Assembly: GCA_017514235.1 (NCBI GenBank) | Contig: JAFWKK010000023.1 | Coordinates: 1-59,753, forward strand | Direction of reading: 5' to 3' | From: Kiritimatiellia bacterium | GTDB lineage: Bacteria; Verrucomicrobiota; Kiritimatiellia; RFP12; UBA1067 | Length of the DNA: 59,753 nt | Shown here: piece after piece, positions 1 to 59,753 of the stretch | How positions within the stretch are numbered: position 1 is the first letter of the stretch | Layout: the number at the start of each line of letters is the position of its first letter | Program-made: the position numbers and the translations under genes | Notes under the pieces: generated by a model | What the model was told of the DNA's origin: nothing | Seen by the model: only the letters and a program-made list of their open reading frames with translations | Database searches by the model: none

Positions 1-14
1 AAGGTGCGATTTGG

Positions 15-20
15 TATAAT
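15..20 (+). promoter_or_regulatory. -10 box upstream of LamG gene
   Basis: TATAAT preceded by TGG (extended -10 form), 75 nt upstream of the first gene. The -35 position falls before the window, so only half the promoter is visible. The same TGG-TATAAT pattern recurs at 10948 and 14164. Confidence 0.5.
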
Positions 21-95
21 ACGCGTCGTGATCAAGACCCTTCCATACAGGCGGAGGGCTGCCATCGGCGAGGATTCCAAAAGGAGCAAACGGCC

Positions 96-3000
96 ATGAG
101 GAGATCATTGATACTGACATGCGCGGCGGTTGCCGCCGCAGCGTGCAATGCTGGCGACGTGTTCAGCGACGCGAAGTCGTGGCATCAAGGGTTCGTCGAC
201 GTTAACGGCGACGGCGTCATGAACGTCGGCAAGACGGAGTTTCCCGAATCGCTGCTTCTCGCCGACCCGAACAACGCCGCGCACAATGTCACGATTGGAA
301 CGATCTGGGGGAGCACTGCGGTTTCTGGCGTTCACACCAGCGTCGTCTTGCGTACGGAGAACGTGATCAATCCCTACACGAAAGTGAACTGGAGCGAGAC
401 TGTCGCCTATCTTCCGCAGGATGTGGCCATGGACGGCGACAAGCTGAAGTACTGGTCGGCGGGTGCGCATCCCGCTTCGCCGTTTACAGTTGATCTGACG
501 AAGGAGTGTACGTTCTTCATCCGTTTCAAGTGGAGCGGCGAATCTCCGGCAGGGAACGACATGCCAAACTACATTCTTGGTGCGGGCGACAGCGGTGTAT
601 ACGGCTTTGTTGTGTCTGTCATGAGCAATGGCTGCTACAACACCTATTCTGGCGGGATATGGAGCAAGACTTGGAATGGAACGTCGGATGTGAGGGTCAA
701 GCCGAACGAGTGGACGGACTTTGCCGTGACGGTCAAGAACAGGAAACTGACGATCTATTCGTATCAGGAGAGTTCTGATGATATTGCCACACTTGAGGTG
801 ACGGGTAATGCGACTACACGCACGGGTACGCCCAATGGCAATGTCCTTCTTGGCATTTCCATGGATGGTGCATGTGGATACGAGTGGAGCACGACGGCGG
901 GACGGCTGCGCGCTTTCCGCGGCAGCATCCAGTCATACGCGGCGTGGGAGCGGGCATTGAGCGCGGACGAGGTGCGTCAGGTGTTCGCGTGGCCTGCATC
1001 CGATCTTGTCAGGCTTGGCACGGCGAACGACAGCGCACAGGAGTTTACGGGCGGCGATGCTCCGACGACATTCAGCTTCGACGTGGCGGCGAAGGACGCG
1101 GGGCTGGCGCAGGTTCTGCGCATGACGGCTACATCTACATCTGCGGCCGGGACGTTCTCGGTCTCGTTGAACGGAGCGGCCATTGGTTCGCTCACGGTCT
1201 CGCCCGGCAAGACAGCGCTTTTCCCGATCAAGAAGAACCTGACCGTTGCCGGCGCGAACACCATAACGCTCACGCGCACATCGTCCGATCCTGTTGCGAT
1301 TGACGCGATTGCTCTCGGTGGCGGCATTCAGATCGGCAGCGCCAATGGCACCTCGTCCGAGTTTGCGCCGGAGACGTACGGCGGCAAGGTGTTCGCCGAC
1401 GTGAAAACCCTGCATCGCGGCGCGATTCCGTATCATGGCGACAACTGGGTTTACAACGTAACAAGCGTCAATGCGGAATTCCCCGAGTCACTTGACGGCA
1501 ACACGACCTCAAAGGCACACCTCGTCGCGTTCAATTCGCCCACGGAGGCCAGCCGGTGGTTCGGCACAAGCGGAACACATACAGGCATTCTCGTAAGGAC
1601 CGAGAGTGTCGTTTATCCTTATGCACGGAGAACTGAAAGCACCAAGGCACTCTACTTCCCGCAGGACACGGAAGACCAGGGCAACGGAACATATAAGTAC
1701 TGGACGTGCGGACTGCATCTCAACACGAACAACGTGCCGTTCATCCCGAAGTTCGACGCGGCGAACGACGCCTGTACGTTCTTCCTGCGTTTCCGCTGGG
1801 ACGGTACGGTGCCGATTCCCGGCAAGCCGGCGTATTTCCTCGGCACAGGCGACACGACAGGCGCGACATACGGTTTCAGTGTTGGTGTCACTGAAAATGG
1901 GCGCATCTTCTTCTATTCTCCGAAACCGAACCTCAGCAAGACTTGGAATGGGGAAGGTGATGTGACGATAGGCGCGAACAAGTGGACGGACTTTGCGATC
2001 ACGCTCGCGAACCGCAAGGTGATGATCTACGTCTATCAGGAAGATTCGTCATCCGTCGCCGTCATGAGTGCGACGGCGTCCGGCGCGTCGCCGAGTTCCT
2101 ATGCCGCCTGCAACAGCTTTGTCATCGGGCATAGCCGGACGGGTCTGGCCGGAGATACTTGGACAGGTAGTCAGGGCCGTGCCTACGGCTTCCGCGGCAG
2201 CATCCATTCGTTTGCGGCGTGGGAGCGCGCATTGAGCGCGGACGAGGTGAGACAGGTGTTCGCTTGGCCGGGTGAGCGGACGATCGCCAATCTCGGGGTC
2301 ATCAACGGCAGCAATGCCGAGTTCGGCGGCACGGGGACGGCAAGCTGGGCTGGCTTCACTGCTGGAACCGTAAGTGGCGCGGTCGACTGGTTCAACATGC
2401 GCGGCACCTTTACGGCGACCATGAACAGGCTCGGCATCACGAACTTCCCCATGACGGCCGACGACTTCGCGAACGGGCTGACGTTGCGCTTCTCCACAAC
2501 AGTCGCCTCGGACGCCTGCTCGTTCGACGTCTATGTGAATGACGCCAAGGCTGGCTCTCTCTCCAATGTTCCAGGCGGAATTGTGATGTTGGAGCTCGCC
2601 AAACATCTCTTCGTTGTCGGGAACAACAAGGTTGAGTTGCGTTTCGTCTCTTCGTCGGGCACGGTTTACACCGATGCGATCCAGCTCGTGCGCACGCAAA
2701 GTGGCGACTACTACGCGACAGACGGCGACCAGTCGGATTGCGCGTTTGGACACTACGAGATCGAAAACGGCGTGGAGACGCGCCAACCGACGAGCATCCA
2801 TGTTGACGTGCCTGACTGCGTAGCCGGGAACGGAAACTGCTTCGTCCGCGTTCAGATTAAGTTCGAGGGCGGCGCGGCGGCGCAGACGCTTGCACTTGCG
2901 GTCAATGACGCGGCGGAGCCGATCGCGACGTTCGCGGCGCCAGTGAGCGACGGGTTCAAGGTGTTCAAGGTGGATGTTCCGATATCCGCGCTTCGTGCCG

Positions 3001-3119
3001 GCGACAACGTGTTCACGCTCTCAAACGCCGCGAATGGCGAAGGAACGGCGTACCTCGACGTCGACTACGTCAGGATGGAGACGTGTATCCGCAGCGGCAT
3101 GGCCATCACAGTGCAATAA
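96..3119 (+). CDS. Large secreted protein with two LamG-like modules
   Basis: A 1007-residue exported protein. The first ~19 residues form a signal peptide (MRRSLILTCAAVAAAACNAG). Two concanavalin-A/LamG-like modules follow; each ends in the same phrase, WERALSADEVRQVFAWP, near residues 282-299 and 707-724. Between and after them lie beta-rich segments resembling carbohydrate-binding sandwich domains. The protein ends in a short hydrophobic tail, SGMAITVQ, that matches the ends of six other secreted proteins in this window. The start has AAGGAG about 10 nt upstream. It is first in a plus-strand run with a beta-strand-repeat protein and two glycoside hydrolases, so a surface glycan-binding role is inferred; no catalytic motif was seen. 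Confidence 0.8.
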   Translation: MRRSLILTCAAVAAAACNAGDVFSDAKSWHQGFVDVNGDGVMNVGKTEFPESLLLADPNNAAHNVTIGTIWGSTAVSGVHTSVVLRTENVINPYTKVNWSETVAYLPQDVAMDGDKLKYWSAGAHPASPFTVDLTKECTFFIRFKWSGESPAGNDMPNYILGAGDSGVYGFVVSVMSNGCYNTYSGGIWSKTWNGTSDVRVKPNEWTDFAVTVKNRKLTIYSYQESSDDIATLEVTGNATTRTGTPNGNVLLGISMDGACGYEWSTTAGRLRAFRGSIQSYAAWERALSADEVRQVFAWPASDLVRLGTANDSAQEFTGGDAPTTFSFDVAAKDAGLAQVLRMTATSTSAAGTFSVSLNGAAIGSLTVSPGKTALFPIKKNLTVAGANTITLTRTSSDPVAIDAIALGGGIQIGSANGTSSEFAPETYGGKVFADVKTLHRGAIPYHGDNWVYNVTSVNAEFPESLDGNTTSKAHLVAFNSPTEASRWFGTSGTHTGILVRTESVVYPYARRTESTKALYFPQDTEDQGNGTYKYWTCGLHLNTNNVPFIPKFDAANDACTFFLRFRWDGTVPIPGKPAYFLGTGDTTGATYGFSVGVTENGRIFFYSPKPNLSKTWNGEGDVTIGANKWTDFAITLANRKVMIYVYQEDSSSVAVMSATASGASPSSYAACNSFVIGHSRTGLAGDTWTGSQGRAYGFRGSIHSFAAWERALSADEVRQVFAWPGERTIANLGVINGSNAEFGGTGTASWAGFTAGTVSGAVDWFNMRGTFTATMNRLGITNFPMTADDFANGLTLRFSTTVASDACSFDVYVNDAKAGSLSNVPGGIVMLELAKHLFVVGNNKVELRFVSSSGTVYTDAIQLVRTQSGDYYATDGDQSDCAFGHYEIENGVETRQPTSIHVDVPDCVAGNGNCFVRVQIKFEGGAAAQTLALAVNDAAEPIATFAAPVSDGFKVFKVDVPISALRAGDNVFTLSNAANGEGTAYLDVDYVRMETCIRSGMAITVQ

Positions 3120-3142
3120 CCGGAAAGTCGGCGACAGAGCCA

Positions 3143-3172
3143 TTGACAGGCTTTTCCGTGCCGTGATATACT
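3143..3172 (+). promoter_or_regulatory. Sigma70-type promoter for beta-strand-repeat gene
   Basis: TTGACA at 3143-3148, an 18-nt spacer, then TATACT at 3167-3172; the gene starts 33 nt later. This near-consensus promoter implies the second gene is not only transcribed by read-through from the LamG gene. Confidence 0.6.
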
Positions 3173-3205
3173 TGCACCGCAGTTGCGGTTCACGAGGAGT
3201 TGACT

Positions 3206-5740
3206 ATGCGCACGAGAAATATTGCAATTGCAGCCGCCTTGGCGGCTGCAGGGAGTGTTTTCGCCGATACGCACAATGTTGCGGATGGCGCGACCGATAC
3301 GCTGAGCGGCGTGACGGAAACGTCGCGCTTCACCAAGACCGGCGGCGGTACGCTGGTCCTCTCCGGCGACAACTCGCTGGCTACGGTGACGGTATCGGCG
3401 GGTACGCTGAACATCCATGGCGGCACGACGACGATTTCCGGTTCGGGACAAGGCACTGGAACCGCTGCTGCATATGATGGCGCCGCTTTTGTCAACAAGG
3501 GCGGACAGGCGGTCGTCATCGACGGCGGGGCGACGGTGACGATGACCGGCGGCTCGTATATGCATACGGATTCTGGCGTGTTCGTCGTCTCGAACGCCAC
3601 GTTCAACGTGCAGAATACCGAGGCCATGAACGGGTTCACCGGCGGGTCCACTGGAGCATATGCGTCTTCGCGCTTCATCATCGGCGAAGGTGGCGTTGTC
3701 AACGCAAACAAACTGCGGCCTACCGGCGGCAACTCCAGAGAAACGACGAAGGAGAATTTCAGTATTGACCTGAACGCTGGCGGCAATCTTTACGTGAACC
3801 AGTTCTGGGTCGATGGCGACAGCCGCTGGGGTCGCATCAACTTCAACGGCGGTATCCTTCACGCGACGCAGTTTGGTGACAGAACCAAGCCAGGCGACCA
3901 GCTTTTCAATGAAGCAACAACTCGCACAAGTTGGTCTGCGGGTCAGACGACGCCGACGGTTCTTGCGGGCGGCGCCTACATCGACTGGGTGGAGGAAAAC
4001 ACGATCTATCCGGCGTTCAAGAGCGGTGTCGCGGAGGGCGCAACCGACGGCGGCATTCACCATCGCGGCAACAAGGTAATCTACTGGCGCGCAGCCGATT
4101 CCACCTACAACGGCGGCACGTGGCTTGAATCGACAGGGGGCGGCGTCCTGGCCGTAAATGCGGACTATGACGAGAGCGTGCTTGGCACCGTCCCGGCAAC
4201 CCCTGCAACGAACATCTGGGCGACGGGCTCGAACCACACGCTCTTCAACGAATGGGGAACCTTCACGACCCACCCGAACCGCATGGTCTTCATCAAGGAC
4301 CAATGTGGCTTCAAGCTGGGTGCCCAGAACAGCGCGAGGCTTGTCATCGGCGGCGAAATCAAGGGCGAGATTACAGCTGGCAACACGGATCCTCTTGGCA
4401 CGTACCTTGAAGCTCGTGCCAACTGGGCTGGCACATCCGTTCTCGATCCCGGCGAGGGGCATACGAACGACGTTGGCAAACTCGTCGTCGGCGGACATCT
4501 TGAAATCGCAAGCGGTGTCACGCGCCTCACCTCTGGGCAGGCCAACATGACCGCCACATTGGCGCCTTTGTACGTCGTAGGCGGCGATTCATACAGCACA
4601 GGTAAGGGCAACTTGACTATTTCCGGTGGCGAGCTTTACATCCCGCAGAGTTCGCGTTATATTGAGATTTCAAAGCGCGCGCAGGTCAATGTGGTCGGCG
4701 GAAAACTCAATGCGCCGGGTTCGGAATTCTTGCTTGGCCTGAGCACGGCAGGTTCTACGCTTTCCGTTTCGAACGGCGGTGAGTTAGCCGTGGGCACGTT
4801 CCGTCTTGGGCAGACGGCGGCCTATCCTAACATCGTCAATCTTGGCAAAGACGGCACGATTCGCGCCAACACGCTCACGTGCGAGTTCAAGAACAGTCAA
4901 AACGTCACCTTCAACTTCGATGGCGGGCGATTCCAGTCCAACGCCAGTACAGACAGTTCCAGCACGCTCTTCTACAATATAACGAACACCAAGTGGGACG
5001 GCGTGAAGTTCTACGTGCGCAAGGGTGGCGCGGTTCTCGATTCGTCGAACGGCAAGCACTGCTGGTGGTCGCGCCCGCTTCTGTGCGGAGTGGAGGAAGG
5101 CGAGACGGACGGTGGCCTGACGGCGGTGGTGATGTCAAACAAGTCCGTTGTCCTCTGCGATAGTGCGGTCTGCACCTACAACGGCCCGACGCGCGTGATG
5201 ACGACTGGCGAGACGGGGCAATTCCAGTGCCGCGTTGCGAATGCGCTGCCCGCCACCACGACGCTCCAGATTGGCCCTGGCATGACAGTTGGCTTCGCCA
5301 GCGAATGGAACGATTCTACGCACATCGACCAGACCGTCGCCCGCGTCGAAGGCGTAGGAACGGTGTGGCACAACAGCAAGCTCGTCGTTACGGACGGCAT
5401 CTCGCCCGTATTCACCAATGCCTACGGTACGCTCACGTTCAACAGCCTCTGCTCTATCTCCGGCGACTACGAGATTGTGGGCGATGCGAACGGCTGCGGC
5501 TGCGTTAAGTTCAACAAGAAGCAGGACATCTCCAACCTCAAGCTGAAGATCGCCGCTAGCGCGACGCTTGATGCGTCCAAGGCGAAAGGCACGTACTACA
5601 AGATTGTCGATGCACCGAACGGCGTCACGGGCGAGTTTGATACGTCCGAGTTGCCGGGCAACTGGGATGTCAAGTACTCGGCCGACGGCAAGGCCGTCTA
5701 TCTGCGCAACCCGAATGGCACGATTCTGCTGCTCAAATAG
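3206..5740 (+). CDS. Secreted autotransporter-associated beta-strand repeat (PATR-like) protein
   Basis: 844 residues from the ATG at 3206, which has GAGGAG 6 nt upstream; a TTG 6 nt earlier would extend it by two codons. Signal peptide MRTRNIAIAAALAAAGSVFA, then TKTGGGTLVLSGDN, a typical beta-strand-repeat motif, and long stretches of short Gly/Asn/Thr-rich strands (GGxLxV, FNGGxL) consistent with a right-handed beta-helix. The C-terminal block LPGNWDVKYSADGKAVYLRN is shared with the protein at 47884-50382, showing they are paralogues. It ends GTILLLK. No C-terminal autotransporter barrel is present, so export would use another route. Likely a cell-surface or extracellular structural or binding protein; function not known. 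Confidence 0.75.
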   Translation: MRTRNIAIAAALAAAGSVFADTHNVADGATDTLSGVTETSRFTKTGGGTLVLSGDNSLATVTVSAGTLNIHGGTTTISGSGQGTGTAAAYDGAAFVNKGGQAVVIDGGATVTMTGGSYMHTDSGVFVVSNATFNVQNTEAMNGFTGGSTGAYASSRFIIGEGGVVNANKLRPTGGNSRETTKENFSIDLNAGGNLYVNQFWVDGDSRWGRINFNGGILHATQFGDRTKPGDQLFNEATTRTSWSAGQTTPTVLAGGAYIDWVEENTIYPAFKSGVAEGATDGGIHHRGNKVIYWRAADSTYNGGTWLESTGGGVLAVNADYDESVLGTVPATPATNIWATGSNHTLFNEWGTFTTHPNRMVFIKDQCGFKLGAQNSARLVIGGEIKGEITAGNTDPLGTYLEARANWAGTSVLDPGEGHTNDVGKLVVGGHLEIASGVTRLTSGQANMTATLAPLYVVGGDSYSTGKGNLTISGGELYIPQSSRYIEISKRAQVNVVGGKLNAPGSEFLLGLSTAGSTLSVSNGGELAVGTFRLGQTAAYPNIVNLGKDGTIRANTLTCEFKNSQNVTFNFDGGRFQSNASTDSSSTLFYNITNTKWDGVKFYVRKGGAVLDSSNGKHCWWSRPLLCGVEEGETDGGLTAVVMSNKSVVLCDSAVCTYNGPTRVMTTGETGQFQCRVANALPATTTLQIGPGMTVGFASEWNDSTHIDQTVARVEGVGTVWHNSKLVVTDGISPVFTNAYGTLTFNSLCSISGDYEIVGDANGCGCVKFNKKQDISNLKLKIAASATLDASKAKGTYYKIVDAPNGVTGEFDTSELPGNWDVKYSADGKAVYLRNPNGTILLLK

Positions 5741-5782
5741 CGGTGTTGCCCGGGCACGCGGGTACGCGGCATGATCTGCGAA

Positions 5783-8212
5783 ATGAAGAAACATCTGCTT
5801 GCGTACGGTGCGGCATTGTCTGCACTGCCGCTCTGCGCCGCCGTTTCGCTTGACGCGCCGGGTCACGTCTACACCGACGGGGAGACAGCGATTGCTCGCG
5901 GCGGCGTTCCCAACGCGTCTTGGACGATTACGGACTGGCGCGGGCGCCCTGCGGGCAATCCGGAATCCTGGCGCGAGGACGGCACAGCCATCCTTCCGAA
6001 GTTGCCGACGGGCTACTACCATCTGAAGAGCGGAGAGGAGGATGCGACGTTCGCGGTGGTTCCCGCGCCCGAAGGCAGGGTGCGCGATCACGACTCGTTC
6101 TACGGCATCGACTCGGCGCAGAGCTGGGTTTCGCGGAAGGGCAATTTCATCTGCCCCTGGAACGGCGGCGACACGTACCGCACCGTGAGCGACCTGCTCA
6201 AGCTCGCAGGCGTTCCGCACGTGCGCGAGCGCCTGAGCTGGGGCGAGGTCAATCCCAAGCCCGGCTCTTTCGACTACAAGCACTACATGTACAACGCCGA
6301 CATGCTGAGGGAGCGCGGCATCCTCGTCTCGGGCATGTTCCACGACGCGCCGAAGTGGGCTGGCAAGCTGAAGAAACTGCCGTCCGACCTCAACGCCGTC
6401 TATTCGTTCTGCGAAAAGACAGCCGCCGCGTTCGGAGGCCGCATGGGCGACTGGGAGTTCTGGAACGAAGAGGACATCGGATTCGCTCCGGAGCCGGTAT
6501 GGGACTACGCCGCCGCGATGAAGGCCGCCTACTTCGGCTTCAAGGCGGGACGGCCAGGCATCATCGTCCTGCCGGGCGCACTCTGCCAGATGCCGGACAG
6601 CGGCTATGCGAGAGGGCTCTTCGACAACGACGTAGGCAAGTTCAGCGACGTGTACAACCACCACGTCTACTTCACGCTCGCAGACTACCCGAAGCACTTC
6701 GCGACGCTGCGCTCGTTCATGGAGCGATACGGCATGGGCGACAGGGCGGTCTGGATAACGGAGTCGGGCACGCATCTGGAAGGGACATCGAAGAAAGACG
6801 GCGCGATGAAGGGCTTCAAGGCCAACACGCCCGACCAGGAGCTTGTGGTGGCGGAATACTACGCCAAGTCGCAGGTCGCGTTCCAAATGGAGGGCGTGGC
6901 GCGCAACTACTACTTTGTGTTCGGCGCCTACAGCGAGATGAACGGAGGAAAGGACTGGGGCGTGATGCGCCGCGACGGCACGGTGAAGCCCACCTACGCG
7001 GCCATCAGCACGATGACGCGCGAACTCGTCTCGGCGCGGCTCGTCGGCGAGATGGCCGCGGACAAGGGGCTTCGCGCCTATCTCTTCGAGCAGCCGGACG
7101 GTTCGCAGACGGTCATGCACTGGTCGGTCTCGCCGATGGACCTAGCCGGTGGGCATATCGTTGCCACGCCGGACTACGCGAGAAAGTTCAACCTTCCCGT
7201 CGCGAACGGCACGTACCGCCTCTCCGACCTCTGCGGCATCCGTTCGTCCGCCACGGTCACGAACGGGGTGCTTGAGCTGGCATCCACGCGCTTCCCCGCT
7301 TACGTGGCTGGGCTGCGCGGGCTATCGGTGAAGACGCCGGCGCGTCAGAAGGGCAAGGTACAGCACTACGTTCCGAAAGCGGACGAAGACATGTCGGTGA
7401 TCCTGCGCGTGGACCTGAACACGAACGACTTTGCGGTTGCGGGGCAGAAGACGCGCGCCGTGCTGAAGAGCGATGCGGGCCGTATGCGCATACAGGCGTG
7501 GAACATGGGCGATGCCGCCAAGACGGGGCGGGTGGAAGTTGCGGGCGGCACGTTCAGGGGCTTGCCGGGCAGCATCGCTCTCGGGCCGCGCGGCACTCCG
7601 CCAGTTTCGATCGACTGCACGTTTGTGCCGACGGACTCTGGCGAAGTCGAGCAGCGCCTTGTGTTCACCGGGTTTTTCGGCGGCAGGCGCTCCAGCCGCC
7701 TCACCATGCCCGTCCATCTCGAAAAGAAGTTCCTCGACTCATGCACGAGCACTCCCATCGCCTGGCGGAACCCGGAGAACTGGCAGCGCAACACCTCCGC
7801 ACAGTCGTACAGCGCCACGTGGGACGAGGCCGAGCAGGCCATGCGGTTCGACGTTGCGTGGAACGACTCGCTGACGGATCGCTGGTTCTATCCGGTGTAC
7901 AGGCTCAAGCTGCCGCAGGAAAGCCTTGCCGGCGCACAGATGATGCAGTTTGAGGTGAAGAGCGCGCAGGACAAGGCGGAGAACGACTTCCGCACCCAGA
8001 ACCTCATGCTGCTTTTCAAAGACAGGACGGATGCGGATCGGTTCATCCCCTACGATGCCCCGATTGGCGTTTGGGAGAAGCGGTACGCAGAACTTTCAGA
8101 CGTGGATGCGCTTGGCGAAGTCACAGCCTTCCGCCTCGGCGCGAATCCAAAAGGCACGCGCTGCACATTCTGGGTTCGCAACCTTGCCATACTCAGGGTA
8201 AAAGGCAATTGA
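5783..8212 (+). CDS. GH39-like (clan A) glycoside hydrolase, secreted
   Basis: 809 residues. The start at 5783 gives a clean signal peptide (MKKHLLAYGAALSALPLCAA); an ATG at 5771 adds four residues and neither has a clear ribosome site. An N-terminal beta domain (about 20-100) precedes a TIM barrel. The barrel has WEFWNEEDIGF, whose Glu229 fits the acid/base of clan GH-A, and VWITESGTH, whose Glu327 fits the nucleophile. A C-terminal beta-sandwich runs from about residue 540 to the end. It has a close full-length paralogue at 44362-46851. It follows the beta-strand gene by about 40 nt and precedes a GH2 gene, so it probably cleaves a glycan displayed to the same locus. Family placement is by motif only; exact substrate unknown. 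Confidence 0.7.
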   Translation: MKKHLLAYGAALSALPLCAAVSLDAPGHVYTDGETAIARGGVPNASWTITDWRGRPAGNPESWREDGTAILPKLPTGYYHLKSGEEDATFAVVPAPEGRVRDHDSFYGIDSAQSWVSRKGNFICPWNGGDTYRTVSDLLKLAGVPHVRERLSWGEVNPKPGSFDYKHYMYNADMLRERGILVSGMFHDAPKWAGKLKKLPSDLNAVYSFCEKTAAAFGGRMGDWEFWNEEDIGFAPEPVWDYAAAMKAAYFGFKAGRPGIIVLPGALCQMPDSGYARGLFDNDVGKFSDVYNHHVYFTLADYPKHFATLRSFMERYGMGDRAVWITESGTHLEGTSKKDGAMKGFKANTPDQELVVAEYYAKSQVAFQMEGVARNYYFVFGAYSEMNGGKDWGVMRRDGTVKPTYAAISTMTRELVSARLVGEMAADKGLRAYLFEQPDGSQTVMHWSVSPMDLAGGHIVATPDYARKFNLPVANGTYRLSDLCGIRSSATVTNGVLELASTRFPAYVAGLRGLSVKTPARQKGKVQHYVPKADEDMSVILRVDLNTNDFAVAGQKTRAVLKSDAGRMRIQAWNMGDAAKTGRVEVAGGTFRGLPGSIALGPRGTPPVSIDCTFVPTDSGEVEQRLVFTGFFGGRRSSRLTMPVHLEKKFLDSCTSTPIAWRNPENWQRNTSAQSYSATWDEAEQAMRFDVAWNDSLTDRWFYPVYRLKLPQESLAGAQMMQFEVKSAQDKAENDFRTQNLMLLFKDRTDADRFIPYDAPIGVWEKRYAELSDVDALGEVTAFRLGANPKGTRCTFWVRNLAILRVKGN

Positions 8213-8297
8213 ACCAATGCCAGCCTGCCGGGACAGTTTGATAGCAGCGGACTGGGACAATGATCGTCCGCCTGGAAGATTGAAAGGAAAAACAAGC

Positions 8298-10790
8298 ATG
8301 TCAAAAGGAAAATTTTCCGCAGTTGTCGCAGCGGCGGTCGCCGGCATGGCAATGTTGGCGCAGGCCTCGCGCACGGTTGAAGACTTCAACGACGATTGGG
8401 AGTTCTCGCGCGACGAGGTGACGTGGCGGGCTGTGGAAATCCCGCACGACTGGGCGATTGAAGGGCCGTTCGATCCGGAGGGGGATGCCCAGACCGGCAA
8501 GCTGCCGTGGGAAGGCGTAGGCTGGTACCGCAAGACGATCATTCTCGATGCCGCACCTACTGGACGGCGCGTGTTCCTCGACTTCGACGGCGTGATGTGC
8601 GACGGTACGGCGTACGTGAACGGACAGCCGTGCGGACGCCAGATGTACGGTTACCTCGGCTTCCGCGCAGACGCCACGCCCTATCTCTACAAGGGTACGA
8701 ACACCATCATGGTCAAGGCCGACACGACGAAGCTCAGGTCACGCTGGTATCCGGGCGCGGGCATGTACCGTCGCGTCAGAAAGATCGAAACCGGCGACAT
8801 CTATCTTGACGAGCGCGATATCGCCATCACCACGCCGGATGTTTCCTCCGAACGCGCTACGGTACGGGTGTCCGGTGCGGTGACAAGCCGGTTGAACACC
8901 GATGCGGCGGCTACGGTTGCCGTTACGGTGAAGAACCCGTCCGGGGAAGTCGTCGCCGCCGGGAGGGCGGATGTCGTCGTCCGTTCTTGCGGGAAGGGGA
9001 CGTTCGACCTTGCGCTTGCGGTCGAAAAGCCGGTGCTCTGGGAAATGACGTGTCCCGCCGCGCTCTACACCACCGAAGTCGATGTCACGTCCGGCGAGAA
9101 GGAAGACGCCGTTGCGTTCAAGACGGGACTGCGCTCGTTCCGGTTCGACGCAAAGGAGGGCTTCTTCCTGAACGGACGGCACGTGCAGCTGAAGGGCGTG
9201 TGCCTGCATGCCGATCTCGGCATACTCGGCATGGCATACAACCGCTCCGCCATGCGGCGGCAGCTCGCCGTCATGCGCGACATGGGTGCGAACGCGCTCA
9301 GGACTTCGCACAATCCGCCGTCGCCGGAGACGCTGGAACTATGCGACGAAATGGGCATCTTCGTCTGGGACGAGTGCTTCGACAAGTGGAACGCGACATG
9401 TGGACGCGGCGACGAGCCGCTGGAGGAGTTCGTCTGCGCACGTCTTGCCGAGTTCGTACGGCGCGACCGCAATCATCCGTGCGTGTTCGTATGGTCCATC
9501 GGCAACGAGATACCGAACGGCGGCGGTTTCGCGCCAGGCCAGGAGATCTGGAACATGCCCAGCACCATCGGTACCACCGCCGAACGCTGCGCCCGTTTCA
9601 GAAACGCCGTCCTTGCCAAAGACGCGACGCGTCCCGTAGGCATCGGCAGCTGCTTCCCCAAGGCGGCAACGGAGGGGCACTACGCCAGCCTCGACATCAC
9701 GGGCTGGAACTACAACCAGCTCTACGGCGAGATGCATCGCCGCTATCCCGACAAGCCGCTCATCTACAGCGAATCGGCTTCGGCCTTTTCCGACTACGGC
9801 TACTACGCGCCGGTGCCGCCGACGAACAAAACGGACTACACCGTCGCCGATTTCAGCGTCGATTCCTACGACCGCAACGCCGCGGCGTGGAGCGACATTC
9901 CCGACCGCGAGTTCGAACGCATGGAACGCGATCGTTTTGTTGCCGGAGAGTTTGTCTGGACGGGGATCGACTACCTTGGCGAACCATCGCCATACTCTGG
10001 CAAGAATGTCTGTGGCGTGCCGCTCCAGAAGCGCGACTGCGCGCGAAGTTCGTACTTCGGAATCTGCGACCTGCTGTGTTTCCCCAAAGACCGTACATAC
10101 CTCTACCGCTCGTACTGGAAAAAGGAGGCTTTCACGCTGCATCTCGTGCCCGACCACTGGACGTTCCCCGAGCGCGCGGGACAGAAGATGCCTGTCTATG
10201 TCTATACGAGTGCGGACGAGGCGGAACTGTTCCTGAATGGCGTCTCGCTTGGCCGCCGCCGCAAGGATCCCGCAGCGACGATGGCGAACGGCTACTACGC
10301 CGGAATGCCGCGCTATCGCCTCATCTGGGACGATGTCGAATGGAAGGCTGGAACGCTCAAGGCTGTCGCGTATGGTACGGGCGTGGCGGAGGGCTCTCCA
10401 TCCGCCGTGCTCGGCGAAGAGACGCTGCGCACGGCGGGTGCTGCGGCGTCGGTGGTCTTGTCGCCCGAATCGTACGTGTTGCCGGCCAACCGAAACGAGC
10501 TTGTGTTCGTAAAGGTGACGCTGGCGGACGCAAACGGCACGCCGGTGCCGCGCGACAGCCGCCGGGTCAAATTCGACATAGAAGGTCCGGGCCAGATCGT
10601 ATCCGTCGGCAATTCGAATCCGCACGGACTCGATTCGTTCAAGGATGTCGCGTCCCATCCTCTCCACAACGGCAGGGCCGGGTTGGCCATCCGACGGACA
10701 GGTCCGGGCGAGGTTCGCCTCACGGCGGCGGCCGATGGTCTCGTTTCGGCTGTTGCGACGTTCCCTCCTGTTGAACAGGGATGCCCGTGA
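8298..10790 (+). CDS. GH2 family beta-galactosidase-like glycoside hydrolase, secreted
   Basis: 830 residues from the ATG at 8298 (AAAGGAA upstream; the frame is open to 8217 but without a ribosome site). Signal peptide MSKGKFSAVVAAAVAGMAMLAQA, then a GH2 sugar-binding domain (IPHDWAIEGPF, GVGWYRKTI), an Ig-like domain and a TIM barrel. VFVWSIGNEIPNGG carries the acid/base Glu404, and PLIYSESASAFSD carries the likely nucleophile Glu492. A C-terminal DUF4982-like and Ig-like region follows (about 610-830). Length and order fit the short bacterial GH2 beta-galactosidase/beta-mannosidase group. It is the last gene of the plus-strand glycan locus, 85 nt after the GH39-like gene. GH2 membership is clear; the glycosidic specificity is not. 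Confidence 0.85.
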   Translation: MSKGKFSAVVAAAVAGMAMLAQASRTVEDFNDDWEFSRDEVTWRAVEIPHDWAIEGPFDPEGDAQTGKLPWEGVGWYRKTIILDAAPTGRRVFLDFDGVMCDGTAYVNGQPCGRQMYGYLGFRADATPYLYKGTNTIMVKADTTKLRSRWYPGAGMYRRVRKIETGDIYLDERDIAITTPDVSSERATVRVSGAVTSRLNTDAAATVAVTVKNPSGEVVAAGRADVVVRSCGKGTFDLALAVEKPVLWEMTCPAALYTTEVDVTSGEKEDAVAFKTGLRSFRFDAKEGFFLNGRHVQLKGVCLHADLGILGMAYNRSAMRRQLAVMRDMGANALRTSHNPPSPETLELCDEMGIFVWDECFDKWNATCGRGDEPLEEFVCARLAEFVRRDRNHPCVFVWSIGNEIPNGGGFAPGQEIWNMPSTIGTTAERCARFRNAVLAKDATRPVGIGSCFPKAATEGHYASLDITGWNYNQLYGEMHRRYPDKPLIYSESASAFSDYGYYAPVPPTNKTDYTVADFSVDSYDRNAAAWSDIPDREFERMERDRFVAGEFVWTGIDYLGEPSPYSGKNVCGVPLQKRDCARSSYFGICDLLCFPKDRTYLYRSYWKKEAFTLHLVPDHWTFPERAGQKMPVYVYTSADEAELFLNGVSLGRRRKDPAATMANGYYAGMPRYRLIWDDVEWKAGTLKAVAYGTGVAEGSPSAVLGEETLRTAGAAASVVLSPESYVLPANRNELVFVKVTLADANGTPVPRDSRRVKFDIEGPGQIVSVGNSNPHGLDSFKDVASHPLHNGRAGLAIRRTGPGEVRLTAAADGLVSAVATFPPVEQGCP

Positions 10791-10924
10791 ATATCCTGCA
10801 TGAAATCAGGACGTCTGTTCAAGCACGCCCATAGAATTGCGCAATGCCAAGAGCTGGACGCGCAACGCGTCCGCCGATTCCTACAGCGTCTTAGCCGCCC
10901 CCATGGGCAAATTTCCCGCCATGC

Positions 10925-10953
10925 TTGCGGCAAGGCGGGGGTTTTGGTATAAT
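10925..10953 (+). promoter_or_regulatory. Promoter upstream of third beta-strand gene
   Basis: TTGCGG (10925-10930), 17-nt spacer, TGG-TATAAT (-10 at 10948-10953). The same architecture, TTGCGG-17-TATATT, lies before the RpiB-like gene on the minus strand (51043-51071), suggesting a recurrent house promoter type. Confidence 0.6.
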
Positions 10954-10960
10954 TCGGGCC

Positions 10961-11038
10961 ATGAATGGCCCCTTCACCAACATCGCACACGATGCGCCAG
11001 GACGACGTGGGCAGCCCTACCGCAAGAATTGCTTCTGA
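10961..11038 (+). CDS. Possible 25-codon leader ORF, leaderless
   Basis: An ATG at 10961 begins exactly 7 nt after the -10 box, at the expected transcription start, and runs 25 codons to a TGA at 11036, 15 nt before the next gene. It has no similarity I recognise and no ribosome site. It could be a leader peptide for the following gene or chance; coding is not established. Confidence 0.2.
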   Translation: MNGPFTNIAHDAPGRRGQPYRKNCF

Positions 11039-11053
11039 ACAGGGAGACAAAAC

Positions 11054-13960
11054 ATGAAAATGCCATTGACAATTACAGGCGCAGCAGCGGCGGTCGCTGC
11101 GGCGACAAGCGCATTTGCGGCACAGCTTGGCGCGACCTACTCAAACGTTGTTCCGACGACCGACACTGTGATGTTCACGGGCGTGAGTCTTGCCGACGTA
11201 AAGTCCGTTTCAGCGTGGGTCACCGGGGATTCAATGGGAACAGCCGGCAAGAGCGCACCCGCCACGGCGTACCACTATTCCAACGACGGTTCGACTCTGA
11301 CGGTGCAGTTTCAGGTGTATCTGGGCGACTACACCAAGGGCGTGGTGCTTCAGCTCACGCAGGACGGCGATGACATCAAGGGCAAAGCCTTCGCAAGGTA
11401 CTTCAACGACCAGTACCACAACCATGAAGGTTCAGACATGTCTTCTGGCTGGTCAAACGGCAGCTACAAGATCCGCGACGTGACGTTGAGCGACGAGGAC
11501 GACTCCTTCCTGCGCACCAAGCTCTACTGGAACGGCGCGAATGGTGACACATGGGACGGCACGGCGGCAAACTGGCTCACGGAGAGCGGCGACGCGACGG
11601 CGTGGGTTCCCGGTGCGCGGGCGGTGTTCACAAACGCCACCGCGATGACCGTCAACGTGGCGGCATCCGGCATCACGGCAAGCCACTTCACTATGAAGGG
11701 CTGGCCTGTCACGTTCACGGGCGGAACGATCGCGATGACAGGCGCTTCTGAAGTCATCATGCGTTCCGGGCTGGCAAGATTCGAGTGTCCGCTTGCGGGC
11801 GCAAACGGCTTCCGCGTCGCGAACTGCGTCTATCAGTATGCCCTGCCTGCGCACACCTTGATTGCGGCTGCGTCACAGGTGCTGTTCGAGAACGCCACCT
11901 TGGCCGGCGTCAGCAACCTGGTCTCCACGGCGAGCGGCGATTCCGTCGGCTGGGATTCCACGCCCCAGCAGTCGTACTTCCTCGAAAACGACGGCTCGAC
12001 GCTCACGGCGCAGATGCAGTGGTATGGCGGCGGCTACACAAAGTGCGTGTTCCTCGAGTTGACGTAGCAGGGCGGCGACATCTGCGGAAGGGTAACGGGG
12101 GCCAGCTACATCAACGAACCGCACGTCGACTGCAGGGGCGTGGACTTCCGCACGCATCCGAAGGCGACGAGCATGACAACCTTCAGGGAAAACGGAGCGG
12201 CGGCATACGGCATGTGCGACCTGCACCTCGGTCCGCGCGTGGAGCTCGCCGCCGACAACACGTTCACCGGCATGATGCGCGCCGACAACCATGCGACTCT
12301 TGCCGTCACCGGAGGTACGCTCGGCGGCGGAACATTCAGCAGCCCGATCGTCATCTACCGGGCGGCGCTTGAGCTGGCGCACACGCATCAGACGCTGAAC
12401 GGCGGCATCTCAGATTCCGCAGGAGCCTCTACGCCCGGAAAGCTCGCCGTCAAGGGAACGGTCAATCCGGCGGGCGGCACGTTATCGTACACCGGGATAC
12501 TGCCGGATAACAAGGCCGTCATCTTTCACAACGCCAAGCTGTCGGCCTGGACTGCGGTCAGTGCGCAGGTCGGTCCAGACAGCATGTCGGACAAGTCGTA
12601 TCCGATGGCGACGCCGTTCTATTTCCGGCACAGCGGCACCGACAGCCTGCGGGTGCAGTTCCAGATCAAGGACGACCCTGATAACAAATATGTAAAGTGC
12701 ATGCTTTACGAGTTCACACAGGAAGGCGACGACATCGCCTGCCGCAAGATCGGCGGAGGATATAAAGTCAAGAACGCCACAACGGGATGGGATTTGTACT
12801 TTGGACATGATTTCGAGAATGTTTCGTCCGATATCGTCTCCTCGTCTTATGCCTGCCACAACCTTGTCGCCACCTACACGAACGCGACCGATACGGCGGT
12901 CTCCCTTGTCGCAGGCAACGCTTATTACGGCGGCACGGAGATCGATGGCGCGCTGGTGGTGCTCAAAGCGGGGAATGCCCTGCCGACGGAGTCGGGCTTG
13001 ACGGCGACGCTGAAGGGTGGTGCCAAGCTTGTCGTCGATGTTGCCCGCGCCGATTCGGGGAAAGGTGTTCTCGGTCGATCCACTGTGAATGTCACGGAAG
13101 GCAGTTATCTGCGTTTTGGACGTTTCCGCTGCAACGGAAGCTGGACGACTGTCAATGCCTCAGGCGGTTCGGAAGTCTCCATCGCGGGCGGCAACGGAAA
13201 CAACACGCAGGACTTTGGCTACCTGTCGCATCTGACGCTTTCGGACGGGGCATTTGTGACAGGCGATGCCTTTCGGGTCGGCTATGAGGGCACTAACTAT
13301 GTTTCCGGCATCACGGCGGAAGGGAATGCGCCGACGCGCATCGAGCCGCCGATCTATATCCTGCGCGGAGCCCTTTCCAGCAATTACAGCTGGTTCGCCT
13401 ATCCTTGGCGTTGGCAGGTGGCGGATGTGACGGGGGATTCCCAGCCCGATCTCTACCTGAACGGCGAACTCCTGGCCTATACGGCGGACAATGGCGTTCT
13501 GATTGGCCGCCCAATCGAGAAGACGGGTGCGGGCACGGTGCGGCTCGGCGCGGCGAACAGCTACACCGGCGCCGTCTCCATCGTGGAGGGCGCGGTTTTG
13601 CTCGGCACGAACGGTGCGCTTAATGCAGATATCAACCTGACACTTGCAGGCGGCACGCTTGACACTGGCGCCAGCACGAATGCGGTGGGGACTCTTGCCG
13701 TGATCTCCAACAGCACGCTTGCGGTCTCGGCTGGCGCCGAACTGTCGTTCGGCAATTCGTCCGCCCTCGACTGGGGCACCAACCGCCTCACGATCAATGG
13801 CGCTGCTGCGGCGGCGCATACGCTCCGCTTCGGCACGGATGGCAACGGTCTCACGGAGAGGCAGCAGAAGGCGATTCGCTGGAACGGCAAGCGGGTGAAA
13901 CTTGATGCGAACGGCTATCTCTACCAGTATGTTCCAGGCATGATTATCTCGGTGCATTGA
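11054..13960 (+). pseudogene. Large secreted beta-strand protein split by an in-frame amber codon
   Basis: The frame from ATG 11054 (AGGGAG upstream; signal peptide ending SAFA) is closed by TAG at 12065-12067, then continues open in the same frame to 13960, giving about 968 codons. The coding context is unchanged across the stop. Three internal repeats show what was lost: QLTQDGDDI, ELT(stop)QGGDI and EFTQEGDDI, so the TAG sits where the other copies have CAG (Gln). A single C-to-T change explains it. The downstream half has PATR-like motifs (EKTGAGTVRLGAANSYTG) and ends in the family tail GMIISVH. TAG is also the normal stop of the gene ending at 5740, so genome-wide recoding is unlikely. 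It may be a young pseudogene, a suppressed or read-through gene, or a sequencing error. Confidence 0.7.
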
Positions 13961-13986
13961 TCGTGACATCTCATTCGGACGTTCGG

Positions 13987-14011
13987 GGCGCGGCGAATTC
14001 GCCGCGCCTTT
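13987..14011 (+). terminator. Perfect palindrome followed by T-run
   Basis: A perfect 22-bp palindrome, 13987-14008 (GGCGCGGCGAA and its complement), is followed by TTTCG. It lies 27 nt after the stop of the interrupted beta-strand gene and before the next operon. The T-run is short, but position and stem strength fit an intrinsic terminator. Confidence 0.65.
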
Positions 14012-14163
14012 CGTGTTGCAATGGCCTTAAGTCACAGGTGTCGCCGGCACCTATGCCGGTCGACGGGTTTCAGAACGCAGGCTTTTGCCCCAAAGATGGA
14101 TCGTTCCATTTTACGTATGAAATAACTGCTTAAATAGTTTGAAGAACGGAATGAGGGCTATGG

Positions 14164-14169
14164 TATAAT
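14164..14169 (+). promoter_or_regulatory. -10 box of sugar-phosphate operon
   Basis: TGG-TATAAT, with a weak -35 candidate TTGAAG 19 nt upstream. Transcription would begin near 14176. That excludes the TTG at 14171 as a start and supports the ATG at 14198 for the dehydrogenase. Confidence 0.5.
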
Positions 14170-14197
14170 ATTGCAAGAATTGAAAGCATGGCAGCAC

Positions 14198-15205
14198 ATG
14201 AAAGCACTGGTTCTTGAGAAAGACGGAAAGCTCGCCTGGCGGGAGCACGAACTGCGCGTCGTCGAAGGCTGGTACAGGATGCGGATTGCGGCGGCGGGCA
14301 TCTGCGGCAGCGACCTTGGACGCGGTTTCAAGGGCGGCGCGTACCATTATCCGCTTGTGATGGGGCATGAGTTCTCGGCGACGGTCGAGGAAGCGCCCAC
14401 TGGCGGCAAATATGCGCCCGGCACGCTCGCCGCCGTCTATCCGCTTCTGCCGTGCGGCAAGTGCACGGCGTGCGCGAAGGGATTCATCCAGCTTTGCGAA
14501 CGCTACGACTACTTCGGGTCGCGGCGGGACGGCGCGTTTGCCGAAGAGCTTTACGTTCCCGAATCACACATCATTCCCGTGCCGGATGGCGTCACGGCTG
14601 AAGAGGCGGCGATGACGGAGCCCGCCGCCGTCGCCTATCACGGGACGCACGGCTTCACGCTGGCGCAGGGGGCTTCTGCACTGGTGATCGGAGGCGGTCC
14701 GATCGGGCTTATCGCCGCGCAATGGCTGCGCATACGCGGCGCAGGGAAGATTGCGGTCGCCGACATCGACCCGGCGAAGCTGGAGTTTGCTCGGCATTTT
14801 GGATTCGAGGCAGCGGATACGGGCGGGGGCGGAGCCGAGGAACGCGCCCTGCCGGAATACGACGTCGTCATCGAGGCATGCGGCGTGTCGGCGACACGCA
14901 CGATGGCTGTCGCCCGCTGTGCGCGAAAAGGAGTGGTGTCGTTCATCGGCAACCCTGCCGACGACTGGACGCTTCCGATGGCGCTCTTCTCGTCCGTGCT
15001 GCGCAAGGAGCTGACGGCGCGCGGCAACTGGAACTCCGTGCCCGACCCTGACTGGCGCGAGGTTCTGGCGCACGCGGGAAAGGACCTGAACCTGAAGGAT
15101 CTCGTCACAGCGCGCGTGCCGATGGCAGAAGGCGCGGCAGCGTTCAGGCGCATCCTGAACCATGAAGGCTTCCACTGCAAAACGTTGCTGGTAACTAACC
15201 ACTAA
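14198..15205 (+). CDS. Zinc-dependent medium-chain alcohol/polyol dehydrogenase (galactitol-1-P dehydrogenase-like)
   Basis: 335 residues, the normal MDR length. Visible motifs are ICGSD (catalytic zinc Cys), MGHEF (zinc His/Glu), the structural-zinc cysteines in LPCGKCTACAKGFIQLC, and the Rossmann glycine motif VIGGGPIGLIAAQW followed by an Asp in VADID typical of NAD preference. Overall similarity recalls sorbitol and galactitol-1-phosphate dehydrogenases, which oxidise a secondary polyol hydroxyl to a ketose. It heads an operon with a ketose 3-epimerase and an organophosphate antiporter, so it may interconvert a polyol (phosphate) and a ketose (phosphate). The last codons and stop lie inside a heptanucleotide tandem repeat, so repeat slippage would alter its C-terminus. 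Confidence 0.8.
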   Translation: MKALVLEKDGKLAWREHELRVVEGWYRMRIAAAGICGSDLGRGFKGGAYHYPLVMGHEFSATVEEAPTGGKYAPGTLAAVYPLLPCGKCTACAKGFIQLCERYDYFGSRRDGAFAEELYVPESHIIPVPDGVTAEEAAMTEPAAVAYHGTHGFTLAQGASALVIGGGPIGLIAAQWLRIRGAGKIAVADIDPAKLEFARHFGFEAADTGGGGAEERALPEYDVVIEACGVSATRTMAVARCARKGVVSFIGNPADDWTLPMALFSSVLRKELTARGNWNSVPDPDWREVLAHAGKDLNLKDLVTARVPMAEGAAAFRRILNHEGFHCKTLLVTNH

Positions 15206-15250
15206 CGACTAATCACTAACCACTAACAACTAACCACTAACAACTAACAA
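15195..15250 (+). repeat. Heptanucleotide tandem repeat, 8 copies
   Basis: Eight consecutive 7-bp units of consensus CTAACNA, with a ninth partial unit (CTATCCT), run up to the ATG at 15258. The unit carries TAA and the period is not a multiple of three, so stops occur in all frames. It spans the end of the dehydrogenase gene and fills the ribosome-binding region of the epimerase gene, where no Shine-Dalgarno sequence is present. Confidence 0.9.
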
Positions 15251-15257
15251 CTATCCT

Positions 15258-16133
15258 ATGAAATACGGAATCTACTACGCCTACTGGGAAGACAAATGGG
15301 AGGCCGACTACTTCAAGTACATCGAGAAGGTCGCCAAGCTCGGTTTCGACTTCCTTGAAATCGCCTGTACGCCGATCAACGGCTATTCGCGGCAGACGCT
15401 GAAGGATCTTCGCCAGGCGGCAAAGGACAACGGCATTTTCCTAACGGCGGGGCACGGCCCTTCTGCGGACCAGAACCTCGCCTCTCCGGATGCGGCGACG
15501 CGGCGGAATGCGAAGAAGTTCTTCACGAAGCTCCTGAAGAACCTCGAGACGCTTGGCATCCACTCCATCGGCGGCGGCATCTACAGCTACTGGCCGGTCG
15601 ATTACTCCAAGCCCATCGACAAGCCGGGCGACTGGGCGCGTTCGGTCAAGGGCGTCCGTGAAATAGGCAAGGTGGCCGGGGACTGCGGCGTCAACTACTG
15701 CCTGGAGGTGCTGAACCGGTTTGAAGGCTATCTCCTCAATACGGCGGCAGAGGGCGTGAAGTTCGTGAAGGAGGTCGACGTGCCATCCGTCAAGGTGATG
15801 CTCGATACGTTTCACATGAACATCGAGGAAGACTCCATCGGCGGCGCGATACGCTCGGCCAAGGGACTTCTCGGGCACTTCCACACGGGCGAATGCAATC
15901 GCCGCGTGCCGGGGCGCGGACGTACGCCGTGGCATGAGATCGCCTTGGCGTTGAAGGATATCGGCTACAACGGCAACGTCTGCATGGAGCCGTTCGTGCG
16001 GATGGGCGGCAAGGTCGGCGAGGACATCAAGATATGGCGCGAACTTGAACCGGGCATAACCGAGGCGAAGATGGATGCCGATGCCAAGGCCGCGCTCGAC
16101 TTCGAACGCATCGCCCTCGAGGGCGTGAGGTAA
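15258..16133 (+). CDS. D-psicose (allulose)/D-tagatose 3-epimerase
   Basis: 291 residues, matching the family length closely. It opens MKYGIYYAYWEDKWEADY and carries the signatures GHGPSADQNL, LNRFEGYLLNT, LDTFHMNIEEDSIGGAIR and GECNRRVPGRG, which I recognise from clostridial D-psicose 3-epimerases. The metal and catalytic set is complete at canonical numbers: Glu150, Asp183, His209, Glu244, plus Arg215. The enzyme epimerises ketohexoses at C3 using Mn or Co and is cytosolic. It follows the dehydrogenase and overlaps the antiporter start by one base (TAATG). With these neighbours it should feed an unusual ketose into central metabolism. Natural substrate (psicose, tagatose or another ketose) cannot be set from sequence. 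Confidence 0.92.
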   Translation: MKYGIYYAYWEDKWEADYFKYIEKVAKLGFDFLEIACTPINGYSRQTLKDLRQAAKDNGIFLTAGHGPSADQNLASPDAATRRNAKKFFTKLLKNLETLGIHSIGGGIYSYWPVDYSKPIDKPGDWARSVKGVREIGKVAGDCGVNYCLEVLNRFEGYLLNTAAEGVKFVKEVDVPSVKVMLDTFHMNIEEDSIGGAIRSAKGLLGHFHTGECNRRVPGRGRTPWHEIALALKDIGYNGNVCMEPFVRMGGKVGEDIKIWRELEPGITEAKMDADAKAALDFERIALEGVR

Positions 16134-17512
16134 TGGAGGCGTCAGGCGGCAGGTTCCTGCGCTTGCAGCGGCGGATGCTGGTGACGACGATCATCGGCTA
16201 CACGCTGTTCTACTTCCTGCGCAAGAACCTTTCGCTCGCCATGCCGGGGCTGGCACAGGACTACGGCATCACCAAAAGCTCGCTCGGCCTGTTCCTCACG
16301 CTTCATGGCGTGGTGTACGGCCTGGGCAAGTTCGTCGTTGGCCCGATCTCCGACCGCAGCCGTCCGCGCCGTTTCCTGATGGGCGGTCTGGCGTTGGCGA
16401 CAGTCGCGAACGTCGTGTTCGGCTTCGGGCCGGTGTTCGCCGCGCTTATAGCAGGCGAGGCAACCGGTGCGGCGTTCACCACGGCGCTGGTGACGGTACT
16501 GGGCGTGGCGTGGGTCGCCAACGGGCTCCTCCAGGCATCGGGCAATCCGCCGTGCCTGAAGTTGCTGTCGTACTGGGTGCCGCCGGAGGCGCTCGCCACG
16601 AAGCTCGCGATCTGGAACTCGTCACACTCCATCGGTGCGGGACTCGTGACGGTACTGTGCGGCTACATCATGGGGCTTGGCGCGCTGGGCTCTGACGGCG
16701 TGGGCACAGGCATGTGGCAATGGTGTTTCTTCGCACCGGCGATCATCGCCGCCGCAGGGCTTGCCTTTCTCTTCTTCACGCTGCCGGGGACACCGGAGGA
16801 AGAAGGTTTTAAGGTTGAGAGCGAGGGAGCGCACGAGGGAATGACCGAGGAACCGGAGGAAACGTGCGACACCGCGTTGCGGCGCGTGTACCTCAATCCC
16901 GTGATATGGCTAATCGGCGCATGCTGCTTCATGGTCTATCTCACGCGCTTCGCGATTCTCGACTGGGGTCCGATGCTGATAAAGGAGGCGAAGGGCGTGT
17001 CCCTTGCGGGCGCAGGGTGGACGGTCGCCTGCTTCGAGATCGCGGGAATCCTCGGCACGCTCTTCTCCGGCTGGGCGACGGACCGCTTGGCGGGCGGGCG
17101 CGCCCCGCGCGTCTGCCTCTTCATGATGCTCGGCGCAGCGGTGTGCATGGGGGCGTTCTGGCTCATGCCGGCAAAGAGTTCCGTGCTCTTCTACGTGGCT
17201 GCCCTTTCTGGCGCGGGCTTCTGCATCTACGGACCGCAGGCGATGACAGGGCTGACGGCGGTCAACCTCGCCACGAAGCGCTTTGCCGGAACGGCGGTCG
17301 GCTTCACCTCCCTCTTCTCGTACGGAAGCGTCCTTTTCTCCGGATGGGGAATGGGATGCCTTGCGGAACACACCGGCGGATGGGCTGCACCGTTCATGTC
17401 GGTGATCGGCGCGACGCTCGTCGGCGCCGTGTTCTTCGCGCTTCTCTGGAAGACCCCTCCAAACGGATACGCCACCCAGCCATCTAACCGCCAAACCGCC
17501 GAACCGAAATGA
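16133..17512 (+). CDS. Organophosphate:phosphate antiporter family MFS transporter (GlpT/UhpC-like)
   Basis: 459 residues with about 12 hydrophobic segments. The first helix carries GYTLFYFLRKNLSLAMP, the signature of GlpT/UhpT/UhpC-type transporters, and LGKFVVGPISDRSRPRR is the loop 2-3 MFS motif. A hydrophilic acidic loop near residues 220-245 separates the two six-helix halves. Such proteins exchange sugar phosphates or glycerol phosphate for inorganic phosphate, or sense them (UhpC). The start overlaps the epimerase stop by one base and the stop overlaps the DUF89 start (ATGA), so the three genes are translationally coupled. A sugar-phosphate substrate is inferred from family and operon. 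Confidence 0.85.
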   Translation: MEASGGRFLRLQRRMLVTTIIGYTLFYFLRKNLSLAMPGLAQDYGITKSSLGLFLTLHGVVYGLGKFVVGPISDRSRPRRFLMGGLALATVANVVFGFGPVFAALIAGEATGAAFTTALVTVLGVAWVANGLLQASGNPPCLKLLSYWVPPEALATKLAIWNSSHSIGAGLVTVLCGYIMGLGALGSDGVGTGMWQWCFFAPAIIAAAGLAFLFFTLPGTPEEEGFKVESEGAHEGMTEEPEETCDTALRRVYLNPVIWLIGACCFMVYLTRFAILDWGPMLIKEAKGVSLAGAGWTVACFEIAGILGTLFSGWATDRLAGGRAPRVCLFMMLGAAVCMGAFWLMPAKSSVLFYVAALSGAGFCIYGPQAMTGLTAVNLATKRFAGTAVGFTSLFSYGSVLFSGWGMGCLAEHTGGWAAPFMSVIGATLVGAVFFALLWKTPPNGYATQPSNRQTAEPK

Positions 17513-18390
17513 AAGCCTGTCTTGACTGTCTGCCGTGCCTTGCACGGAACGCAATTGACCTGTCACGGAAATCCGCCCTTGGCGATGCCGCGCTTGAAGC
17601 GGAAATCGCCCGCTCCGGGCTGGAGATCCTGGGGAACGCCGCAACGGACGGCTATCCGCTGCCGCCGCCATGCTATGCACGGAAGCTCATGGACAACGCA
17701 CTGGCTAAAAGCGGCGGCAGGGTGCAAGATCCGTGGACAAGGGAGAAGGCGATCTCCACGGAGCTGGCGTTGAAACTGATGGAGCGCCTGGACGAAATTC
17801 CTGGCTGGGACCCCGAGAGCTTCGAGAGTCGCCTGCGTCTGGCGGTCGCAGGGAACATACTCGACTTCTCGATCTACGCCGATCTCGACATCATGGCGGC
17901 AATGGAAACGATGGCGACAGCGTTCACGAAGCCGATTGACAGTGCGGCGGTGGCGGAGCTGAAGCGGCGCATGGACAATGCGAAGTCGATTCTCTGGATC
18001 TTCGACAACTGCGGCGAGGCGGTGTTCGACCGGCTCCTGATGGAGCCATACCGCAAGAAGCTGACGCTTGCCGTGCGCGGCAGGCCGGCGTTCAACGACG
18101 TCACGCGCGACGAGCTGGAGGCGTCGGGCTTCCCGCCGGACTTCGCGAAGGGCGGCGTAGTGTCCAACGACGACGGCGTTCCAGGGATGGTGGACGCCAC
18201 CTGCGGCGAGAAGTTCCGCACTGCGTTCTCATCCGCAGACCTGGTAGTCGCCAAGGGCCAGGCCAACTTCGAGACGATGAACGAGCGGACGGACAGGCCG
18301 ATCGCGTTCCTCTTCCTGGCAAAGTGCCCCGTCGTCTGCCGTGCCATCGGCGCGGAACCCAAGACGATCCAAGTCGTTCTGCACCCGTAG
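17509..18390 (+). CDS. DUF89 / ARMT1-like metal-dependent sugar-phosphate phosphatase
   Basis: 293 residues. The N-terminus MKACLDCLPC gives the cysteine pattern typical of the prokaryotic DUF89 subgroup. Further motifs are GNILDF, the catalytic FDNCGEAVFD (metal-binding Asp/Asn), RGRPAFNDVT, and KGQANFE near the C-terminus. The family is described as damage-control phosphatases that remove harmful sugar phosphates such as fructose 1-phosphate. Its 4-bp overlap with an organophosphate antiporter and its place after a ketose epimerase fit clearing of unwanted ketose phosphates; this role is inference. It ends 46 nt from the convergent GH78 gene. Confidence 0.85.
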   Translation: MKACLDCLPCLARNAIDLSRKSALGDAALEAEIARSGLEILGNAATDGYPLPPPCYARKLMDNALAKSGGRVQDPWTREKAISTELALKLMERLDEIPGWDPESFESRLRLAVAGNILDFSIYADLDIMAAMETMATAFTKPIDSAAVAELKRRMDNAKSILWIFDNCGEAVFDRLLMEPYRKKLTLAVRGRPAFNDVTRDELEASGFPPDFAKGGVVSNDDGVPGMVDATCGEKFRTAFSSADLVVAKGQANFETMNERTDRPIAFLFLAKCPVVCRAIGAEPKTIQVVLHP

Positions 18391-18436
18391 TCAAACGTCA
18401 ACTGTCAAGGTGCGCATGCCGCTGGCGGCAACCGGG

Positions 18437-20560
18437 TCATTTTGCCGGCGGAATCCTGACGGCCTTGCCGTTCCAGCGCAAGGTACCGGTGCAGTTCGCA
18501 GGACCGGCAGCGGTAGCGACGCCGCCCTTCACCGAAACGGTTATCGGGCCGTGAGGCGTCGGCACGACGCCTTCCGCCCAATCCAGCCCGCCAAGGTCGG
18601 GAGCGACCACGTACTCGGCATAGCCGGGCTTCGTTGGCTCCACGCCAAGCACATACCGTCCGAAGAGATAGATCGGGCTCGCGCCCCACGCATGGCAGAG
18701 CGACTTGCCGAACGGACGCCCGTACATCGCGTACTTCGCGGCGCCCTTCTCGTCCGGGTTGTACAGTTCCCAGAAGCTCGTCGCCCCTTCGTCCAGCATT
18801 CCGCCCCAGTAGGCGCGGACCTCGTCCAGCACGCGCTTCCGCAGACCTAGGCGGCAGAGCGCCTCCAACTCATAGAAGCGCATGTATGGCGTCTGAATCT
18901 TCATCACGGCATCGTTGAAGATCACGTTCTTCAGCACTGACTCGCGCTGGGCGTCGTTGAAGTAGCCGCTTGCGAGACCGAACATGTTCGGGTAGCGAGT
19001 GAGCTGCGCGTCGAGCGTGCCGTCGTCCTTCAGCAGATGCATGAGCGCGCCCTTCTCCTCGCTCCAGAAAAGCGGCACGATTTCCGCGCGGAGCTTAGCC
19101 GCGCGTGCGCGGTACCCCGCATCGCCGCGGCCGATCGTCTCGGACACGTACGCCAGCGCCTCCAGCGCTTCCACGAGCAGCATCTGCTCGAAGCTCGTCA
19201 CGCCGCCGGTGTTGTGCAGCGTCTCGGGCGCCCAGTCGATGAACATCCAGTCGCCCGGCCGGTCGTGAGGACGCCCATTGGCATCGAGCCGCCCGATCGC
19301 GAAGTCCATCAGCGAGACCATGCGGTCGTAAACCTGCTCCAGGAAGACGCGGTCACCAGTGTAGAGATAGTATTCGCGAACAGACAAGAACCAGTAGAAC
19401 GTGTAGTCCATTATCTGGTTGACATGCATCACTACCGGATCGCCGCCGCGCTGGTAGAAGAGAGTGTCCCTTGCCAGCCCGCTCTCGCCGAAGAGGTAGT
19501 AGCCCATGAGATAGCTCTGCCGCGCGTCGCCGCTCCACGTCCACCTGTCGCGCTTTGCGCCCTCGATGTAGATCTCGCGCGTCGTCAGCTCCAGCGTCCG
19601 CGCCGACACCTCCCAGATGCGGTTCAGCCGCTCCTCCGAGCAGCGGAACGCACCGACGCGCGAGAGCGGGCAAAGCTCCTCGTCCATCGCCACGCCTGCA
19701 ACCGACACGCCGGCTTCGGGAATCACGTGCACGTACCGCCAGCCGCGCGACACCTTGAGCCGCTGCTCTTCGCCAGGTTCGGCATCGACGTATTCCCACT
19801 GGTCGGAGCCGTTGAAGTCTTCGCACATGGCCTCGGGCTCGCTTTCGCCATATACGATGCGGATGCGTCCCTTGCCCTTCACGCCCCTGAGCCTCAGGAA
19901 GCCGAACGTCTCGCGTCCGAAGTCGGCGAAGACGTGGTCGCCGCGAATCCGTTTCTGCGCCACCGGCTCCGCAGGGCGTGTCGCGAGAGTGAATTGCGAA
20001 GGACGTATTTCGCCGCCGCTGCAGACAGTTGGTGGGGCGAGGCGCCCCGCCGAGCCGCATTCCGCAGGCGGCGAAATGACGCCCTTCTGCCACGCCGCCG
20101 CCATACGCCAGTCCGCCTTCCAGGAGGGACCCGTCTTCACCGTCGGCCCGTCCATGTAGATGGCCGGCGGCTTGCCCTGCGAATAGACGCGCGCGACGAC
20201 GGTGTACTTCCCTGCGGGAAACGTAAACCTGTTCGACACCACGCCCGGCATTGGCGACGCAAGGCCTAAGCCCATGATCCGGCACACGCCCTCCGAGGCA
20301 AGCTCCACCGTCTCCGGCGCCTTGAGGTCTACGTCCTTGCGGAAGTCGACAAGCGGATGCGGCGCATACGTCGGCCAGAAGACGGGATAGCCTCCGCCGT
20401 GCTCGATGCGCCGCGCCTGGAGGTCGTTCCCGCGCCAGAGCGCATAGTCTCCGGGATATGATATCCACACGGCGCCGGCCTGCACCGTCGCAGTAAATCC
20501 AATCAGCGCCGCAAGCAAAATGCCGCAGTTATTAAGACTTCTATCTGAAACCATACTCAT
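18437..20560 (-). CDS. GH78-like alpha-L-rhamnosidase, secreted
   Basis: 707 residues from the ATG at 20560, giving MSMVSDRSLNNCGILLAALIGF, a signal peptide; the frame is open to 20614 but with poor start context. An N-terminal beta domain is followed by DFGRETFGFLRLRG, the GH78 accessory domain, then an (alpha/alpha)6 barrel with the catalytic region EGAKRDRWTWSGDARQS and GDWMFIDWAP. The C-terminal jelly roll contains GPITVSVK. GH78 enzymes invert alpha-L-rhamnosides using acidic residues in the EGAKRDR..GD segment, which is intact. A 27-bp repeat lies in the coding region (20031-20057), encoding GSAGRLAPP. It stands alone, convergent with the DUF89 gene, with its own promoter at 20636-20664. 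Confidence 0.85.
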   Translation of the reverse strand: MSMVSDRSLNNCGILLAALIGFTATVQAGAVWISYPGDYALWRGNDLQARRIEHGGGYPVFWPTYAPHPLVDFRKDVDLKAPETVELASEGVCRIMGLGLASPMPGVVSNRFTFPAGKYTVVARVYSQGKPPAIYMDGPTVKTGPSWKADWRMAAAWQKGVISPPAECGSAGRLAPPTVCSGGEIRPSQFTLATRPAEPVAQKRIRGDHVFADFGRETFGFLRLRGVKGKGRIRIVYGESEPEAMCEDFNGSDQWEYVDAEPGEEQRLKVSRGWRYVHVIPEAGVSVAGVAMDEELCPLSRVGAFRCSEERLNRIWEVSARTLELTTREIYIEGAKRDRWTWSGDARQSYLMGYYLFGESGLARDTLFYQRGGDPVVMHVNQIMDYTFYWFLSVREYYLYTGDRVFLEQVYDRMVSLMDFAIGRLDANGRPHDRPGDWMFIDWAPETLHNTGGVTSFEQMLLVEALEALAYVSETIGRGDAGYRARAAKLRAEIVPLFWSEEKGALMHLLKDDGTLDAQLTRYPNMFGLASGYFNDAQRESVLKNVIFNDAVMKIQTPYMRFYELEALCRLGLRKRVLDEVRAYWGGMLDEGATSFWELYNPDEKGAAKYAMYGRPFGKSLCHAWGASPIYLFGRYVLGVEPTKPGYAEYVVAPDLGGLDWAEGVVPTPHGPITVSVKGGVATAAGPANCTGTLRWNGKAVRIPPAK
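20031..20057 (-). repeat. 27-bp coding-embedded repeat, copy A
   Basis: A GC-rich unit beginning GGTGGGGCGAGG and ending CCCGCCGAGCCG (plus strand), inside the GH78 gene. It is near-identical to copies at 47741-47767 and 53174-53200. The flank GCAGAC-NGNT-GG is also shared with copy B. Read here as GSAGRLAPP on the minus strand. Confidence 0.8.
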
Positions 20561-20635
20561 AGCCCTTGGCAAGCAAACCGTCCTCTTGAACGTTACTTCC
20601 ATGCAAATCTTCACTTCAGGTAAGATTTGTGCTGC

Positions 20636-20664
20636 ATTGTCTCATATTCAGCCGTTAATGTCAA
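20636..20664 (-). promoter_or_regulatory. Promoter for GH78 gene
   Basis: On the minus strand TTGACA (20664-20659), 17-nt spacer, GACAAT (20641-20636), about 75 nt before the chosen start at 20560. The -10 is imperfect (4 of 6). The rest of the 359-nt interval 20561-20919 holds the gene remnant below. Confidence 0.4.
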
Positions 20665-20672
20665 CAGCACCG

Positions 20673-20798
20673 TCACCCATATTTCTCCGTGTGGAGAATT
20701 ATCGCTCGCCATTGTGAAGTTGTTACTGTGTCTAGCCGAAACGGCGCGGTATCTCCCGCAAGTCCAGCCGCAGAGGCAAGTGTCGCCCGTAGAAGCAT
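20673..20798 (-). pseudogene. Remnant resembling the N-terminus of the DGR-linked LRR protein
   Basis: A 41-codon frame whose residues 15-24 (AGDTAPFRLDT region) match the mature N-terminus AGDSAPIRLDT of the LRR protein encoded at 22698-23849. The DNA match is strongest at 20728-20756 against 23758-23786, where 28 of about 30 bases agree. Preceding residues MLLRATLASAAGLAG resemble a decayed signal peptide. The frame stops soon after the match. It reads best as the fragment left by a duplication or deletion at the distal end of the DGR operon. Confidence 0.5.
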
Positions 20799-20919
20799 CA
20801 CGAATTTCTTTATTGCGATTTTATAGGGTAGAAATCCACGCATCGGTATTCAGCCAATGCGCCCCTTCAGCAGACCATACGAATATGACCCGCCGTTATC
20901 AACAATATTCTTTGCCCCA

Positions 20920-22674
20920 TCACATCGAAAAGTTAAGCTCCACGCGCATGAAATAGGCGCTGCCTGCGCTGGTCGGCGGACGGACGGTGATCCGCGCATT
21001 GCCACCCTCCGTCGCGTCAAGCGAAACTGTTTCAATGCCGTCGGGCGAGAACGTGCCGGGCGCGAGCGTCGCCGAGCCTTCAATAACGAGCACCTTCTCC
21101 AGGTTCGCCCTAAGCGTTTCCGCCGAGACGGAACCGCTACCGATGTTCACGCCCTTCACGCTCACCTCGAATTCGAACTTTCCGGCCTCGTTTGCTGGCA
21201 CGAACGACGCGATCCTGATGTCGTCCGAAACGAGATCCCCGCCGATCAGCGCATCCGCTCCGAGCGCGAACGACCGCCATGTGCTGCCAGAGTCCTTAAC
21301 AGCCTGCGCCGAGACCGTTCCGTTGGTTATCGACAGTGCCCATGTGCGATATGCGACATATTGTACGGCATTCGTAACGTTCGCCAGCAGACTCGCGTCC
21401 CCCGACCCAGCCAGTGCCGCAGCAACGGCCTCCGCGTCTGCATCCGTAGCCAGTTCCGGAATCGGATCGACAACAGCCGGCGTCCACGATATCGCGTCCA
21501 CCCATGCGCAGTCCTCGCCGTCGCCGTCGCCATCCCCATCCTTTACATAGAGCCATGAAAGCGTATGCGTTCCCGCCCCTGTCACCTCGAAAGAGTTCGT
21601 TGCCCAGTCTTCGTTGCCCATTAGATCGCCCTGCTGGACGCCGTCGATGCAGAACGCCAATCCATCAAAGACTATCCTTTTCAGAACCTCTCCAGACACC
21701 TTGCAGGAAAATGTCACCGTGCCAGGTCCGAAAACGACCGTCTCCAGCCGACTTGTCTGACTATGAGTGATTGCACCGCTCCGCAGGGCGTAGCCGTCTT
21801 CCGAAACACCAATCACGCGCGTCCATGCCGCATCGTCATCCGTAGTCGTGAACGTCTGCTCCGGCCAGTTCAAGTACTCCCCGAACGTCTGAGGCGCCTC
21901 CTCCTGCCATTGTGCCACCAGGCGCAACGCACCGTCAAGCGGATAGGACGAACCTGCCGCGTAAAGCGTAACGCCGTCGCTCCAGCCGAGGAACGCATGC
22001 ATCGGCCAGGTCAGCGTTCCCTGGCCTGGCAGGACGACGCATTCATCTGCGTAGGCAGTCACCGGCGCCGGCGGCGTCCCGTCTGTCGCGTCGCCAGCCG
22101 CAAACGTCAGCGTCACGGGATGCGCAACCGCTACATTCGCCAACCACGTGCTGTCTTCACCAGACGAACCGTCCTCGTCGCGCTGGAACACCCACCGCAA
22201 GACATGCTCGCCGTCGCTCGTCACATAGAAGGTCTGATTCGTCCAGTCCGTCTCGCCGCAGATGAAGCCCCGCCTCTCCCCGTCAACCGCGAACGAAAGA
22301 TAATCGAACGGACGGCCCTTAACGAGCGCCTCGCACGAGCACTTCCAGTCGAACGATACGCGGCATGCGTTCGTAACGACAGTCTCGACCCATGCCATGG
22401 AATCGTCGTCCGCAGAGAACTTCACAGACCTCCCGCCCGCCGCCGTCGCGTCGTCGCGCCCCGCAACCGCCGCCGTGCCGCTCGTGCCGGCCATCCACGG
22501 GAGGGATGCGGTTGTCGCGTCCGCCCCTAAAGCCTCGCCAATAGCATATGCGGACGATGCCGCACGGGCCGACCGACTCCAGACTGCTATCCGCAGGCCA
22601 AGATCCATCGCCGATGCGGAAACTGCGGTCCAGCATGCGGCAAGCAGCAAAACAACATGTCCGAGACGACTCAT
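20920..22674 (-). CDS. Secreted modular beta-domain protein, last gene of DGR operon
   Basis: 584 residues from the ATG at 22674 (GGAG 8 nt upstream); a GTG at 22683 adds three residues. Signal peptide MSRLGHVVLLLAACWTAVSASA. Two copies of a jelly-roll-like module are seen (VSFDWKCSCEALVKGRPFDYLSFAVDG near 105-130, and VTFSCKVSGEVLKRIVFDGLAFCIDG near 315-340); each is followed by W-rich strands (HVLRWVFQRDEDG, HTLSWLYVKDGDG). The tail ARITVRPPTSAGSAYFMRV is unlike the other secreted proteins. It starts 23 nt after the LRR gene, so it is probably co-transcribed with the DGR. I do not recognise a function; a surface or extracellular partner of the variable protein is one possibility. Confidence 0.65.
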   Translation of the reverse strand: MSRLGHVVLLLAACWTAVSASAMDLGLRIAVWSRSARAASSAYAIGEALGADATTASLPWMAGTSGTAAVAGRDDATAAGGRSVKFSADDDSMAWVETVVTNACRVSFDWKCSCEALVKGRPFDYLSFAVDGERRGFICGETDWTNQTFYVTSDGEHVLRWVFQRDEDGSSGEDSTWLANVAVAHPVTLTFAAGDATDGTPPAPVTAYADECVVLPGQGTLTWPMHAFLGWSDGVTLYAAGSSYPLDGALRLVAQWQEEAPQTFGEYLNWPEQTFTTTDDDAAWTRVIGVSEDGYALRSGAITHSQTSRLETVVFGPGTVTFSCKVSGEVLKRIVFDGLAFCIDGVQQGDLMGNEDWATNSFEVTGAGTHTLSWLYVKDGDGDGDGEDCAWVDAISWTPAVVDPIPELATDADAEAVAAALAGSGDASLLANVTNAVQYVAYRTWALSITNGTVSAQAVKDSGSTWRSFALGADALIGGDLVSDDIRIASFVPANEAGKFEFEVSVKGVNIGSGSVSAETLRANLEKVLVIEGSATLAPGTFSPDGIETVSLDATEGGNARITVRPPTSAGSAYFMRVELNFSM

Positions 22675-22697
22675 CTCCGGCACTCCATATATGCCCG

Positions 22698-23849
22698 TTA
22701 CTGAATGGCTTCAAGGTCCTCGCGCGAGACAAGGAACACCGTGTCTGCAACCCGCGTGATGGTCAGTATGCACTGCGTCTGAGCGGGGATCATAAGAGGT
22801 GCCGTCCCCTTGAACGCCATGTAGGTGTTGCCAGCAGGCAGGCTCAGCGTAACGGCGTTCGCCGCCGTGTTGCTGATGTACAGCACGGAGTCGTAGACCT
22901 TCCCGTCAGTCAACACGAACGAATCTATGTCACAGTCGCTGTCGACTGTCACGGACGCAATTGCCCTGTCCGCCACTCGATTGGTAATGTCATAGCGCGA
23001 CTCCACCTGCTGCACGATGGTCGTGGAGACCTGCGGCGAGCCACCGCCTGGCGTTCCGCCGCCGAAGATCACACGGTATAGCTGGCGCGTATAGGCAGGG
23101 CATCGCTCGAAGCAGTCAAGTCCAAACCTCGTCACGCTGTCCGGGATCGCCAGCGCCTCAAGCGATGAACAGTTGAAGAACGCCTCGTCTCCGATGCTCG
23201 TCACGGTATCAGGAATCGCCACACTCGTCAGCCCCGCGCATTCCTTGAATAGGGCATTTCCGATTCTCGTAACACCGTCTGCAACAACCACATTCGTTAT
23301 GGCTTGATACGCTGACGGGAAAACATCCGACAATGTTCTTTCGGTGCACACATATTGCGGTATAGTCACGCTCGTGATCGCGGCGCATCCTGAAAATACC
23401 GATGCTCCGATGCCCACAACGGGGAGTCCGTCAATCTCAGAGGGAATCGTGACATCGCCAGATGTCTTTGCAGCCAAAGTGATGATCGCGCCGCCATCAC
23501 TTGCCTCGTATTCCCAATCCTTGAAGAAGGTTGCCCTGTATACCTCTTCCTGCGCGACGTCGCCGACATATGTGGTATACGTGAGTTCATGCCGACAGCG
23601 GCTCGCGAGCAAGTACACCATCTCGCCCGCACCTGTTGTGCGCTTCACCTCAACGCCATTGTCGACGATCATGACGGTCGCATTGGCATCTCCGCCGATC
23701 CAAGATGCATCCCATGTAAGCGTGAGCGTGTCATTATCAACAAATGAAGGTCTGTCAGTGTCTAGCCGAATCGGCGCGGAATCCCCTGCGTATCCGATCG
23801 TCGCGGCAATAGCCACCGTCATCGTAACAGCCATTTTTGTCATTCTCAT
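22698..23849 (-). CDS. Secreted BspA-type leucine-rich repeat (LRR_5) protein
   Basis: 383 residues from ATG 23849, which overlaps the reverse transcriptase stop by 4 bp (ATGA), with AGGAGAGGT just upstream. Signal peptide MRMTKMAVTMTVAIAATIGYA, an N-terminal beta domain (RPSFVDNDTLTLTWDASW), then about four BspA-like repeats (GDVTIPSEIDGLPVVGIGASVFSGC, LTSVAIPDTVTSIGDEAFFNC, LEALAIPDSVTRFGLDCFERC) and a C-terminal beta domain. Such proteins are usually surface-exposed binding or adhesion proteins. Translational coupling to a DGR reverse transcriptase is unusual and suggests it is made with the retroelement. It carries no copy of the variable repeat. Confidence 0.8.
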   Translation of the reverse strand: MRMTKMAVTMTVAIAATIGYAGDSAPIRLDTDRPSFVDNDTLTLTWDASWIGGDANATVMIVDNGVEVKRTTGAGEMVYLLASRCRHELTYTTYVGDVAQEEVYRATFFKDWEYEASDGGAIITLAAKTSGDVTIPSEIDGLPVVGIGASVFSGCAAITSVTIPQYVCTERTLSDVFPSAYQAITNVVVADGVTRIGNALFKECAGLTSVAIPDTVTSIGDEAFFNCSSLEALAIPDSVTRFGLDCFERCPAYTRQLYRVIFGGGTPGGGSPQVSTTIVQQVESRYDITNRVADRAIASVTVDSDCDIDSFVLTDGKVYDSVLYISNTAANAVTLSLPAGNTYMAFKGTAPLMIPAQTQCILTITRVADTVFLVSREDLEAIQ

Positions 23850-25351
23850 CTTGTACCTCTCCTTTTCGTTTGAAATCTTTGAAGGCGCAACACATCGGGA
23901 TGAAATTTCAGACAATCGTCCTCAACCTCCCCGAACTCGCGCAGCCGCCCCTCCCAGACCAGCAGCTTACGCACATGCCAGCAGTCGTAGTGCGAGAGAA
24001 CGCCCAGCATGCTGTTTGCCCTCGCCTGTATCCGACGTGACCGCTCATGCCAGTCAAGCGACTTCATGCGCCCGCGTATCCTGCGCAACGACCGGGTCGA
24101 CGGATATGTGCGGTACGGCTTGACGTACGCTCCAAGAAACTCTACGCCCTTGTATGCATCGACAACACGCACCTTGTCCTCGTTCAGTTCAAGCTCAAGC
24201 CTATCACGCAGAAACCTCCTCGCGCACGACACGATTCCATAGAGTTCTTCCTTCGACGACGCCACCACAAACGCATCATCGACGTAACGCCCATAGTGGC
24301 GGCACTTCAGCTCGCGCTTCATGAAATCGTCCAGTACCCCGAGGTAGATGTTGCTGAAGAGTTGCGAAGAAAGATTGCCAATCGGAAGTCCACAGCCAGG
24401 CCGGGAATGGAAAAGCGACTTGTCCTTCGGCAATTTTTTCCATTCATTCCTATCGCCCAACACCCTGCAGTTCTCCACCGGGTTCAGCATGCAGATCGAT
24501 TCAAGAAGGTAATCTATAAGCTTCCAATCGAAATTTGCGATTTGTGATTTGCGAACTTTTGTGCCAATTGTCATTTGTGAACATCTAACCTTCCCTAGCA
24601 GTTTCCGGCAATGAGCCAACAGCCTCGCACGGTTGATGCTCATGAAGTATCCCTTAATGTCGAGCTTCAGAACATAACAGGGTTTAGTCCAATTCTGCGA
24701 ACAGGAGAAGACATGATGCTTAAGCCTTTCGACACCGTAATGTGTCCCGCGTCCCGCGATGCAACTGTAGCAGTCGGCGATGAACGTACGCTCGAAAAGC
24801 TTGTGCGTGTAGTTGTAGAAGAGATGATGCACCACCCTGTCGCGGAACTCCGCCGCAAACACCTCGCGCATCTTCGGATCGTGTATGATGAAACAGCTAG
24901 ACGGACGCGCCACGTAGCTCCGTTCCAAAAGCTCGTCCCTGAGACTCACCAGTTCCTGTTCCTGGTTCATCTCAAAATGTGTTTGGTAGAATTTGCTCCG
25001 CTTGTGCCACCTCGCATCCCGGTACGCCACGATCAAATCCTCCAAAAGGCCACGGTGCGGAACGCCGCCTTGCGGATCGGTGGTGAACACTTGGACAGGG
25101 CGAACAGGCTGCCCGTTGTTGCGGTTGTTGTTGTTCGTGTTGTGGTCGCTCGAATTGAAGTTGAGGTTCCACGCGTTGTTGTTGTCCGAGTTCGGGACGG
25201 ACGACCAGTAGTTGCCGTTCGAACCGGCATTGTTGAGCGAAGTCCCGTTGCCGTTGCCGGCGGCAGGGGCTCTTTCAGGCCGACCTTCTTCACTGGCGGA
25301 CGGATGTGGCATTACGGAACGTCCGTGCGCTTTCATGTCATTTACCGTCAC
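23846..25351 (-). CDS. DGR reverse transcriptase, with the template repeat translated in frame at its N-terminus
   Basis: 501 codons from a GTG at 25351 that overlaps the avd stop (GTGA). Conserved RT sequence begins near residue 105 (LLEDLIVAYRDARWHKRSK); before it lie about 28 codons, the TR-encoded Asn-rich segment and a short linker. RT motifs are REVFAAEFRDRVVHHLFYNY, RGTHYGVERL, LKLDIKGYFMSI (palm Asp), GLPIGNLSSQLFSN with the DGR-specific IGxxxSQ at 324-330, YVDD at 356-359 and ELELNEDKVRV. No maturase or HNH domain, so not a group II intron protein. If translation instead starts after the TR, only GTG or TTG codons near 25040-25100 are available. It copies TR RNA with adenine-specific errors and delivers the cDNA to the VR. 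Confidence 0.93.
   Translation of the reverse strand: MTVNDMKAHGRSVMPHPSASEEGRPERAPAAGNGNGTSLNNAGSNGNYWSSVPNSDNNNAWNLNFNSSDHNTNNNNRNNGQPVRPVQVFTTDPQGGVPHRGLLEDLIVAYRDARWHKRSKFYQTHFEMNQEQELVSLRDELLERSYVARPSSCFIIHDPKMREVFAAEFRDRVVHHLFYNYTHKLFERTFIADCYSCIAGRGTHYGVERLKHHVFSCSQNWTKPCYVLKLDIKGYFMSINRARLLAHCRKLLGKVRCSQMTIGTKVRKSQIANFDWKLIDYLLESICMLNPVENCRVLGDRNEWKKLPKDKSLFHSRPGCGLPIGNLSSQLFSNIYLGVLDDFMKRELKCRHYGRYVDDAFVVASSKEELYGIVSCARRFLRDRLELELNEDKVRVVDAYKGVEFLGAYVKPYRTYPSTRSLRRIRGRMKSLDWHERSRRIQARANSMLGVLSHYDCWHVRKLLVWEGRLREFGEVEDDCLKFHPDVLRLQRFQTKRRGTR
25082..25268 (-). repeat. DGR template repeat (TR)
   Basis: 187 nt that align with the VR at 26440-26635. On the sense (minus) strand the TR has 20 Asn codons (18 AAC, 2 AAT), giving maximal adenine targets. 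Boundaries are the shared CCCTGCCGCCGGC at the 5' side and the shared block GGGCAGCCTGTTCGCCCTGT plus CCAAG at the 3' side, the likely IMH region. At the 3' edge TR has GTG where VR has GGG (plus positions 25089 and 26447), a possible IMH/IMH* distinction. Differences are almost confined to adenines; exceptions are two G changes and two AAC tracts that are shorter than in the VR. Confidence 0.93.
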
Positions 25352-25881
25352 GGAGTCACCTCCGTATTCTCGGTCAGGTCGCCTTTTGCGGCGGTTGCGA
25401 CGGTCAGAGGGCTGACCGCCCTACCGCGTATTGGGTTCACCTTGTGGCTCGCTGCGCCTGGCCGCGACCCGGCGCATTCCGGCCTTCCGTCCGCAGGGGA
25501 CGGCGGTTCCGCACCGTTTGAAGTTCTGCTCCCCTTCACCGCGCTCTTGTGCCAGGCGGCAAGCTGCTTTCCGATCGATGCCACCTTCTCCATGAAGAAC
25601 GCCGCCTTCTGGACTCCGAGCTGATGCATGTCAGAGAGCAATCGAAAGTAGATTTGTATCTCCACCGCATCCCGGCGCAACTCCGCGATAAGCCTCACCT
25701 TGTCACTCCGCGACGAGTTCGCGCGATAGATCGTCACCATCATGTCGACCAGCGTCCTACTCAAATCCTGTGCGATGGTATAACGGGTATCGCGAGACAG
25801 CGAGCCACGCGCCTTGGCAAATTCCAGCGCCACTACATAGCAGTCGCGATAGACAGGCAGGTTGGAGTATAGCGCATTCAC
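25348..25881 (-). CDS. avd: DGR accessory variability determinant (Avd), with C-terminal extension
   Basis: 177 residues from a GTG at 25881 that overlaps the preceding stop (GTGA). Residues 1-115 (LPVYRDCYVVALEFAKARGSL, RTLVDMMVTIYRANSSRSDKV, QIYFRLLSDMHQLG) give four amphipathic helices with many basic residues, matching the Avd four-helix bundle that forms a pentamer and binds the reverse transcriptase and TR RNA. Typical Avd proteins are about 115-130 residues. The extra ~60 residues here are Pro/Ala/Ser-rich and look disordered; they carry the frame to the next overlap, at the start of the TR-RT ORF. Position between target and TR is canonical. Whether the tail has a function or reflects RNA structure needed near the TR is unknown. 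Confidence 0.85.
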   Translation of the reverse strand: MNALYSNLPVYRDCYVVALEFAKARGSLSRDTRYTIAQDLSRTLVDMMVTIYRANSSRSDKVRLIAELRRDAVEIQIYFRLLSDMHQLGVQKAAFFMEKVASIGKQLAAWHKSAVKGSRTSNGAEPPSPADGRPECAGSRPGAASHKVNPIRGRAVSPLTVATAAKGDLTENTEVTP

Positions 25882-26378
25882 ACCCCGCCGACCTCCCCGA
25901 TAAGCGCCTTGCGCATTTCGCTCAAAAACACCACCGCGTCGACCGGCGTCTTCGTCTCAAGCGGAAACTCGCGAATTTTCTTGCAGACCGCGCTCTCCAA
26001 CTCCCGTCCGACGAGCGGCGCCGCACTCGCATCTGCGCGCGACGCCACCTCTACCGGAACTTCCTTCGTCCACGCCTCGTAACCATCTTCGGCCGGAACC
26101 TCATCAGGCTTCAGCGTAATGTCATACCCGAAATCAGTCTTCTCGCAAACACGCCCGTTGATCAATTCTAGCAGCTTGCTGACAGGGAACCCCAGAAAAT
26201 ATACGTCCTTCTGCTGTGCCTTGGAGAACTTCCGTATCACCTTGTATCTCGATATGCAGCAGTAGAACAGCCACGCGCTGTGGTTGTAGGCGCGCACGAA
26301 TTCGCCCGATGTGATGAGCCGTACCTTGCCCGGCTCCACTTCGGACTCATACTTCAGGCTATTCTCTATGGACGCCAT
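25878..26378 (-). CDS. Unrecognised 166-residue protein coupled to avd
   Basis: Starts at ATG 26378, 55 nt after the target gene, and its TGA overlaps the avd GTG start. No signal peptide or membrane segment. Predicted alpha/beta with hydrophobic, aromatic stretches (HSAWLFYCCISRYKVIRKFS, KDVYFLGFPVSKLLELI) and a charged C-terminal helix region (ELESAVCKKIREFPLETKT). I do not recognise the family. Similar small genes between target and avd occur in some DGR cassettes, but I cannot assign homology from memory. Coupling implies fixed stoichiometry with Avd, so a second accessory factor for mutagenic retrohoming, or a chaperone for the target, are the reasonable ideas. Confidence 0.6.
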   Translation of the reverse strand: MASIENSLKYESEVEPGKVRLITSGEFVRAYNHSAWLFYCCISRYKVIRKFSKAQQKDVYFLGFPVSKLLELINGRVCEKTDFGYDITLKPDEVPAEDGYEAWTKEVPVEVASRADASAAPLVGRELESAVCKKIREFPLETKTPVDAVVFLSEMRKALIGEVGGV

Positions 26379-26433
26379 GGGGACCTAAAAAGAATAAAAG
26401 AATTGAAGAATTGGATGCGCTCACGTTTGTTCG

Positions 26434-27429
26434 CTATTCGGTGAACCCTTGGACAGGGCGAACAGGCTGCCCGTAGTTGCGGTAGGGGCCGTAGTCGTCC
26501 GTGCCGTGGCCGCTCGAATTGAAGTGGAGGAGCCACGCGCGGTAGCTGTAGTCCGAGGACGGGACGGACGAGCAGTAGTAGCCGAACGAAACGGCATCGT
26601 CGAGCGAAGTCCCGTGGCCGCAGCCGGCGGCAGGGAGGAAGATGCTATTCGAGGCATAGTCGTCCCGACCGTGAACGACATAGCCTCTCACGCCGTTCTT
26701 CGTCGTCCACGTCCAGTCGCATTTGCTGTTGAGGTCGGAGAGTTCCTGTATCGTCGGCATTCGCCAGGCTCCGCCCCAGTGCACATGCGCCGCGTCATGC
26801 TCTGGTACGAGGATGCTATCCGCTGTGATCCAACCTTCGCTTTGCAAGGTTGTAATATCCTTATTCCATGTCGGTGTAGTGCCCGAATCGAACGAGAAGT
26901 TCGACGAAGAGCCGTCCGTTGCCACCCATGCATTGTTTTCGCGCTTGTAGCCGACCGTGTCGCCCCACCAGAAATAGTAGCCGTAGTCTTCGGGATTTTC
27001 CGCACCGATATTCGTATCTGCCCAATACGGGCCACCTTCCCAAAGCTGGACTCTGTCGTGAAGACCAACGACATTGACTCGCACAACAATGTTATCGTAG
27101 GTCACTCGTCCAAGGTCGGCAGTCGCATCCCAAAGCAACCGATAATTACCGTTGGTATGCACTTGCCTGTCGGTCGATCTTGCGCCATTCTGCATAACCC
27201 AGAAAGAAACAGGACGGGCATTCCCAGCATTCGGCATCACCGCCGCCACGGTGAACTTGAGTCCGTTGGTCGTTCCGTTTATCCCTGTCACTCTGCAGGA
27301 AATGTCCACGAGCCCGTTCCACGGATACCGTTGTTTCGCAACGACATCCGTCACCTCCGGCTCGGCGACAAGAGTCAAACCCGTCGCCACCGTCAGAATT
27401 ACACCCAGTATGATTTTATTGATGCTCAT
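26434..27429 (-). CDS. DGR variable target protein, secreted, C-type-lectin/FGE-like fold
   Basis: 331 residues; ATG at 27429 with AAGGAG 8 nt upstream. Signal peptide MSINKIILGVILTVATGLTLVA. Residues ~24-125 form a beta domain (AKQRYPWNGLVDISCRVTGI, YRLLWDATADLG). From ~150 the sequence matches the FISUMP/formylglycine-generating-enzyme-like C-type lectin fold: WGGAWRMPTIQELSDLNSKCDWTWTT, YVVHG, NSIFLPAAG. Residues ~266-330 are the VR, ending GQPVRPVQGFTE, where VR positions form the ligand-binding surface in this fold. Variable residues now read Cys, His, Asp, Asp, Phe, Tyr, Ser, Tyr, Leu, His, Gly and so on where the TR has Asn. It probably displays a diversified binding site outside the cytoplasm. 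No lipobox or anchor is visible. Confidence 0.93.
   Translation of the reverse strand: MSINKIILGVILTVATGLTLVAEPEVTDVVAKQRYPWNGLVDISCRVTGINGTTNGLKFTVAAVMPNAGNARPVSFWVMQNGARSTDRQVHTNGNYRLLWDATADLGRVTYDNIVVRVNVVGLHDRVQLWEGGPYWADTNIGAENPEDYGYYFWWGDTVGYKRENNAWVATDGSSSNFSFDSGTTPTWNKDITTLQSEGWITADSILVPEHDAAHVHWGGAWRMPTIQELSDLNSKCDWTWTTKNGVRGYVVHGRDDYASNSIFLPAAGCGHGTSLDDAVSFGYYCSSVPSSDYSYRAWLLHFNSSGHGTDDYGPYRNYGQPVRPVQGFTE
26440..26635 (-). repeat. DGR variable repeat (VR)
   Basis: 196 nt at the 3' end of the target gene, ending 6 nt before the stop codon's end. Compared with the TR, 18 of 20 Asn codons are changed, requiring at least 20 adenine substitutions; invariant codons (GGC, TCG, GTC, CCG, GCG, TGG) are those lacking sense-strand A. 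Non-adenine changes in the core number two: GGT to GTT and TGG to TGC. The VR is 9 nt longer than the TR, in two AAC runs: 26482-26499 (6 codons against 4) and 26539-26550 (4 against 3). Confidence 0.93.
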
Positions 27430-27440
27430 TTGCCTTCTCC

Positions 27441-27566
27441 TTATTTCTTGGCTTCTGATTGGCTCTTGCCGGAGTTTGAGTTAGACCCACTCAAACCATT
27501 GACATCCCAAGTCGTAGCCAACGCCATCATCGGCATCAGCACCATCGCCATCATGAGTTTCTTCAT
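27441..27566 (-). CDS. Small secreted peptide (41 aa) heading the DGR target operon
   Basis: ATG at 27566 with GGAAGGAA about 9 nt upstream. The peptide has a textbook signal sequence, MKKLMMAMVLMPMMALA, followed by a 24-residue hydrophilic mature part (TTWDVNGLSGSNSN and a Lys/Ser/Gln-rich end). The TAA lies 11 nt before the target ATG, and the target's ribosome site occupies the gap. Small size makes coding uncertain, but signal peptide, ribosome site and spacing all agree. It may be a companion of the variable protein or a translational leader. No family recognised. Confidence 0.6.
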   Translation of the reverse strand: MKKLMMAMVLMPMMALATTWDVNGLSGSNSNSGKSQSEAKK

Positions 27567-27612
27567 CGTCAGTGTTCCTTCCTATTGGTGGGTGCCCTAT
27601 GTCTCTTCAATG

Positions 27613-28053
27613 TCAAACAAAATACCCTCGTAGCGTGTTTGGATTTCTACCTAAATGCACTTCCTTGTTCAGGAATCTCTTCCTCGTCTCTTCATCCACA
27701 GGAATCAGGACACACCCTCTTCTTCGCGGCAGAGGGGTCGGCTTGTCGCTTGGCCATGTTGCCTTTGGCGTGGCGGAAGGGACCATCCACCCCTGCTTCC
27801 TGTCGATCCTCCACACACCTACGATTTTGCTCTTCGCCCTTGCCATGAGCCACTCGCAGTCATAACCATGCGAGGCGGACAGATTTGCTTCCGTCCAGTA
27901 CCCTCTGGCGCAGTCTTCAAGAGACACGCGCCTCCCCGACTTCGGAGGATCGCATAGCCCCTTGCCGTAAGTCTCGTCCACGCAGACGAACAGCGTTTTG
28001 TCCGGCGTTCCGTTCGGAACCGTCACCTTGTCTTTTACATTTGGGTATACCAT
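27613..28053 (-). CDS. Unrecognised protein related to the C-terminal domain of the GIY-YIG neighbour
   Basis: 146 residues from ATG 28053, which has a perfect AAGGAGG 7 nt upstream; the frame extends to 28131 without a better start. The pattern CARGYW..A, SKIVGVWRID..GW, RRGCVLIPVDEETRKRFLNKEV and NPNTLRGYF follows the same order as AARKSWHINV, SGIIKGVFVVDKW, GRMYFEGHEADTEISQQFVGKRL and RGAASPIRY in the next gene upstream, so I infer a shared domain. No nuclease motif of its own. Cytosolic. It lies 46 nt after the GIY-YIG gene and 46 nt before the small peptide gene. Confidence 0.55.
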   Translation of the reverse strand: MVYPNVKDKVTVPNGTPDKTLFVCVDETYGKGLCDPPKSGRRVSLEDCARGYWTEANLSASHGYDCEWLMARAKSKIVGVWRIDRKQGWMVPSATPKATWPSDKPTPLPRRRGCVLIPVDEETRKRFLNKEVHLGRNPNTLRGYFV

Positions 28054-28099
28054 TGCTGAACCTCCTTGATTATTTGCTTTTATGTGAGAACCATCACTC

Positions 28100-28846
28100 T
28101 CACGAGTATCGGATTGGCGAAGCCGCGCCACGATTGACGAATCGTTGCGGCAAACGCTTACCTACGAACTGCTGTGAGATTTCCGTGTCTGCTTCATGTC
28201 CCTCAAAATACATCCGACCCTCACAGTCTGGAGAAGCCAGCCATTTATCAACAACAAACACACCTTTGATAATTCCAGATACACACGCAAGCACCATGCG
28301 CCCTGCTGCCCTTTCAACATTGATGTGCCAACTTTTTCTAGCCGCTTCATAAAGCGAACCATGTTCATCAATCGAAGATTCTTTTACTTTTATGATCAAG
28401 TACTTCTTTGACGGAATAGAAACCACCTCGGCCGCATACCTCTGCTGTATTTGCAACGTGCTTACGCAGCCATAATCAGAATTACGATGCCCATTCTGAA
28501 CATTCGTCAGTCCAGGATAAGCATCAATCAATGCGCCTTCAACCTCTAAGGCGGTTTCTTCGTCCATTCCATGCCTGTGGATTATTGTTATAACCTCAAG
28601 GCTTGCGGCATGAATGTCTTCAATCTGCTTAATCTTGGCAGACAGTCTGTCCTCGCCGCCTTTCTCCAACCCATCCTTTGAAGAGAATTTAAAGGCACCA
28701 GCGGCATGGGCAAACACCCGATTGCCTTTTCCTTTGCCCACGTAAAAGGTAATCCCGGTACGAGGATCCACCAGACGATAGACGTAATATCCCAGCTTGT
28801 CAATCGTCTCCTGTGTGAACGACTTGTCCCTCATTATTCTATGCAT
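28100..28846 (-). CDS. GIY-YIG nuclease-domain protein (LEM-3-like type)
   Basis: 248 residues from ATG 28846, with GGAG 6 nt upstream; the frame is open to 28951 but upstream codons lack a ribosome site. Residues ~18-95 form a GIY-YIG domain: GYYVYRLVDPRTG (GIY strand), FYVGKGKGNRVFAHA (YIG strand and catalytic Arg), and EVEGALIDAYPGLTN with the metal-binding Glu. Residues ~130-245 form a second domain ending GKRLPQRFVNRGAASPIRY, found in LEM-3-like bacterial proteins and shared with the next gene. Such nucleases are often in mobile or defence-type regions; role here unknown. It is first in the minus-strand run that leads to the DGR, 330 nt below a strong promoter module. Confidence 0.75.
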   Translation of the reverse strand: MHRIMRDKSFTQETIDKLGYYVYRLVDPRTGITFYVGKGKGNRVFAHAAGAFKFSSKDGLEKGGEDRLSAKIKQIEDIHAASLEVITIIHRHGMDEETALEVEGALIDAYPGLTNVQNGHRNSDYGCVSTLQIQQRYAAEVVSIPSKKYLIIKVKESSIDEHGSLYEAARKSWHINVERAAGRMVLACVSGIIKGVFVVDKWLASPDCEGRMYFEGHEADTEISQQFVGKRLPQRFVNRGAASPIRYS

Positions 28847-28865
28847 CCTTCTCTCCGCACCGCTT

Positions 28866-29099
28866 CGTTTGGGATGCATCGCGACTGGCGCGAACTTTGC
28901 CGCAACGCATCCTGTCTCCCTCCTCGTAATCGGCGGCGGTGCGGGAAACATGACACCTCCTCCGATGCATTGTGCGAGGTGTGTAGGAATACCTTAAACG
29001 ATGCAACAAAGGAGGCGAAACTGCACGGACGGCAGTGTCCTTTCATTGCGTCGTTTGTGCTTAAGCTTCCTACACTTTCGCACAACGCAATCCCAAACG
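28866..29099 (-). repeat. Nested inverted repeat / structured leader
   Basis: Complementary arms nest around one centre: 28866-28875 with 29090-29099 (10 bp), 28970-28977 with 29078-29085 (8), 28981-28989 with 29067-29075 (9), 28993-28997 with 29061-29065 (5), 28998-29006 with 29046-29054 (9, one wobble), 29008-29013 with 29038-29043 (6), 29020-29024 with 29032-29036 (5). The inner 116 nt would fold as one long hairpin. It lies between the promoter module at 29145-29220 and the GIY-YIG start, so it would be in the 5' untranslated leader. It may be a structured RNA, a MITE relic or a DNA cruciform. Confidence 0.7.
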
Positions 29100-29144
29100 C
29101 GGAATGCGGTCGCGACAAGCGCAACCCTCCCGCGCGGGAAATCT

Positions 29145-29220
29145 AACGCCCCACCCTTTCGGACGGAACAGGCGAATTATAGCACAAAGCCCTCGCATGT
29201 CGCAAGGGCGTTTCGGCGTT
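29145..29220 (-). promoter_or_regulatory. 76-bp promoter module, copy 1
   Basis: On the minus strand TTGCGA (29205-29200), 18-nt spacer, TATAAT (29181-29176). The 76-bp block is about 85 percent identical to 30075-30150, including the region downstream of the -10 (GTTCCGTCCGAAAGGG) and the block upstream of the -35 (AACGCCGAAACGCC). Its ends are inverted (AACGCCC and GGGCGTT). It should drive the GIY-YIG gene and possibly the DGR operon. Confidence 0.7.
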
Positions 29221-29258
29221 CAAAATTGGCGTGATGCTTTGAAATCTTGGCTGCTGCT

Positions 29259-29324
29259 ACGCAGCGACGACTTGGAACGACTGGTGCGCGGCATTTCGGC
29301 AAAGTCGCCCCAAGTCGTCTGCGT
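29259..29324 (-). terminator. Long stem hairpin after toxin gene
   Basis: ACGCAG and ACGACTTGG (29259-29275, 2-nt bulge) pair with CCAAGTCGT and CTGCGT (29310-29324), giving 15 bp around a 34-nt loop. It lies 50 nt past the PIN gene stop and 40 nt before the promoter module. No U-run follows, so it may be a Rho-type end, a barrier against read-through or a small RNA rather than a classical terminator. Confidence 0.4.
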
Positions 29325-29373
29325 CGAAGACGCAAGTAAAGAATAGCGTTTGCAAATAGTAGAATTCGGTTTT

Positions 29374-29784
29374 CTACTGTTTCTCTTTGATCACTTCCAC
29401 GTTTGCAAGCCGCTTTGCGTCCTTCTCGCACGTCAGCATAACAGAATCTTCGTTCGAGACATACGTTGCATGGATGACGCGATCAAGAAAACCAGGACTC
29501 GCCGTCGCAATTCCTGGCATTCGCAACGCAGAAACTGCCTCGCTAGACAGCCGGAACCCAGGATGCACGGACAATTTCACCAATGCATTGAGCGCACATT
29601 CCTTTGACAGTCTGTATGAATGTTGCAACGCAAAATACGTCTCTGAAACAACAAGGTCACATACATCCAAAATCAAACCGTCGAGCCACAAAGACTCAAG
29701 CCGTGTTCGGACAACCGATGCAAGCGATTGCGGCTGTCCCGTCAATACGCGAAGCAATACCGATGTGTCGACACCGTATTTCAC
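29374..29784 (-). CDS. PIN-domain toxin (VapC-like)
   Basis: 136 residues; GTG start at 29784 overlaps the antitoxin stop (GTGA). PIN acidic residues are in place: Asp6 in YGVDTSVLLRVLTG, Glu in LVVSETYFALQH (~48), Asp in SPGFLDRVIHATYV (~100) and Asp in TCEKDAKRL (~123). PIN toxins are Mg-dependent RNases, usually cutting tRNA or rRNA, neutralised by the partner encoded just upstream. The order antitoxin then toxin with overlap is normal. No truncation seen. Confidence 0.85.
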   Translation of the reverse strand: MKYGVDTSVLLRVLTGQPQSLASVVRTRLESLWLDGLILDVCDLVVSETYFALQHSYRLSKECALNALVKLSVHPGFRLSSEAVSALRMPGIATASPGFLDRVIHATYVSNEDSVMLTCEKDAKRLANVEVIKEKQ

Positions 29785-30059
29785 CGCTTGCAGTCCTTGC
29801 GCCGCCTGGCGATGTTGGCGCGAATCGACCTCATGTCATGTGGAGCGGACGGATCGATATCATCCTTTACTATTCCGAATATGTCGGTGTATTCCGGGGA
29901 GAGCGACACCGGCCTCTTGTCAACATCCAGTTCAATTCCACCTTCAAGCCAAACAGAATACAGCTTGACAGTAAACTTGGGCAAAGTATAACCAGTCGCG
30001 CCGATGCGTTTTTCAACACGTCGGCATATCCTTTCCGGCATCTCAATTGTCCTTGTCAT
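29781..30059 (-). CDS. Antitoxin of the PIN toxin
   Basis: 92 residues; ATG 30059 preceded by AAGGAG, 40 nt below the -10 of promoter module copy 2. The N-terminal half is short and basic (TRTIEMPERICRRVEKRIGATGYTLPKFTVKLY) and could bind DNA, although no classic AbrB, RHH or MazE motif is obvious. The C-terminal half is acidic (EYTDIFGIVKDDIDPSAPHD) and ends in basic RRRKDCKR. Identification rests mainly on the overlapping PIN gene. It may bind its own promoter module, which would then explain conservation of that module. Confidence 0.65.
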   Translation of the reverse strand: MTRTIEMPERICRRVEKRIGATGYTLPKFTVKLYSVWLEGGIELDVDKRPVSLSPEYTDIFGIVKDDIDPSAPHDMRSIRANIARRRKDCKR

Positions 30060-30074
30060 GCTCTCCTTTCCAAC

Positions 30075-30150
30075 AACGCCCCGCCCTTTCGGACGGAACG
30101 GGTGAATTATAACAAAACGCCCCAGAATGTCGCAAGGGCGTTTCGGCGTT
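30075..30150 (-). promoter_or_regulatory. 76-bp promoter module, copy 2
   Basis: Minus strand TTGCGA (30135-30130), 18 nt, TATAAT (30111-30106), followed by the same GTTCCGTCCGAAAGGG downstream block as copy 1. It drives the antitoxin-toxin pair. The remaining intergenic stretch 30151-30302 shows nothing I can identify. Confidence 0.75.
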
Positions 30151-30302
30151 TTATGGTTTCATAGTAGAAAATCGGTCAGACCTGTTTTCCAATGTTGAGA
30201 AAGTCGCCCGCCAACCGTTCCACCGGCATCCCCGGCGCAGCAAAATCCAGCTATATAAACGATCATGCGAATCACTTCCTGCACTGCCATGCCAAAATCA
30301 AT

Positions 30303-31280
30303 TTACATAAAGAGATAGTCCTTCAGCAGGACGTAGTTCTTCTTGACGCCGAGATCCTGCATCCAGCACTTCACGTAGTTCGTGCGCCACGGGCCGGATC
30401 CCGGCCCGCCGCCGCTGTTGTTCTCCCAGAGCCAAGTGGGCGTCGGCCAAACTGCCGCCTCGGGCTTGACCGCCGCGTAGAAATCCTTGTCCGTGCCGTT
30501 CTGCCCGTGATGCGCGAGAAATACGATGTCGTGCTTGAGGCGCGCGCCCAGTTTCTTCATGGCGTCACGTCCGCCCTCAATGCCCATGTCGCCCGTCTCG
30601 AGCCATGTCTTGCCGCCCGCCTTTACGGAAATCATGACAGACGCATTGTTGATCGTGTTCCCGTCGCAGAGGAACGGTGCGTTAAGAATTTCGAACGACC
30701 AGCTCCCGAACTTCACGACGCGCCCCGGCGAGCAGTCGCCGCGCTTCACGTCCTTCAGGCACTTGCCGAGCACGTTGTCGCAGAAGTTCGTCAGGTATGG
30801 CCTGGAGCCGGGCTCGCGCTTGAGCATCCATTCGCAGTCTGGAAAGTTGTAGAGAAGCTCGCCGATGGTCACGCCGTAGAAGTCCGGCTTTTCCGCCATG
30901 GTGACGAGTGCGCCGTAGTGGTCGCCGTGGGCATGCGTGACAAACCAGCAGTCGACATGACCGCCCAACTTGTGCAGGAAGTCGCCGAGGAACCTTCCGT
31001 CCCCGCCACGAGCGAGATTTCCGCCGTCTACGACAAGTATCTTGCCTTCCGGCGAAACAAACACCGTGGAGAGCGATATCGAGTCGATGCGGCTGGAGAG
31101 TGCATAGACGCGTCCGCCGTCCGAAAGCATCTTGACCGTCTGCAAGTCCTTGAACTGGACGTCCGGCGTTGCAAGCGCGGCCTTGCCGGCGGCCGGGCAC
31201 GTTGCCCCCGCGGCACCGCGCACTCCGCCCGCAGCAGCAAGCGCGATGCCGCCCGTCAGAAAATCTTTTCTTGTAAACAT
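30303..31280 (-). CDS. Exported metallo-beta-lactamase-fold hydrolase
   Basis: 325 residues. The N-terminus MFTRKDFLTGGIALAAAGG is a Tat-like leader with RK in place of RR. The MBL motif THAHGDHYG (HxHxDH) is intact, with a later metal His in LAHHGQNGTD. It resembles ComEC/Rec2-type MBL domains. A paralogue at 46848-47855 is almost identical over the C-terminal ~110 codons but clearly diverged before that. It is last in the operon starting at 38271 and follows another MBL gene by about 80 nt. Function in glycan loci is unknown; the periplasmic location and pairing with DUF4838 suggest hydrolysis of a modified sugar ester or lactone, which is speculation. Confidence 0.75.
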   Translation of the reverse strand: MFTRKDFLTGGIALAAAGGVRGAAGATCPAAGKAALATPDVQFKDLQTVKMLSDGGRVYALSSRIDSISLSTVFVSPEGKILVVDGGNLARGGDGRFLGDFLHKLGGHVDCWFVTHAHGDHYGALVTMAEKPDFYGVTIGELLYNFPDCEWMLKREPGSRPYLTNFCDNVLGKCLKDVKRGDCSPGRVVKFGSWSFEILNAPFLCDGNTINNASVMISVKAGGKTWLETGDMGIEGGRDAMKKLGARLKHDIVFLAHHGQNGTDKDFYAAVKPEAAVWPTPTWLWENNSGGGPGSGPWRTNYVKCWMQDLGVKKNYVLLKDYLFM

Positions 31281-31357
31281 ATATTTGCTCTTTTCGGTTG
31301 TTGGAAGCTGACAGTTGGCGCAGTCATGGTTATGGACAGGCCCGTGAAGCTACGGCA

Positions 31358-32602
31358 TCAGGCGTTCGCCCCGCTCGTGAAGCGGCGGCGGTAGAGGACG
31401 CGCATCGACTCGTCCATGTCCGTGAGGACGAATGCGTCAAAGGTCCTGCCGCCCGGCGCGACCTTGAAGACCGAATGTCCCTGCACCGGCAGGACGTCCC
31501 TCATGAACGGACGGTCCGCATAGTGCGTTCGCCTGATATCGGGCAGGTTGCCGAACATCACGACCCTGTCGCCAGGATACAGCTCGCGCGAAGTCATGTT
31601 CGACAGGCTGGCGGAGTTGATCTGCGACGGGCCCCACACGCTCGACACGTACGCCTGCGCTCGCACCGCCGCGCAAAACGGAGCTCCCATCGAGCTGGGG
31701 CAGGCATGGTGGTTCGTCTTGCAAACGTCCACCGGCCCCACGACCTTAGCGAGCCGCGCCTCGAAGTCCGGACAGTCGATGTCGCCGCCGAAGTACGCCT
31801 TGAACGGACCGTACTGGATGCGTATGCCGGACGAGAGGGAGTTCTCGTCTATGCCTCCCTTCGTCTTCGGGTTGCGCCTTATGTATTCAGGCGCATAGTC
31901 GATGGTGCCGTCGGCGCCGTCCCAGTACACGGCGTTCGCGAACAGGTTGCGGATCGAGAATGTCTTGTCGTACGCGCCGGTTCCGTCGTGCAGCAGCGCG
32001 ATCTGGTTGAGCGCCCCGACCTTGAACGGGTGCGGCTCCATGCCGCAGCGCTTCCGCAGCACCTCGATCATCTCCTGCACCATCTTGAGCCCGTGCTCGT
32101 CCACGCTGTACTTGTACACGCCGGCACGCGGCCACTGGTGGTCGAAGTAGTGGCGTATGCCGAAGTCTTCCGCGAACAGCGCGACGCCGCACACCTCGCG
32201 CCCGTCCGCGAGTTTCCTGTGGCGGCGGTTCGGGTTGCCGCAGTGGTCGCCGTGCCAGTGCGAGAGCATGAAGTAGTCGATCGTCCGCTGCGGCACAAGC
32301 CGCTGCACGTAACGGCTTACCCACTCTCCGCCGAGGCGTTCCGGCGACGGACGGCGCGGAACGGTGCTGTCCGCCCACTTCTCCCAGTAGAAGTCGCCGC
32401 AGTCGAAGAGCATCGTCGTGCCGTCGGGGAAGATGAAGAATGTCTGTTCTCCGGTTCCCGTCTGGATGAAGTGGATGTCGAGCTCGCCCTGACGCCACCC
32501 CGGATACCGCTCGCCAGGCGCTATGACCTGCGCATTGGCGAGCCCCACCGCGGCGCTCGCGCCAAGTCCGCCTAAGAACTCACGCCTTCCGACTCGTTTC
32601 AT
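31358..32602 (-). CDS. Tat-exported metallo-beta-lactamase-fold protein
   Basis: 414 residues, with a true twin-arginine leader (KRVGRREFLGGLGASAAVGLANA). The MBL motif LSHWHGDHCG is present, with later ligands in YFGGDIDCPDF and KTNHHACPSS. The fold is therefore a zinc hydrolase active in the periplasm. Different family branch from the 30303 and 46848 proteins. The start ATG lies 7 nt after a TATAAT, so the message from that promoter would have no leader. It is also within the run from the DUF4838 gene (65 nt downstream), so it may be read from two promoters. Confidence 0.75.
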   Translation of the reverse strand: MKRVGRREFLGGLGASAAVGLANAQVIAPGERYPGWRQGELDIHFIQTGTGEQTFFIFPDGTTMLFDCGDFYWEKWADSTVPRRPSPERLGGEWVSRYVQRLVPQRTIDYFMLSHWHGDHCGNPNRRHRKLADGREVCGVALFAEDFGIRHYFDHQWPRAGVYKYSVDEHGLKMVQEMIEVLRKRCGMEPHPFKVGALNQIALLHDGTGAYDKTFSIRNLFANAVYWDGADGTIDYAPEYIRRNPKTKGGIDENSLSSGIRIQYGPFKAYFGGDIDCPDFEARLAKVVGPVDVCKTNHHACPSSMGAPFCAAVRAQAYVSSVWGPSQINSASLSNMTSRELYPGDRVVMFGNLPDIRRTHYADRPFMRDVLPVQGHSVFKVAPGGRTFDAFVLTDMDESMRVLYRRRFTSGANA

Positions 32603-32609
32603 AAGGCGT

Positions 32610-32615
32610 ATTATA
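32610..32615 (-). promoter_or_regulatory. -10 box 7 nt before the MBL start codon
   Basis: TATAAT on the minus strand (32615-32610) with a weak CTGACG 18 nt upstream as -35. The expected transcription start coincides with the ATG at 32602, predicting a leaderless mRNA. Confidence 0.4.
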
Positions 32616-32667
32616 CACTATTCGCAGGGCTTGCGTCAGCCGCCGAAAACATCTGGATGTTAACGCT

Positions 32668-34734
32668 TCAGTCAACGGACGTGAAGCGGACATTGCGGAC
32701 GCTTACCGCGCTCTTGTCACCCGGAAGCGAATATCGCGGCCCTTCGAACTTGAGAAGCGCCTCTATCCTCACCTTCTTGCCGCCGAGCGCGTCAGCGTTC
32801 TTTGGCGGAAGGTAGAGCTGCATCGTCCAGTCCCTGGAAAGATGGATGTACTCGACGCCCGGCGTAAACTCGGCCACGCCGAAATCATACCACTTCCAGC
32901 CGACCTCGGCCTTCCGGATGGGATTGAATTTTATGACCTTCTTCAAAACAGGATCCCACGCCTCGCAGTCAAAAGGCAGGCCAAGCGACTTGTTGCCGTC
33001 CGCATCCTTGGACTTCGCAACGACGGCTCCCCCGAGATCGCCGTCCTCGGCAAATTGGAATGTGCCGTAAAAGGCAAAGCACCAGCTGGGATCGCGAAGA
33101 TCACGGCTGACCTGGCATTCCTGCGAGCCGTCTTCGCCAATCTTCCACCCGCGACATACGCAATCGACCCGGTCGATGCTGCCGCGCGCAAGACGGACTC
33201 GCTTCTCAAGCTTCGCATCGCCGGCTACTTTCGCCGCGGCGCGGTCGAACGCCGCCTTCATGGCCTCGAGGTCGGGTCCGTCAAGAAAGGTGAACTCGCG
33301 GAACTTCGGCATCCAGCCGAGATTGACCTTCTCGCGCTTGAAGGCATGCCGCAATATCTTCCGCGCCTCGTAGACATCCCGCGCAGCCGGGCCGTAGTAA
33401 CGATCGTAGAAATCGCGCATAACCGCCTTCGCGTCAACCGACGGATCCTCCATGACCTTGCGGATGAGATAGATCTTGAGTTCGTACATGTCGCTTACTT
33501 CACTTCTGACCGCATGAGTCATCTCGACAAGGTAGCCCTTGACATTGTGCTCTTCGTAATAACGGTAGGTATCGACGATGTTAAACTCGCTTGGAAACGG
33601 AAAGCCTGACGTCGGAGGATGGCACAGGGTGGCGTATTCCCAGACAAAGAGGTTTTTGCACAAACGTCCCCACTCGTCAATCTGCTTAAGCATGAACTCG
33701 TTGCCGGGGCCGGCAATAGGCTCAACCATGTTCTGCCTCGTGTTGCAGAGCTTCACGACAACGTTGTCCGCAGCCCGCACTCCGTTGGAGGGCGACGCCT
33801 CCGATTCGCCGTAGGCAAGAACCGAGAAGAACAGTTCCGGATGCTTCGCGCCGACCGCCGCCGCGACCGCGTTCTCGAACCGGAGCTGATATCCGGAAAG
33901 GCCGTACCGCGCGATCTCCGCCTTGCATGCGTCGCACTGACAGTGGTTCCCCGAATCGTTCATGGAGATGTCGTATATCCGCGGCGCGGGGAGTCCGGCG
34001 GACTTGGCCTCCGCCGCCCCCTTCTCGACCGACTTCTCGACCTCGCCGATGAAGAAGTCCATCATTTCCCGGTTTGTCAGACAGAGCTGACCTTCAATCA
34101 GGCCGCCGATGCGCTTGCCATCAACGAGCGAGAACCATTCGGGATGCACCGACCCATACTTGGCGAACGGCACGTAGCGGTCCCATGTGTGGCAGTGATA
34201 GGGAGGCCCGTAAACGAACCCACCGCCAAACTCCTTCGTCAGCTTCGCCTCTCCATTGCCGTTCAGCCGGGCGAGCGCGGCAAAGCGACGGCCGCCCCAG
34301 CCACGGTAGATGTCGCGGCAGAGCGTGAACGGCTTACCACGACGGTCAAGCGCGGCGAGGACTAACGGCTTGGCGTCAGGCACGTCCTCATCGTCGTCCT
34401 TCCACCACCTCACTCCGCACTCGTCTTCGAGAAAGTGCGATACCGCGTAGAATACGCCACGTCCGCCTCCGTTCAGCACGACATCCCCGCCGAACGACTT
34501 GATCGCCCATTCCTCTTCCGCAAAGGAGGACGACTTCAGCCCTCGCGCCACGGCGAAATTGTCATCTCCTACATGGAATGCGACGTTTGTGTTTCCGCCG
34601 ACGGAGACTTTCCCGTTGAGGACAACCATGTCGAGGTAGTGCGCGAGTTCCTTTGCGGCGTTCTTCTCAACCGGCGTTGGAGCATTCGGAGAGACGATGG
34701 AAAACGCGGCAAGTAAAAGGGCTGTGGCATTCAT
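32668..34734 (-). CDS. DUF4838-domain secreted protein
   Basis: 688 residues; ATG 34734 with AAGGA 9 nt upstream and only 18 nt after the LamG gene. N-terminal hydrophobic MNATALLLAAFSIVS is a short signal. An alpha-glucuronidase-like N-domain (NAAKELAHYLDMVV, GRGVFYAVSHFLEDECGVRWW) precedes the DUF4838 barrel with its usual Cys cluster HCQCDACK after DISMNDSGN, and VVVKLCNTRQNM. A C-terminal beta sandwich follows from about residue 530 (DWTMQLYLPP). DUF4838 proteins are GH20/GH67-like and are common in polysaccharide loci, but activity is poorly defined. Paralogue: 42076-44355. Confidence 0.8.
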   Translation of the reverse strand: MNATALLLAAFSIVSPNAPTPVEKNAAKELAHYLDMVVLNGKVSVGGNTNVAFHVGDDNFAVARGLKSSSFAEEEWAIKSFGGDVVLNGGGRGVFYAVSHFLEDECGVRWWKDDDEDVPDAKPLVLAALDRRGKPFTLCRDIYRGWGGRRFAALARLNGNGEAKLTKEFGGGFVYGPPYHCHTWDRYVPFAKYGSVHPEWFSLVDGKRIGGLIEGQLCLTNREMMDFFIGEVEKSVEKGAAEAKSAGLPAPRIYDISMNDSGNHCQCDACKAEIARYGLSGYQLRFENAVAAAVGAKHPELFFSVLAYGESEASPSNGVRAADNVVVKLCNTRQNMVEPIAGPGNEFMLKQIDEWGRLCKNLFVWEYATLCHPPTSGFPFPSEFNIVDTYRYYEEHNVKGYLVEMTHAVRSEVSDMYELKIYLIRKVMEDPSVDAKAVMRDFYDRYYGPAARDVYEARKILRHAFKREKVNLGWMPKFREFTFLDGPDLEAMKAAFDRAAAKVAGDAKLEKRVRLARGSIDRVDCVCRGWKIGEDGSQECQVSRDLRDPSWCFAFYGTFQFAEDGDLGGAVVAKSKDADGNKSLGLPFDCEAWDPVLKKVIKFNPIRKAEVGWKWYDFGVAEFTPGVEYIHLSRDWTMQLYLPPKNADALGGKKVRIEALLKFEGPRYSLPGDKSAVSVRNVRFTSVD

Positions 34735-34752
34735 TGCGCAAAATCCTTCTCG

Positions 34753-37700
34753 TCAATTGATGGTAAGCACTGTTCCCGTGCGCTCAACTGTGAGGAAGAA
34801 AGTGTCGCCCTCAAGACTGACTGTATAAATGCGGTTCCGGCAGCGTCTTCCATTCTTCCGCACGGCGGAGACGTCAAACGACATCTTCGCGGGATCGTAT
34901 CCTCTGAAATCCGAGACCTTCAGGAACGGCATCTTCACCTCGTTCTCAATAAGCGCCCCCTTCTCCGCCGTAAAGCGGAAATGGACGCCGTCCGAGCCGT
35001 CGAGAAAACCGTCGAACTCCAGGCGACCGAGATTGCCGTCCGCGTCAAAATTGAAGACGAACACCTTATCGGCAGTGGAGTTGGCACCGTTCGCCGCGCC
35101 GAACCACTTGGCGGTCAGGTAGTTCTGCACCCGGGCGCGGGCGGAAGGCTCCAGCGCCGAGGCGAACACCACCTGCTCGAACATAGCGCCGCCGCCAGTT
35201 CCGCAGTTGTGGCGGTCCGAGCCGATGTACGGAACCTTGGCAAGCGCCTCCATTGTGAACGAGAAGAGATGCGTCCCATCCGGAGCGCGCTGATTCTTCG
35301 CGTATTCAGCTCCGTCAACTTCGATCAGCGACGGAAGAATCGTCGCCCCGACAAGATAACCACCAAGAATCTCCCTATTATATCCGCGGTTCCAGAAGGC
35401 GATGTCGCTGCCGCAACCGACGATCATCCCACGGCCGGCATCATTTCCAGTGTAGTTTGGTTCGTTGAAGACGGTGTAGAAATCAATGCCTTCGAAGGTG
35501 GATGACAGCTGAAAGCCGGCGGCATCGGAACTCTTCATGGTGCCAAGCTTGACGGCCGGGCGCAAAACCCCGCCGATATCGACCGTGTCAGTAATTGGGT
35601 GCGCGTGGGCGTAGGCGTCGCCCGGACAGGTTTCGCCCTGTACGGTCCAGAGCGAAGTCGCGAGCGGACCTGAACGCCGCACGTCCTGCCATGTGAGGAC
35701 ATTGCCGCCGTCAAGTTCCATGCCCGCCGTGTCCGCCGCATCGAAATGGAAGACTGCGCCGCGATCCGGAAGCGAATCGCGCAAATTGAGGACGCCGCTA
35801 ACCACGATGTTCGTGAAGTCGTCGATCGAGCCGGTCACGTCCGCGACGCCGTCGCCGGTCTTGACGAGCGAACCGTTGCCACCGTAAACGCGGTCGTAGG
35901 TGGCGTATCCGTCCGAATCTACAATTACCGGCTCGCCCGCCGCGAAATCCCTTACACCGGTTGCCGCCAGCGGGTGGGCCTTCGAGAACCAGCGATTCAT
36001 CAGATATGCTTCGGTGGACGCGACTTCATCTGCTGAAAGCTTCCGGTCGTACGACAGGAATTCGCATATCTGGAATCCGCCGGAGTTGTTGGCGTTGTCA
36101 CGTTCGGAGAAGAGACGGTCCACGCAGACTGAGATATCGCCGGAAAAGCTTATAAGGAAGAACTCCGAAGTCTGCTCGAACCAGGAGAGGTTCACCGCTG
36201 GGCTGACTGCCGCGCCATTGACGTTCCATCCAGCCGCTTCGCCAAGACAGTTATAGTAGTAGCGGGAGAGAACCGACGCATTCCTGAACCGGAACAGCTG
36301 GAACTGCGAATCGCCGAAGAGCGGCGGACGTTCGTTATAGCCATAACTGGTATCCTTCTGGTTTGGACGCACCACCATGAACGCTGCGTATGCCTTCGAG
36401 CCGTCTTCGTTGAACTTCATGTAGGTGCAACCCTGCCCTTTCGCCATGCCGAAATCCACGGCGGGGCGATCCGCAAGCGCGGATGCGACATACTGTGGCT
36501 TATTGGCATTGGTTTCCGGCGTGTAGGCGTACCGGCCGTTGTCGCGCCGGTCAGACCATTTCGTCACGCCGCCGGACTGTTCGACGCCCGTCGAAGAGTC
36601 AAGCCACATGAACGGATCGGCGGCGGCGGACGTCCCGATGTTGAGGATTCGTCCGAATACAACCGAACCACCACGAACATCGGGGTTGACCTTGATCGGC
36701 TTGCCGTTGTCGTCGACTATGGCGTCAACTTCCAGCGTGCCCGCGCCGGTCTTTACGAGACCTGTCGAGGAATCGGCAACGATGATGCTGTTGACATGGG
36801 CAGTGACGCCCTCGGCGACATCTATGGAGGTGCCTGCCGCAAGCCTCACCGCATCGACGACCGCATCCGCCGAGACGCCGCCCTTGTCCGCGTTTTCATA
36901 CCACTTGCGGTGCAAGTAGTTCTCAAGGACCGTGCGCTCGTCATCGGTGAGCATCTCTTCAAAAAGCAGCACCTCCGCCATGCGCATACCACCTGTGTTC
37001 GAGGCAATGAACCGGTCGCTCGCAAGAAGCGACACCGGTGCCGGGGAACCGAGTGCCACGTCGATTGTGTGAAGATCGGTGCGCCCGGCCTGCTTGTAAT
37101 TGACGGCAAACGGGATCGGGCTGCCGTTGAAAAAGCAGTATTTCTCGGCGATGGTGCTCAACGGAAAACCGCTGGCTGTCAGAAAAAGCGCATCTCCGCC
37201 CGGATGGAAATAGTAATCTGTCGTGTCGCCCATCGCGAAACTTTGGTTTTTGTCGTCAGGACGGGCAATGACGTAGACGACTTCCTTCGCCTGGAATCTG
37301 CTTGAAAGCCGCATTCCGCAGCCAGTCGGACCAAACGCCGGGTCATCCTGCGGCGTCGCGCCGAAGTCGACAAGCGGAAGTCCTGTCGCTGATTTCACCT
37401 CGGACATGTACGGTGCGCGCGGATTGTGCAGATACACGTCCGCGCTGCTGACAATGTCGCTCTGGACGATCGGGCGCGCGTATTCGCCGTTCCCGCGCAC
37501 ATCGTTCCAGCGCTCGACAGTCGTGCGCCCGTCCGCGTCCTTGCCAAGCGTCATCGAGGCCGCATCGCTCGCATCTATGTGGAAAAGCGCTTTTGCAAGC
37601 ACAGATTCAAGATTCGCCCGCGCACCGCCGAATGCGAGCGAGCCTTCCTTCACGAACACACGGTTGCGCCCCGTGCGCGTGGAGTCGACCTCGAGAACAC

Positions 37701-38271
37701 CGGTACCGGTCTTGGTGACGTTGCCACGAGAGAAAAGATCGGCCACAACCGCCCTCCCGCCGGCCGCGACCTTGACCTCTAGATGCGACCCAGGCTGCAG
37801 ATGCGCGACAACCGGCGTCCCATCTGTACACGGGAAATAGAAGCGGTAATAGCTGTTTCCCGCCTGGAGCCAGCCGTGGAAGTCGTTGGGGTTGACGATC
37901 GTGAGCTCGGAGACGTTGGCCGGGGTGTCCACTAAGGACGCCTCGTCGCAGCTGCCGTCATAAGCCCCATATTGAATGCGCTGATAGCTGCCATGAAGCG
38001 TGCCAATCGCATAGTCGGGGAGTTTGGAGCCTCTCGTTTTGGTGCCGTATGTCACCTGTCTTGCCCAAGAAGACGGCGCAAGCGTCACTTCATCGCCGGG
38101 CGATGTCGGAGCGGCGGCAAGGGTATCGCCTGTCGTGGCATCGCTCCAGTTCGACGGTTCCAGCCAGTCAGTCCGTCCGTCCCTGAGAACCGCGTTTACC
38201 GCGAACAGGCACGGCGTCCACAACGCCGCCATTGCGACGAACGTCATTTGGCGGATAAGCTTTCCTATCAT
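34753..38271 (-). CDS. Very large secreted LamG-type protein
   Basis: 1172 residues from the ATG at 38271 (AAGGAG 9 nt upstream). The frame is open to 38433 but that stretch crosses the divergent promoter region. Signal peptide MIGKLIRQMTFVAMAALWTPCLFA. Three LamG-like units recognise each other by phrases such as FHIDASDAASMTLGKDADGRTTVERWNDVRGNG, WLDSSTGVEQSGGVTKWSDRRDNG and FHFDAADTAGMELDGGNVLTWQDVRRSG, each followed by a terminal helix with YLHRKWY, YLMNRWF or YLTAKWF. Ends in the tail TGTVLTIN. It heads the operon with DUF4838 and two MBL genes. The divergent regulator suggests control by a sugar ligand. Probable extracellular glycan-binding protein. Confidence 0.8.
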   Translation of the reverse strand: MIGKLIRQMTFVAMAALWTPCLFAVNAVLRDGRTDWLEPSNWSDATTGDTLAAAPTSPGDEVTLAPSSWARQVTYGTKTRGSKLPDYAIGTLHGSYQRIQYGAYDGSCDEASLVDTPANVSELTIVNPNDFHGWLQAGNSYYRFYFPCTDGTPVVAHLQPGSHLEVKVAAGGRAVVADLFSRGNVTKTGTGVLEVDSTRTGRNRVFVKEGSLAFGGARANLESVLAKALFHIDASDAASMTLGKDADGRTTVERWNDVRGNGEYARPIVQSDIVSSADVYLHNPRAPYMSEVKSATGLPLVDFGATPQDDPAFGPTGCGMRLSSRFQAKEVVYVIARPDDKNQSFAMGDTTDYYFHPGGDALFLTASGFPLSTIAEKYCFFNGSPIPFAVNYKQAGRTDLHTIDVALGSPAPVSLLASDRFIASNTGGMRMAEVLLFEEMLTDDERTVLENYLHRKWYENADKGGVSADAVVDAVRLAAGTSIDVAEGVTAHVNSIIVADSSTGLVKTGAGTLEVDAIVDDNGKPIKVNPDVRGGSVVFGRILNIGTSAAADPFMWLDSSTGVEQSGGVTKWSDRRDNGRYAYTPETNANKPQYVASALADRPAVDFGMAKGQGCTYMKFNEDGSKAYAAFMVVRPNQKDTSYGYNERPPLFGDSQFQLFRFRNASVLSRYYYNCLGEAAGWNVNGAAVSPAVNLSWFEQTSEFFLISFSGDISVCVDRLFSERDNANNSGGFQICEFLSYDRKLSADEVASTEAYLMNRWFSKAHPLAATGVRDFAAGEPVIVDSDGYATYDRVYGGNGSLVKTGDGVADVTGSIDDFTNIVVSGVLNLRDSLPDRGAVFHFDAADTAGMELDGGNVLTWQDVRRSGPLATSLWTVQGETCPGDAYAHAHPITDTVDIGGVLRPAVKLGTMKSSDAAGFQLSSTFEGIDFYTVFNEPNYTGNDAGRGMIVGCGSDIAFWNRGYNREILGGYLVGATILPSLIEVDGAEYAKNQRAPDGTHLFSFTMEALAKVPYIGSDRHNCGTGGGAMFEQVVFASALEPSARARVQNYLTAKWFGAANGANSTADKVFVFNFDADGNLGRLEFDGFLDGSDGVHFRFTAEKGALIENEVKMPFLKVSDFRGYDPAKMSFDVSAVRKNGRRCRNRIYTVSLEGDTFFLTVERTGTVLTIN

Positions 38272-38379
38272 GATCTGATGCTCCTTTTGGGTTAGCGTTA
38301 TAATAGCAAAATCGCCCATGGAATATACAAGATTGCGAGTCGAGATGCACAATGACATGCAATATGCTATAATCTCGGC
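38272..38379. promoter_or_regulatory. Divergent promoter region
   Basis: 108 bp between the LamG operon and its likely regulator. Plus strand: TATAAT at 38368-38373, 7 nt before the regulator ATG. Minus strand: TATTAT-type -10 near 38300 with TTGTAT upstream. Two TGCA blocks spaced 8 nt apart (TGCACAATGACATGCA, 38346-38361) lie just before the plus -10 and are a candidate operator. Confidence 0.45.
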
Positions 38380-39480
38380 ATGGACAAATGGAAGATTTCC
38401 ATCGACCGAAACCATCCCGACCTCGTTGGGCAATTCGTCAAAGCCATTGAAACAGGCATCGAAAGCGGACTCTTCACACGCGGAGAGAGAATGCCAACGA
38501 TTGCTGAGTGGAAGTCGCTACTTGACGTGAGCGCCTTCGTGCCGCGTCGCGGCATGGGCATTCTGGCGGAGAAAGGCCTTGTTTCCGTGCGGCGTCATGT
38601 TGGCACGATCGTAAACGGGCTCGCCTGCCGAAAATGGCGCGGGAAAGTCCTTTTCATAACTCACAGCCACGGAGGATTGTTCCATGATTCTCGTCTCGCA
38701 TTTGGAATGCAATCTGTGGTGGAAGATGCCGGATACGAATTCTTCCACGTCCATCTGCCGTGGTTGGACAAGGAGGACGGCGCCTTCAAATCGGAAGCAC
38801 TCCTCCGGCATCTCTCCAACGGGATCAATTTCGCAATCGCCAACAGTGCAAATGCCACGCTCTGCAAAATGCTCGTCGATGCGGACGTGAGATACATGAT
38901 TCTCAACGACTATCCAAGAGAGCTGCCAAAAGTAACTGCACGACTGAACTTGACCGATCCGAATTCCAAGTGCGCACGACAGCTCGCCGATTACTGGCGC
39001 AAAGGCGGGGTCAAAAGCGTATTGATCGTCGACTTCAAGCGAATGACGCCCGAAAAGACATACACACGGGCGTTCTACGATGCCGGCATTTCGGTGAACA
39101 CGTTGAACTTTTGCCCAGGTGAGCACGTCAACGCGCTTCACGACTTGCCTCAAGCGGCGCTGGAAGGCGTGAAAGGCTACATTGACCGCAACCTCCCGCG
39201 CAAGCATCTGCCAGACGCCATTTTCTTCTACGACGACTTTCTTGCCATGGGCGGGCTCACGGCGCTAGCCGCATGTGGGCTGACAGACCCGGCCCAGATT
39301 CGGATTGCCACTTTTTCCAACCGTGGCTTCGCCTCGTTCTGGTTCCGTCCGCTTACCAGAGTCGAGTACGATCCGATCTCGACAGGAAAACTGATTGCCG
39401 GATTCGTTCTTGACATCCTGAAAGGACGCCATCCCAATCCTCCGAAACTGCAAATCCGCTTCATACGCGGCAACACCTGA
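38380..39480 (+). CDS. GntR-type regulator with LacI-like sugar-binding domain
   Basis: 366 residues. Residues 1-75 fit a GntR winged helix (LVGQFVKAIETGIESGLFTRGERMPTIAEW, then GMGILAEKGLVSVRRHVGTIV). Residues ~88-360 fit a periplasmic-binding-protein-like effector domain as in LacI/AraR (KVLFITHSHGGLFHDSRLAFGM, PDAIFFYDDFLAMGGLTALAACG, RVEYDPISTGKLIAGFVLDIL). The architecture is that of AraR-type repressors that respond to a sugar. It is divergent from the LamG-DUF4838-MBL operon and convergent with the GH106-like gene, so it probably controls the former. The mRNA may be leaderless. The 148 nt that follow (39481-39628) show no feature I can name. Confidence 0.8.
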   Translation: MDKWKISIDRNHPDLVGQFVKAIETGIESGLFTRGERMPTIAEWKSLLDVSAFVPRRGMGILAEKGLVSVRRHVGTIVNGLACRKWRGKVLFITHSHGGLFHDSRLAFGMQSVVEDAGYEFFHVHLPWLDKEDGAFKSEALLRHLSNGINFAIANSANATLCKMLVDADVRYMILNDYPRELPKVTARLNLTDPNSKCARQLADYWRKGGVKSVLIVDFKRMTPEKTYTRAFYDAGISVNTLNFCPGEHVNALHDLPQAALEGVKGYIDRNLPRKHLPDAIFFYDDFLAMGGLTALAACGLTDPAQIRIATFSNRGFASFWFRPLTRVEYDPISTGKLIAGFVLDILKGRHPNPPKLQIRFIRGNT

Positions 39481-39628
39481 ACCCAACGGGGCACAAGTCC
39501 AAGAGCAATGCAGGGCCGCTGGCTTCTGATCCGTAACTTGAGAGACGGCGGCTCTGCCAGGCTTAGACCCCGTGTCCTTAATTGACGGTTTTACTCTACC
39601 AGTTCTTGGACGCGTACTTCTCTGCGCA

Positions 39629-42055
39629 TCACTTCCCTGAGGTCAAGATTCTTACTGGGCCGAACAGGCCGCTCTCGCGGTTCTGAAGGTCGCCCGGCGC
39701 CTGACGCGGGTCATAGCCGGGACTCGGCGGATAGGCCGCCGCAATGCGGGCGCGAACCGCCCTGTCGCCAAGCAACGTCGAGAGGAGATTCGCAACCGTC
39801 ACCTCAAGAACGTTCCGCCCCTTTGCAAGCGTCGCATTCCACCGGAACGGGCCGAAGAAACGGTTTCCGAGATCCTCGTCGTTTAGCCGCACGCCTGCAC
39901 ACCAGCAGACGCGCCCCAGGTCAACCTGCACTTCGCGCACGGCATCGGAATCGAATTCGATGCGATAGGTCGCCTTGCCGCAGAAGGTTTCGCCAAGCCG
40001 GCCCCGCCAGTCACCAAGCGTTGCGTTCACCGGCATTTCATCGACACTGCGGATGACGAAATCTTCCTTGCCAGCCTCGTGGGAGACGACCCGCCTGACG
40101 GTCCAGCCGTCGGTCAGCGCGGCAAACGTCACGCCGTACTTCTTCGGCTCGGGCAGTTCGGGTTCCGCTCCCGTCACGAAGATGGCCGAGCCGCACCCGG
40201 CGAAATCCCATTCGACCGCGCCGGCCCTTGACTCGACCGCGACCAACTTGCCGCTCTCGGCGTCGTAGCGAGAGACCGGCCCGTCTCCGCCGAACGCCAT
40301 TTCAACGGCAAGCGCATCCTTCGCCTCGTTCACCACAAGGTAGATGTTCCGTTCGCCGTCAATGCGCTTCATCACCCGAAGCTGCGGCGCGCCCCAGCCG
40401 AGAATCCGGAGCGTCTCCGGCAGGCGCGAAAGGTCGGCGCCGTCAGCGACCAGCCCGCCCGCCTTGCGGAACGCCTCGACCTTCGCGCGCGCGGCGGCGG
40501 ACATCCACTTCGATGACGGCAGCACAAGCGCCCGGTACGCCATCGCCCCAACCTTGAGCGCACCGTCGCCCGTCACCTCCGCAGAAGCAAGCGACCTGTC
40601 GTTCACGAAATCATAGTCGCGGTTCATCCGGTCAAGCGCCGACGCAACGGCATAGTGGCTGCTAACGGCCGATTCCCTGTCCGCCCCGCCTGCCCAGATG
40701 CCACGTACGTCGTAGAATACGGCTATCTCCGCGCCAGGCCGTCCGTTCGCCATGAAGGACGCCGTCCGCTCGATGTACCTGAACCAGTGCGGCTCGAAAT
40801 CCCAGTAGGGCGCAACCGGGCCTGAATGCGGCTCGAAGAGAAGCATCCACTGCCGGGCGTTCGACACCGCATAGTAGCCGAACACGAACCGGTTGATTCC
40901 CCGCACCATCTGATAATCGACAATCCATTTCATCTGATCCGGCGTGCATCCGTCGCCGAAGATGCCGAAGGATTCCGAAAGCGCGAACCGTCCGCCGTTC
41001 TGGTGCATGGCCGAGGCCGCGTACCGGGGGAACGGCAACGTCGTCGCGGTACGCTCGTTGGTCGGCGGAAACAGCTGCTTCCAGATGACGTCAACGCCCG
41101 GACAGTCCATGGCCCGCAAGGACCGCAGAAGATCGCCATACCCGTATTCGACGGTGCGCTCCGGGACGTCCTCTCCGTTAAGATGGCCGCCCGAGACCAT
41201 GCTATGCGCCCGACACCAGTCACGTACCGGCAGCATGAACCGCTCCACGAACAGATCGGCGCGCACATCGTGGTAGTCTATGCGAATCTTGGCAAGGCGA
41301 TCGTCCGTCTCGTCCCAGCGCGACAGGAGCTCCTTCGCGTGCGGACGGAGATCGTACCCTTTCCTTTCCTTGAAGGCCCGGTCGAAATCAGCGGTCCATC
41401 CAAGGCTCGAACGGTCCCATGCGCAGGCCAGCGGCATGTTTGGCTCGTCCGTGAAGGCGAAGCGCACCGTCTTGCCGATATCGTCGGGCATCGCCTTGGC
41501 GTAGGCGTCGTGGGTCATCTTAAGGAACGCCTCGGTCGCTCCCGCCTCGATCATCGAAGGATACGGCGGATTGCCCCTGTAAGGCTCTGCGGCAAGCGTC
41601 AGTTCCCCATCAGCGGAAAGAACGAGCCGACGCGGACGAAACGCGCCTCCGGCATCCGCTTTCGCCATCAACCCGCACGCGCCGCCCGAGGGCCACCCGC
41701 CCTCGTCGTACAGCCACGCGTCCATGCCGAGCTCTCGCGCGCGCTCGACGACTTTGGCGAACGCGTCAAGGTACGCGGGCGTCAGGTAGTCAGGCTCCAT
41801 TTGCGTTTCATAAGCCCCCTTGCGGAAGTCTTTCGGGAACGGATGGATGCACACGCTCCTCATCCCGTGGGCATGCATGTCGTCCAGCTGCGCTATGAGC
41901 ACGCCCGGATCGAGCGGCGCGTTCCACATCCAGAAGTATCCCGGCGAAAACGCAGGATCGCATTCCGCCTCAGTGACTTGCGTGCAGATGGCCAACGCCA
42001 GCGCGATGCCGCCCCTCAGTGTGGCGTTCCACATGAACATAAAGCTCCTCTTCAT
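39629..42055 (-). CDS. GH106-like glycoside hydrolase (putative alpha-L-rhamnosidase), secreted
   Basis: 808 residues from ATG 42055 (GGAG 9 nt upstream). An ATG at 42079 overlaps the DUF4838 stop and would add eight residues; the longer frame to 42400 is an overlap artefact. Signal region MKRSFMFMWNATLRGGIALALAICTQVTEA. The barrel starts FSPGYFWMWNAPLDPGVLIAQLDDMHAHGMRSV and includes DAWLYDEGGWPSGGACG and ALSESFGIFGDGCTPDQMKWIVDY, as in GH106-type enzymes. A C-terminal jelly roll (ATYRIEFDSDAVREVQVDLG, RLNDEDLGNRFFGPFRWNAT) completes it. Last gene of the operon beginning with the RpiB-like gene. Substrate unproven. Confidence 0.75.
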   Translation of the reverse strand: MKRSFMFMWNATLRGGIALALAICTQVTEAECDPAFSPGYFWMWNAPLDPGVLIAQLDDMHAHGMRSVCIHPFPKDFRKGAYETQMEPDYLTPAYLDAFAKVVERARELGMDAWLYDEGGWPSGGACGLMAKADAGGAFRPRRLVLSADGELTLAAEPYRGNPPYPSMIEAGATEAFLKMTHDAYAKAMPDDIGKTVRFAFTDEPNMPLACAWDRSSLGWTADFDRAFKERKGYDLRPHAKELLSRWDETDDRLAKIRIDYHDVRADLFVERFMLPVRDWCRAHSMVSGGHLNGEDVPERTVEYGYGDLLRSLRAMDCPGVDVIWKQLFPPTNERTATTLPFPRYAASAMHQNGGRFALSESFGIFGDGCTPDQMKWIVDYQMVRGINRFVFGYYAVSNARQWMLLFEPHSGPVAPYWDFEPHWFRYIERTASFMANGRPGAEIAVFYDVRGIWAGGADRESAVSSHYAVASALDRMNRDYDFVNDRSLASAEVTGDGALKVGAMAYRALVLPSSKWMSAAARAKVEAFRKAGGLVADGADLSRLPETLRILGWGAPQLRVMKRIDGERNIYLVVNEAKDALAVEMAFGGDGPVSRYDAESGKLVAVESRAGAVEWDFAGCGSAIFVTGAEPELPEPKKYGVTFAALTDGWTVRRVVSHEAGKEDFVIRSVDEMPVNATLGDWRGRLGETFCGKATYRIEFDSDAVREVQVDLGRVCWCAGVRLNDEDLGNRFFGPFRWNATLAKGRNVLEVTVANLLSTLLGDRAVRARIAAAYPPSPGYDPRQAPGDLQNRESGLFGPVRILTSGK

Positions 42056-42075
42056 CTCTTTAGACTCCAAGGCTA

Positions 42076-44355
42076 TCATTCCACAAGTGAGAAATCCAGC
42101 TTGTCGACATAGACGCCGTTGACGGGCGACTTGCCGTCCGCGTTGAAGCGCCCCGGCCCGATCCAGAAGATCTCGTCGGGCGACGGAACCCATGTTGCGA
42201 CGGTGTACCACGCATAGCCGTCGCCGACATCCTTCGTGCGCGGCTGAACGCCGCCGCGTCCGCATTTGGCGCCATTGCTGTACACGCCCGCCCAGAACGC
42301 CTCGCCGTCCCGCGCCTTGTCCACGCGCACGCGCACCCGCAGCCGGTACTTCCTTCCCGGCTCGAACGCGATCTTGCCCATCGACAGCTGCACGCACCAC
42401 GTGTAATGCGTATTGAAGAGCTTCAGGGCCTTGCCGTCACCAGCCTGCGGATCATCAACATGATCCCCCCAAAGGCCAGGATTCAGAATGGGGATATGGC
42501 AATCCTCCAGTTCGCCGGACTCCGCTTCCGGACGATCCGGCGCAACCCAACCGCCGGCAATCCTCTTCCACTCCTGCACAAGCGATGTACGATCGCGCTC
42601 GGCCAAGCGAATGTCTTTCGCCTCGTCCATGCGGTCAAGGAGGGACTGCGCCAGGCTCATGAGCGTCTCAGGCGGGATGTCCCGTTTGGACTTAGCCAGG
42701 TTCAGCAACTTGTGGGACCGCTCCAGCCGCACGTAGTCGAACGAGAACCTCGCCATGCGCACGTTGTAGGAGGTCGGCGGATCATCCTTCACGGCGGCGA
42801 CGGCCTTGTCCCACACCGGCACCATCTCTTCAATGAACGAATCGGGGATCGCCGGATTCGTCACCCCGTCGAAGATCAGCAGCGGATGCGCCGGCTGCGA
42901 CGAGTAGGCCACCTGCAGCTGATGCAGCCGCTCGAAGTATTCGCGCACGAACGGCGCGGCCTTGCCGTAATAGCCAGCGAAGAAGTCGTCTAAAAGCGGC
43001 TTCATCGGCAGGTCGGGGTTCCACATCCACTTGGCCAGCAGCCAGGCCTTCAGCTCGGCGAAGTCGGCGTGGTGCCCGTGATACGCGCCTTGCTCGAAGA
43101 TCGCCTTCACCTTGTTGCGCCTGAAGAACTGGAGGTTTCCCTGCAGCGCATAGACGTTCGGCCACGGCATCGTGTAGTGCGCGAAGTCCGTGGTGTAGTC
43201 CCAGATGTAGAGGAAGTCGGTAAGGCGGCTCCAGTCCTCGATGTCCTTGCGGAACGAGATGTTCTCGCTGAACGGACTCTTGTCGATCGGCAGCGCGAAA
43301 TCGCACTCGATCGTACAGAGGCACGGCACGACGTTGTGGCGGAGCTTAGTCTTCTTCGGCGCCTTGCGCGTGTACTGGTAGGCGAGCGTCTCGACGATCG
43401 CATCGGGGAACTCCTTCTCCACCGCCTCGGCGACGGCGTTCACGAAGCGCACCATAGTGCCGGAGTGGGAGCCTTCCTCGTCGTCCACCGCCTTGCAGTT
43501 CGGACACTCGCAGAAGTTGTACCAGTCGTTCTGGCTCACGCCGTAGAACTTCGCTCCCGGATCCTGGCGGATGCGCGCCAGCACGTTCGAGGTGACGATC
43601 CGCAGCACGTCGGGATTCGTCAGGCAGAGCTGCGTGCGGTCGCGGATGCGGCGCCCCTTCACCAGGCTGAAGTACTCCGGGTGAGTGTCGAAGTATTCCT
43701 TTGGCGACAGAAGCCTGTCGAAGGTATGGCAGCTGCCGAGTCCGCCGCCGAAGCGGTATGGGTTGCCGCCGTACTTCTCGTCGAACGACTTCCACGAACG
43801 GCTGTTCACGCGAAGCCGAGCCGCAAACGCCTGGTTCTGGGTAACGTCGTACCAGTACGGCTCTCGCATGGCGAAAGCCGGAACCTGCATCTCGTCCAGG
43901 CCCGCCGGCACCTCTATGCGGTCGCGACGCGGCACGACGGAATGCCACGACGCGTACCACCGGCAGCCGACGAACCTCTCGAGGAACTCGTACGCGCCGT
44001 AGAGCGTGCCGCGCTCCGCCGAACCGATCACATAGAGCCGCCCGCCTTCGACTTTCAGGCGAAACCCATCCGTATCGGGAGGGACGCAATTCATTGCGTC
44101 CGCACCTCCCAGCACAATTGCCTTCGCCGGCAACGGTTCCGCGTCCGTGACGATCGGCAACTTCACGCCCGTCGCTTTCTCAGTAAAGTCGCGCAGTTCC
44201 TCCGCCGCATACTTCTGCGCCGGCGAGGCCTTTGCCGGAACCACGATCGAACACTCCGCCGCCTTGCCGCGCTCGGCTATGACAAGCGTATGCTCCGACG
44301 CACCCGCAGCAGCCGCGACAAGCGCCGCCGCAATTGCAGCCTTAAGTTTTATCAT
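42076..44355 (-). CDS. DUF4838-domain secreted protein (second copy)
   Basis: 759 residues; ATG 44355 just after the GH39-like stop. Signal peptide MIKLKAAIAAALVAAAAGA. The N-terminal domain (YAAEELRDFTEKATGVKLPIV, GTLYGAYEFLERFVGCRWY) and DUF4838 core (SQNDWYNFCECPNCKAVDDEEGSHSG, LAYQYTRKAPK, DDFFAGYYG) are complete, and a C-terminal carbohydrate-binding sandwich (GRKYRLRVRVRVDK) is added. It shares domain order with 32668-34734 but diverges strongly in sequence, so it is an old duplication or a separate recruitment. Located between GH39-like and GH106-like genes, it likely acts on the same glycan outside the cell. Activity unknown. Confidence 0.8.
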   Translation of the reverse strand: MIKLKAAIAAALVAAAAGASEHTLVIAERGKAAECSIVVPAKASPAQKYAAEELRDFTEKATGVKLPIVTDAEPLPAKAIVLGGADAMNCVPPDTDGFRLKVEGGRLYVIGSAERGTLYGAYEFLERFVGCRWYASWHSVVPRRDRIEVPAGLDEMQVPAFAMREPYWYDVTQNQAFAARLRVNSRSWKSFDEKYGGNPYRFGGGLGSCHTFDRLLSPKEYFDTHPEYFSLVKGRRIRDRTQLCLTNPDVLRIVTSNVLARIRQDPGAKFYGVSQNDWYNFCECPNCKAVDDEEGSHSGTMVRFVNAVAEAVEKEFPDAIVETLAYQYTRKAPKKTKLRHNVVPCLCTIECDFALPIDKSPFSENISFRKDIEDWSRLTDFLYIWDYTTDFAHYTMPWPNVYALQGNLQFFRRNKVKAIFEQGAYHGHHADFAELKAWLLAKWMWNPDLPMKPLLDDFFAGYYGKAAPFVREYFERLHQLQVAYSSQPAHPLLIFDGVTNPAIPDSFIEEMVPVWDKAVAAVKDDPPTSYNVRMARFSFDYVRLERSHKLLNLAKSKRDIPPETLMSLAQSLLDRMDEAKDIRLAERDRTSLVQEWKRIAGGWVAPDRPEAESGELEDCHIPILNPGLWGDHVDDPQAGDGKALKLFNTHYTWCVQLSMGKIAFEPGRKYRLRVRVRVDKARDGEAFWAGVYSNGAKCGRGGVQPRTKDVGDGYAWYTVATWVPSPDEIFWIGPGRFNADGKSPVNGVYVDKLDFSLVE

Positions 44356-44361
44356 GAGCCT

Positions 44362-46851
44362 TCATTCTCCCTTCGCCTTGAGGATTGCGATGTTACGCAC
44401 CCAGAAAGTGAGACGCATGCCGTTCGGATTCCCGCCGAGGCGTATTGCGGTAACGTCCGAGAGGTCTCCGGCGGCGAGCGACGGAAGCTCGACGTAGCGC
44501 CGCTCCCACGAGCCGGACGGCGCGGCGTACGAGAACCAGTCGCTCGACGAACCGCCCTTGCCGCCACGCACCAGCATGAGGTATCTGCGTCCGAAGTCGT
44601 TTTCAACCTTGTCCTGCGCGGTCTTTACCTCGAACGCAACGCGAAGAGCCCCCTTCATGCTTTCACGCGGCAGCGAGAGAGGCAGCACCGGATAAAACCA
44701 GCGCCCTACGCCGGGATCGGTCCAGGCGACGTCGAAACGCACGGCCTGTTCCTTCTCGTCCCACCTGACGGAATACTCTGCGGCGGAATCGTTGCGTTCC
44801 CAAGCGGCGGGATCCTTCCAGCCGAGCGGAACGGATACGCACGAGGCAAGAAACCTCTTCTCGAAAAGGACTGGCATGGTTAGGCGCGTGGTCCGGCGTC
44901 CGCCGAAGACGCCCCGCAGAACAAGCGTCGCTTCCGAAGAAGAATCCGTCGGCTCAAGAACGCACTCGAGCTCGACCGGCGCGGAGCCGCAAGGGCCGAG
45001 GACGACAGGTTTCGATGAAAGTCCGCGAAGCCGTGCGCCAACCGCTTCGACAACACCAGTCTTCGCCGCATCGCCGAAGTTCCAGACCTGGACGCGCAAG
45101 CGCGGCGAATCCGTCTTGGCGACGGCCAGGGTCTTCGTCTTCTCGAAGTCGCCAGGGTCGAGATCCACGCGGAAGACGACGGAGATGTCTTCGTCCGGGA
45201 CTTCGGACACCCCCGTCTCCATCGAGCGCGCCGGCTCGTCGGCGCGAAGTCCGCGAAGCCCCGAAACGTAGGCAGGGAAGCGCGTCGCGGCAAGCGTGAG
45301 CGTCCCTGCCGCATCAGCCGCGACGGAAGAGACAGAGCCGCAGAGATCGGAGAGGCGGAATGTGCCGCCAGCCAACGGAAGCTTCAGCCGCAGCTTCCGC
45401 GCAAAGCCTGGCGTGGCCTTGACAACAGCCGAGCCCGATGTCGCGGAATCCACTGGCGACTCCGACCAGAAGATGACGGTCTGGGAGCCGTCGGGGTGCC
45501 CGAAGAGGTAGGCGCGGAGACCCTTTTCGACACGAAGCGCTCCGGCAAGGCGCGCATCGCCGAGTTCGCGCGTCATGGCACTCATTGCGGCATAGGCCAG
45601 CTTCGCCGTGCCGTCGCGCCGCAGCATTCCCCAGTCCTTCGTGCCGCCGCGCTCGTTGTAGGCGGCGAGGATGAAGAGGTAGTTGCGCGCGACGCCTTCC
45701 ATCTGCAGCGCGACCTGTGACTTGGCGCAGAACTCCGCCACGACAATCTCCTGCTCGTACGAATGGGCCTTGTTGCCCTTGCGGACGCCCTCTTCCATTG
45801 CCGGACCCTCGAAGTTCGTTCCGCATTCGGTAAGCCAGACGGGGCAGCCGGCGGCGCCTGCGCGGCGAAGCGATTCGCGCATCGTGGCGAAGATCGCCTT
45901 GTACTGCGACGGGGCCACGTAGGTATGGTAGTTGAACACGTCGAAATAGCGGGCGGCGTCATTCGCAAAAAGAGCCCGCTCGTATGGGGCGTCGGGCATC
46001 TGGCAAAGCGCGCCGCCGAGAACCGGCGAGCCGGGCCGCGCAGCCTTCGCACCGAGATACGCAGCCTTGAGCGCCGCGGCGTAGTCCCAGACCGGCTCGG
46101 GCGCAAACCCGATGTCCGGCTCGTTCCAGAACTCCCAGTCCTCCACCGTGTCGCCGAACGCGCTTGCGGCGGCGCGGCAGAAGCGGTAGAGCGCGTTCAG
46201 GTCGCCCGGAAGCTTCTTGAGCAGCCCTGCCCAATCCGGCGTGTCGTGAAATATCCCGGAAACGCCTATGCCACGCGCCTTGAAGAGCCTTGCCGTGTCG
46301 ATATAGTAAGCGAAGCCCGGCGCAACGCCTGGCGAAGGCTGCACGGCACGCCAGCTCATGCGGTCGCGGACATGCGTCAGCCCGGCCAGATGCGCCAGGT
46401 CCGCGACGACGGTACGCCGCCTGCCGCCGTTCCACGGGCAGTCGATCACACCCGGCGCGGCAAGCTGGCTTGCCGCGCAGTCCGCACCGTAGAACGACCC
46501 GGAAACCTTCGGGCGCGTCTTTGGATCAGGCACGACTGCGAGTGTTGCGAGAGATCGCGGCCCGTTCGTCGGATTTGCCGTGCCCACAAGCCGATAGTAT
46601 CCGGAAGGAAGCGGCGGCAGCGTGGCCTTGCCGGCACCGTCGAAGCTTCCGGAGACATTCGTCGGGCGGTTCCGCCAGTCGAGAAGCGTCCATGCGGAAT
46701 GCGGCACGCCGCCCTGAGCCGCTACCGGCGTGCGTTCGACTGCAACATGCCCCGGCGCGTCGAACGTGACGGCGGCACCGAACGCCGTAAAGCAGGCGAA
46801 ACAAGCGCCCGCAAGCGTCGCCGCATGGCGATCCGCCAAAAGCGTCTTCAT
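44362..46851 (-). CDS. GH39-like (clan A) glycoside hydrolase, secreted (second copy)
   Basis: 829 residues from ATG 46851, which overlaps the MBL stop by 4 bp (ATGA). Signal segment MKTLLADRHAATLAGACFACFTAFGAA. Glu244 in WEFWNEPDIGF and Glu342 in VWLTECGTNFEG match the acid/base and nucleophile of the paralogue at 5783-8212. Here the motif is the canonical NEP, whereas the first copy has NEE. Both share the ending VTAIRLGGNPNGMRLTFWVRNIAIL. Mid-operon position between MBL and DUF4838 genes. Substrate not assigned. Confidence 0.7.
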   Translation of the reverse strand: MKTLLADRHAATLAGACFACFTAFGAAVTFDAPGHVAVERTPVAAQGGVPHSAWTLLDWRNRPTNVSGSFDGAGKATLPPLPSGYYRLVGTANPTNGPRSLATLAVVPDPKTRPKVSGSFYGADCAASQLAAPGVIDCPWNGGRRRTVVADLAHLAGLTHVRDRMSWRAVQPSPGVAPGFAYYIDTARLFKARGIGVSGIFHDTPDWAGLLKKLPGDLNALYRFCRAAASAFGDTVEDWEFWNEPDIGFAPEPVWDYAAALKAAYLGAKAARPGSPVLGGALCQMPDAPYERALFANDAARYFDVFNYHTYVAPSQYKAIFATMRESLRRAGAAGCPVWLTECGTNFEGPAMEEGVRKGNKAHSYEQEIVVAEFCAKSQVALQMEGVARNYLFILAAYNERGGTKDWGMLRRDGTAKLAYAAMSAMTRELGDARLAGALRVEKGLRAYLFGHPDGSQTVIFWSESPVDSATSGSAVVKATPGFARKLRLKLPLAGGTFRLSDLCGSVSSVAADAAGTLTLAATRFPAYVSGLRGLRADEPARSMETGVSEVPDEDISVVFRVDLDPGDFEKTKTLAVAKTDSPRLRVQVWNFGDAAKTGVVEAVGARLRGLSSKPVVLGPCGSAPVELECVLEPTDSSSEATLVLRGVFGGRRTTRLTMPVLFEKRFLASCVSVPLGWKDPAAWERNDSAAEYSVRWDEKEQAVRFDVAWTDPGVGRWFYPVLPLSLPRESMKGALRVAFEVKTAQDKVENDFGRRYLMLVRGGKGGSSSDWFSYAAPSGSWERRYVELPSLAAGDLSDVTAIRLGGNPNGMRLTFWVRNIAILKAKGE

Positions 46852-47855
46852 GTGAAAAGGTAGTCCTTCACCAGCACGTAGTTCTTCTTGACGCCGAGAT
46901 CCTGCATCCAGCACTTCACGTAGTTCGTGCGCCACGGGCCGGATCCCGGCCCGCCGCCGCTGTTGTTCTCCCAGAGCCAAGTGGGCGTAGGCCAAACTGC
47001 CGCCTCGGGCTTGACCGCCGCGTAGAAATCCTTGTCCGTGCCGTTCTGCCCGTGATGCGCGAGAAATACGATGTCGTGCTTGAGGCGCGCGCCCAGCTTC
47101 TTCATGGCGTCACGTCCGCCCTCAACGCCCATGTCGCCCGTCTCGAGCCATGTCTTGCCGCCCGCCTTTACGGAAATCATCACTGACGAGTTGTTGATGG
47201 GGTTTCCGTCGTACTTGAACGGCGCATTCAGTATCTCGAACGACCAGCTGCCGAATTTTACGATGCGCCCCGGGGAACAATCGCCGTGCTTCACGTCCTT
47301 GAGACGTCCGCCGATGAGATCGTTATAGAACTTTTTGAAATGCGGCACCATGCCCTTCTCAAGCGACTCCATCCACTTGCGATCCGGAAAATTGTAGATC
47401 AGCTCGCCGATGCTCACTCCGTAGAAGTCGGGCCGCTCCGCCATCGTGACGAGCGCGCCGAAGTGGTCTTCGTGCGCGTGGGTAAGGAACCAGTAATCTA
47501 CATGCCCTCCCAGCTTGTGCAGGAAATCGCCGAGGAACTTCCCGTCGCCTCCAAGATGGAGATGCCCTCCGTCCACGACGAGAATCTTGCCCTCCGGCGA
47601 GACGAACACCGTCGAGAGCGAAATGCCGTCGATACGGCTGGAGAGCGCATAGACGCGCCCTCCGCCCGAAAGCATCTTGACCGTCTGCAGGTCCTTGAAC
47701 TGGACATTAGGCGTTGCAAGCGCTTTTTTAGCAGACGGCTGGCGGGGCGAGGCGTCCCGCCGAGCCGGAGATGGCGCCTCCCCCAGCGCACCGCGGGCTC
47801 CGCCTGCCGCCGCCATGGCGACGCCGCCCCTTAGGAAATCCTTTCGCGTGAACAT
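46848..47855 (-). CDS. Exported metallo-beta-lactamase-fold hydrolase (second copy)
   Basis: 335 residues from ATG 47855 (GGAGG 6 nt upstream). Leader MFTRKDFLRGGVAMAAAGG is Tat-like. The MBL motif here is THAHEDHFG, where the 30303 copy has THAHGDHYG; metal ligands are kept. Compared with that copy, an extra block of about nine residues (ARRDASPRQ region) follows the leader, exactly where the 27-bp repeat copy B sits. The last ~330 nt are almost identical to 30303-30640 while the 5' part is diverged, so part of the gene was homogenised recently. Coupled to the GH39-like gene. Confidence 0.75.
   Translation of the reverse strand: MFTRKDFLRGGVAMAAAGGARGALGEAPSPARRDASPRQPSAKKALATPNVQFKDLQTVKMLSGGGRVYALSSRIDGISLSTVFVSPEGKILVVDGGHLHLGGDGKFLGDFLHKLGGHVDYWFLTHAHEDHFGALVTMAERPDFYGVSIGELIYNFPDRKWMESLEKGMVPHFKKFYNDLIGGRLKDVKHGDCSPGRIVKFGSWSFEILNAPFKYDGNPINNSSVMISVKAGGKTWLETGDMGVEGGRDAMKKLGARLKHDIVFLAHHGQNGTDKDFYAAVKPEAAVWPTPTWLWENNSGGGPGSGPWRTNYVKCWMQDLGVKKNYVLVKDYLFT
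47741..47767 (-). repeat. 27-bp coding-embedded repeat, copy B
   Basis: Begins GGCGGGGCGAGG and ends CCCGCCGAGCCG (plus strand). It is read in a different frame from copies A and C (ARRDASPR instead of GSAGRxAPP). The MBL paralogue at 30303-31280 lacks it, so this copy looks like an insertion of about 27 nt that kept the frame. Confidence 0.8.
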
Positions 47856-47883
47856 GTCTGCCTCCCTGTCTCCGTCGGCCACA

Positions 47884-50382
47884 TCAGCGGAAAATGATCT
47901 TCGTTCCCTTTTCGTAGACGAGCTTCAGTTCATGCGAAGCCGAATAGTAGCGCACCACCCAGTTGCCGGGCAGGTTGGTGGACTTGAACAGCGCACCGTC
48001 CTTGATGCCGCCGTTCAGCTTGGCAATCGTGTACTTCTTTTCCCCGTTAAGCTTCGTGGTGTCGTTGACCTGAAGCGTCATCTTCGAGAGGTCGATCTGT
48101 TCAGAATAGTTCACTCCATACAGGAGACAATCGCTATTGCCCTCAGTATCGACGTCTATTTCCAGTGCGACATCGTCCGCAATGTTGAGGGCGTGATCCA
48201 CCACTCGCAACGTGCCAAGAGAGTCCGCGCCCATGCCCGGCGCAATGGCTGAGGTTACAGTAAGGATAGCAGTTTCTGTCCCCGTACCCCAAATGCTCCC
48301 GCTGCCCTCGATTCGCGCAAAGGTCTGGCTGTAGGTGTTCATGATAAAGTTTGCGCCGGCGGCGACGCGCATCGCGATGTTCGAATTGAGCACGTTGTTT
48401 GCGCCCAACCTGAAATCACCCTGCATGACCGTCAGCGGTCCGTTGAATGTGCAGGTTCCCATCAAGGCAAACGTGCCGGCACCCCACTTGGTCACGCCGC
48501 CGTCCGTTTCCGCTCCGGACGAAATTCTCTCTGCGATGTAGAACGCATTGTAGTTCGTGACATTCATGCCTCCTTCCAACACATTGATGGACAGGCCATT
48601 GCGCGTAAATGCCGGATAATCAAGACCATTCTCCCTAAAACTATCCAGATACATGCCAGTTGTTGGATTCCCCCATTCCAACATGCCGCCGTTGAAGTTG
48701 AGCGTACCCTTCTTTCCGTCTCCCGTCACGTACAGCGCATAGGTCACGCGTAGCGTACCGCCGGTTTCAACATTCACGACAGACTTGGTGGCATCGGTCG
48801 CAATAGCCTCGTCACCTGCCATGCGCATGCGCGCAACGATCAACTTGCCACCGTTGCGAATCGTCGTCGTAGCCGCGCCGCTGTAGGCATGCCTTGTTTC
48901 ACGTCCGCCATTCCCCTCTCCCTCCAAGTCCACGACGCCTCCGTCGGAAATGGTCAACTTTGCGCTGGTGCAGACAGGGCGGCTCCCGGTCACCTTCAGC
49001 AATCCGCCCGTCACCATCAAATGTCCGGAACCGGAAATGTTCAACGGGCATCCATCGTTGACGCTCCAGCGCTCGTCGTTTGCCCCCGTACCGACGGACA
49101 GCGCTTCATTGTTTTCAAGCAATGTTGTGCCGCTGCCGATGACGGTCGGGGCGTGCACAAGCAGACGCCCCAAATGGTTCGTGCGGTCATCCGTTGGGCA
49201 GAAAGCGACCACGCCGTTGTCGCTGATTCCAGAATAGCTATACACCTCAACCACGCCATTCGATACATTCTCGCATCCGATGGTTCCCTGGACTGTCAAG
49301 GACTGATCGCTGCCAGACCACGTCTGCAATCGAGCCACGACGCCATCTGCAAGATAAAGGTTGCGGTTTGGATGGAGGCGGATATTGCTGTTGCCGCCAT
49401 GCGAAATAAATGCGGCGCCAGATTTCAGGAAGAAGATGTTGTTGGTCGGCGATTCCGGCACTGCGCCCAGATTCCTTTCAGCACGAACGCCCAACTTACC
49501 CCTTGATGAATTGAGATGGACGCCGCCGCGATAGGTGCAGGTGAAATTCGGCAGAAGCATATAGCCCTCATGCTGATCAATCCAGACACCACCGTCTGTC
49601 GGAAGGTTTTCATCTGTTCCGATCGGGCCCGGGAGGTGAGACCAACAGTCGCTGGCGGCTGTTCTTTCCTGTAGATGAACACCTCCAGAACCTAACAGAA
49701 ACTGGCTGTTGACGAACTGCCTGTCTTCATTTATGAGAGGGATAAAGGTGCCTCCATTGAAATAGAGAGTAAACTTGTTGTTCTTGATTTGATCTGCGCT
49801 GAATCTCGCTTTCAACGTACCATTGGTCAGGACAACGAGTTTCGTTGCGAGAGTACTGTCGCTGAACGGAACCATGTACGCAGATAGAGTGCCGCCATCT
49901 CCGATAGTAATCGTCGATCCTCCAGAACGCGGACGAAATCCGTAGTATATTGATGCGGTATTGGTGCAAAGATTAACTGTGTTGTAAATCGTGAGATTTC
50001 CGCCAAGCGGATCAAAGACGGTCGCCGTAACCGGGCCTCCGCGCCAAATGTGATTGCCGCCCGTGATATTGACGACGTAGGCCTCAACGCCCCCATCATC
50101 GATTGTGACATTCTCCACTCCAGTCGATGAGAACGTGGCTTCTGGAACGCTTGACGCAGTACCATTCTGGTATGTTCTCAGCGTTGAAGTCGTGGTATCT
50201 GCCGCCCAGTTGGCTGTCGTCAAATCCCAGACTGGATTCTCGGTTGTGCCGCGCCAATACTGTCGAGCGGCGTTCGCGCCAAGAGCCGCAGACATGCAAG
50301 CTGCCGCGGCAGCGAACTTCGCAAGATGGACAAACCGTGTTTCACCCCAAGGAAGTTTCCTGCCCTTTTCGATCGCTTTCAT
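47884..50382 (-). CDS. Secreted autotransporter-associated beta-strand repeat (PATR-like) protein (second copy)
   Basis: 832 residues; ATG 50382 with AAGGAG upstream. A longer basic leader (MKAIEKGRKLPWGETRF) precedes the hydrophobic signal core LAKFAAAAACMSAALGANA. Repeated beta motifs (GGSTITIGDGGTLSAY, KLTISDGGVVDLEGEGNGG, GGTLRVTYALYVTGDGKKGTLNFNGG) support a beta-helix; VTKWGAGTFALMGTCTFNGPLTV is the PATR signature. C-terminus LPGNWVVRYYSASHELKLVY then GTKIIFR parallels the 3206-5740 protein. Second gene of the RpiB-headed operon. Expected to be surface or extracellular; function unknown. Confidence 0.75.
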   Translation of the reverse strand: MKAIEKGRKLPWGETRFVHLAKFAAAAACMSAALGANAARQYWRGTTENPVWDLTTANWAADTTTSTLRTYQNGTASSVPEATFSSTGVENVTIDDGGVEAYVVNITGGNHIWRGGPVTATVFDPLGGNLTIYNTVNLCTNTASIYYGFRPRSGGSTITIGDGGTLSAYMVPFSDSTLATKLVVLTNGTLKARFSADQIKNNKFTLYFNGGTFIPLINEDRQFVNSQFLLGSGGVHLQERTAASDCWSHLPGPIGTDENLPTDGGVWIDQHEGYMLLPNFTCTYRGGVHLNSSRGKLGVRAERNLGAVPESPTNNIFFLKSGAAFISHGGNSNIRLHPNRNLYLADGVVARLQTWSGSDQSLTVQGTIGCENVSNGVVEVYSYSGISDNGVVAFCPTDDRTNHLGRLLVHAPTVIGSGTTLLENNEALSVGTGANDERWSVNDGCPLNISGSGHLMVTGGLLKVTGSRPVCTSAKLTISDGGVVDLEGEGNGGRETRHAYSGAATTTIRNGGKLIVARMRMAGDEAIATDATKSVVNVETGGTLRVTYALYVTGDGKKGTLNFNGGMLEWGNPTTGMYLDSFRENGLDYPAFTRNGLSINVLEGGMNVTNYNAFYIAERISSGAETDGGVTKWGAGTFALMGTCTFNGPLTVMQGDFRLGANNVLNSNIAMRVAAGANFIMNTYSQTFARIEGSGSIWGTGTETAILTVTSAIAPGMGADSLGTLRVVDHALNIADDVALEIDVDTEGNSDCLLYGVNYSEQIDLSKMTLQVNDTTKLNGEKKYTIAKLNGGIKDGALFKSTNLPGNWVVRYYSASHELKLVYEKGTKIIFR

Positions 50383-50413
50383 GACTGCGGCTCCTTTCGC
50401 CTTGTACTTTGAT

Positions 50414-51019
50414 TCAGCGCTTGCACATGAGCGGCACGGAGGAGAAGCCCTCCGGGCGGTCGTACAGCTCGCAGTGGCAGTCGCCGAGATGCTTCACCTT
50501 GAAGCCGTTCGCCTTGTACTCCTCGTAGTTGAAGGCGTTCAGCTCGTCAATGGCGATCTGGTGGAACTTGTCGAAGTCAGGCCACCACTCCCAGCCGCTG
50601 CCGAAGTCGTTGTAGAGGAACGCGTCAGCGCACTGCTTGCCCAGCTCGGGCGTCACGTAGAACGCGCCCATCGCAAGGACGTTCACGCCGTTGCCCGTGA
50701 TGGCGCGGAATGCCGCAGGGACGGATTCCACAACGCCGGCATGAACGCCCGGGCACTTCGACGCCGCGATGTGAATGCCCATGCCCGTGCCGCAGAAGAT
50801 GAGCGCGCGCTCGAACTCCTTTTCGGTGATCATCGCTCCGACGCGAAGCCCGATGCGGTGGAACATCAGCTCCGTGTCGTTCGGGTCGGAATCGGCCTTC
50901 ACGCCGATGTCGGTGACCGTCCAGCCCTTCTTCTCCAGGTACTCCTTGATGGCCTCCTTCAGCGGGTAGCCCGCAAAGTCCGCAGCCATGAGAATCTGCT
51001 TGTCAGCAACTTTTTTCAT
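50414..51019 (-). CDS. RpiB/LacAB-family sugar-phosphate isomerase
   Basis: 201 residues from ATG 51019 (AAGGAG 8 nt upstream). Motifs: LMAADFAGYPLKEAIKEYL (substrate loop), DIGV, FCGTGMGIHIAASKCPGVHAGVV (catalytic Cys-Gly-Thr-Gly), and NGVNVLAMGA. This family interconverts aldose and ketose 5- or 6-phosphates. It is about 50 residues longer than RpiB at the C-terminus (NYEEYKANGFKVKHLGDCHCE), as in derived LacA/B-like forms. It is the only cytosolic enzyme in an operon of secreted glycan-active proteins, so it may metabolise the sugar they release. Promoter at 51043-51071. Confidence 0.85.
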   Translation of the reverse strand: MKKVADKQILMAADFAGYPLKEAIKEYLEKKGWTVTDIGVKADSDPNDTELMFHRIGLRVGAMITEKEFERALIFCGTGMGIHIAASKCPGVHAGVVESVPAAFRAITGNGVNVLAMGAFYVTPELGKQCADAFLYNDFGSGWEWWPDFDKFHQIAIDELNAFNYEEYKANGFKVKHLGDCHCELYDRPEGFSSVPLMCKR

Positions 51020-51042
51020 TGTAGTTTTCTCCTTGTGTCTGC

Positions 51043-51071
51043 AATATACCATAATGCACCGTCCCCCGCAA
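51043..51071 (-). promoter_or_regulatory. Promoter of RpiB-headed operon
   Basis: Minus strand TTGCGG (51071-51066), 17-nt spacer ending TGG, TATATT (51048-51043). Same design as 10925-10953. Start codon 24 nt below the -10. Confidence 0.6.
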
Positions 51072-51116
51072 CCCCTGTATAGACAGGTGGCATACCAACC
51101 CGGCAGTTGGCGCTCA

Positions 51117-51222
51117 CAATTGCAAAACCTCCCCGTATGTATTTTCAGCCACGGAAATCACGGAACACGGAAACAAGCCATTAGGCTCCGTGTATTCTAT
51201 GCATTCCGCGGTTTTGCAATTG
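51117..51222. repeat. MITE-like hairpin element with 13-bp perfect inverted ends
   Basis: CAATTGCAAAACC at 51117-51129 is exactly complementary to 51210-51222. Inside, ACACGGA (51165-51171) pairs with TCCGTGT (51187-51193), and GCC/GGC continue the stem. CACGGAA-type units occur three times in the left half. The element fills the gap between the GH42-like stop (51226) and the RpiB promoter. It may be a miniature element or an end-of-transcript hairpin. Confidence 0.7.
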
Positions 51223-51225
51223 CCT

Positions 51226-53640
51226 CTACCGATAGCGAAAGATCGTAGTCGACATGCCGTCGCCCGGCGGCGTGAAGACGATGCGGTCGGTATCGGCGGC
51301 GATCTCGCGCCGCTCGGGGTACAGCATCGTCACCTTTGCACGACGCGGCAGACGAATCGTCTTCTCCCCTCCCGTCGCACAGTGGAGCGCCACGCAGGCC
51401 GCGCTGGCGTAGACGGCGGAGTCCGCGTCATCGTTCCAGATGTGGAGGCCCTCCTTGGCGAAAAGCGTACGCAGCTCCGCCGTCGTCATCGGCTTTTCCG
51501 GCAGAAGCACGCATCTCCCCTTCCCGCGCAGCGTAGCGACAATCCGCTCTTTCTCAGGCGTCAAATGGTGAAGGTTGCAGAAGAAGTACATCTTGTAGTC
51601 CTTCAGCTTGCCGGAGGCAACGTCCGCGACAGACGCCGTATCGAACGGCACGCCCGCATGCCCCAGCGCATAGACGAGCCCGCTCGTCCGCTCGTGGCAG
51701 AACGATGCGGAATCGGCGTTGGTGTAGAGGACGCTTTCGAAGTCGCCGGCGACAAGCACCTCGGCCACGCTGCGGCAGTCCTTGATCTCGCGGCGGATCG
51801 GATATATCTTCCTGAACAGCTCCGTAAACTCCGGCGCGTCGTACCAGCCGTAGCCGAAGTCGTAGTACCAGAACCCGCACCCCCAGCAGAGCGACCCCGC
51901 AAAGTCGCGCGCGAGGAGCGCGATATCGTCCGAGCGCGTCTTCGCATGCAGGTTGTCGCCGACGGCCTTGTGCAGCGTCGTGCGCGTGTCGGCCTCGAGG
52001 ACGGCCAGCTTTCCGCGCCGGCGGAATCCCTCAAGGAGACACCTCGCGTACTCAAGGTTCCCGCCGCCGCGCGCGGCCACCGCATAGTCGTAGGGAGAGC
52101 AGAGGAAATCGACGCAGGGGGAGTCGAGAACCGCATCCGTCTCCAGGTGCCAGCCTTCGGCGCGGAACGGCATGCCGAAGAAGTAGCCGTAGTAGTTGCC
52201 GACGAGGGCGCGTCCGCCGCAGGCGTCTTTCACGGCCTTGTCGAACGCCAGCAGGGTGTCGCGCACCTCCTGGCCCATGAACCGCGCGAAATCGAGCGCG
52301 GCGCGGTCCTTCACCGGGTCGCGCATCACGCCGGCCGAGGTCCTGAGTCGCTCCTCCTTCGACGGAATCGGCTTGCCGAACGCCGCCGCCATCGCCTTGC
52401 CGGTATCGGGCATGCACTCCGCCATGCCGTAGTAGTGCCATTCGTGGTAGACGCCGAAGTCGGGGCGGTACGCGAAGATGCGCTTCGCGTAGGGCGTCGA
52501 CTCGAGGTGGCTCACGAGTCGCGAGATGTAGTCGCACATGTCGCGCCGCCACACCTTCGACGCGAACGAAGGGGCGCGGCAGTTCTTGATGTGGTCCCAC
52601 TCCGCCGGATTCACCTCGGCGTTGGCATAGGCGACAAGCTCGTCGGGGTGCGCGTCCATCCACCACTTCGGCGGAAAGCTCGTCGTGATGCAGAACTGGA
52701 ACCGCGCCTCCGGGTCGATGGACAGGACGTCGTGCATCTTGCGCTCGGCGTCGGCGAAGTCGATGGAGCCGTCCGGCCGCCACACGTTGGGCGTGAGGAC
52801 GCCTAGCCCGTACACGTGCATCCCCGCGTCGCGGAACGCCGCGACCTGCCGCCGCAGGCTTCTGTTGCCTCCGTTCCAGTTCTCGTTGACGTTGTAGTAC
52901 GTGGTCTCGAACCGCCTCCCGCCGATGTCGAAGTACGACTTCCCCTTCTCGTACACGACCTTGCAGACGGGCTTGGTCTCGCGTTCGATCGCGGCAAGGG
53001 CCTTCTTGGCGCGGGCTTCCCGCGCCGCCACGACTTCGGCGCGGCGGCAGCGCTCGCCGTACAGCTCCATCTGCGTCATGTCGGCGACGGACGTCCAGGG
53101 CGCGGCGAACAGGTCGCCGTAGACCTTCACCCGGCTCCATCCCGAATCGTCGAAGCCGACTGTCGTCCAATCCGGCGGGGCGACGCGTCCCGCCGAGCCG
53201 ACATCAGCCGCACATTTCCAGCTGCCGTCCGTATAGACGCTGTCGTGCCGCCCGTCGGCGTACTCAAGGTCGATGGACACGCACACGCCGCCGGCGGCGG
53301 CAAGGTTCCGCCCCTCTATCGCCAGCACATGGCGGCCCGGCTTCTTGAGGAGTGCGGCCAGGTCGGCGGCCTTATCGACCATCATCGCGGAATGCGGCAT
53401 CTTCTCGCCATCGACAAAGACCGTGCCGGTGTCGTCCACCCACCAGCGGGCCTCCGCCCTTACCAGCCCCTCTTTCGTCTCGAATGTCTTGCGATAGTAG
53501 CGAGGCTTGCCGATGCCGTCCGCGAACGGCTCGTCGGGACAAACCCACATGACGACGCTCGTCGGCAGGTCGTCAGAAACGTCCGTCCCGTAAAGCATTG
53601 TCCCCGCAACAACGGGAAAGAGAATAGCGGCAAGCATCTT
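51226..53640 (-). CDS. GH42-like (clan A) glycoside hydrolase, secreted
   Basis: 804 residues from ATG 53640; a GTG at 53646 overlapping the LamG stop (GTGA) would add two residues. Signal peptide MLAAILFPVVAGTMLYG. An N-terminal jelly roll (~30-165; RKTFETKEGLVRAEARWWVDDTG) precedes a barrel with YNVNENWNGGNRSLRRQVAAFRDAGMHVYGLGV and RPDGSIDFADAERKM as in GH42-type enzymes. The usual NE acid/base motif is not seen; GVYHEWHYYG may supply the Glu, and LAVLEADTRTTLH the nucleophile. The tail has a trimerisation-like/Rossmann domain (LPEKPMTTAELRTLFAKEG). Copy C of the 27-bp repeat lies in frame, encoding GSAGRVAPP. Class likely, specificity unknown. Confidence 0.65.
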   Translation of the reverse strand, partial: KMLAAILFPVVAGTMLYGTDVSDDLPTSVVMWVCPDEPFADGIGKPRYYRKTFETKEGLVRAEARWWVDDTGTVFVDGEKMPHSAMMVDKAADLAALLKKPGRHVLAIEGRNLAAAGGVCVSIDLEYADGRHDSVYTDGSWKCAADVGSAGRVAPPDWTTVGFDDSGWSRVKVYGDLFAAPWTSVADMTQMELYGERCRRAEVVAAREARAKKALAAIERETKPVCKVVYEKGKSYFDIGGRRFETTYYNVNENWNGGNRSLRRQVAAFRDAGMHVYGLGVLTPNVWRPDGSIDFADAERKMHDVLSIDPEARFQFCITTSFPPKWWMDAHPDELVAYANAEVNPAEWDHIKNCRAPSFASKVWRRDMCDYISRLVSHLESTPYAKRIFAYRPDFGVYHEWHYYGMAECMPDTGKAMAAAFGKPIPSKEERLRTSAGVMRDPVKDRAALDFARFMGQEVRDTLLAFDKAVKDACGGRALVGNYYGYFFGMPFRAEGWHLETDAVLDSPCVDFLCSPYDYAVAARGGGNLEYARCLLEGFRRRGKLAVLEADTRTTLHKAVGDNLHAKTRSDDIALLARDFAGSLCWGCGFWYYDFGYGWYDAPEFTELFRKIYPIRREIKDCRSVAEVLVAGDFESVLYTNADSASFCHERTSGLVYALGHAGVPFDTASVADVASGKLKDYKMYFFCNLHHLTPEKERIVATLRGKGRCVLLPEKPMTTAELRTLFAKEGLHIWNDDADSAVYASAACVALHCATGGEKTIRLPRRAKVTMLYPERREIAADTDRIVFTPPGDGMSTTIFRYR
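53174..53200 (-). repeat. 27-bp coding-embedded repeat, copy C
   Basis: Begins GGCGGGGCGACG and ends CCCGCCGAGCCG (plus strand); differs from copy B at one base. It is read as GSAGRVAPP, the same frame as copy A, in an unrelated gene. Confidence 0.8.
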
Positions 53641-53642
53641 GG

Positions 53643-56204
53643 TCACCTAATCATGATCGTCATGCCAATCTTCGGAGGCGCAGTGTATACGAGTTTCGTT
53701 CCATCGACGACGGCGACCGTGCCCTGATGATTGACGTCAGTGTTGACGAACGAGAGACCGTTGGCCAGCGCCGACAGCGCGGCGGACGAATCCTCTTCGC
53801 ACTCGACAAGCGTGATGCTTTCCTCGGCATGCTTCTTTCCAAACATCTGCGCGTCAAGTACAATCCCGGCACCGGCCGTGGCGGTCATGCCACCAGCGAC
53901 AGTAAGCATCGCCGCGTTCGTCGCATCCACGCCGGAAGGCACCGTCACCTTCAGCTTCGCGCCAGCGCCGACGGAAAGCGACTCGACGACCGTCTCATCA
54001 TTCAGCGTCACTGTGTAGTCGCCGTTCGGCAGAACGACGGCATCTGACGCGCCAGGAACGTTAGCCGTGGCCTGCTTCCACGCCGTCCATGTCTTGTTCG
54101 TGAAGAGTCCGTCGCCCGCATTCCAAGTGAACGTCTGCGCATCGAGACCGAAGCGACGCCTGTCAACCTTGTAGTTGTAAGCGACCTTTTCGGGAGTGAA
54201 TGTGCTGCTGTAGGTGCGGATGGCGAAGATGTCGCCCGTAAAGGCATAATAGCTGCCCGACTGTATTCGCCCGCCTACCTGCACATAGCTCGCCCCTTGG
54301 CCCCAGTTGTCATTATATGCACCATACTGAATCTTTGCGCCATTTGCGTAGGCCGCCTCGTTCCCATCGCTCAAAATTCCCGTCAGCGAGTAGCGCCCAA
54401 CCGTATAATACGAGAAATTGGTTGTCGCCCAGCTGTTTCGCCATTGGACGCGATTCCCCGCAAACGCCAGAACTCTGTTGTTAAGACCAGCGCTGAACAG
54501 CATGGATGATGCACCGTGATTGGCGTTCATGTACACGACCTCAAGCGTGTTGTAGGCCTGAGACGTAGTTCCCGTGGCCGCCATCGTGCTGCTGACGACA
54601 CTCATCAGCGCCGTGTCGGTCCAGACGCCGGAGCCGACCGTCAGATCCATACCGCCCGAAACAAGATTCTTCCAAGTCTTTGCGGACGAGTCGTGCTGCC
54701 CCCTTCCTACGTTGTCCGTGCCGTCCCAATGCGCGGTCAGTCCTTCCTGAACATAGCTGGAGCTTGTCAGGAACCGCTTGCAGTCGATCCGGTGATTTCT
54801 CGCCAGTTCGGCTTTCGTAAGGCGCCGGTTGTAGAGACGTATGGCATACACCTCACCGTACCAGAGATACGGGTTCGCCGTACCCAACCGCCCGCCAATC
54901 GATATGCCCGTCCCTACGCCCCAGTTGTTTCCGCGTGCGCCATCTTCGCGCTGATTCGCGTCCTTGAACACGTCCGTCACAATGCCGTTATCATCGTACC
55001 GTCCGGCAAGGAAGTTGATTTCAGACGAGCAATACGGTTGATAGACATATTTCGTCACGGTGGATTGGTTGTCTGCCGTGTCACCAGAGAAATAGGCGCG
55101 CTGATTTCCGCTGTCAGCATCGAAAAGTACGAACCGCGTCTTGCGGCCGCTGTTAAACATGATGCGCCCGCTTGAGCTCGTCCTCTTGCAGACAACCTCG
55201 ATAGTCTTGTACTCTGGGGTTACGCTGTCCGCAACCGCCGAAACGCCATTCACCACAAGCGCCCGGCCCTCCGCGTTCCAGCTGCCGTTCTCATTGAGCG
55301 TCAGGTCGTAGCCGCCGCCAGCGAGGTTTTTCCACGTCGTCGCGTTAGGATCGTGGACGCCTGTGCCAGCGTTGTCGATGCCGTCCCACTGCACGAGGAG
55401 CCCGTCCTGGACATAGTCCGAACTCGCCGGCAACTGCTCGCCGAAACGCGCCACGTCGATCGCGTGGTTCTGGGCGATTTCCGCCGCCGTCAACTCGCAG
55501 TCGTAGATGCGGATTGTCGAGACTTCGCCGTACCATGGATATTCCGCAGCGCCACCACTGCTTTGCCGGGCGCCGATCATCATTACATAGCCAGGCCAGA
55601 AGTCGTTTTTGACTGTAGTGGTTCGCTGAACGCCATCTCCATACACGGCTGCAGCAGTTGCGCTGGCGTCGGTGAACACGCCCGCCATTGAGCGCAGCGA
55701 ACGCAGGTTATCTGCCTCGTTGTGCCAATTGACGCATTGATGCGTCGTGTTCTGCTTACCGGAAAAATATCCCTTCGTTACATTGTCGCCGTAGTCGAAC
55801 ACAATAAGCTGCCGAATGTCATTGTCCCCGCTGGCAAAGAGAATGCGCCCATTGGTCGCACCGGGAGTCATCGTCATCCTGAAGACAACCTCAATGGTCT
55901 TGTAACCATGCATGCTGTTCTTCGATACAGCCGAGCAACTGTTGACGACGAGCCTGTCGCCGTTCTTCCAGCAGGCGCTGTTCGTGAGCGTCAGGTCGTA
56001 GGTGCTGCCGGAACTGGCGAGGTTCTTCCAGACCTTCGCGTTCGGGTCGTGCGTTCCCGCGCCGACATTGTCGATGGCGTCCCATTGGGCCATCAGGTGT
56101 TCACGCTGCGCATAGCTTGCACTGGTGTAGGTGGTGGCATATGAGGATGCTGCGAACGCCGCAACAAGCGCTACGGCGACAACGGCAGGGAGCATGTTCT
56201 TCAT
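53643..56204 (-). CDS. Secreted protein with three LamG-like modules
   Basis: 853 residues from ATG 56204 (AGGAA 8 nt upstream; longer frame to 56267 runs into the promoter). Signal peptide MKNMLPAVVAVALVAAFAASSYA. Three modules open with MAQWDAIDNVGAGTHDPNAKVWKNLA, VQWDGIDNAGTGVHDPNATTWKNLA and AHWDGTDNVGRGQHDSSAKTWKNLV, each about 225 residues and closing with an IRxYxxxLTxAExxxNHxID motif. A C-terminal beta region ends VDGTKLVYTAPPKIGMTIMIR. The stop overlaps the GTG of the GH42-like gene. Neighbour 56380-59613 is a close relative. Likely an extracellular ligand-binding protein. Confidence 0.8.
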   Translation of the reverse strand: MKNMLPAVVAVALVAAFAASSYATTYTSASYAQREHLMAQWDAIDNVGAGTHDPNAKVWKNLASSGSTYDLTLTNSACWKNGDRLVVNSCSAVSKNSMHGYKTIEVVFRMTMTPGATNGRILFASGDNDIRQLIVFDYGDNVTKGYFSGKQNTTHQCVNWHNEADNLRSLRSMAGVFTDASATAAAVYGDGVQRTTTVKNDFWPGYVMMIGARQSSGGAAEYPWYGEVSTIRIYDCELTAAEIAQNHAIDVARFGEQLPASSDYVQDGLLVQWDGIDNAGTGVHDPNATTWKNLAGGGYDLTLNENGSWNAEGRALVVNGVSAVADSVTPEYKTIEVVCKRTSSSGRIMFNSGRKTRFVLFDADSGNQRAYFSGDTADNQSTVTKYVYQPYCSSEINFLAGRYDDNGIVTDVFKDANQREDGARGNNWGVGTGISIGGRLGTANPYLWYGEVYAIRLYNRRLTKAELARNHRIDCKRFLTSSSYVQEGLTAHWDGTDNVGRGQHDSSAKTWKNLVSGGMDLTVGSGVWTDTALMSVVSSTMAATGTTSQAYNTLEVVYMNANHGASSMLFSAGLNNRVLAFAGNRVQWRNSWATTNFSYYTVGRYSLTGILSDGNEAAYANGAKIQYGAYNDNWGQGASYVQVGGRIQSGSYYAFTGDIFAIRTYSSTFTPEKVAYNYKVDRRRFGLDAQTFTWNAGDGLFTNKTWTAWKQATANVPGASDAVVLPNGDYTVTLNDETVVESLSVGAGAKLKVTVPSGVDATNAAMLTVAGGMTATAGAGIVLDAQMFGKKHAEESITLVECEEDSSAALSALANGLSFVNTDVNHQGTVAVVDGTKLVYTAPPKIGMTIMIR

Positions 56205-56237
56205 GAAAATTGTTCCTATGCTTGATTTTATATGCAA

Positions 56238-56267
56238 ATTATAGCATAAAATGTCGCGGCAATGCAA
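56238..56267 (-). promoter_or_regulatory. Promoter of LamG / GH42-like pair
   Basis: Minus strand TTGCAT (56267-56262), 18-nt spacer, TATAAT (56243-56238), 34 nt above the start codon. Spacing and the GC-TATAAT context match modules at 29176 and 38368. Confidence 0.6.
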
Positions 56268-56379
56268 TGACGAGAAAAACTTTTCATCAACATCACAACC
56301 GCATAAATTGGCCGTGTCATTTTTGCAAGACGGATTTCGGCGTTTTTGTCATTTTTGCAACGCCGCGCTTTGCCCGACG

Positions 56380-59300
56380 TCAGCGGACTATCAAGAGCGC
56401 GCCGGGAACTGAATATACCAGTTCCGTGCCCTCTGCCTCAATGGTGAACAAGCCGCGTTTTCTGCCAACGTACTTGACGTTGCGGACAAGCCGCTGGAAC
56501 GCTGCGGTCGAATCCGTCGCAGTCTTGACAAGCGTCTGCCTGCCGCTCTTGAACGCCGAGGCGTCGATAACGAGCTCGACTGGAGCGACGGCGGCGCTGT
56601 TTTCATCGTCATACACCGTTACGCCGCCCGCTGTCACGACGGGCGTATCCGCGAAACCATTCTCCGGCAGCGTGAACTTCAGCGTCGATCCCATGCGCAG
56701 CTTCAGCGAGTAGGCGTCCGTGCTGGCGAGGTTGATGCGCGGCGCCGCGCCGGACACGTTCAGGAAGTGGTTGGAGCTGCTGTAAACACTATCGGTGTAG
56801 GGGCCAAGGTAGATGGCCTTGCAGTTCACCGTCGCGTTGCTCACGTTGACGCCGCTGAACGACGCATCGCCACCGGCCGTGCCAACCTCTATCCGCGCGG
56901 TCGAGCCGTCGAACATGGAGCCGTCCAGCACGTTGAGAACGCATCTCCTGCACTCATACCCGGTGTTTGCCACGCCCACAAAGAAGCGAGCCGTGCTCGA
57001 TCCCAGCGTAAGCGTGGCGTTGTTCCGAAGCGTCATCGTAGAGCCGCCGCTGTCCTTGGCCATGTACGACACGCCGATCGCAAAGCCCGCGCCTCCGTAG
57101 CTGAACGAGGCGTTGTCCACGACGATGCTGCCAGAGCCCGGCAGATCCTCAAAACTGCGCCCGATGCTGCTGATTCCGGAACCCAAGGCACTGAAATTCT
57201 CGGCGCTGGCATTCACGGCAAGAGACGCGCCGTCGCTGACGACCACATCCACGTCGTTGTATCCCCGGAAGCTATAGAAGGTTCCCTTTGTGCCAGCTCC
57301 CGTGAATTCGACAAGCGCCCTGTCGTACTTGCCGGCCGGATAGGCGTCAATGCGGTTCTGCTTGCTGTACACCGTCATTTCGCCACCGCAGGAGAATGTC
57401 GCGCCCCCCGCAACGCGAAGCGCCGTGCACATACCTTCCAGCGCCACGTCCTTGCGGATTGTCGCCGTCGTGTCCGGGCCTTCCACGCAGAACGTTCCGG
57501 AACCATACCGCAAAGCATCCTCGTAGTCTTTCCATTTCACGTTGTCAACGATGCGGTTCGCAAGATCGCCGATTCTGATGGACTCGGCCTGGAACGTGCC
57601 GTTGGTGAGATTCAGTCGGGCAAAACGCATGTCGTTGTAGCCGCTTCTCGCCTCGCCCCTGTACGAACCCAGAACCGTCAGCTTGTGGCCGCCCATGTCG
57701 ACCGTCGCATCGATCGGGCGCGAGGGGAAGTAGTACACATGGCCGTTCCGCGCCCGCATCGCGCCAACCGTCCTGTCGCGATCCAGCGAAATCGTGTACG
57801 TTCCGTACGGCAGCTCGACCGTGCTTTCTGTGCCGGGAACCGCCTTCGCCACGCCAATGCCGCTCCAGTTGCCGACGGTTCCGAACGAGCCGTCACCGCC
57901 GTTCCACCACTTCGAGTTCGCATAGCGCACGGTGTCGATCTTGTTGTTCACGTACACCTTCTCGTAATTCAGCTGGCTGCTGTACGCGCGCACTGAATAG
58001 ATGCGCCCGCAGAAGCTGTAGGAGCCTCTGCGTCCGCCGACGTGGACGACGTTGTCGCCAACGCCCCATGAGTCGTCCCACGCTTCAAGGTTCTTCTTCT
58101 CGCCATCGACGTATGGGGTGGCGTCGGCAACAGACTCGCCAGATCCCCTCACCCACGAAAGCGAATGGTTGCCGCCCTGCGTGAAGTCCATCGTGCGGTT
58201 CGCGACGCCGTTCTGCCACATGGTGCGGCTTCCGGCGAGAACGCAGTAGCGGTCGATTCCGTTCGAGAAGAGCCAAGCATTGTACGTTCCGCCAAGCCGC
58301 TCGTTGCGGAACACCACCTCAAGCGAGCTGTACTCAAGCGGGGCCGTGCCGTATGCGGCGGGACGGTAGATGCCGGCGGCATCCACGCCGTTGTTGCAGA
58401 GCATCGCGCCGGCTGTCCACTGGACGATATCCGTGTCAACCGTCATGTCCTGACCGCCGGGAACCAGATTCTTCCAGGTTGTAGCCGTCGGGCTGTGCGT
58501 TCCCGTGCCGGCGTTGTCTTTCGCGTCCCAGAACGCGACCATGCCGGTCGGGTCGTACATAGCGGACGTGAAGAAGCGCTTCACGTCGATGGCGTGGTTC
58601 CTGGCGATCTCCTGCGCCGTCAGGGCGCGGTTGTAGAGACGAATCGCGTACACCTCGCCCTCCCAGCCGTAGCTCGCGCCCGCCGTATCCACCGAGCGCC
58701 AGCCGAGCGTGATTCTGTTGTCGCCGGCGCCCCATGTGTTGTACAGCCTGTTGTCCGATTTACCTGCGCCATCGATGAAGACGTCGGTTACGGTGTCGTT
58801 GTCGTCGTATGTTGCGACCGCCGAAGTGGGATCGTACGTCTTCACCTTTGCCCAGTACGTTCTGTCGGTCCTAGTAACCTCTCTTCCGTCAAAGTACACC
58901 ATGCTGAAGGGATAGGTGTACGCGCTGTGGTCGAACGCAACATAGCGCGAACGGTCGCCGCCCCAGAACAGGATGCGTCCCGACCGCGACGTCATCTTGT
59001 ACACCACCTCGATCGTCTTGTACTTCGGCACGACGCCATCTACGCCGCAGACTGCCGCCTTGCAGAGGGAGATGTTGCTGAAGTAGAGGGCGATGCCGCG
59101 CCGCCATTCGGCGTTGCGCCCTTCGGCGTGGAGTCCGCCGACGATGGTGAGGTCGTTGTTGCCGGCGAGGTCCTTCCACGTCGTCGCGGTCGGGTCGTGC
59201 GTTCCCGTGCCGACGTTATCGATGCCGTCCCACTGAGCCATCAGCCCATCCTGCACATAGCTCGAACTCGTCACCGGATCATCCTCCGCGTACTCCGATG

Positions 59301-59613
59301 GCATGAACCTCGCCTTGTCTATCGCGGAGTTCCCGGCTATCTCCTCCGCCGTCAGGACGCGGTCGTAGAGACGGATGGCATAGACCTCGCCCGTCCAAGG
59401 ATATCCCCCCGTAAGCGACCTGTTGCCGACAGTAACCTTGCCATCGCCCGTGCCCCAGCCATTATTGACAGCCGTTCCGCTCTTCGCCGCACCGTTGAAA
59501 TAGAGGTTGATGACCGTCGAACCGTCGTATGTGGCTGCGGCAAAGCAAATCTCCTTCTGGTTGATTGTCCATTCAATACCCTTGGTTGACTTTTCTCCGT
59601 CGAAATAAAGTCT
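56380..59613 (-). pseudogene. LamG-module secreted protein, 5' end removed by an IS
   Basis: The coding frame is open from 59613 to 56380 (1077 codons). It starts mid-module with LYFDGEKSTKGIEWTINQKE, matching internal module sequence MVYFDGREV, and has an in-frame TAA two codons further up. No signal peptide remains. Two more modules follow (MAQWDGIDNVGTGTHDPTATTWKDLA, FWDAKDNAGTGTHSPTATTWKNLV), then a beta-helix-like half with GNWSGIGVAKAVPGTESTVELPYGTYTI. It ends GTELVYSVPGALLIVR. Transposase-like coding begins 52 nt away on the other strand. An internal ATG (59304) could start a shorter cytosolic product, but export would be lost. Confidence 0.75.
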
Positions 59614-59616
59614 TTA

Positions 59617-59753
59617 CTGGGTGGCTGATTGACGGGCCTTGCAGATTGTGATACCATTTCAGGCATGAAAGCGACTACCGAACATCCATATCCGAAGAAC
59701 TTTGAGGAGTTCCTTGATTGGTTCTCAACCGATCAAGACTGTGCAGATTACCT
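59617..59753 (+). mobile_element. Left end of an IS1595-like insertion sequence
   Basis: Between the broken LamG gene and the transposase start lies a stretch beginning near GGGTGGCTGATTGACGG, the probable terminal repeat. TTGACG at 59629-59634 with TACCAT 17 nt later could be the transposase promoter. The other end and any target duplication are outside the window, so the exact boundary (59611-59620) is uncertain. Confidence 0.6.
59665..59753 (+). CDS. IS1595-family (ISXO2-like) transposase, N-terminal fragment
   Basis: 29 complete codons before the window ends. The pattern YPKNFEEFLDWFSTDQDCAD matches the conserved N-terminus of IS1595-type transposases (F-P-x-F-x-E-F-x-x-x-F-x-T-E-x-x-C-x-x-Y-L), which is followed in the family by a zinc ribbon and a DDE/N domain not visible here. 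Orientation is opposite to the LamG gene it interrupts. Confidence 0.7.
   Translation, partial: MKATTEHPYPKNFEEFLDWFSTDQDCADY

Follow-up and report, generated by a model that had tools for sequence, protein, structure and literature searches.

We analysed a 59,753-nucleotide stretch of DNA from a Verrucomicrobiota genome (hereafter, the window), which carries on its minus strand a complete diversity-generating retroelement (DGR; 27429-23846), with its parts in the order target gene with variable repeat (VR), accessory ORF, avd, template repeat (TR) and reverse transcriptase (RT) gene (Table 1). The explanation that best fits the data, to which we assign a probability of about 75%, is a chromosomal DGR in which the RT is read through the TR, the leader preceding the TR is maintained as RNA and production of the RT may be coupled to avd. 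The proteins that the element diversifies are probably a C-type-lectin-like family, most of them secreted or at the cell surface. DGRs work by error-prone reverse transcription of the TR RNA, the errors falling at adenines, after which the VR at the 3' end of a target gene is exchanged for the resulting cDNA. The set of parts, the adenine-directed change and the presence of five VR genes alongside one RT and one avd are ordinary for DGRs. Less ordinary is that the TR is nested in frame within the RT ORF, downstream of a conserved RNA in which the RT start lies, a feature absent from the original prediction for this locus.

Table 1. Features of the DGR locus and its surroundings, in window coordinates
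Feature	Position	Strand	Remarks
Target gene 1	27429-26434	minus	331 aa; C-terminal VR; signal-peptide-like N-terminus (by eye)
cis VR	26635-26440	minus	End of target gene 1; 24/27 mismatches at template A
Accessory ORF	26378-25878	minus	166 aa; between target and avd; stop overlaps avd GTG
avd	25881-25348	minus	177 aa; NF033474, phrog_3206 and bAvd matches
Structured RNA leader	25395-25276	minus	Covers avd 3' end, RT start and RT leader codons; 5' of TR
Leader helix 1	25383-25377 with 25285-25279	minus	6/7 positions pair in the window
Leader helix 2	25374-25371 with 25347-25344	minus	Encloses RT start; 4/4 pair
Apical hairpin	25366-25360 with 25355-25349	minus	GUGA loop; 7/7 pair; minimum-energy fold
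Leader helix 3	25326-25319 with 25307-25300	minus	7/8 positions pair in the window
RT ORF	25351-23846	minus	501 aa; starts at a GTG sharing bases with the avd stop (GTGA); core domain from about residue 102 (25048)
TR	25268-25082	minus	Inside RT ORF, about RT residues 28-90; same frame as VR
BspA-type leucine-rich-repeat protein gene	23915-22698	minus	LRR_5 6.8e-20; downstream, associated, not core
Second downstream gene	22683-20920	minus	Not core

Identity of the element

The element is a DGR, as borne out by RT phylogeny, Avd, adenine-directed TR/VR change and the C-terminal location of the VR in its target protein. All the components that had been predicted (an RT with IGNLSSQ and YVDD, Avd, TR and VR) are present, every one on the minus strand. 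The two RT motifs fit [IL]GxxxSQ and YxDD, the motifs by which DGR RTs are known, and profile searches yielded the matches expected of the RT (phrog_1423 'Reverse transcriptase', 1.1e-82) and of Avd (phrog_3206 'Avd protein of DGR', 2.4e-13; NF033474, 6.9e-10; bAvd, 4e-08), the Avd matches lying below the curated cut-offs of Pfam and NCBIfam. In a tree of 33 RTs, the window RT groups with the DGR enzymes: 28 DGR or phage DGR-type RTs, including brt of Bordetella phage BPP-1 on a long branch, are separated from five YADD RTs with support of 100/100. The best sequence match of the RT in the PDB is 8ub7 ('Reverse transcriptase', 328 aa, 1.2e-42), which we take to be the BPP-1 enzyme. The span first proposed, 20920-27566, includes the DGR but also two downstream genes that do not belong to its core; in the related loci L053 and L061, a longer ORF of ~1500 aa follows the RT. 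A prophage origin was rejected: viral contigs yielded no confirmed RT relative, RTs from phage records are all <60% identical, and nothing noticed in the window, short of gene-by-gene annotation, pointed to a prophage.

Targets and adenine-directed variation

The VR lies at the end of the target protein, the start of which resembles a signal peptide by eye, in agreement with the original prediction; the protein matches Pfam Lcl_C at 7.2e-06, under the cut-off of that family, and has no convincing sequence relative in the PDB. Alignment of the TR with the cis VR revealed 27 mismatches over 187 bases, 24 of them at template A, although A makes up only 51 of the 187 TR bases (hypergeometric p 3.5e-13), and the number of altered TR Asn codons, 18 of 20, is exactly as claimed. 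Two details of this comparison had been missed or put imprecisely, namely that the cis VR is nine bases (three codons) longer than the TR, within AAC runs, and that three changes in the aligned repeat fall at non-A bases; the further VR genes described next and the accessory ORF had likewise gone unmentioned. The genome encodes one RT, one avd and five VR genes, four of the latter on other contigs, with 25/27, 19/28, 29/42 and 25/50 mismatches at template A; this Verrucomicrobiota genome thus has five VR genes for a single RT. The same A-directed pattern recurs in relatives (28/29 in L053, 25/27 in L061, 22/22 in L054, 29/30 in L055 and 22/22 in L056), bearing out the assertion that retrohoming has happened; it points to copying of the TR with errors at adenines and replacement of the VRs by cDNA, a mechanism established for DGRs. 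A contig break within the VR of another target is the sole hint of present-day activity.

The TR is nested in the RT reading frame

The RT ORF begins upstream of the TR and contains it in frame, an arrangement common to 11 loci: the window, L053, L061, L054-L057 (L057 by sequence only) and four loci found blindly. The upstream start, M(T)VN, is the same in every one of them, and seven have no ATG, GTG or TTG between the TR and the RT core; in the other four, window included, there is a possible start, which in the window is a GTG that has no Shine-Dalgarno-like run before it. The frame is kept throughout leaders of 28-31 codons (measured in 10 of the 11 loci) and TR-to-core linkers of 16, 17, 22, 23 and 24 codons, that of the window spanning 17 codons from the last Arg codon of the repeat to the RT core, and L157 has an in-frame deletion within the TR. 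It is unlikely that the element is an ordinary DGR with an RT starting after the TR (in the window, at the GTG of codon 88), the in-frame fusion being an accident of a stop-free, AAC-rich repeat. Such an accident would draw on the fact that a TR is by nature without stops in the VR frame, on the phages in which TR and RT overlap in other frames and on the recognition of overlap as a position class (DiGReF group 3), but it is at odds with the seven loci that offer no start before the core, with the universal upstream M(T)VN and with the maintenance of frame through the measured changes in leader and linker length. Since the RT start lies upstream of the TR, inside the leader, it is strongly indicated that the ribosome making the RT must read through the TR. 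The TR lies outside the RT ORF in the near relatives L058-L060 and L124, and in four phage relatives the RT ORF does contain it, though not in the frame used by the VR; nesting in frame is therefore unneeded for a DGR, and read-through of the TR may be merely tolerated.

The BPP-1 DGR (avd-TR-brt) resembles that of the window in RT grouping, Avd, the location of the TR between avd and RT and adenine-directed change from TR to VR, whereas in BPP-1 (NC_005357) 144 bases separate the TR (2887-3020) from brt (1756-2742), and the window DGR differs further in its four VR genes on other contigs and its extra accessory ORF. The element also resembles structural group 3 of DiGReF (PMC3521204), in which the TR overlaps one end of the RT ORF, 5' or 3'; the TR of the window overlaps the 5' end. 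Multiple and distant VRs, as found here, are also described in that source, where group 3 is a position class and, in the portion bearing on it, there is no discussion of an RNA leader, of the start codon or of whether the TR is translated. We make no claim that a nested TR was never described before.

A conserved RNA leader holds the RT start

The three-helix leader is kept in Verrucomicrobiota and Bacteroidales MAGs. Across its 19 pairs, 96.2% of 209 pair cells are standard, compared with at most 62.4% when the structure is slid along the alignment, and double-change cells number 30 vs 7.9 in shuffles (0/500 shuffles as high), a count that does not represent independent events because the 11-locus set contains close pairs (window/L053, L054/L057 and L157/L158); the measure of further pair types was equalled in 24/500 shuffles. 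The structure was first drawn from seven of the 11 loci, and A7 was fitted to it. A model built from these seven loci and searched in 399 + 173 genomes matched eight places in seven genomes, four of them already known from model building and four new; each of the new ones sits where a DGR RT ORF begins, and each of these ORFs contains a TR in frame. As a cross-phylum test, a Bacteroidales-only model run over the whole window recovered a single place, the leader (E 0.02, a modest 18.2 bits); it also gave an equal-score match in L124 that looks like chance and missed L061. Because the 3' end of avd falls within the leader, the sequence there is under constraint from avd codons as well.

A sliding-window RNAalifold scan of 10 codon-aligned ORFs (L057, a near-duplicate of L054 that holds N, was omitted), covering the alignment to column 750 of 1620, gave -10.6 kcal/mol (z -6.0) at the leader and -5.9 to -6.9 in the segments still overlapping it, falling to between 0 and -2.7 kcal/mol beyond residue 118. 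Residues 75-157 yielded -2.4 to -4.5 kcal/mol, but with z of -3.7 to -16.8 against codon shuffles, and a small recurring hairpin is possible there. Within the columns covered, a conserved RNA 3' of the TR, taking the place of the BPP-1 spacer, was rejected on the weak energies past the leader.

Between the leaders of the window and L053, silent changes are 0/18 and 10 of 28 residues differ, with changes at the three codon positions numbering 6, 6 and 3 in the leader vs 61, 36 and 146 in the RT core. Only in this pair do non-silent changes stand clearly in excess; the three remaining pairs show the effect more weakly or not at all. We set aside as highly improbable a function of the TR-encoded, Asn-rich peptide on the N-terminus of the RT: members of two phyla maintain the in-frame arrangement, as such a function would lead one to expect, but the leader codons of the window/L053 pair change with no third-position bias (an effect weaker or absent in the remaining pairs), a portion of the TR is missing from L157 and the phage relatives read other frames.

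In predicted folds of the window, L053 and L061, the apical hairpin takes up in its stem both a GGAG that resembles a Shine-Dalgarno sequence and the GUG at which the RT starts, so that in the window the start would be sequestered; the predicted Bacteroidales folds are devoid of this hairpin, the AUG being paired in helix 2 instead. Given that the leader includes the start codon of the RT, together with its ribosome-binding site in the window, it might act solely as a translation attenuator of the RT, outside the template RNP. This appears rather unlikely in light of the RNAs found in other DGRs. An RNA resembling Rfam RT-7 (RF03028) lies 5' of the TR in five of 11 other Bacteroidales DGR loci, the TR being wholly outside the RT ORF in four of these five, and RT-15 (RF03018) lies 5' of the TR, ending at it, in five phage DGR loci; L145-L147 and L149, with no complete RT, were dropped before the counts. 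These placements, in five Bacteroidales and five phage loci, fit a template-linked role. The RT-7 model has a layout similar to the leader, with an outer helix enclosing two hairpins, and Bacteroidales members of this lineage match it at 30-39 bits, under the cut-off of 116.8 bits; no RT-7 covariance match was obtained in the window, the RNA of which, unlike RT-7 and RT-15, carries the RT start codon.

Possible coupling of RT synthesis and template use

In this lineage, one transcript would serve both as RT mRNA and as mutagenesis template, with the leader, kept as RNA, presumably binding the RT or Avd or marking the end of cDNA synthesis. Because the hairpin at the RT start overlaps the last avd codons, ribosomes finishing avd would open it. 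The RT could then be made in step with Avd, and the folded, untranslated transcript be left as template, a proposal for which the case is evenly poised. Somewhat more doubtful is the stricter reading that RT mRNA and template are one RNA under one fold, in which the conserved leader both marks the 5' edge of the template and conceals the RT start, translation (once opened by ribosomes completing avd) and template use being mutually exclusive; if true, the leader fold would be a built-in switch for the timing and amount of hypermutation. With an RT start lying within the conserved fold of the template RNA, the means by which DGRs restrain mutation of their own genomes become testable by point mutations.

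Accessory ORF and hairpins downstream of the VRs

The accessory ORF beside avd is kept in relatives and is perhaps a MutS-domain-I-like protein of the MSL type. MutS_I is matched by five of six homologues (E 0.004-0.04, below the Pfam cut-off), as the best match in four and, for the fused ORF of L060, ranking next after bAvd; the Pfam profile search gave no MutS_I match for the window copy, and profile comparison was weak (P 0.014, probability 3.1). Among the MSL/HRDC accessory proteins of DGRs, as treated in the relevant part of PMC10053308, MSL is linked to PF01624; the matches of the homologues resemble this, whereas their scores under the cut-off and the lack of a match in the window copy set the present ORF apart.

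Hairpins after VR stops are suggestive only. A pattern search caught seven of 15 places (four targets of the window genome and three related ones), C36 and others being uncaught; all seven fold, three in a strong form, and recall the hairpin-like sequence after the VR stop of BPP-1, in the portion of PMC3240598 that deals with it.

A genuine DGR serving several target genes

The DGR of the window is real, as the original prediction held on the basis of its parts (table), and is confirmed both by the position of its reverse transcriptase (RT) in a phylogeny and by the pattern of differences between the template (TR) and variable (VR) repeats. It is functionally ordinary; its arrangement is specific and testable. 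The TR and the cis VR differ at 27 of 187 aligned bases, of which 24 fall at A in the TR, two at G, one at T and none at C (p 3.5e-13), in agreement with the predicted near-confinement of mismatches to template adenines. Codon alignment likewise reproduced the predicted alteration of 18 of the 20 TR Asn codons and revealed three codons specific to the VR.

Features of the DGR cassette and of the VR-containing target genes of the genome
Feature	Position	Strand	Remarks
Target gene C12	27429-26434	minus	331 aa; VR at its end (26635-26440)
Accessory ORF	26378-25878	minus	between target gene and avd
avd	25881-25348	minus	
TR	25268-25082	minus	inside RT ORF
RT ORF	25351-23846	minus	
BspA-type leucine-rich-repeat gene	23915-22698	minus	after RT
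587-aa ORF	22683-20920	minus	last in order, after BspA-type gene
Target C25			420 aa; InlB-type repeat and Ig-like domain
Target C36/C16			BspA-like repeats (by eye)
Target C74	L050 4011-4991		326 aa; short Ser/Thr-kinase-like N-terminal stub (by eye)
Target C73			329 aa; adjoins 1495-aa BspA/InlB-type protein

The genome (3.96 Mb, 82 contigs) yielded a single match each for avd and RT and four further VRs, with mismatches at A in 25 of 27 cases on contig C25 (4967-5156 of extracted locus L048), 19 of 28 on C36, 29 of 42 on C74 and 25 of 50 on C73. Since all five aligned VRs are 1 to 3 codons longer than the TR within AAC runs, the simplest reading is that the AAC tract of the TR changed in length after the VRs had been written, with the latter retaining older lengths. 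The ends of C36 and C16 have exactly 141 bases in common in the VR region of one target gene, the remainder of which opens C16; the break resembles assembly-graph branching at a variable site and is a hint, albeit not proof, of population diversity. All four targets scanned matched Lcl_C, each below the cut-off. C73 may no longer be a target of this RT, in view of the weak A-bias of its VR and of a 3' end like that of the related locus L061. A 1016-residue open frame (L071, 1081-4128) from a different genome of the same order combines a VR with an N-terminus that appears Ser/Thr-kinase-like by eye.

Within the cassette, the accessory ORF and avd (at 25881) and avd and the RT gene (at 25351) overlap stop-to-start, in both cases through GTGA, as in translationally coupled operons. 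BspA-type or long similar ORFs repeatedly adjoin the RT or VR target, in the window as well as in L053 (from 5712), L061 (from 5667) and L051 (4865-9352), with LRR_5 or InlB-type matches in the window and L051 and judgement by eye in L053 and L061; perhaps these are partners of the variable proteins. The earlier remark on glycan degradation fits an alpha-L-rhamnosidase-like neighbour (20614-18437).

A patchily distributed RT lineage

In a tree of 33 RTs, the window RT grouped with DGR RTs, including that of BPP-1, apart from five YADD RTs, which places it in the DGR clade as originally proposed. A contig scan for relatives recovered nine loci, namely, L053 of RUG14821 (86% RT identity), L061 of Verrucomicrobia UBA3783 (78%) and loci of seven Bacteroidales MAGs (46-56%), which form one clade with the window (support 99/98). 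The RT ORF of L061 is also present as that of G017, a genome of the same genus as the window. In a genus-centred set, 16 of 97 genomes had some RT match, a close one being confined to G017 and the window's genome, and the same two genomes matched at 1e-40 among 387 drawn evenly from the phylum. Such patchy spread across two phyla suggests horizontal transfer. In the RT of L059 (1765-3252), the IGNLTSQ and YVDD motifs are separated by a repetitive insertion, and in L060 (2440-3180) a single open frame joins accessory (MutS-I-like) and Avd parts.

The template lies in the RT reading frame

In the window, L053, L061 and L054-L057, the TR lies within the RT ORF behind a leader of 28-31 codons opening with M(T)VN (in L057, where the VR is off the contig, the TR was recognised by sequence only); the window TR is in the VR frame. 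The arrangement is identical in L153, L154, L157 and L158, found later with an RNA model. In 7 of these 11 loci, the stretch from the repeat to the RT core contains no ATG, GTG or TTG; the one GTG there in the window lacks a preceding Shine-Dalgarno-like run, and the window's upstream GTG start is preceded by GGAGGTGA at 4-base spacing. In L157 (1523-2923), the TR is in part internally deleted and the RT frame is still open. In two further Bacteroidales loci, L122 and L123, the RT ORF also harbours the TR, and no leader was matched. Counter-examples to the nesting are L058-L060 and L124, where the TR is outside the RT ORF, and four phage relatives, where it is inside but in a frame different from that of the VR. 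Among more distant DGRs of the same genus and order, six of nine loci (L063, L064, L066-L069) place the TR within the RT ORF at its 3' end, in four cases in the VR frame (judged by resemblance in L067, the VR of which is cut); these six represent a second DGR lineage, some with an accessory ORF that is HRDC-like by eye.

A 2012 paper (PMC3521204) lists TR/RT overlap as a position class. Put forward here are the reasoning from start codons, a conserved leader with the RT start inside it, and the coupling model; these may have been described before, our literature search having covered open-licence papers.

A conserved RNA leader contains the RT start

Between the window and L053, silent changes in the leader number 0 of 18 and 10 of 28 residues differ; by codon position, changes count 6, 6 and 3 in the leader and 61, 36 and 146 in the RT core. 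In this pair, the leader behaves as nucleic acid rather than protein. The pattern is less clear for window/L061 (4 of 13 silent; positions 8, 10, 12), L054/L057 (3 of 24; 3, 3, 4) and L055/L056 (4 of 18; 4, 6, 11).

For seven leaders, RNAalifold predicted three helices with 19 pairs, 17 of which form in the window. In the alignment of 11 rows fitted to this structure, standard pairs occupy 96.2% of the 209 cells (at most 62.4% upon sliding the partners), with double changes at 10 pairs; double-change cells number 30 versus 7.9 in shuffles (0 of 500 as high), and for further pair types 24 of 500 shuffles reached the observed value. A covariance model of the seven loci, searched in 399 + 173 genomes, found eight places in seven genomes, four of them already in the model. 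The others (L153, L154, L157 and L158, the last identical to L150, met earlier when scanning DGR loci) each lie at the 5' end of the RT ORF of a DGR, with VR protein, accessory ORF and avd upstream and TR/VR mismatches at A of 24/24, 20/20, 13/14 and 14/14, respectively. On sets of DGR loci, the model additionally recovered only same-cassette copies and three weak, apparently chance, matches (14.6-17.2 bits). Built on eight Bacteroidales loci alone, with a structure predicted from them, a second model has the same three helices; against the whole window (E up to 5) it gave a single match, at 25387-25276 (18.2 bits, E 0.02), and among other loci it found L053 (E 0.0003), failed to find L061 and produced one match, equal in score to that of the window, that is probably chance.

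Within the window, Rfam models yielded nothing credible. Matches of the Bacteroidales members to RT-7 score 30-39 bits, short of the 116.8-bit cut-off, and always fall at the leader, and 5 of 11 other given Bacteroidales DGR loci have RT-7 matches 5' of the TR (44-111 bits, below cut-off), abutting the TR edge in L127, L130 and L135 and lying 73-90 bases before a partly detected TR in L126 and L138. RT-15 matches five phage DGRs above cut-off, ending at the TR. These RNAs 5' of the TR make it likely that the template-leader RNA is ancestral and that the RT start later came within it.

The lowest-energy folds of the window, L053 and L061 share the same layout (z -2.1, -3.4 and -3.2), helix 2 holding a hairpin of 7 bp, capped by a GUGA loop, in which GGAG is paired to CUCC and the GUG start to UAC (in L061, to CUUC and CAC, respectively); in Bacteroidales, the AUG itself is predicted to lie within helix 2. 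Because the hairpin overlaps the final avd codons and stop, a ribosome completing avd would open it. This supports, without proving, coupling of Avd and RT and a transcript that is either translated or used as template.

A weak hairpin signal also recurs around and just past the TR end, at window RT residues 75-157 (about 25130-24880), where sliding RNAalifold windows gave -2.4 to -4.5 kcal/mol (z -3.7 to -16.8); this could be a 3' priming region.
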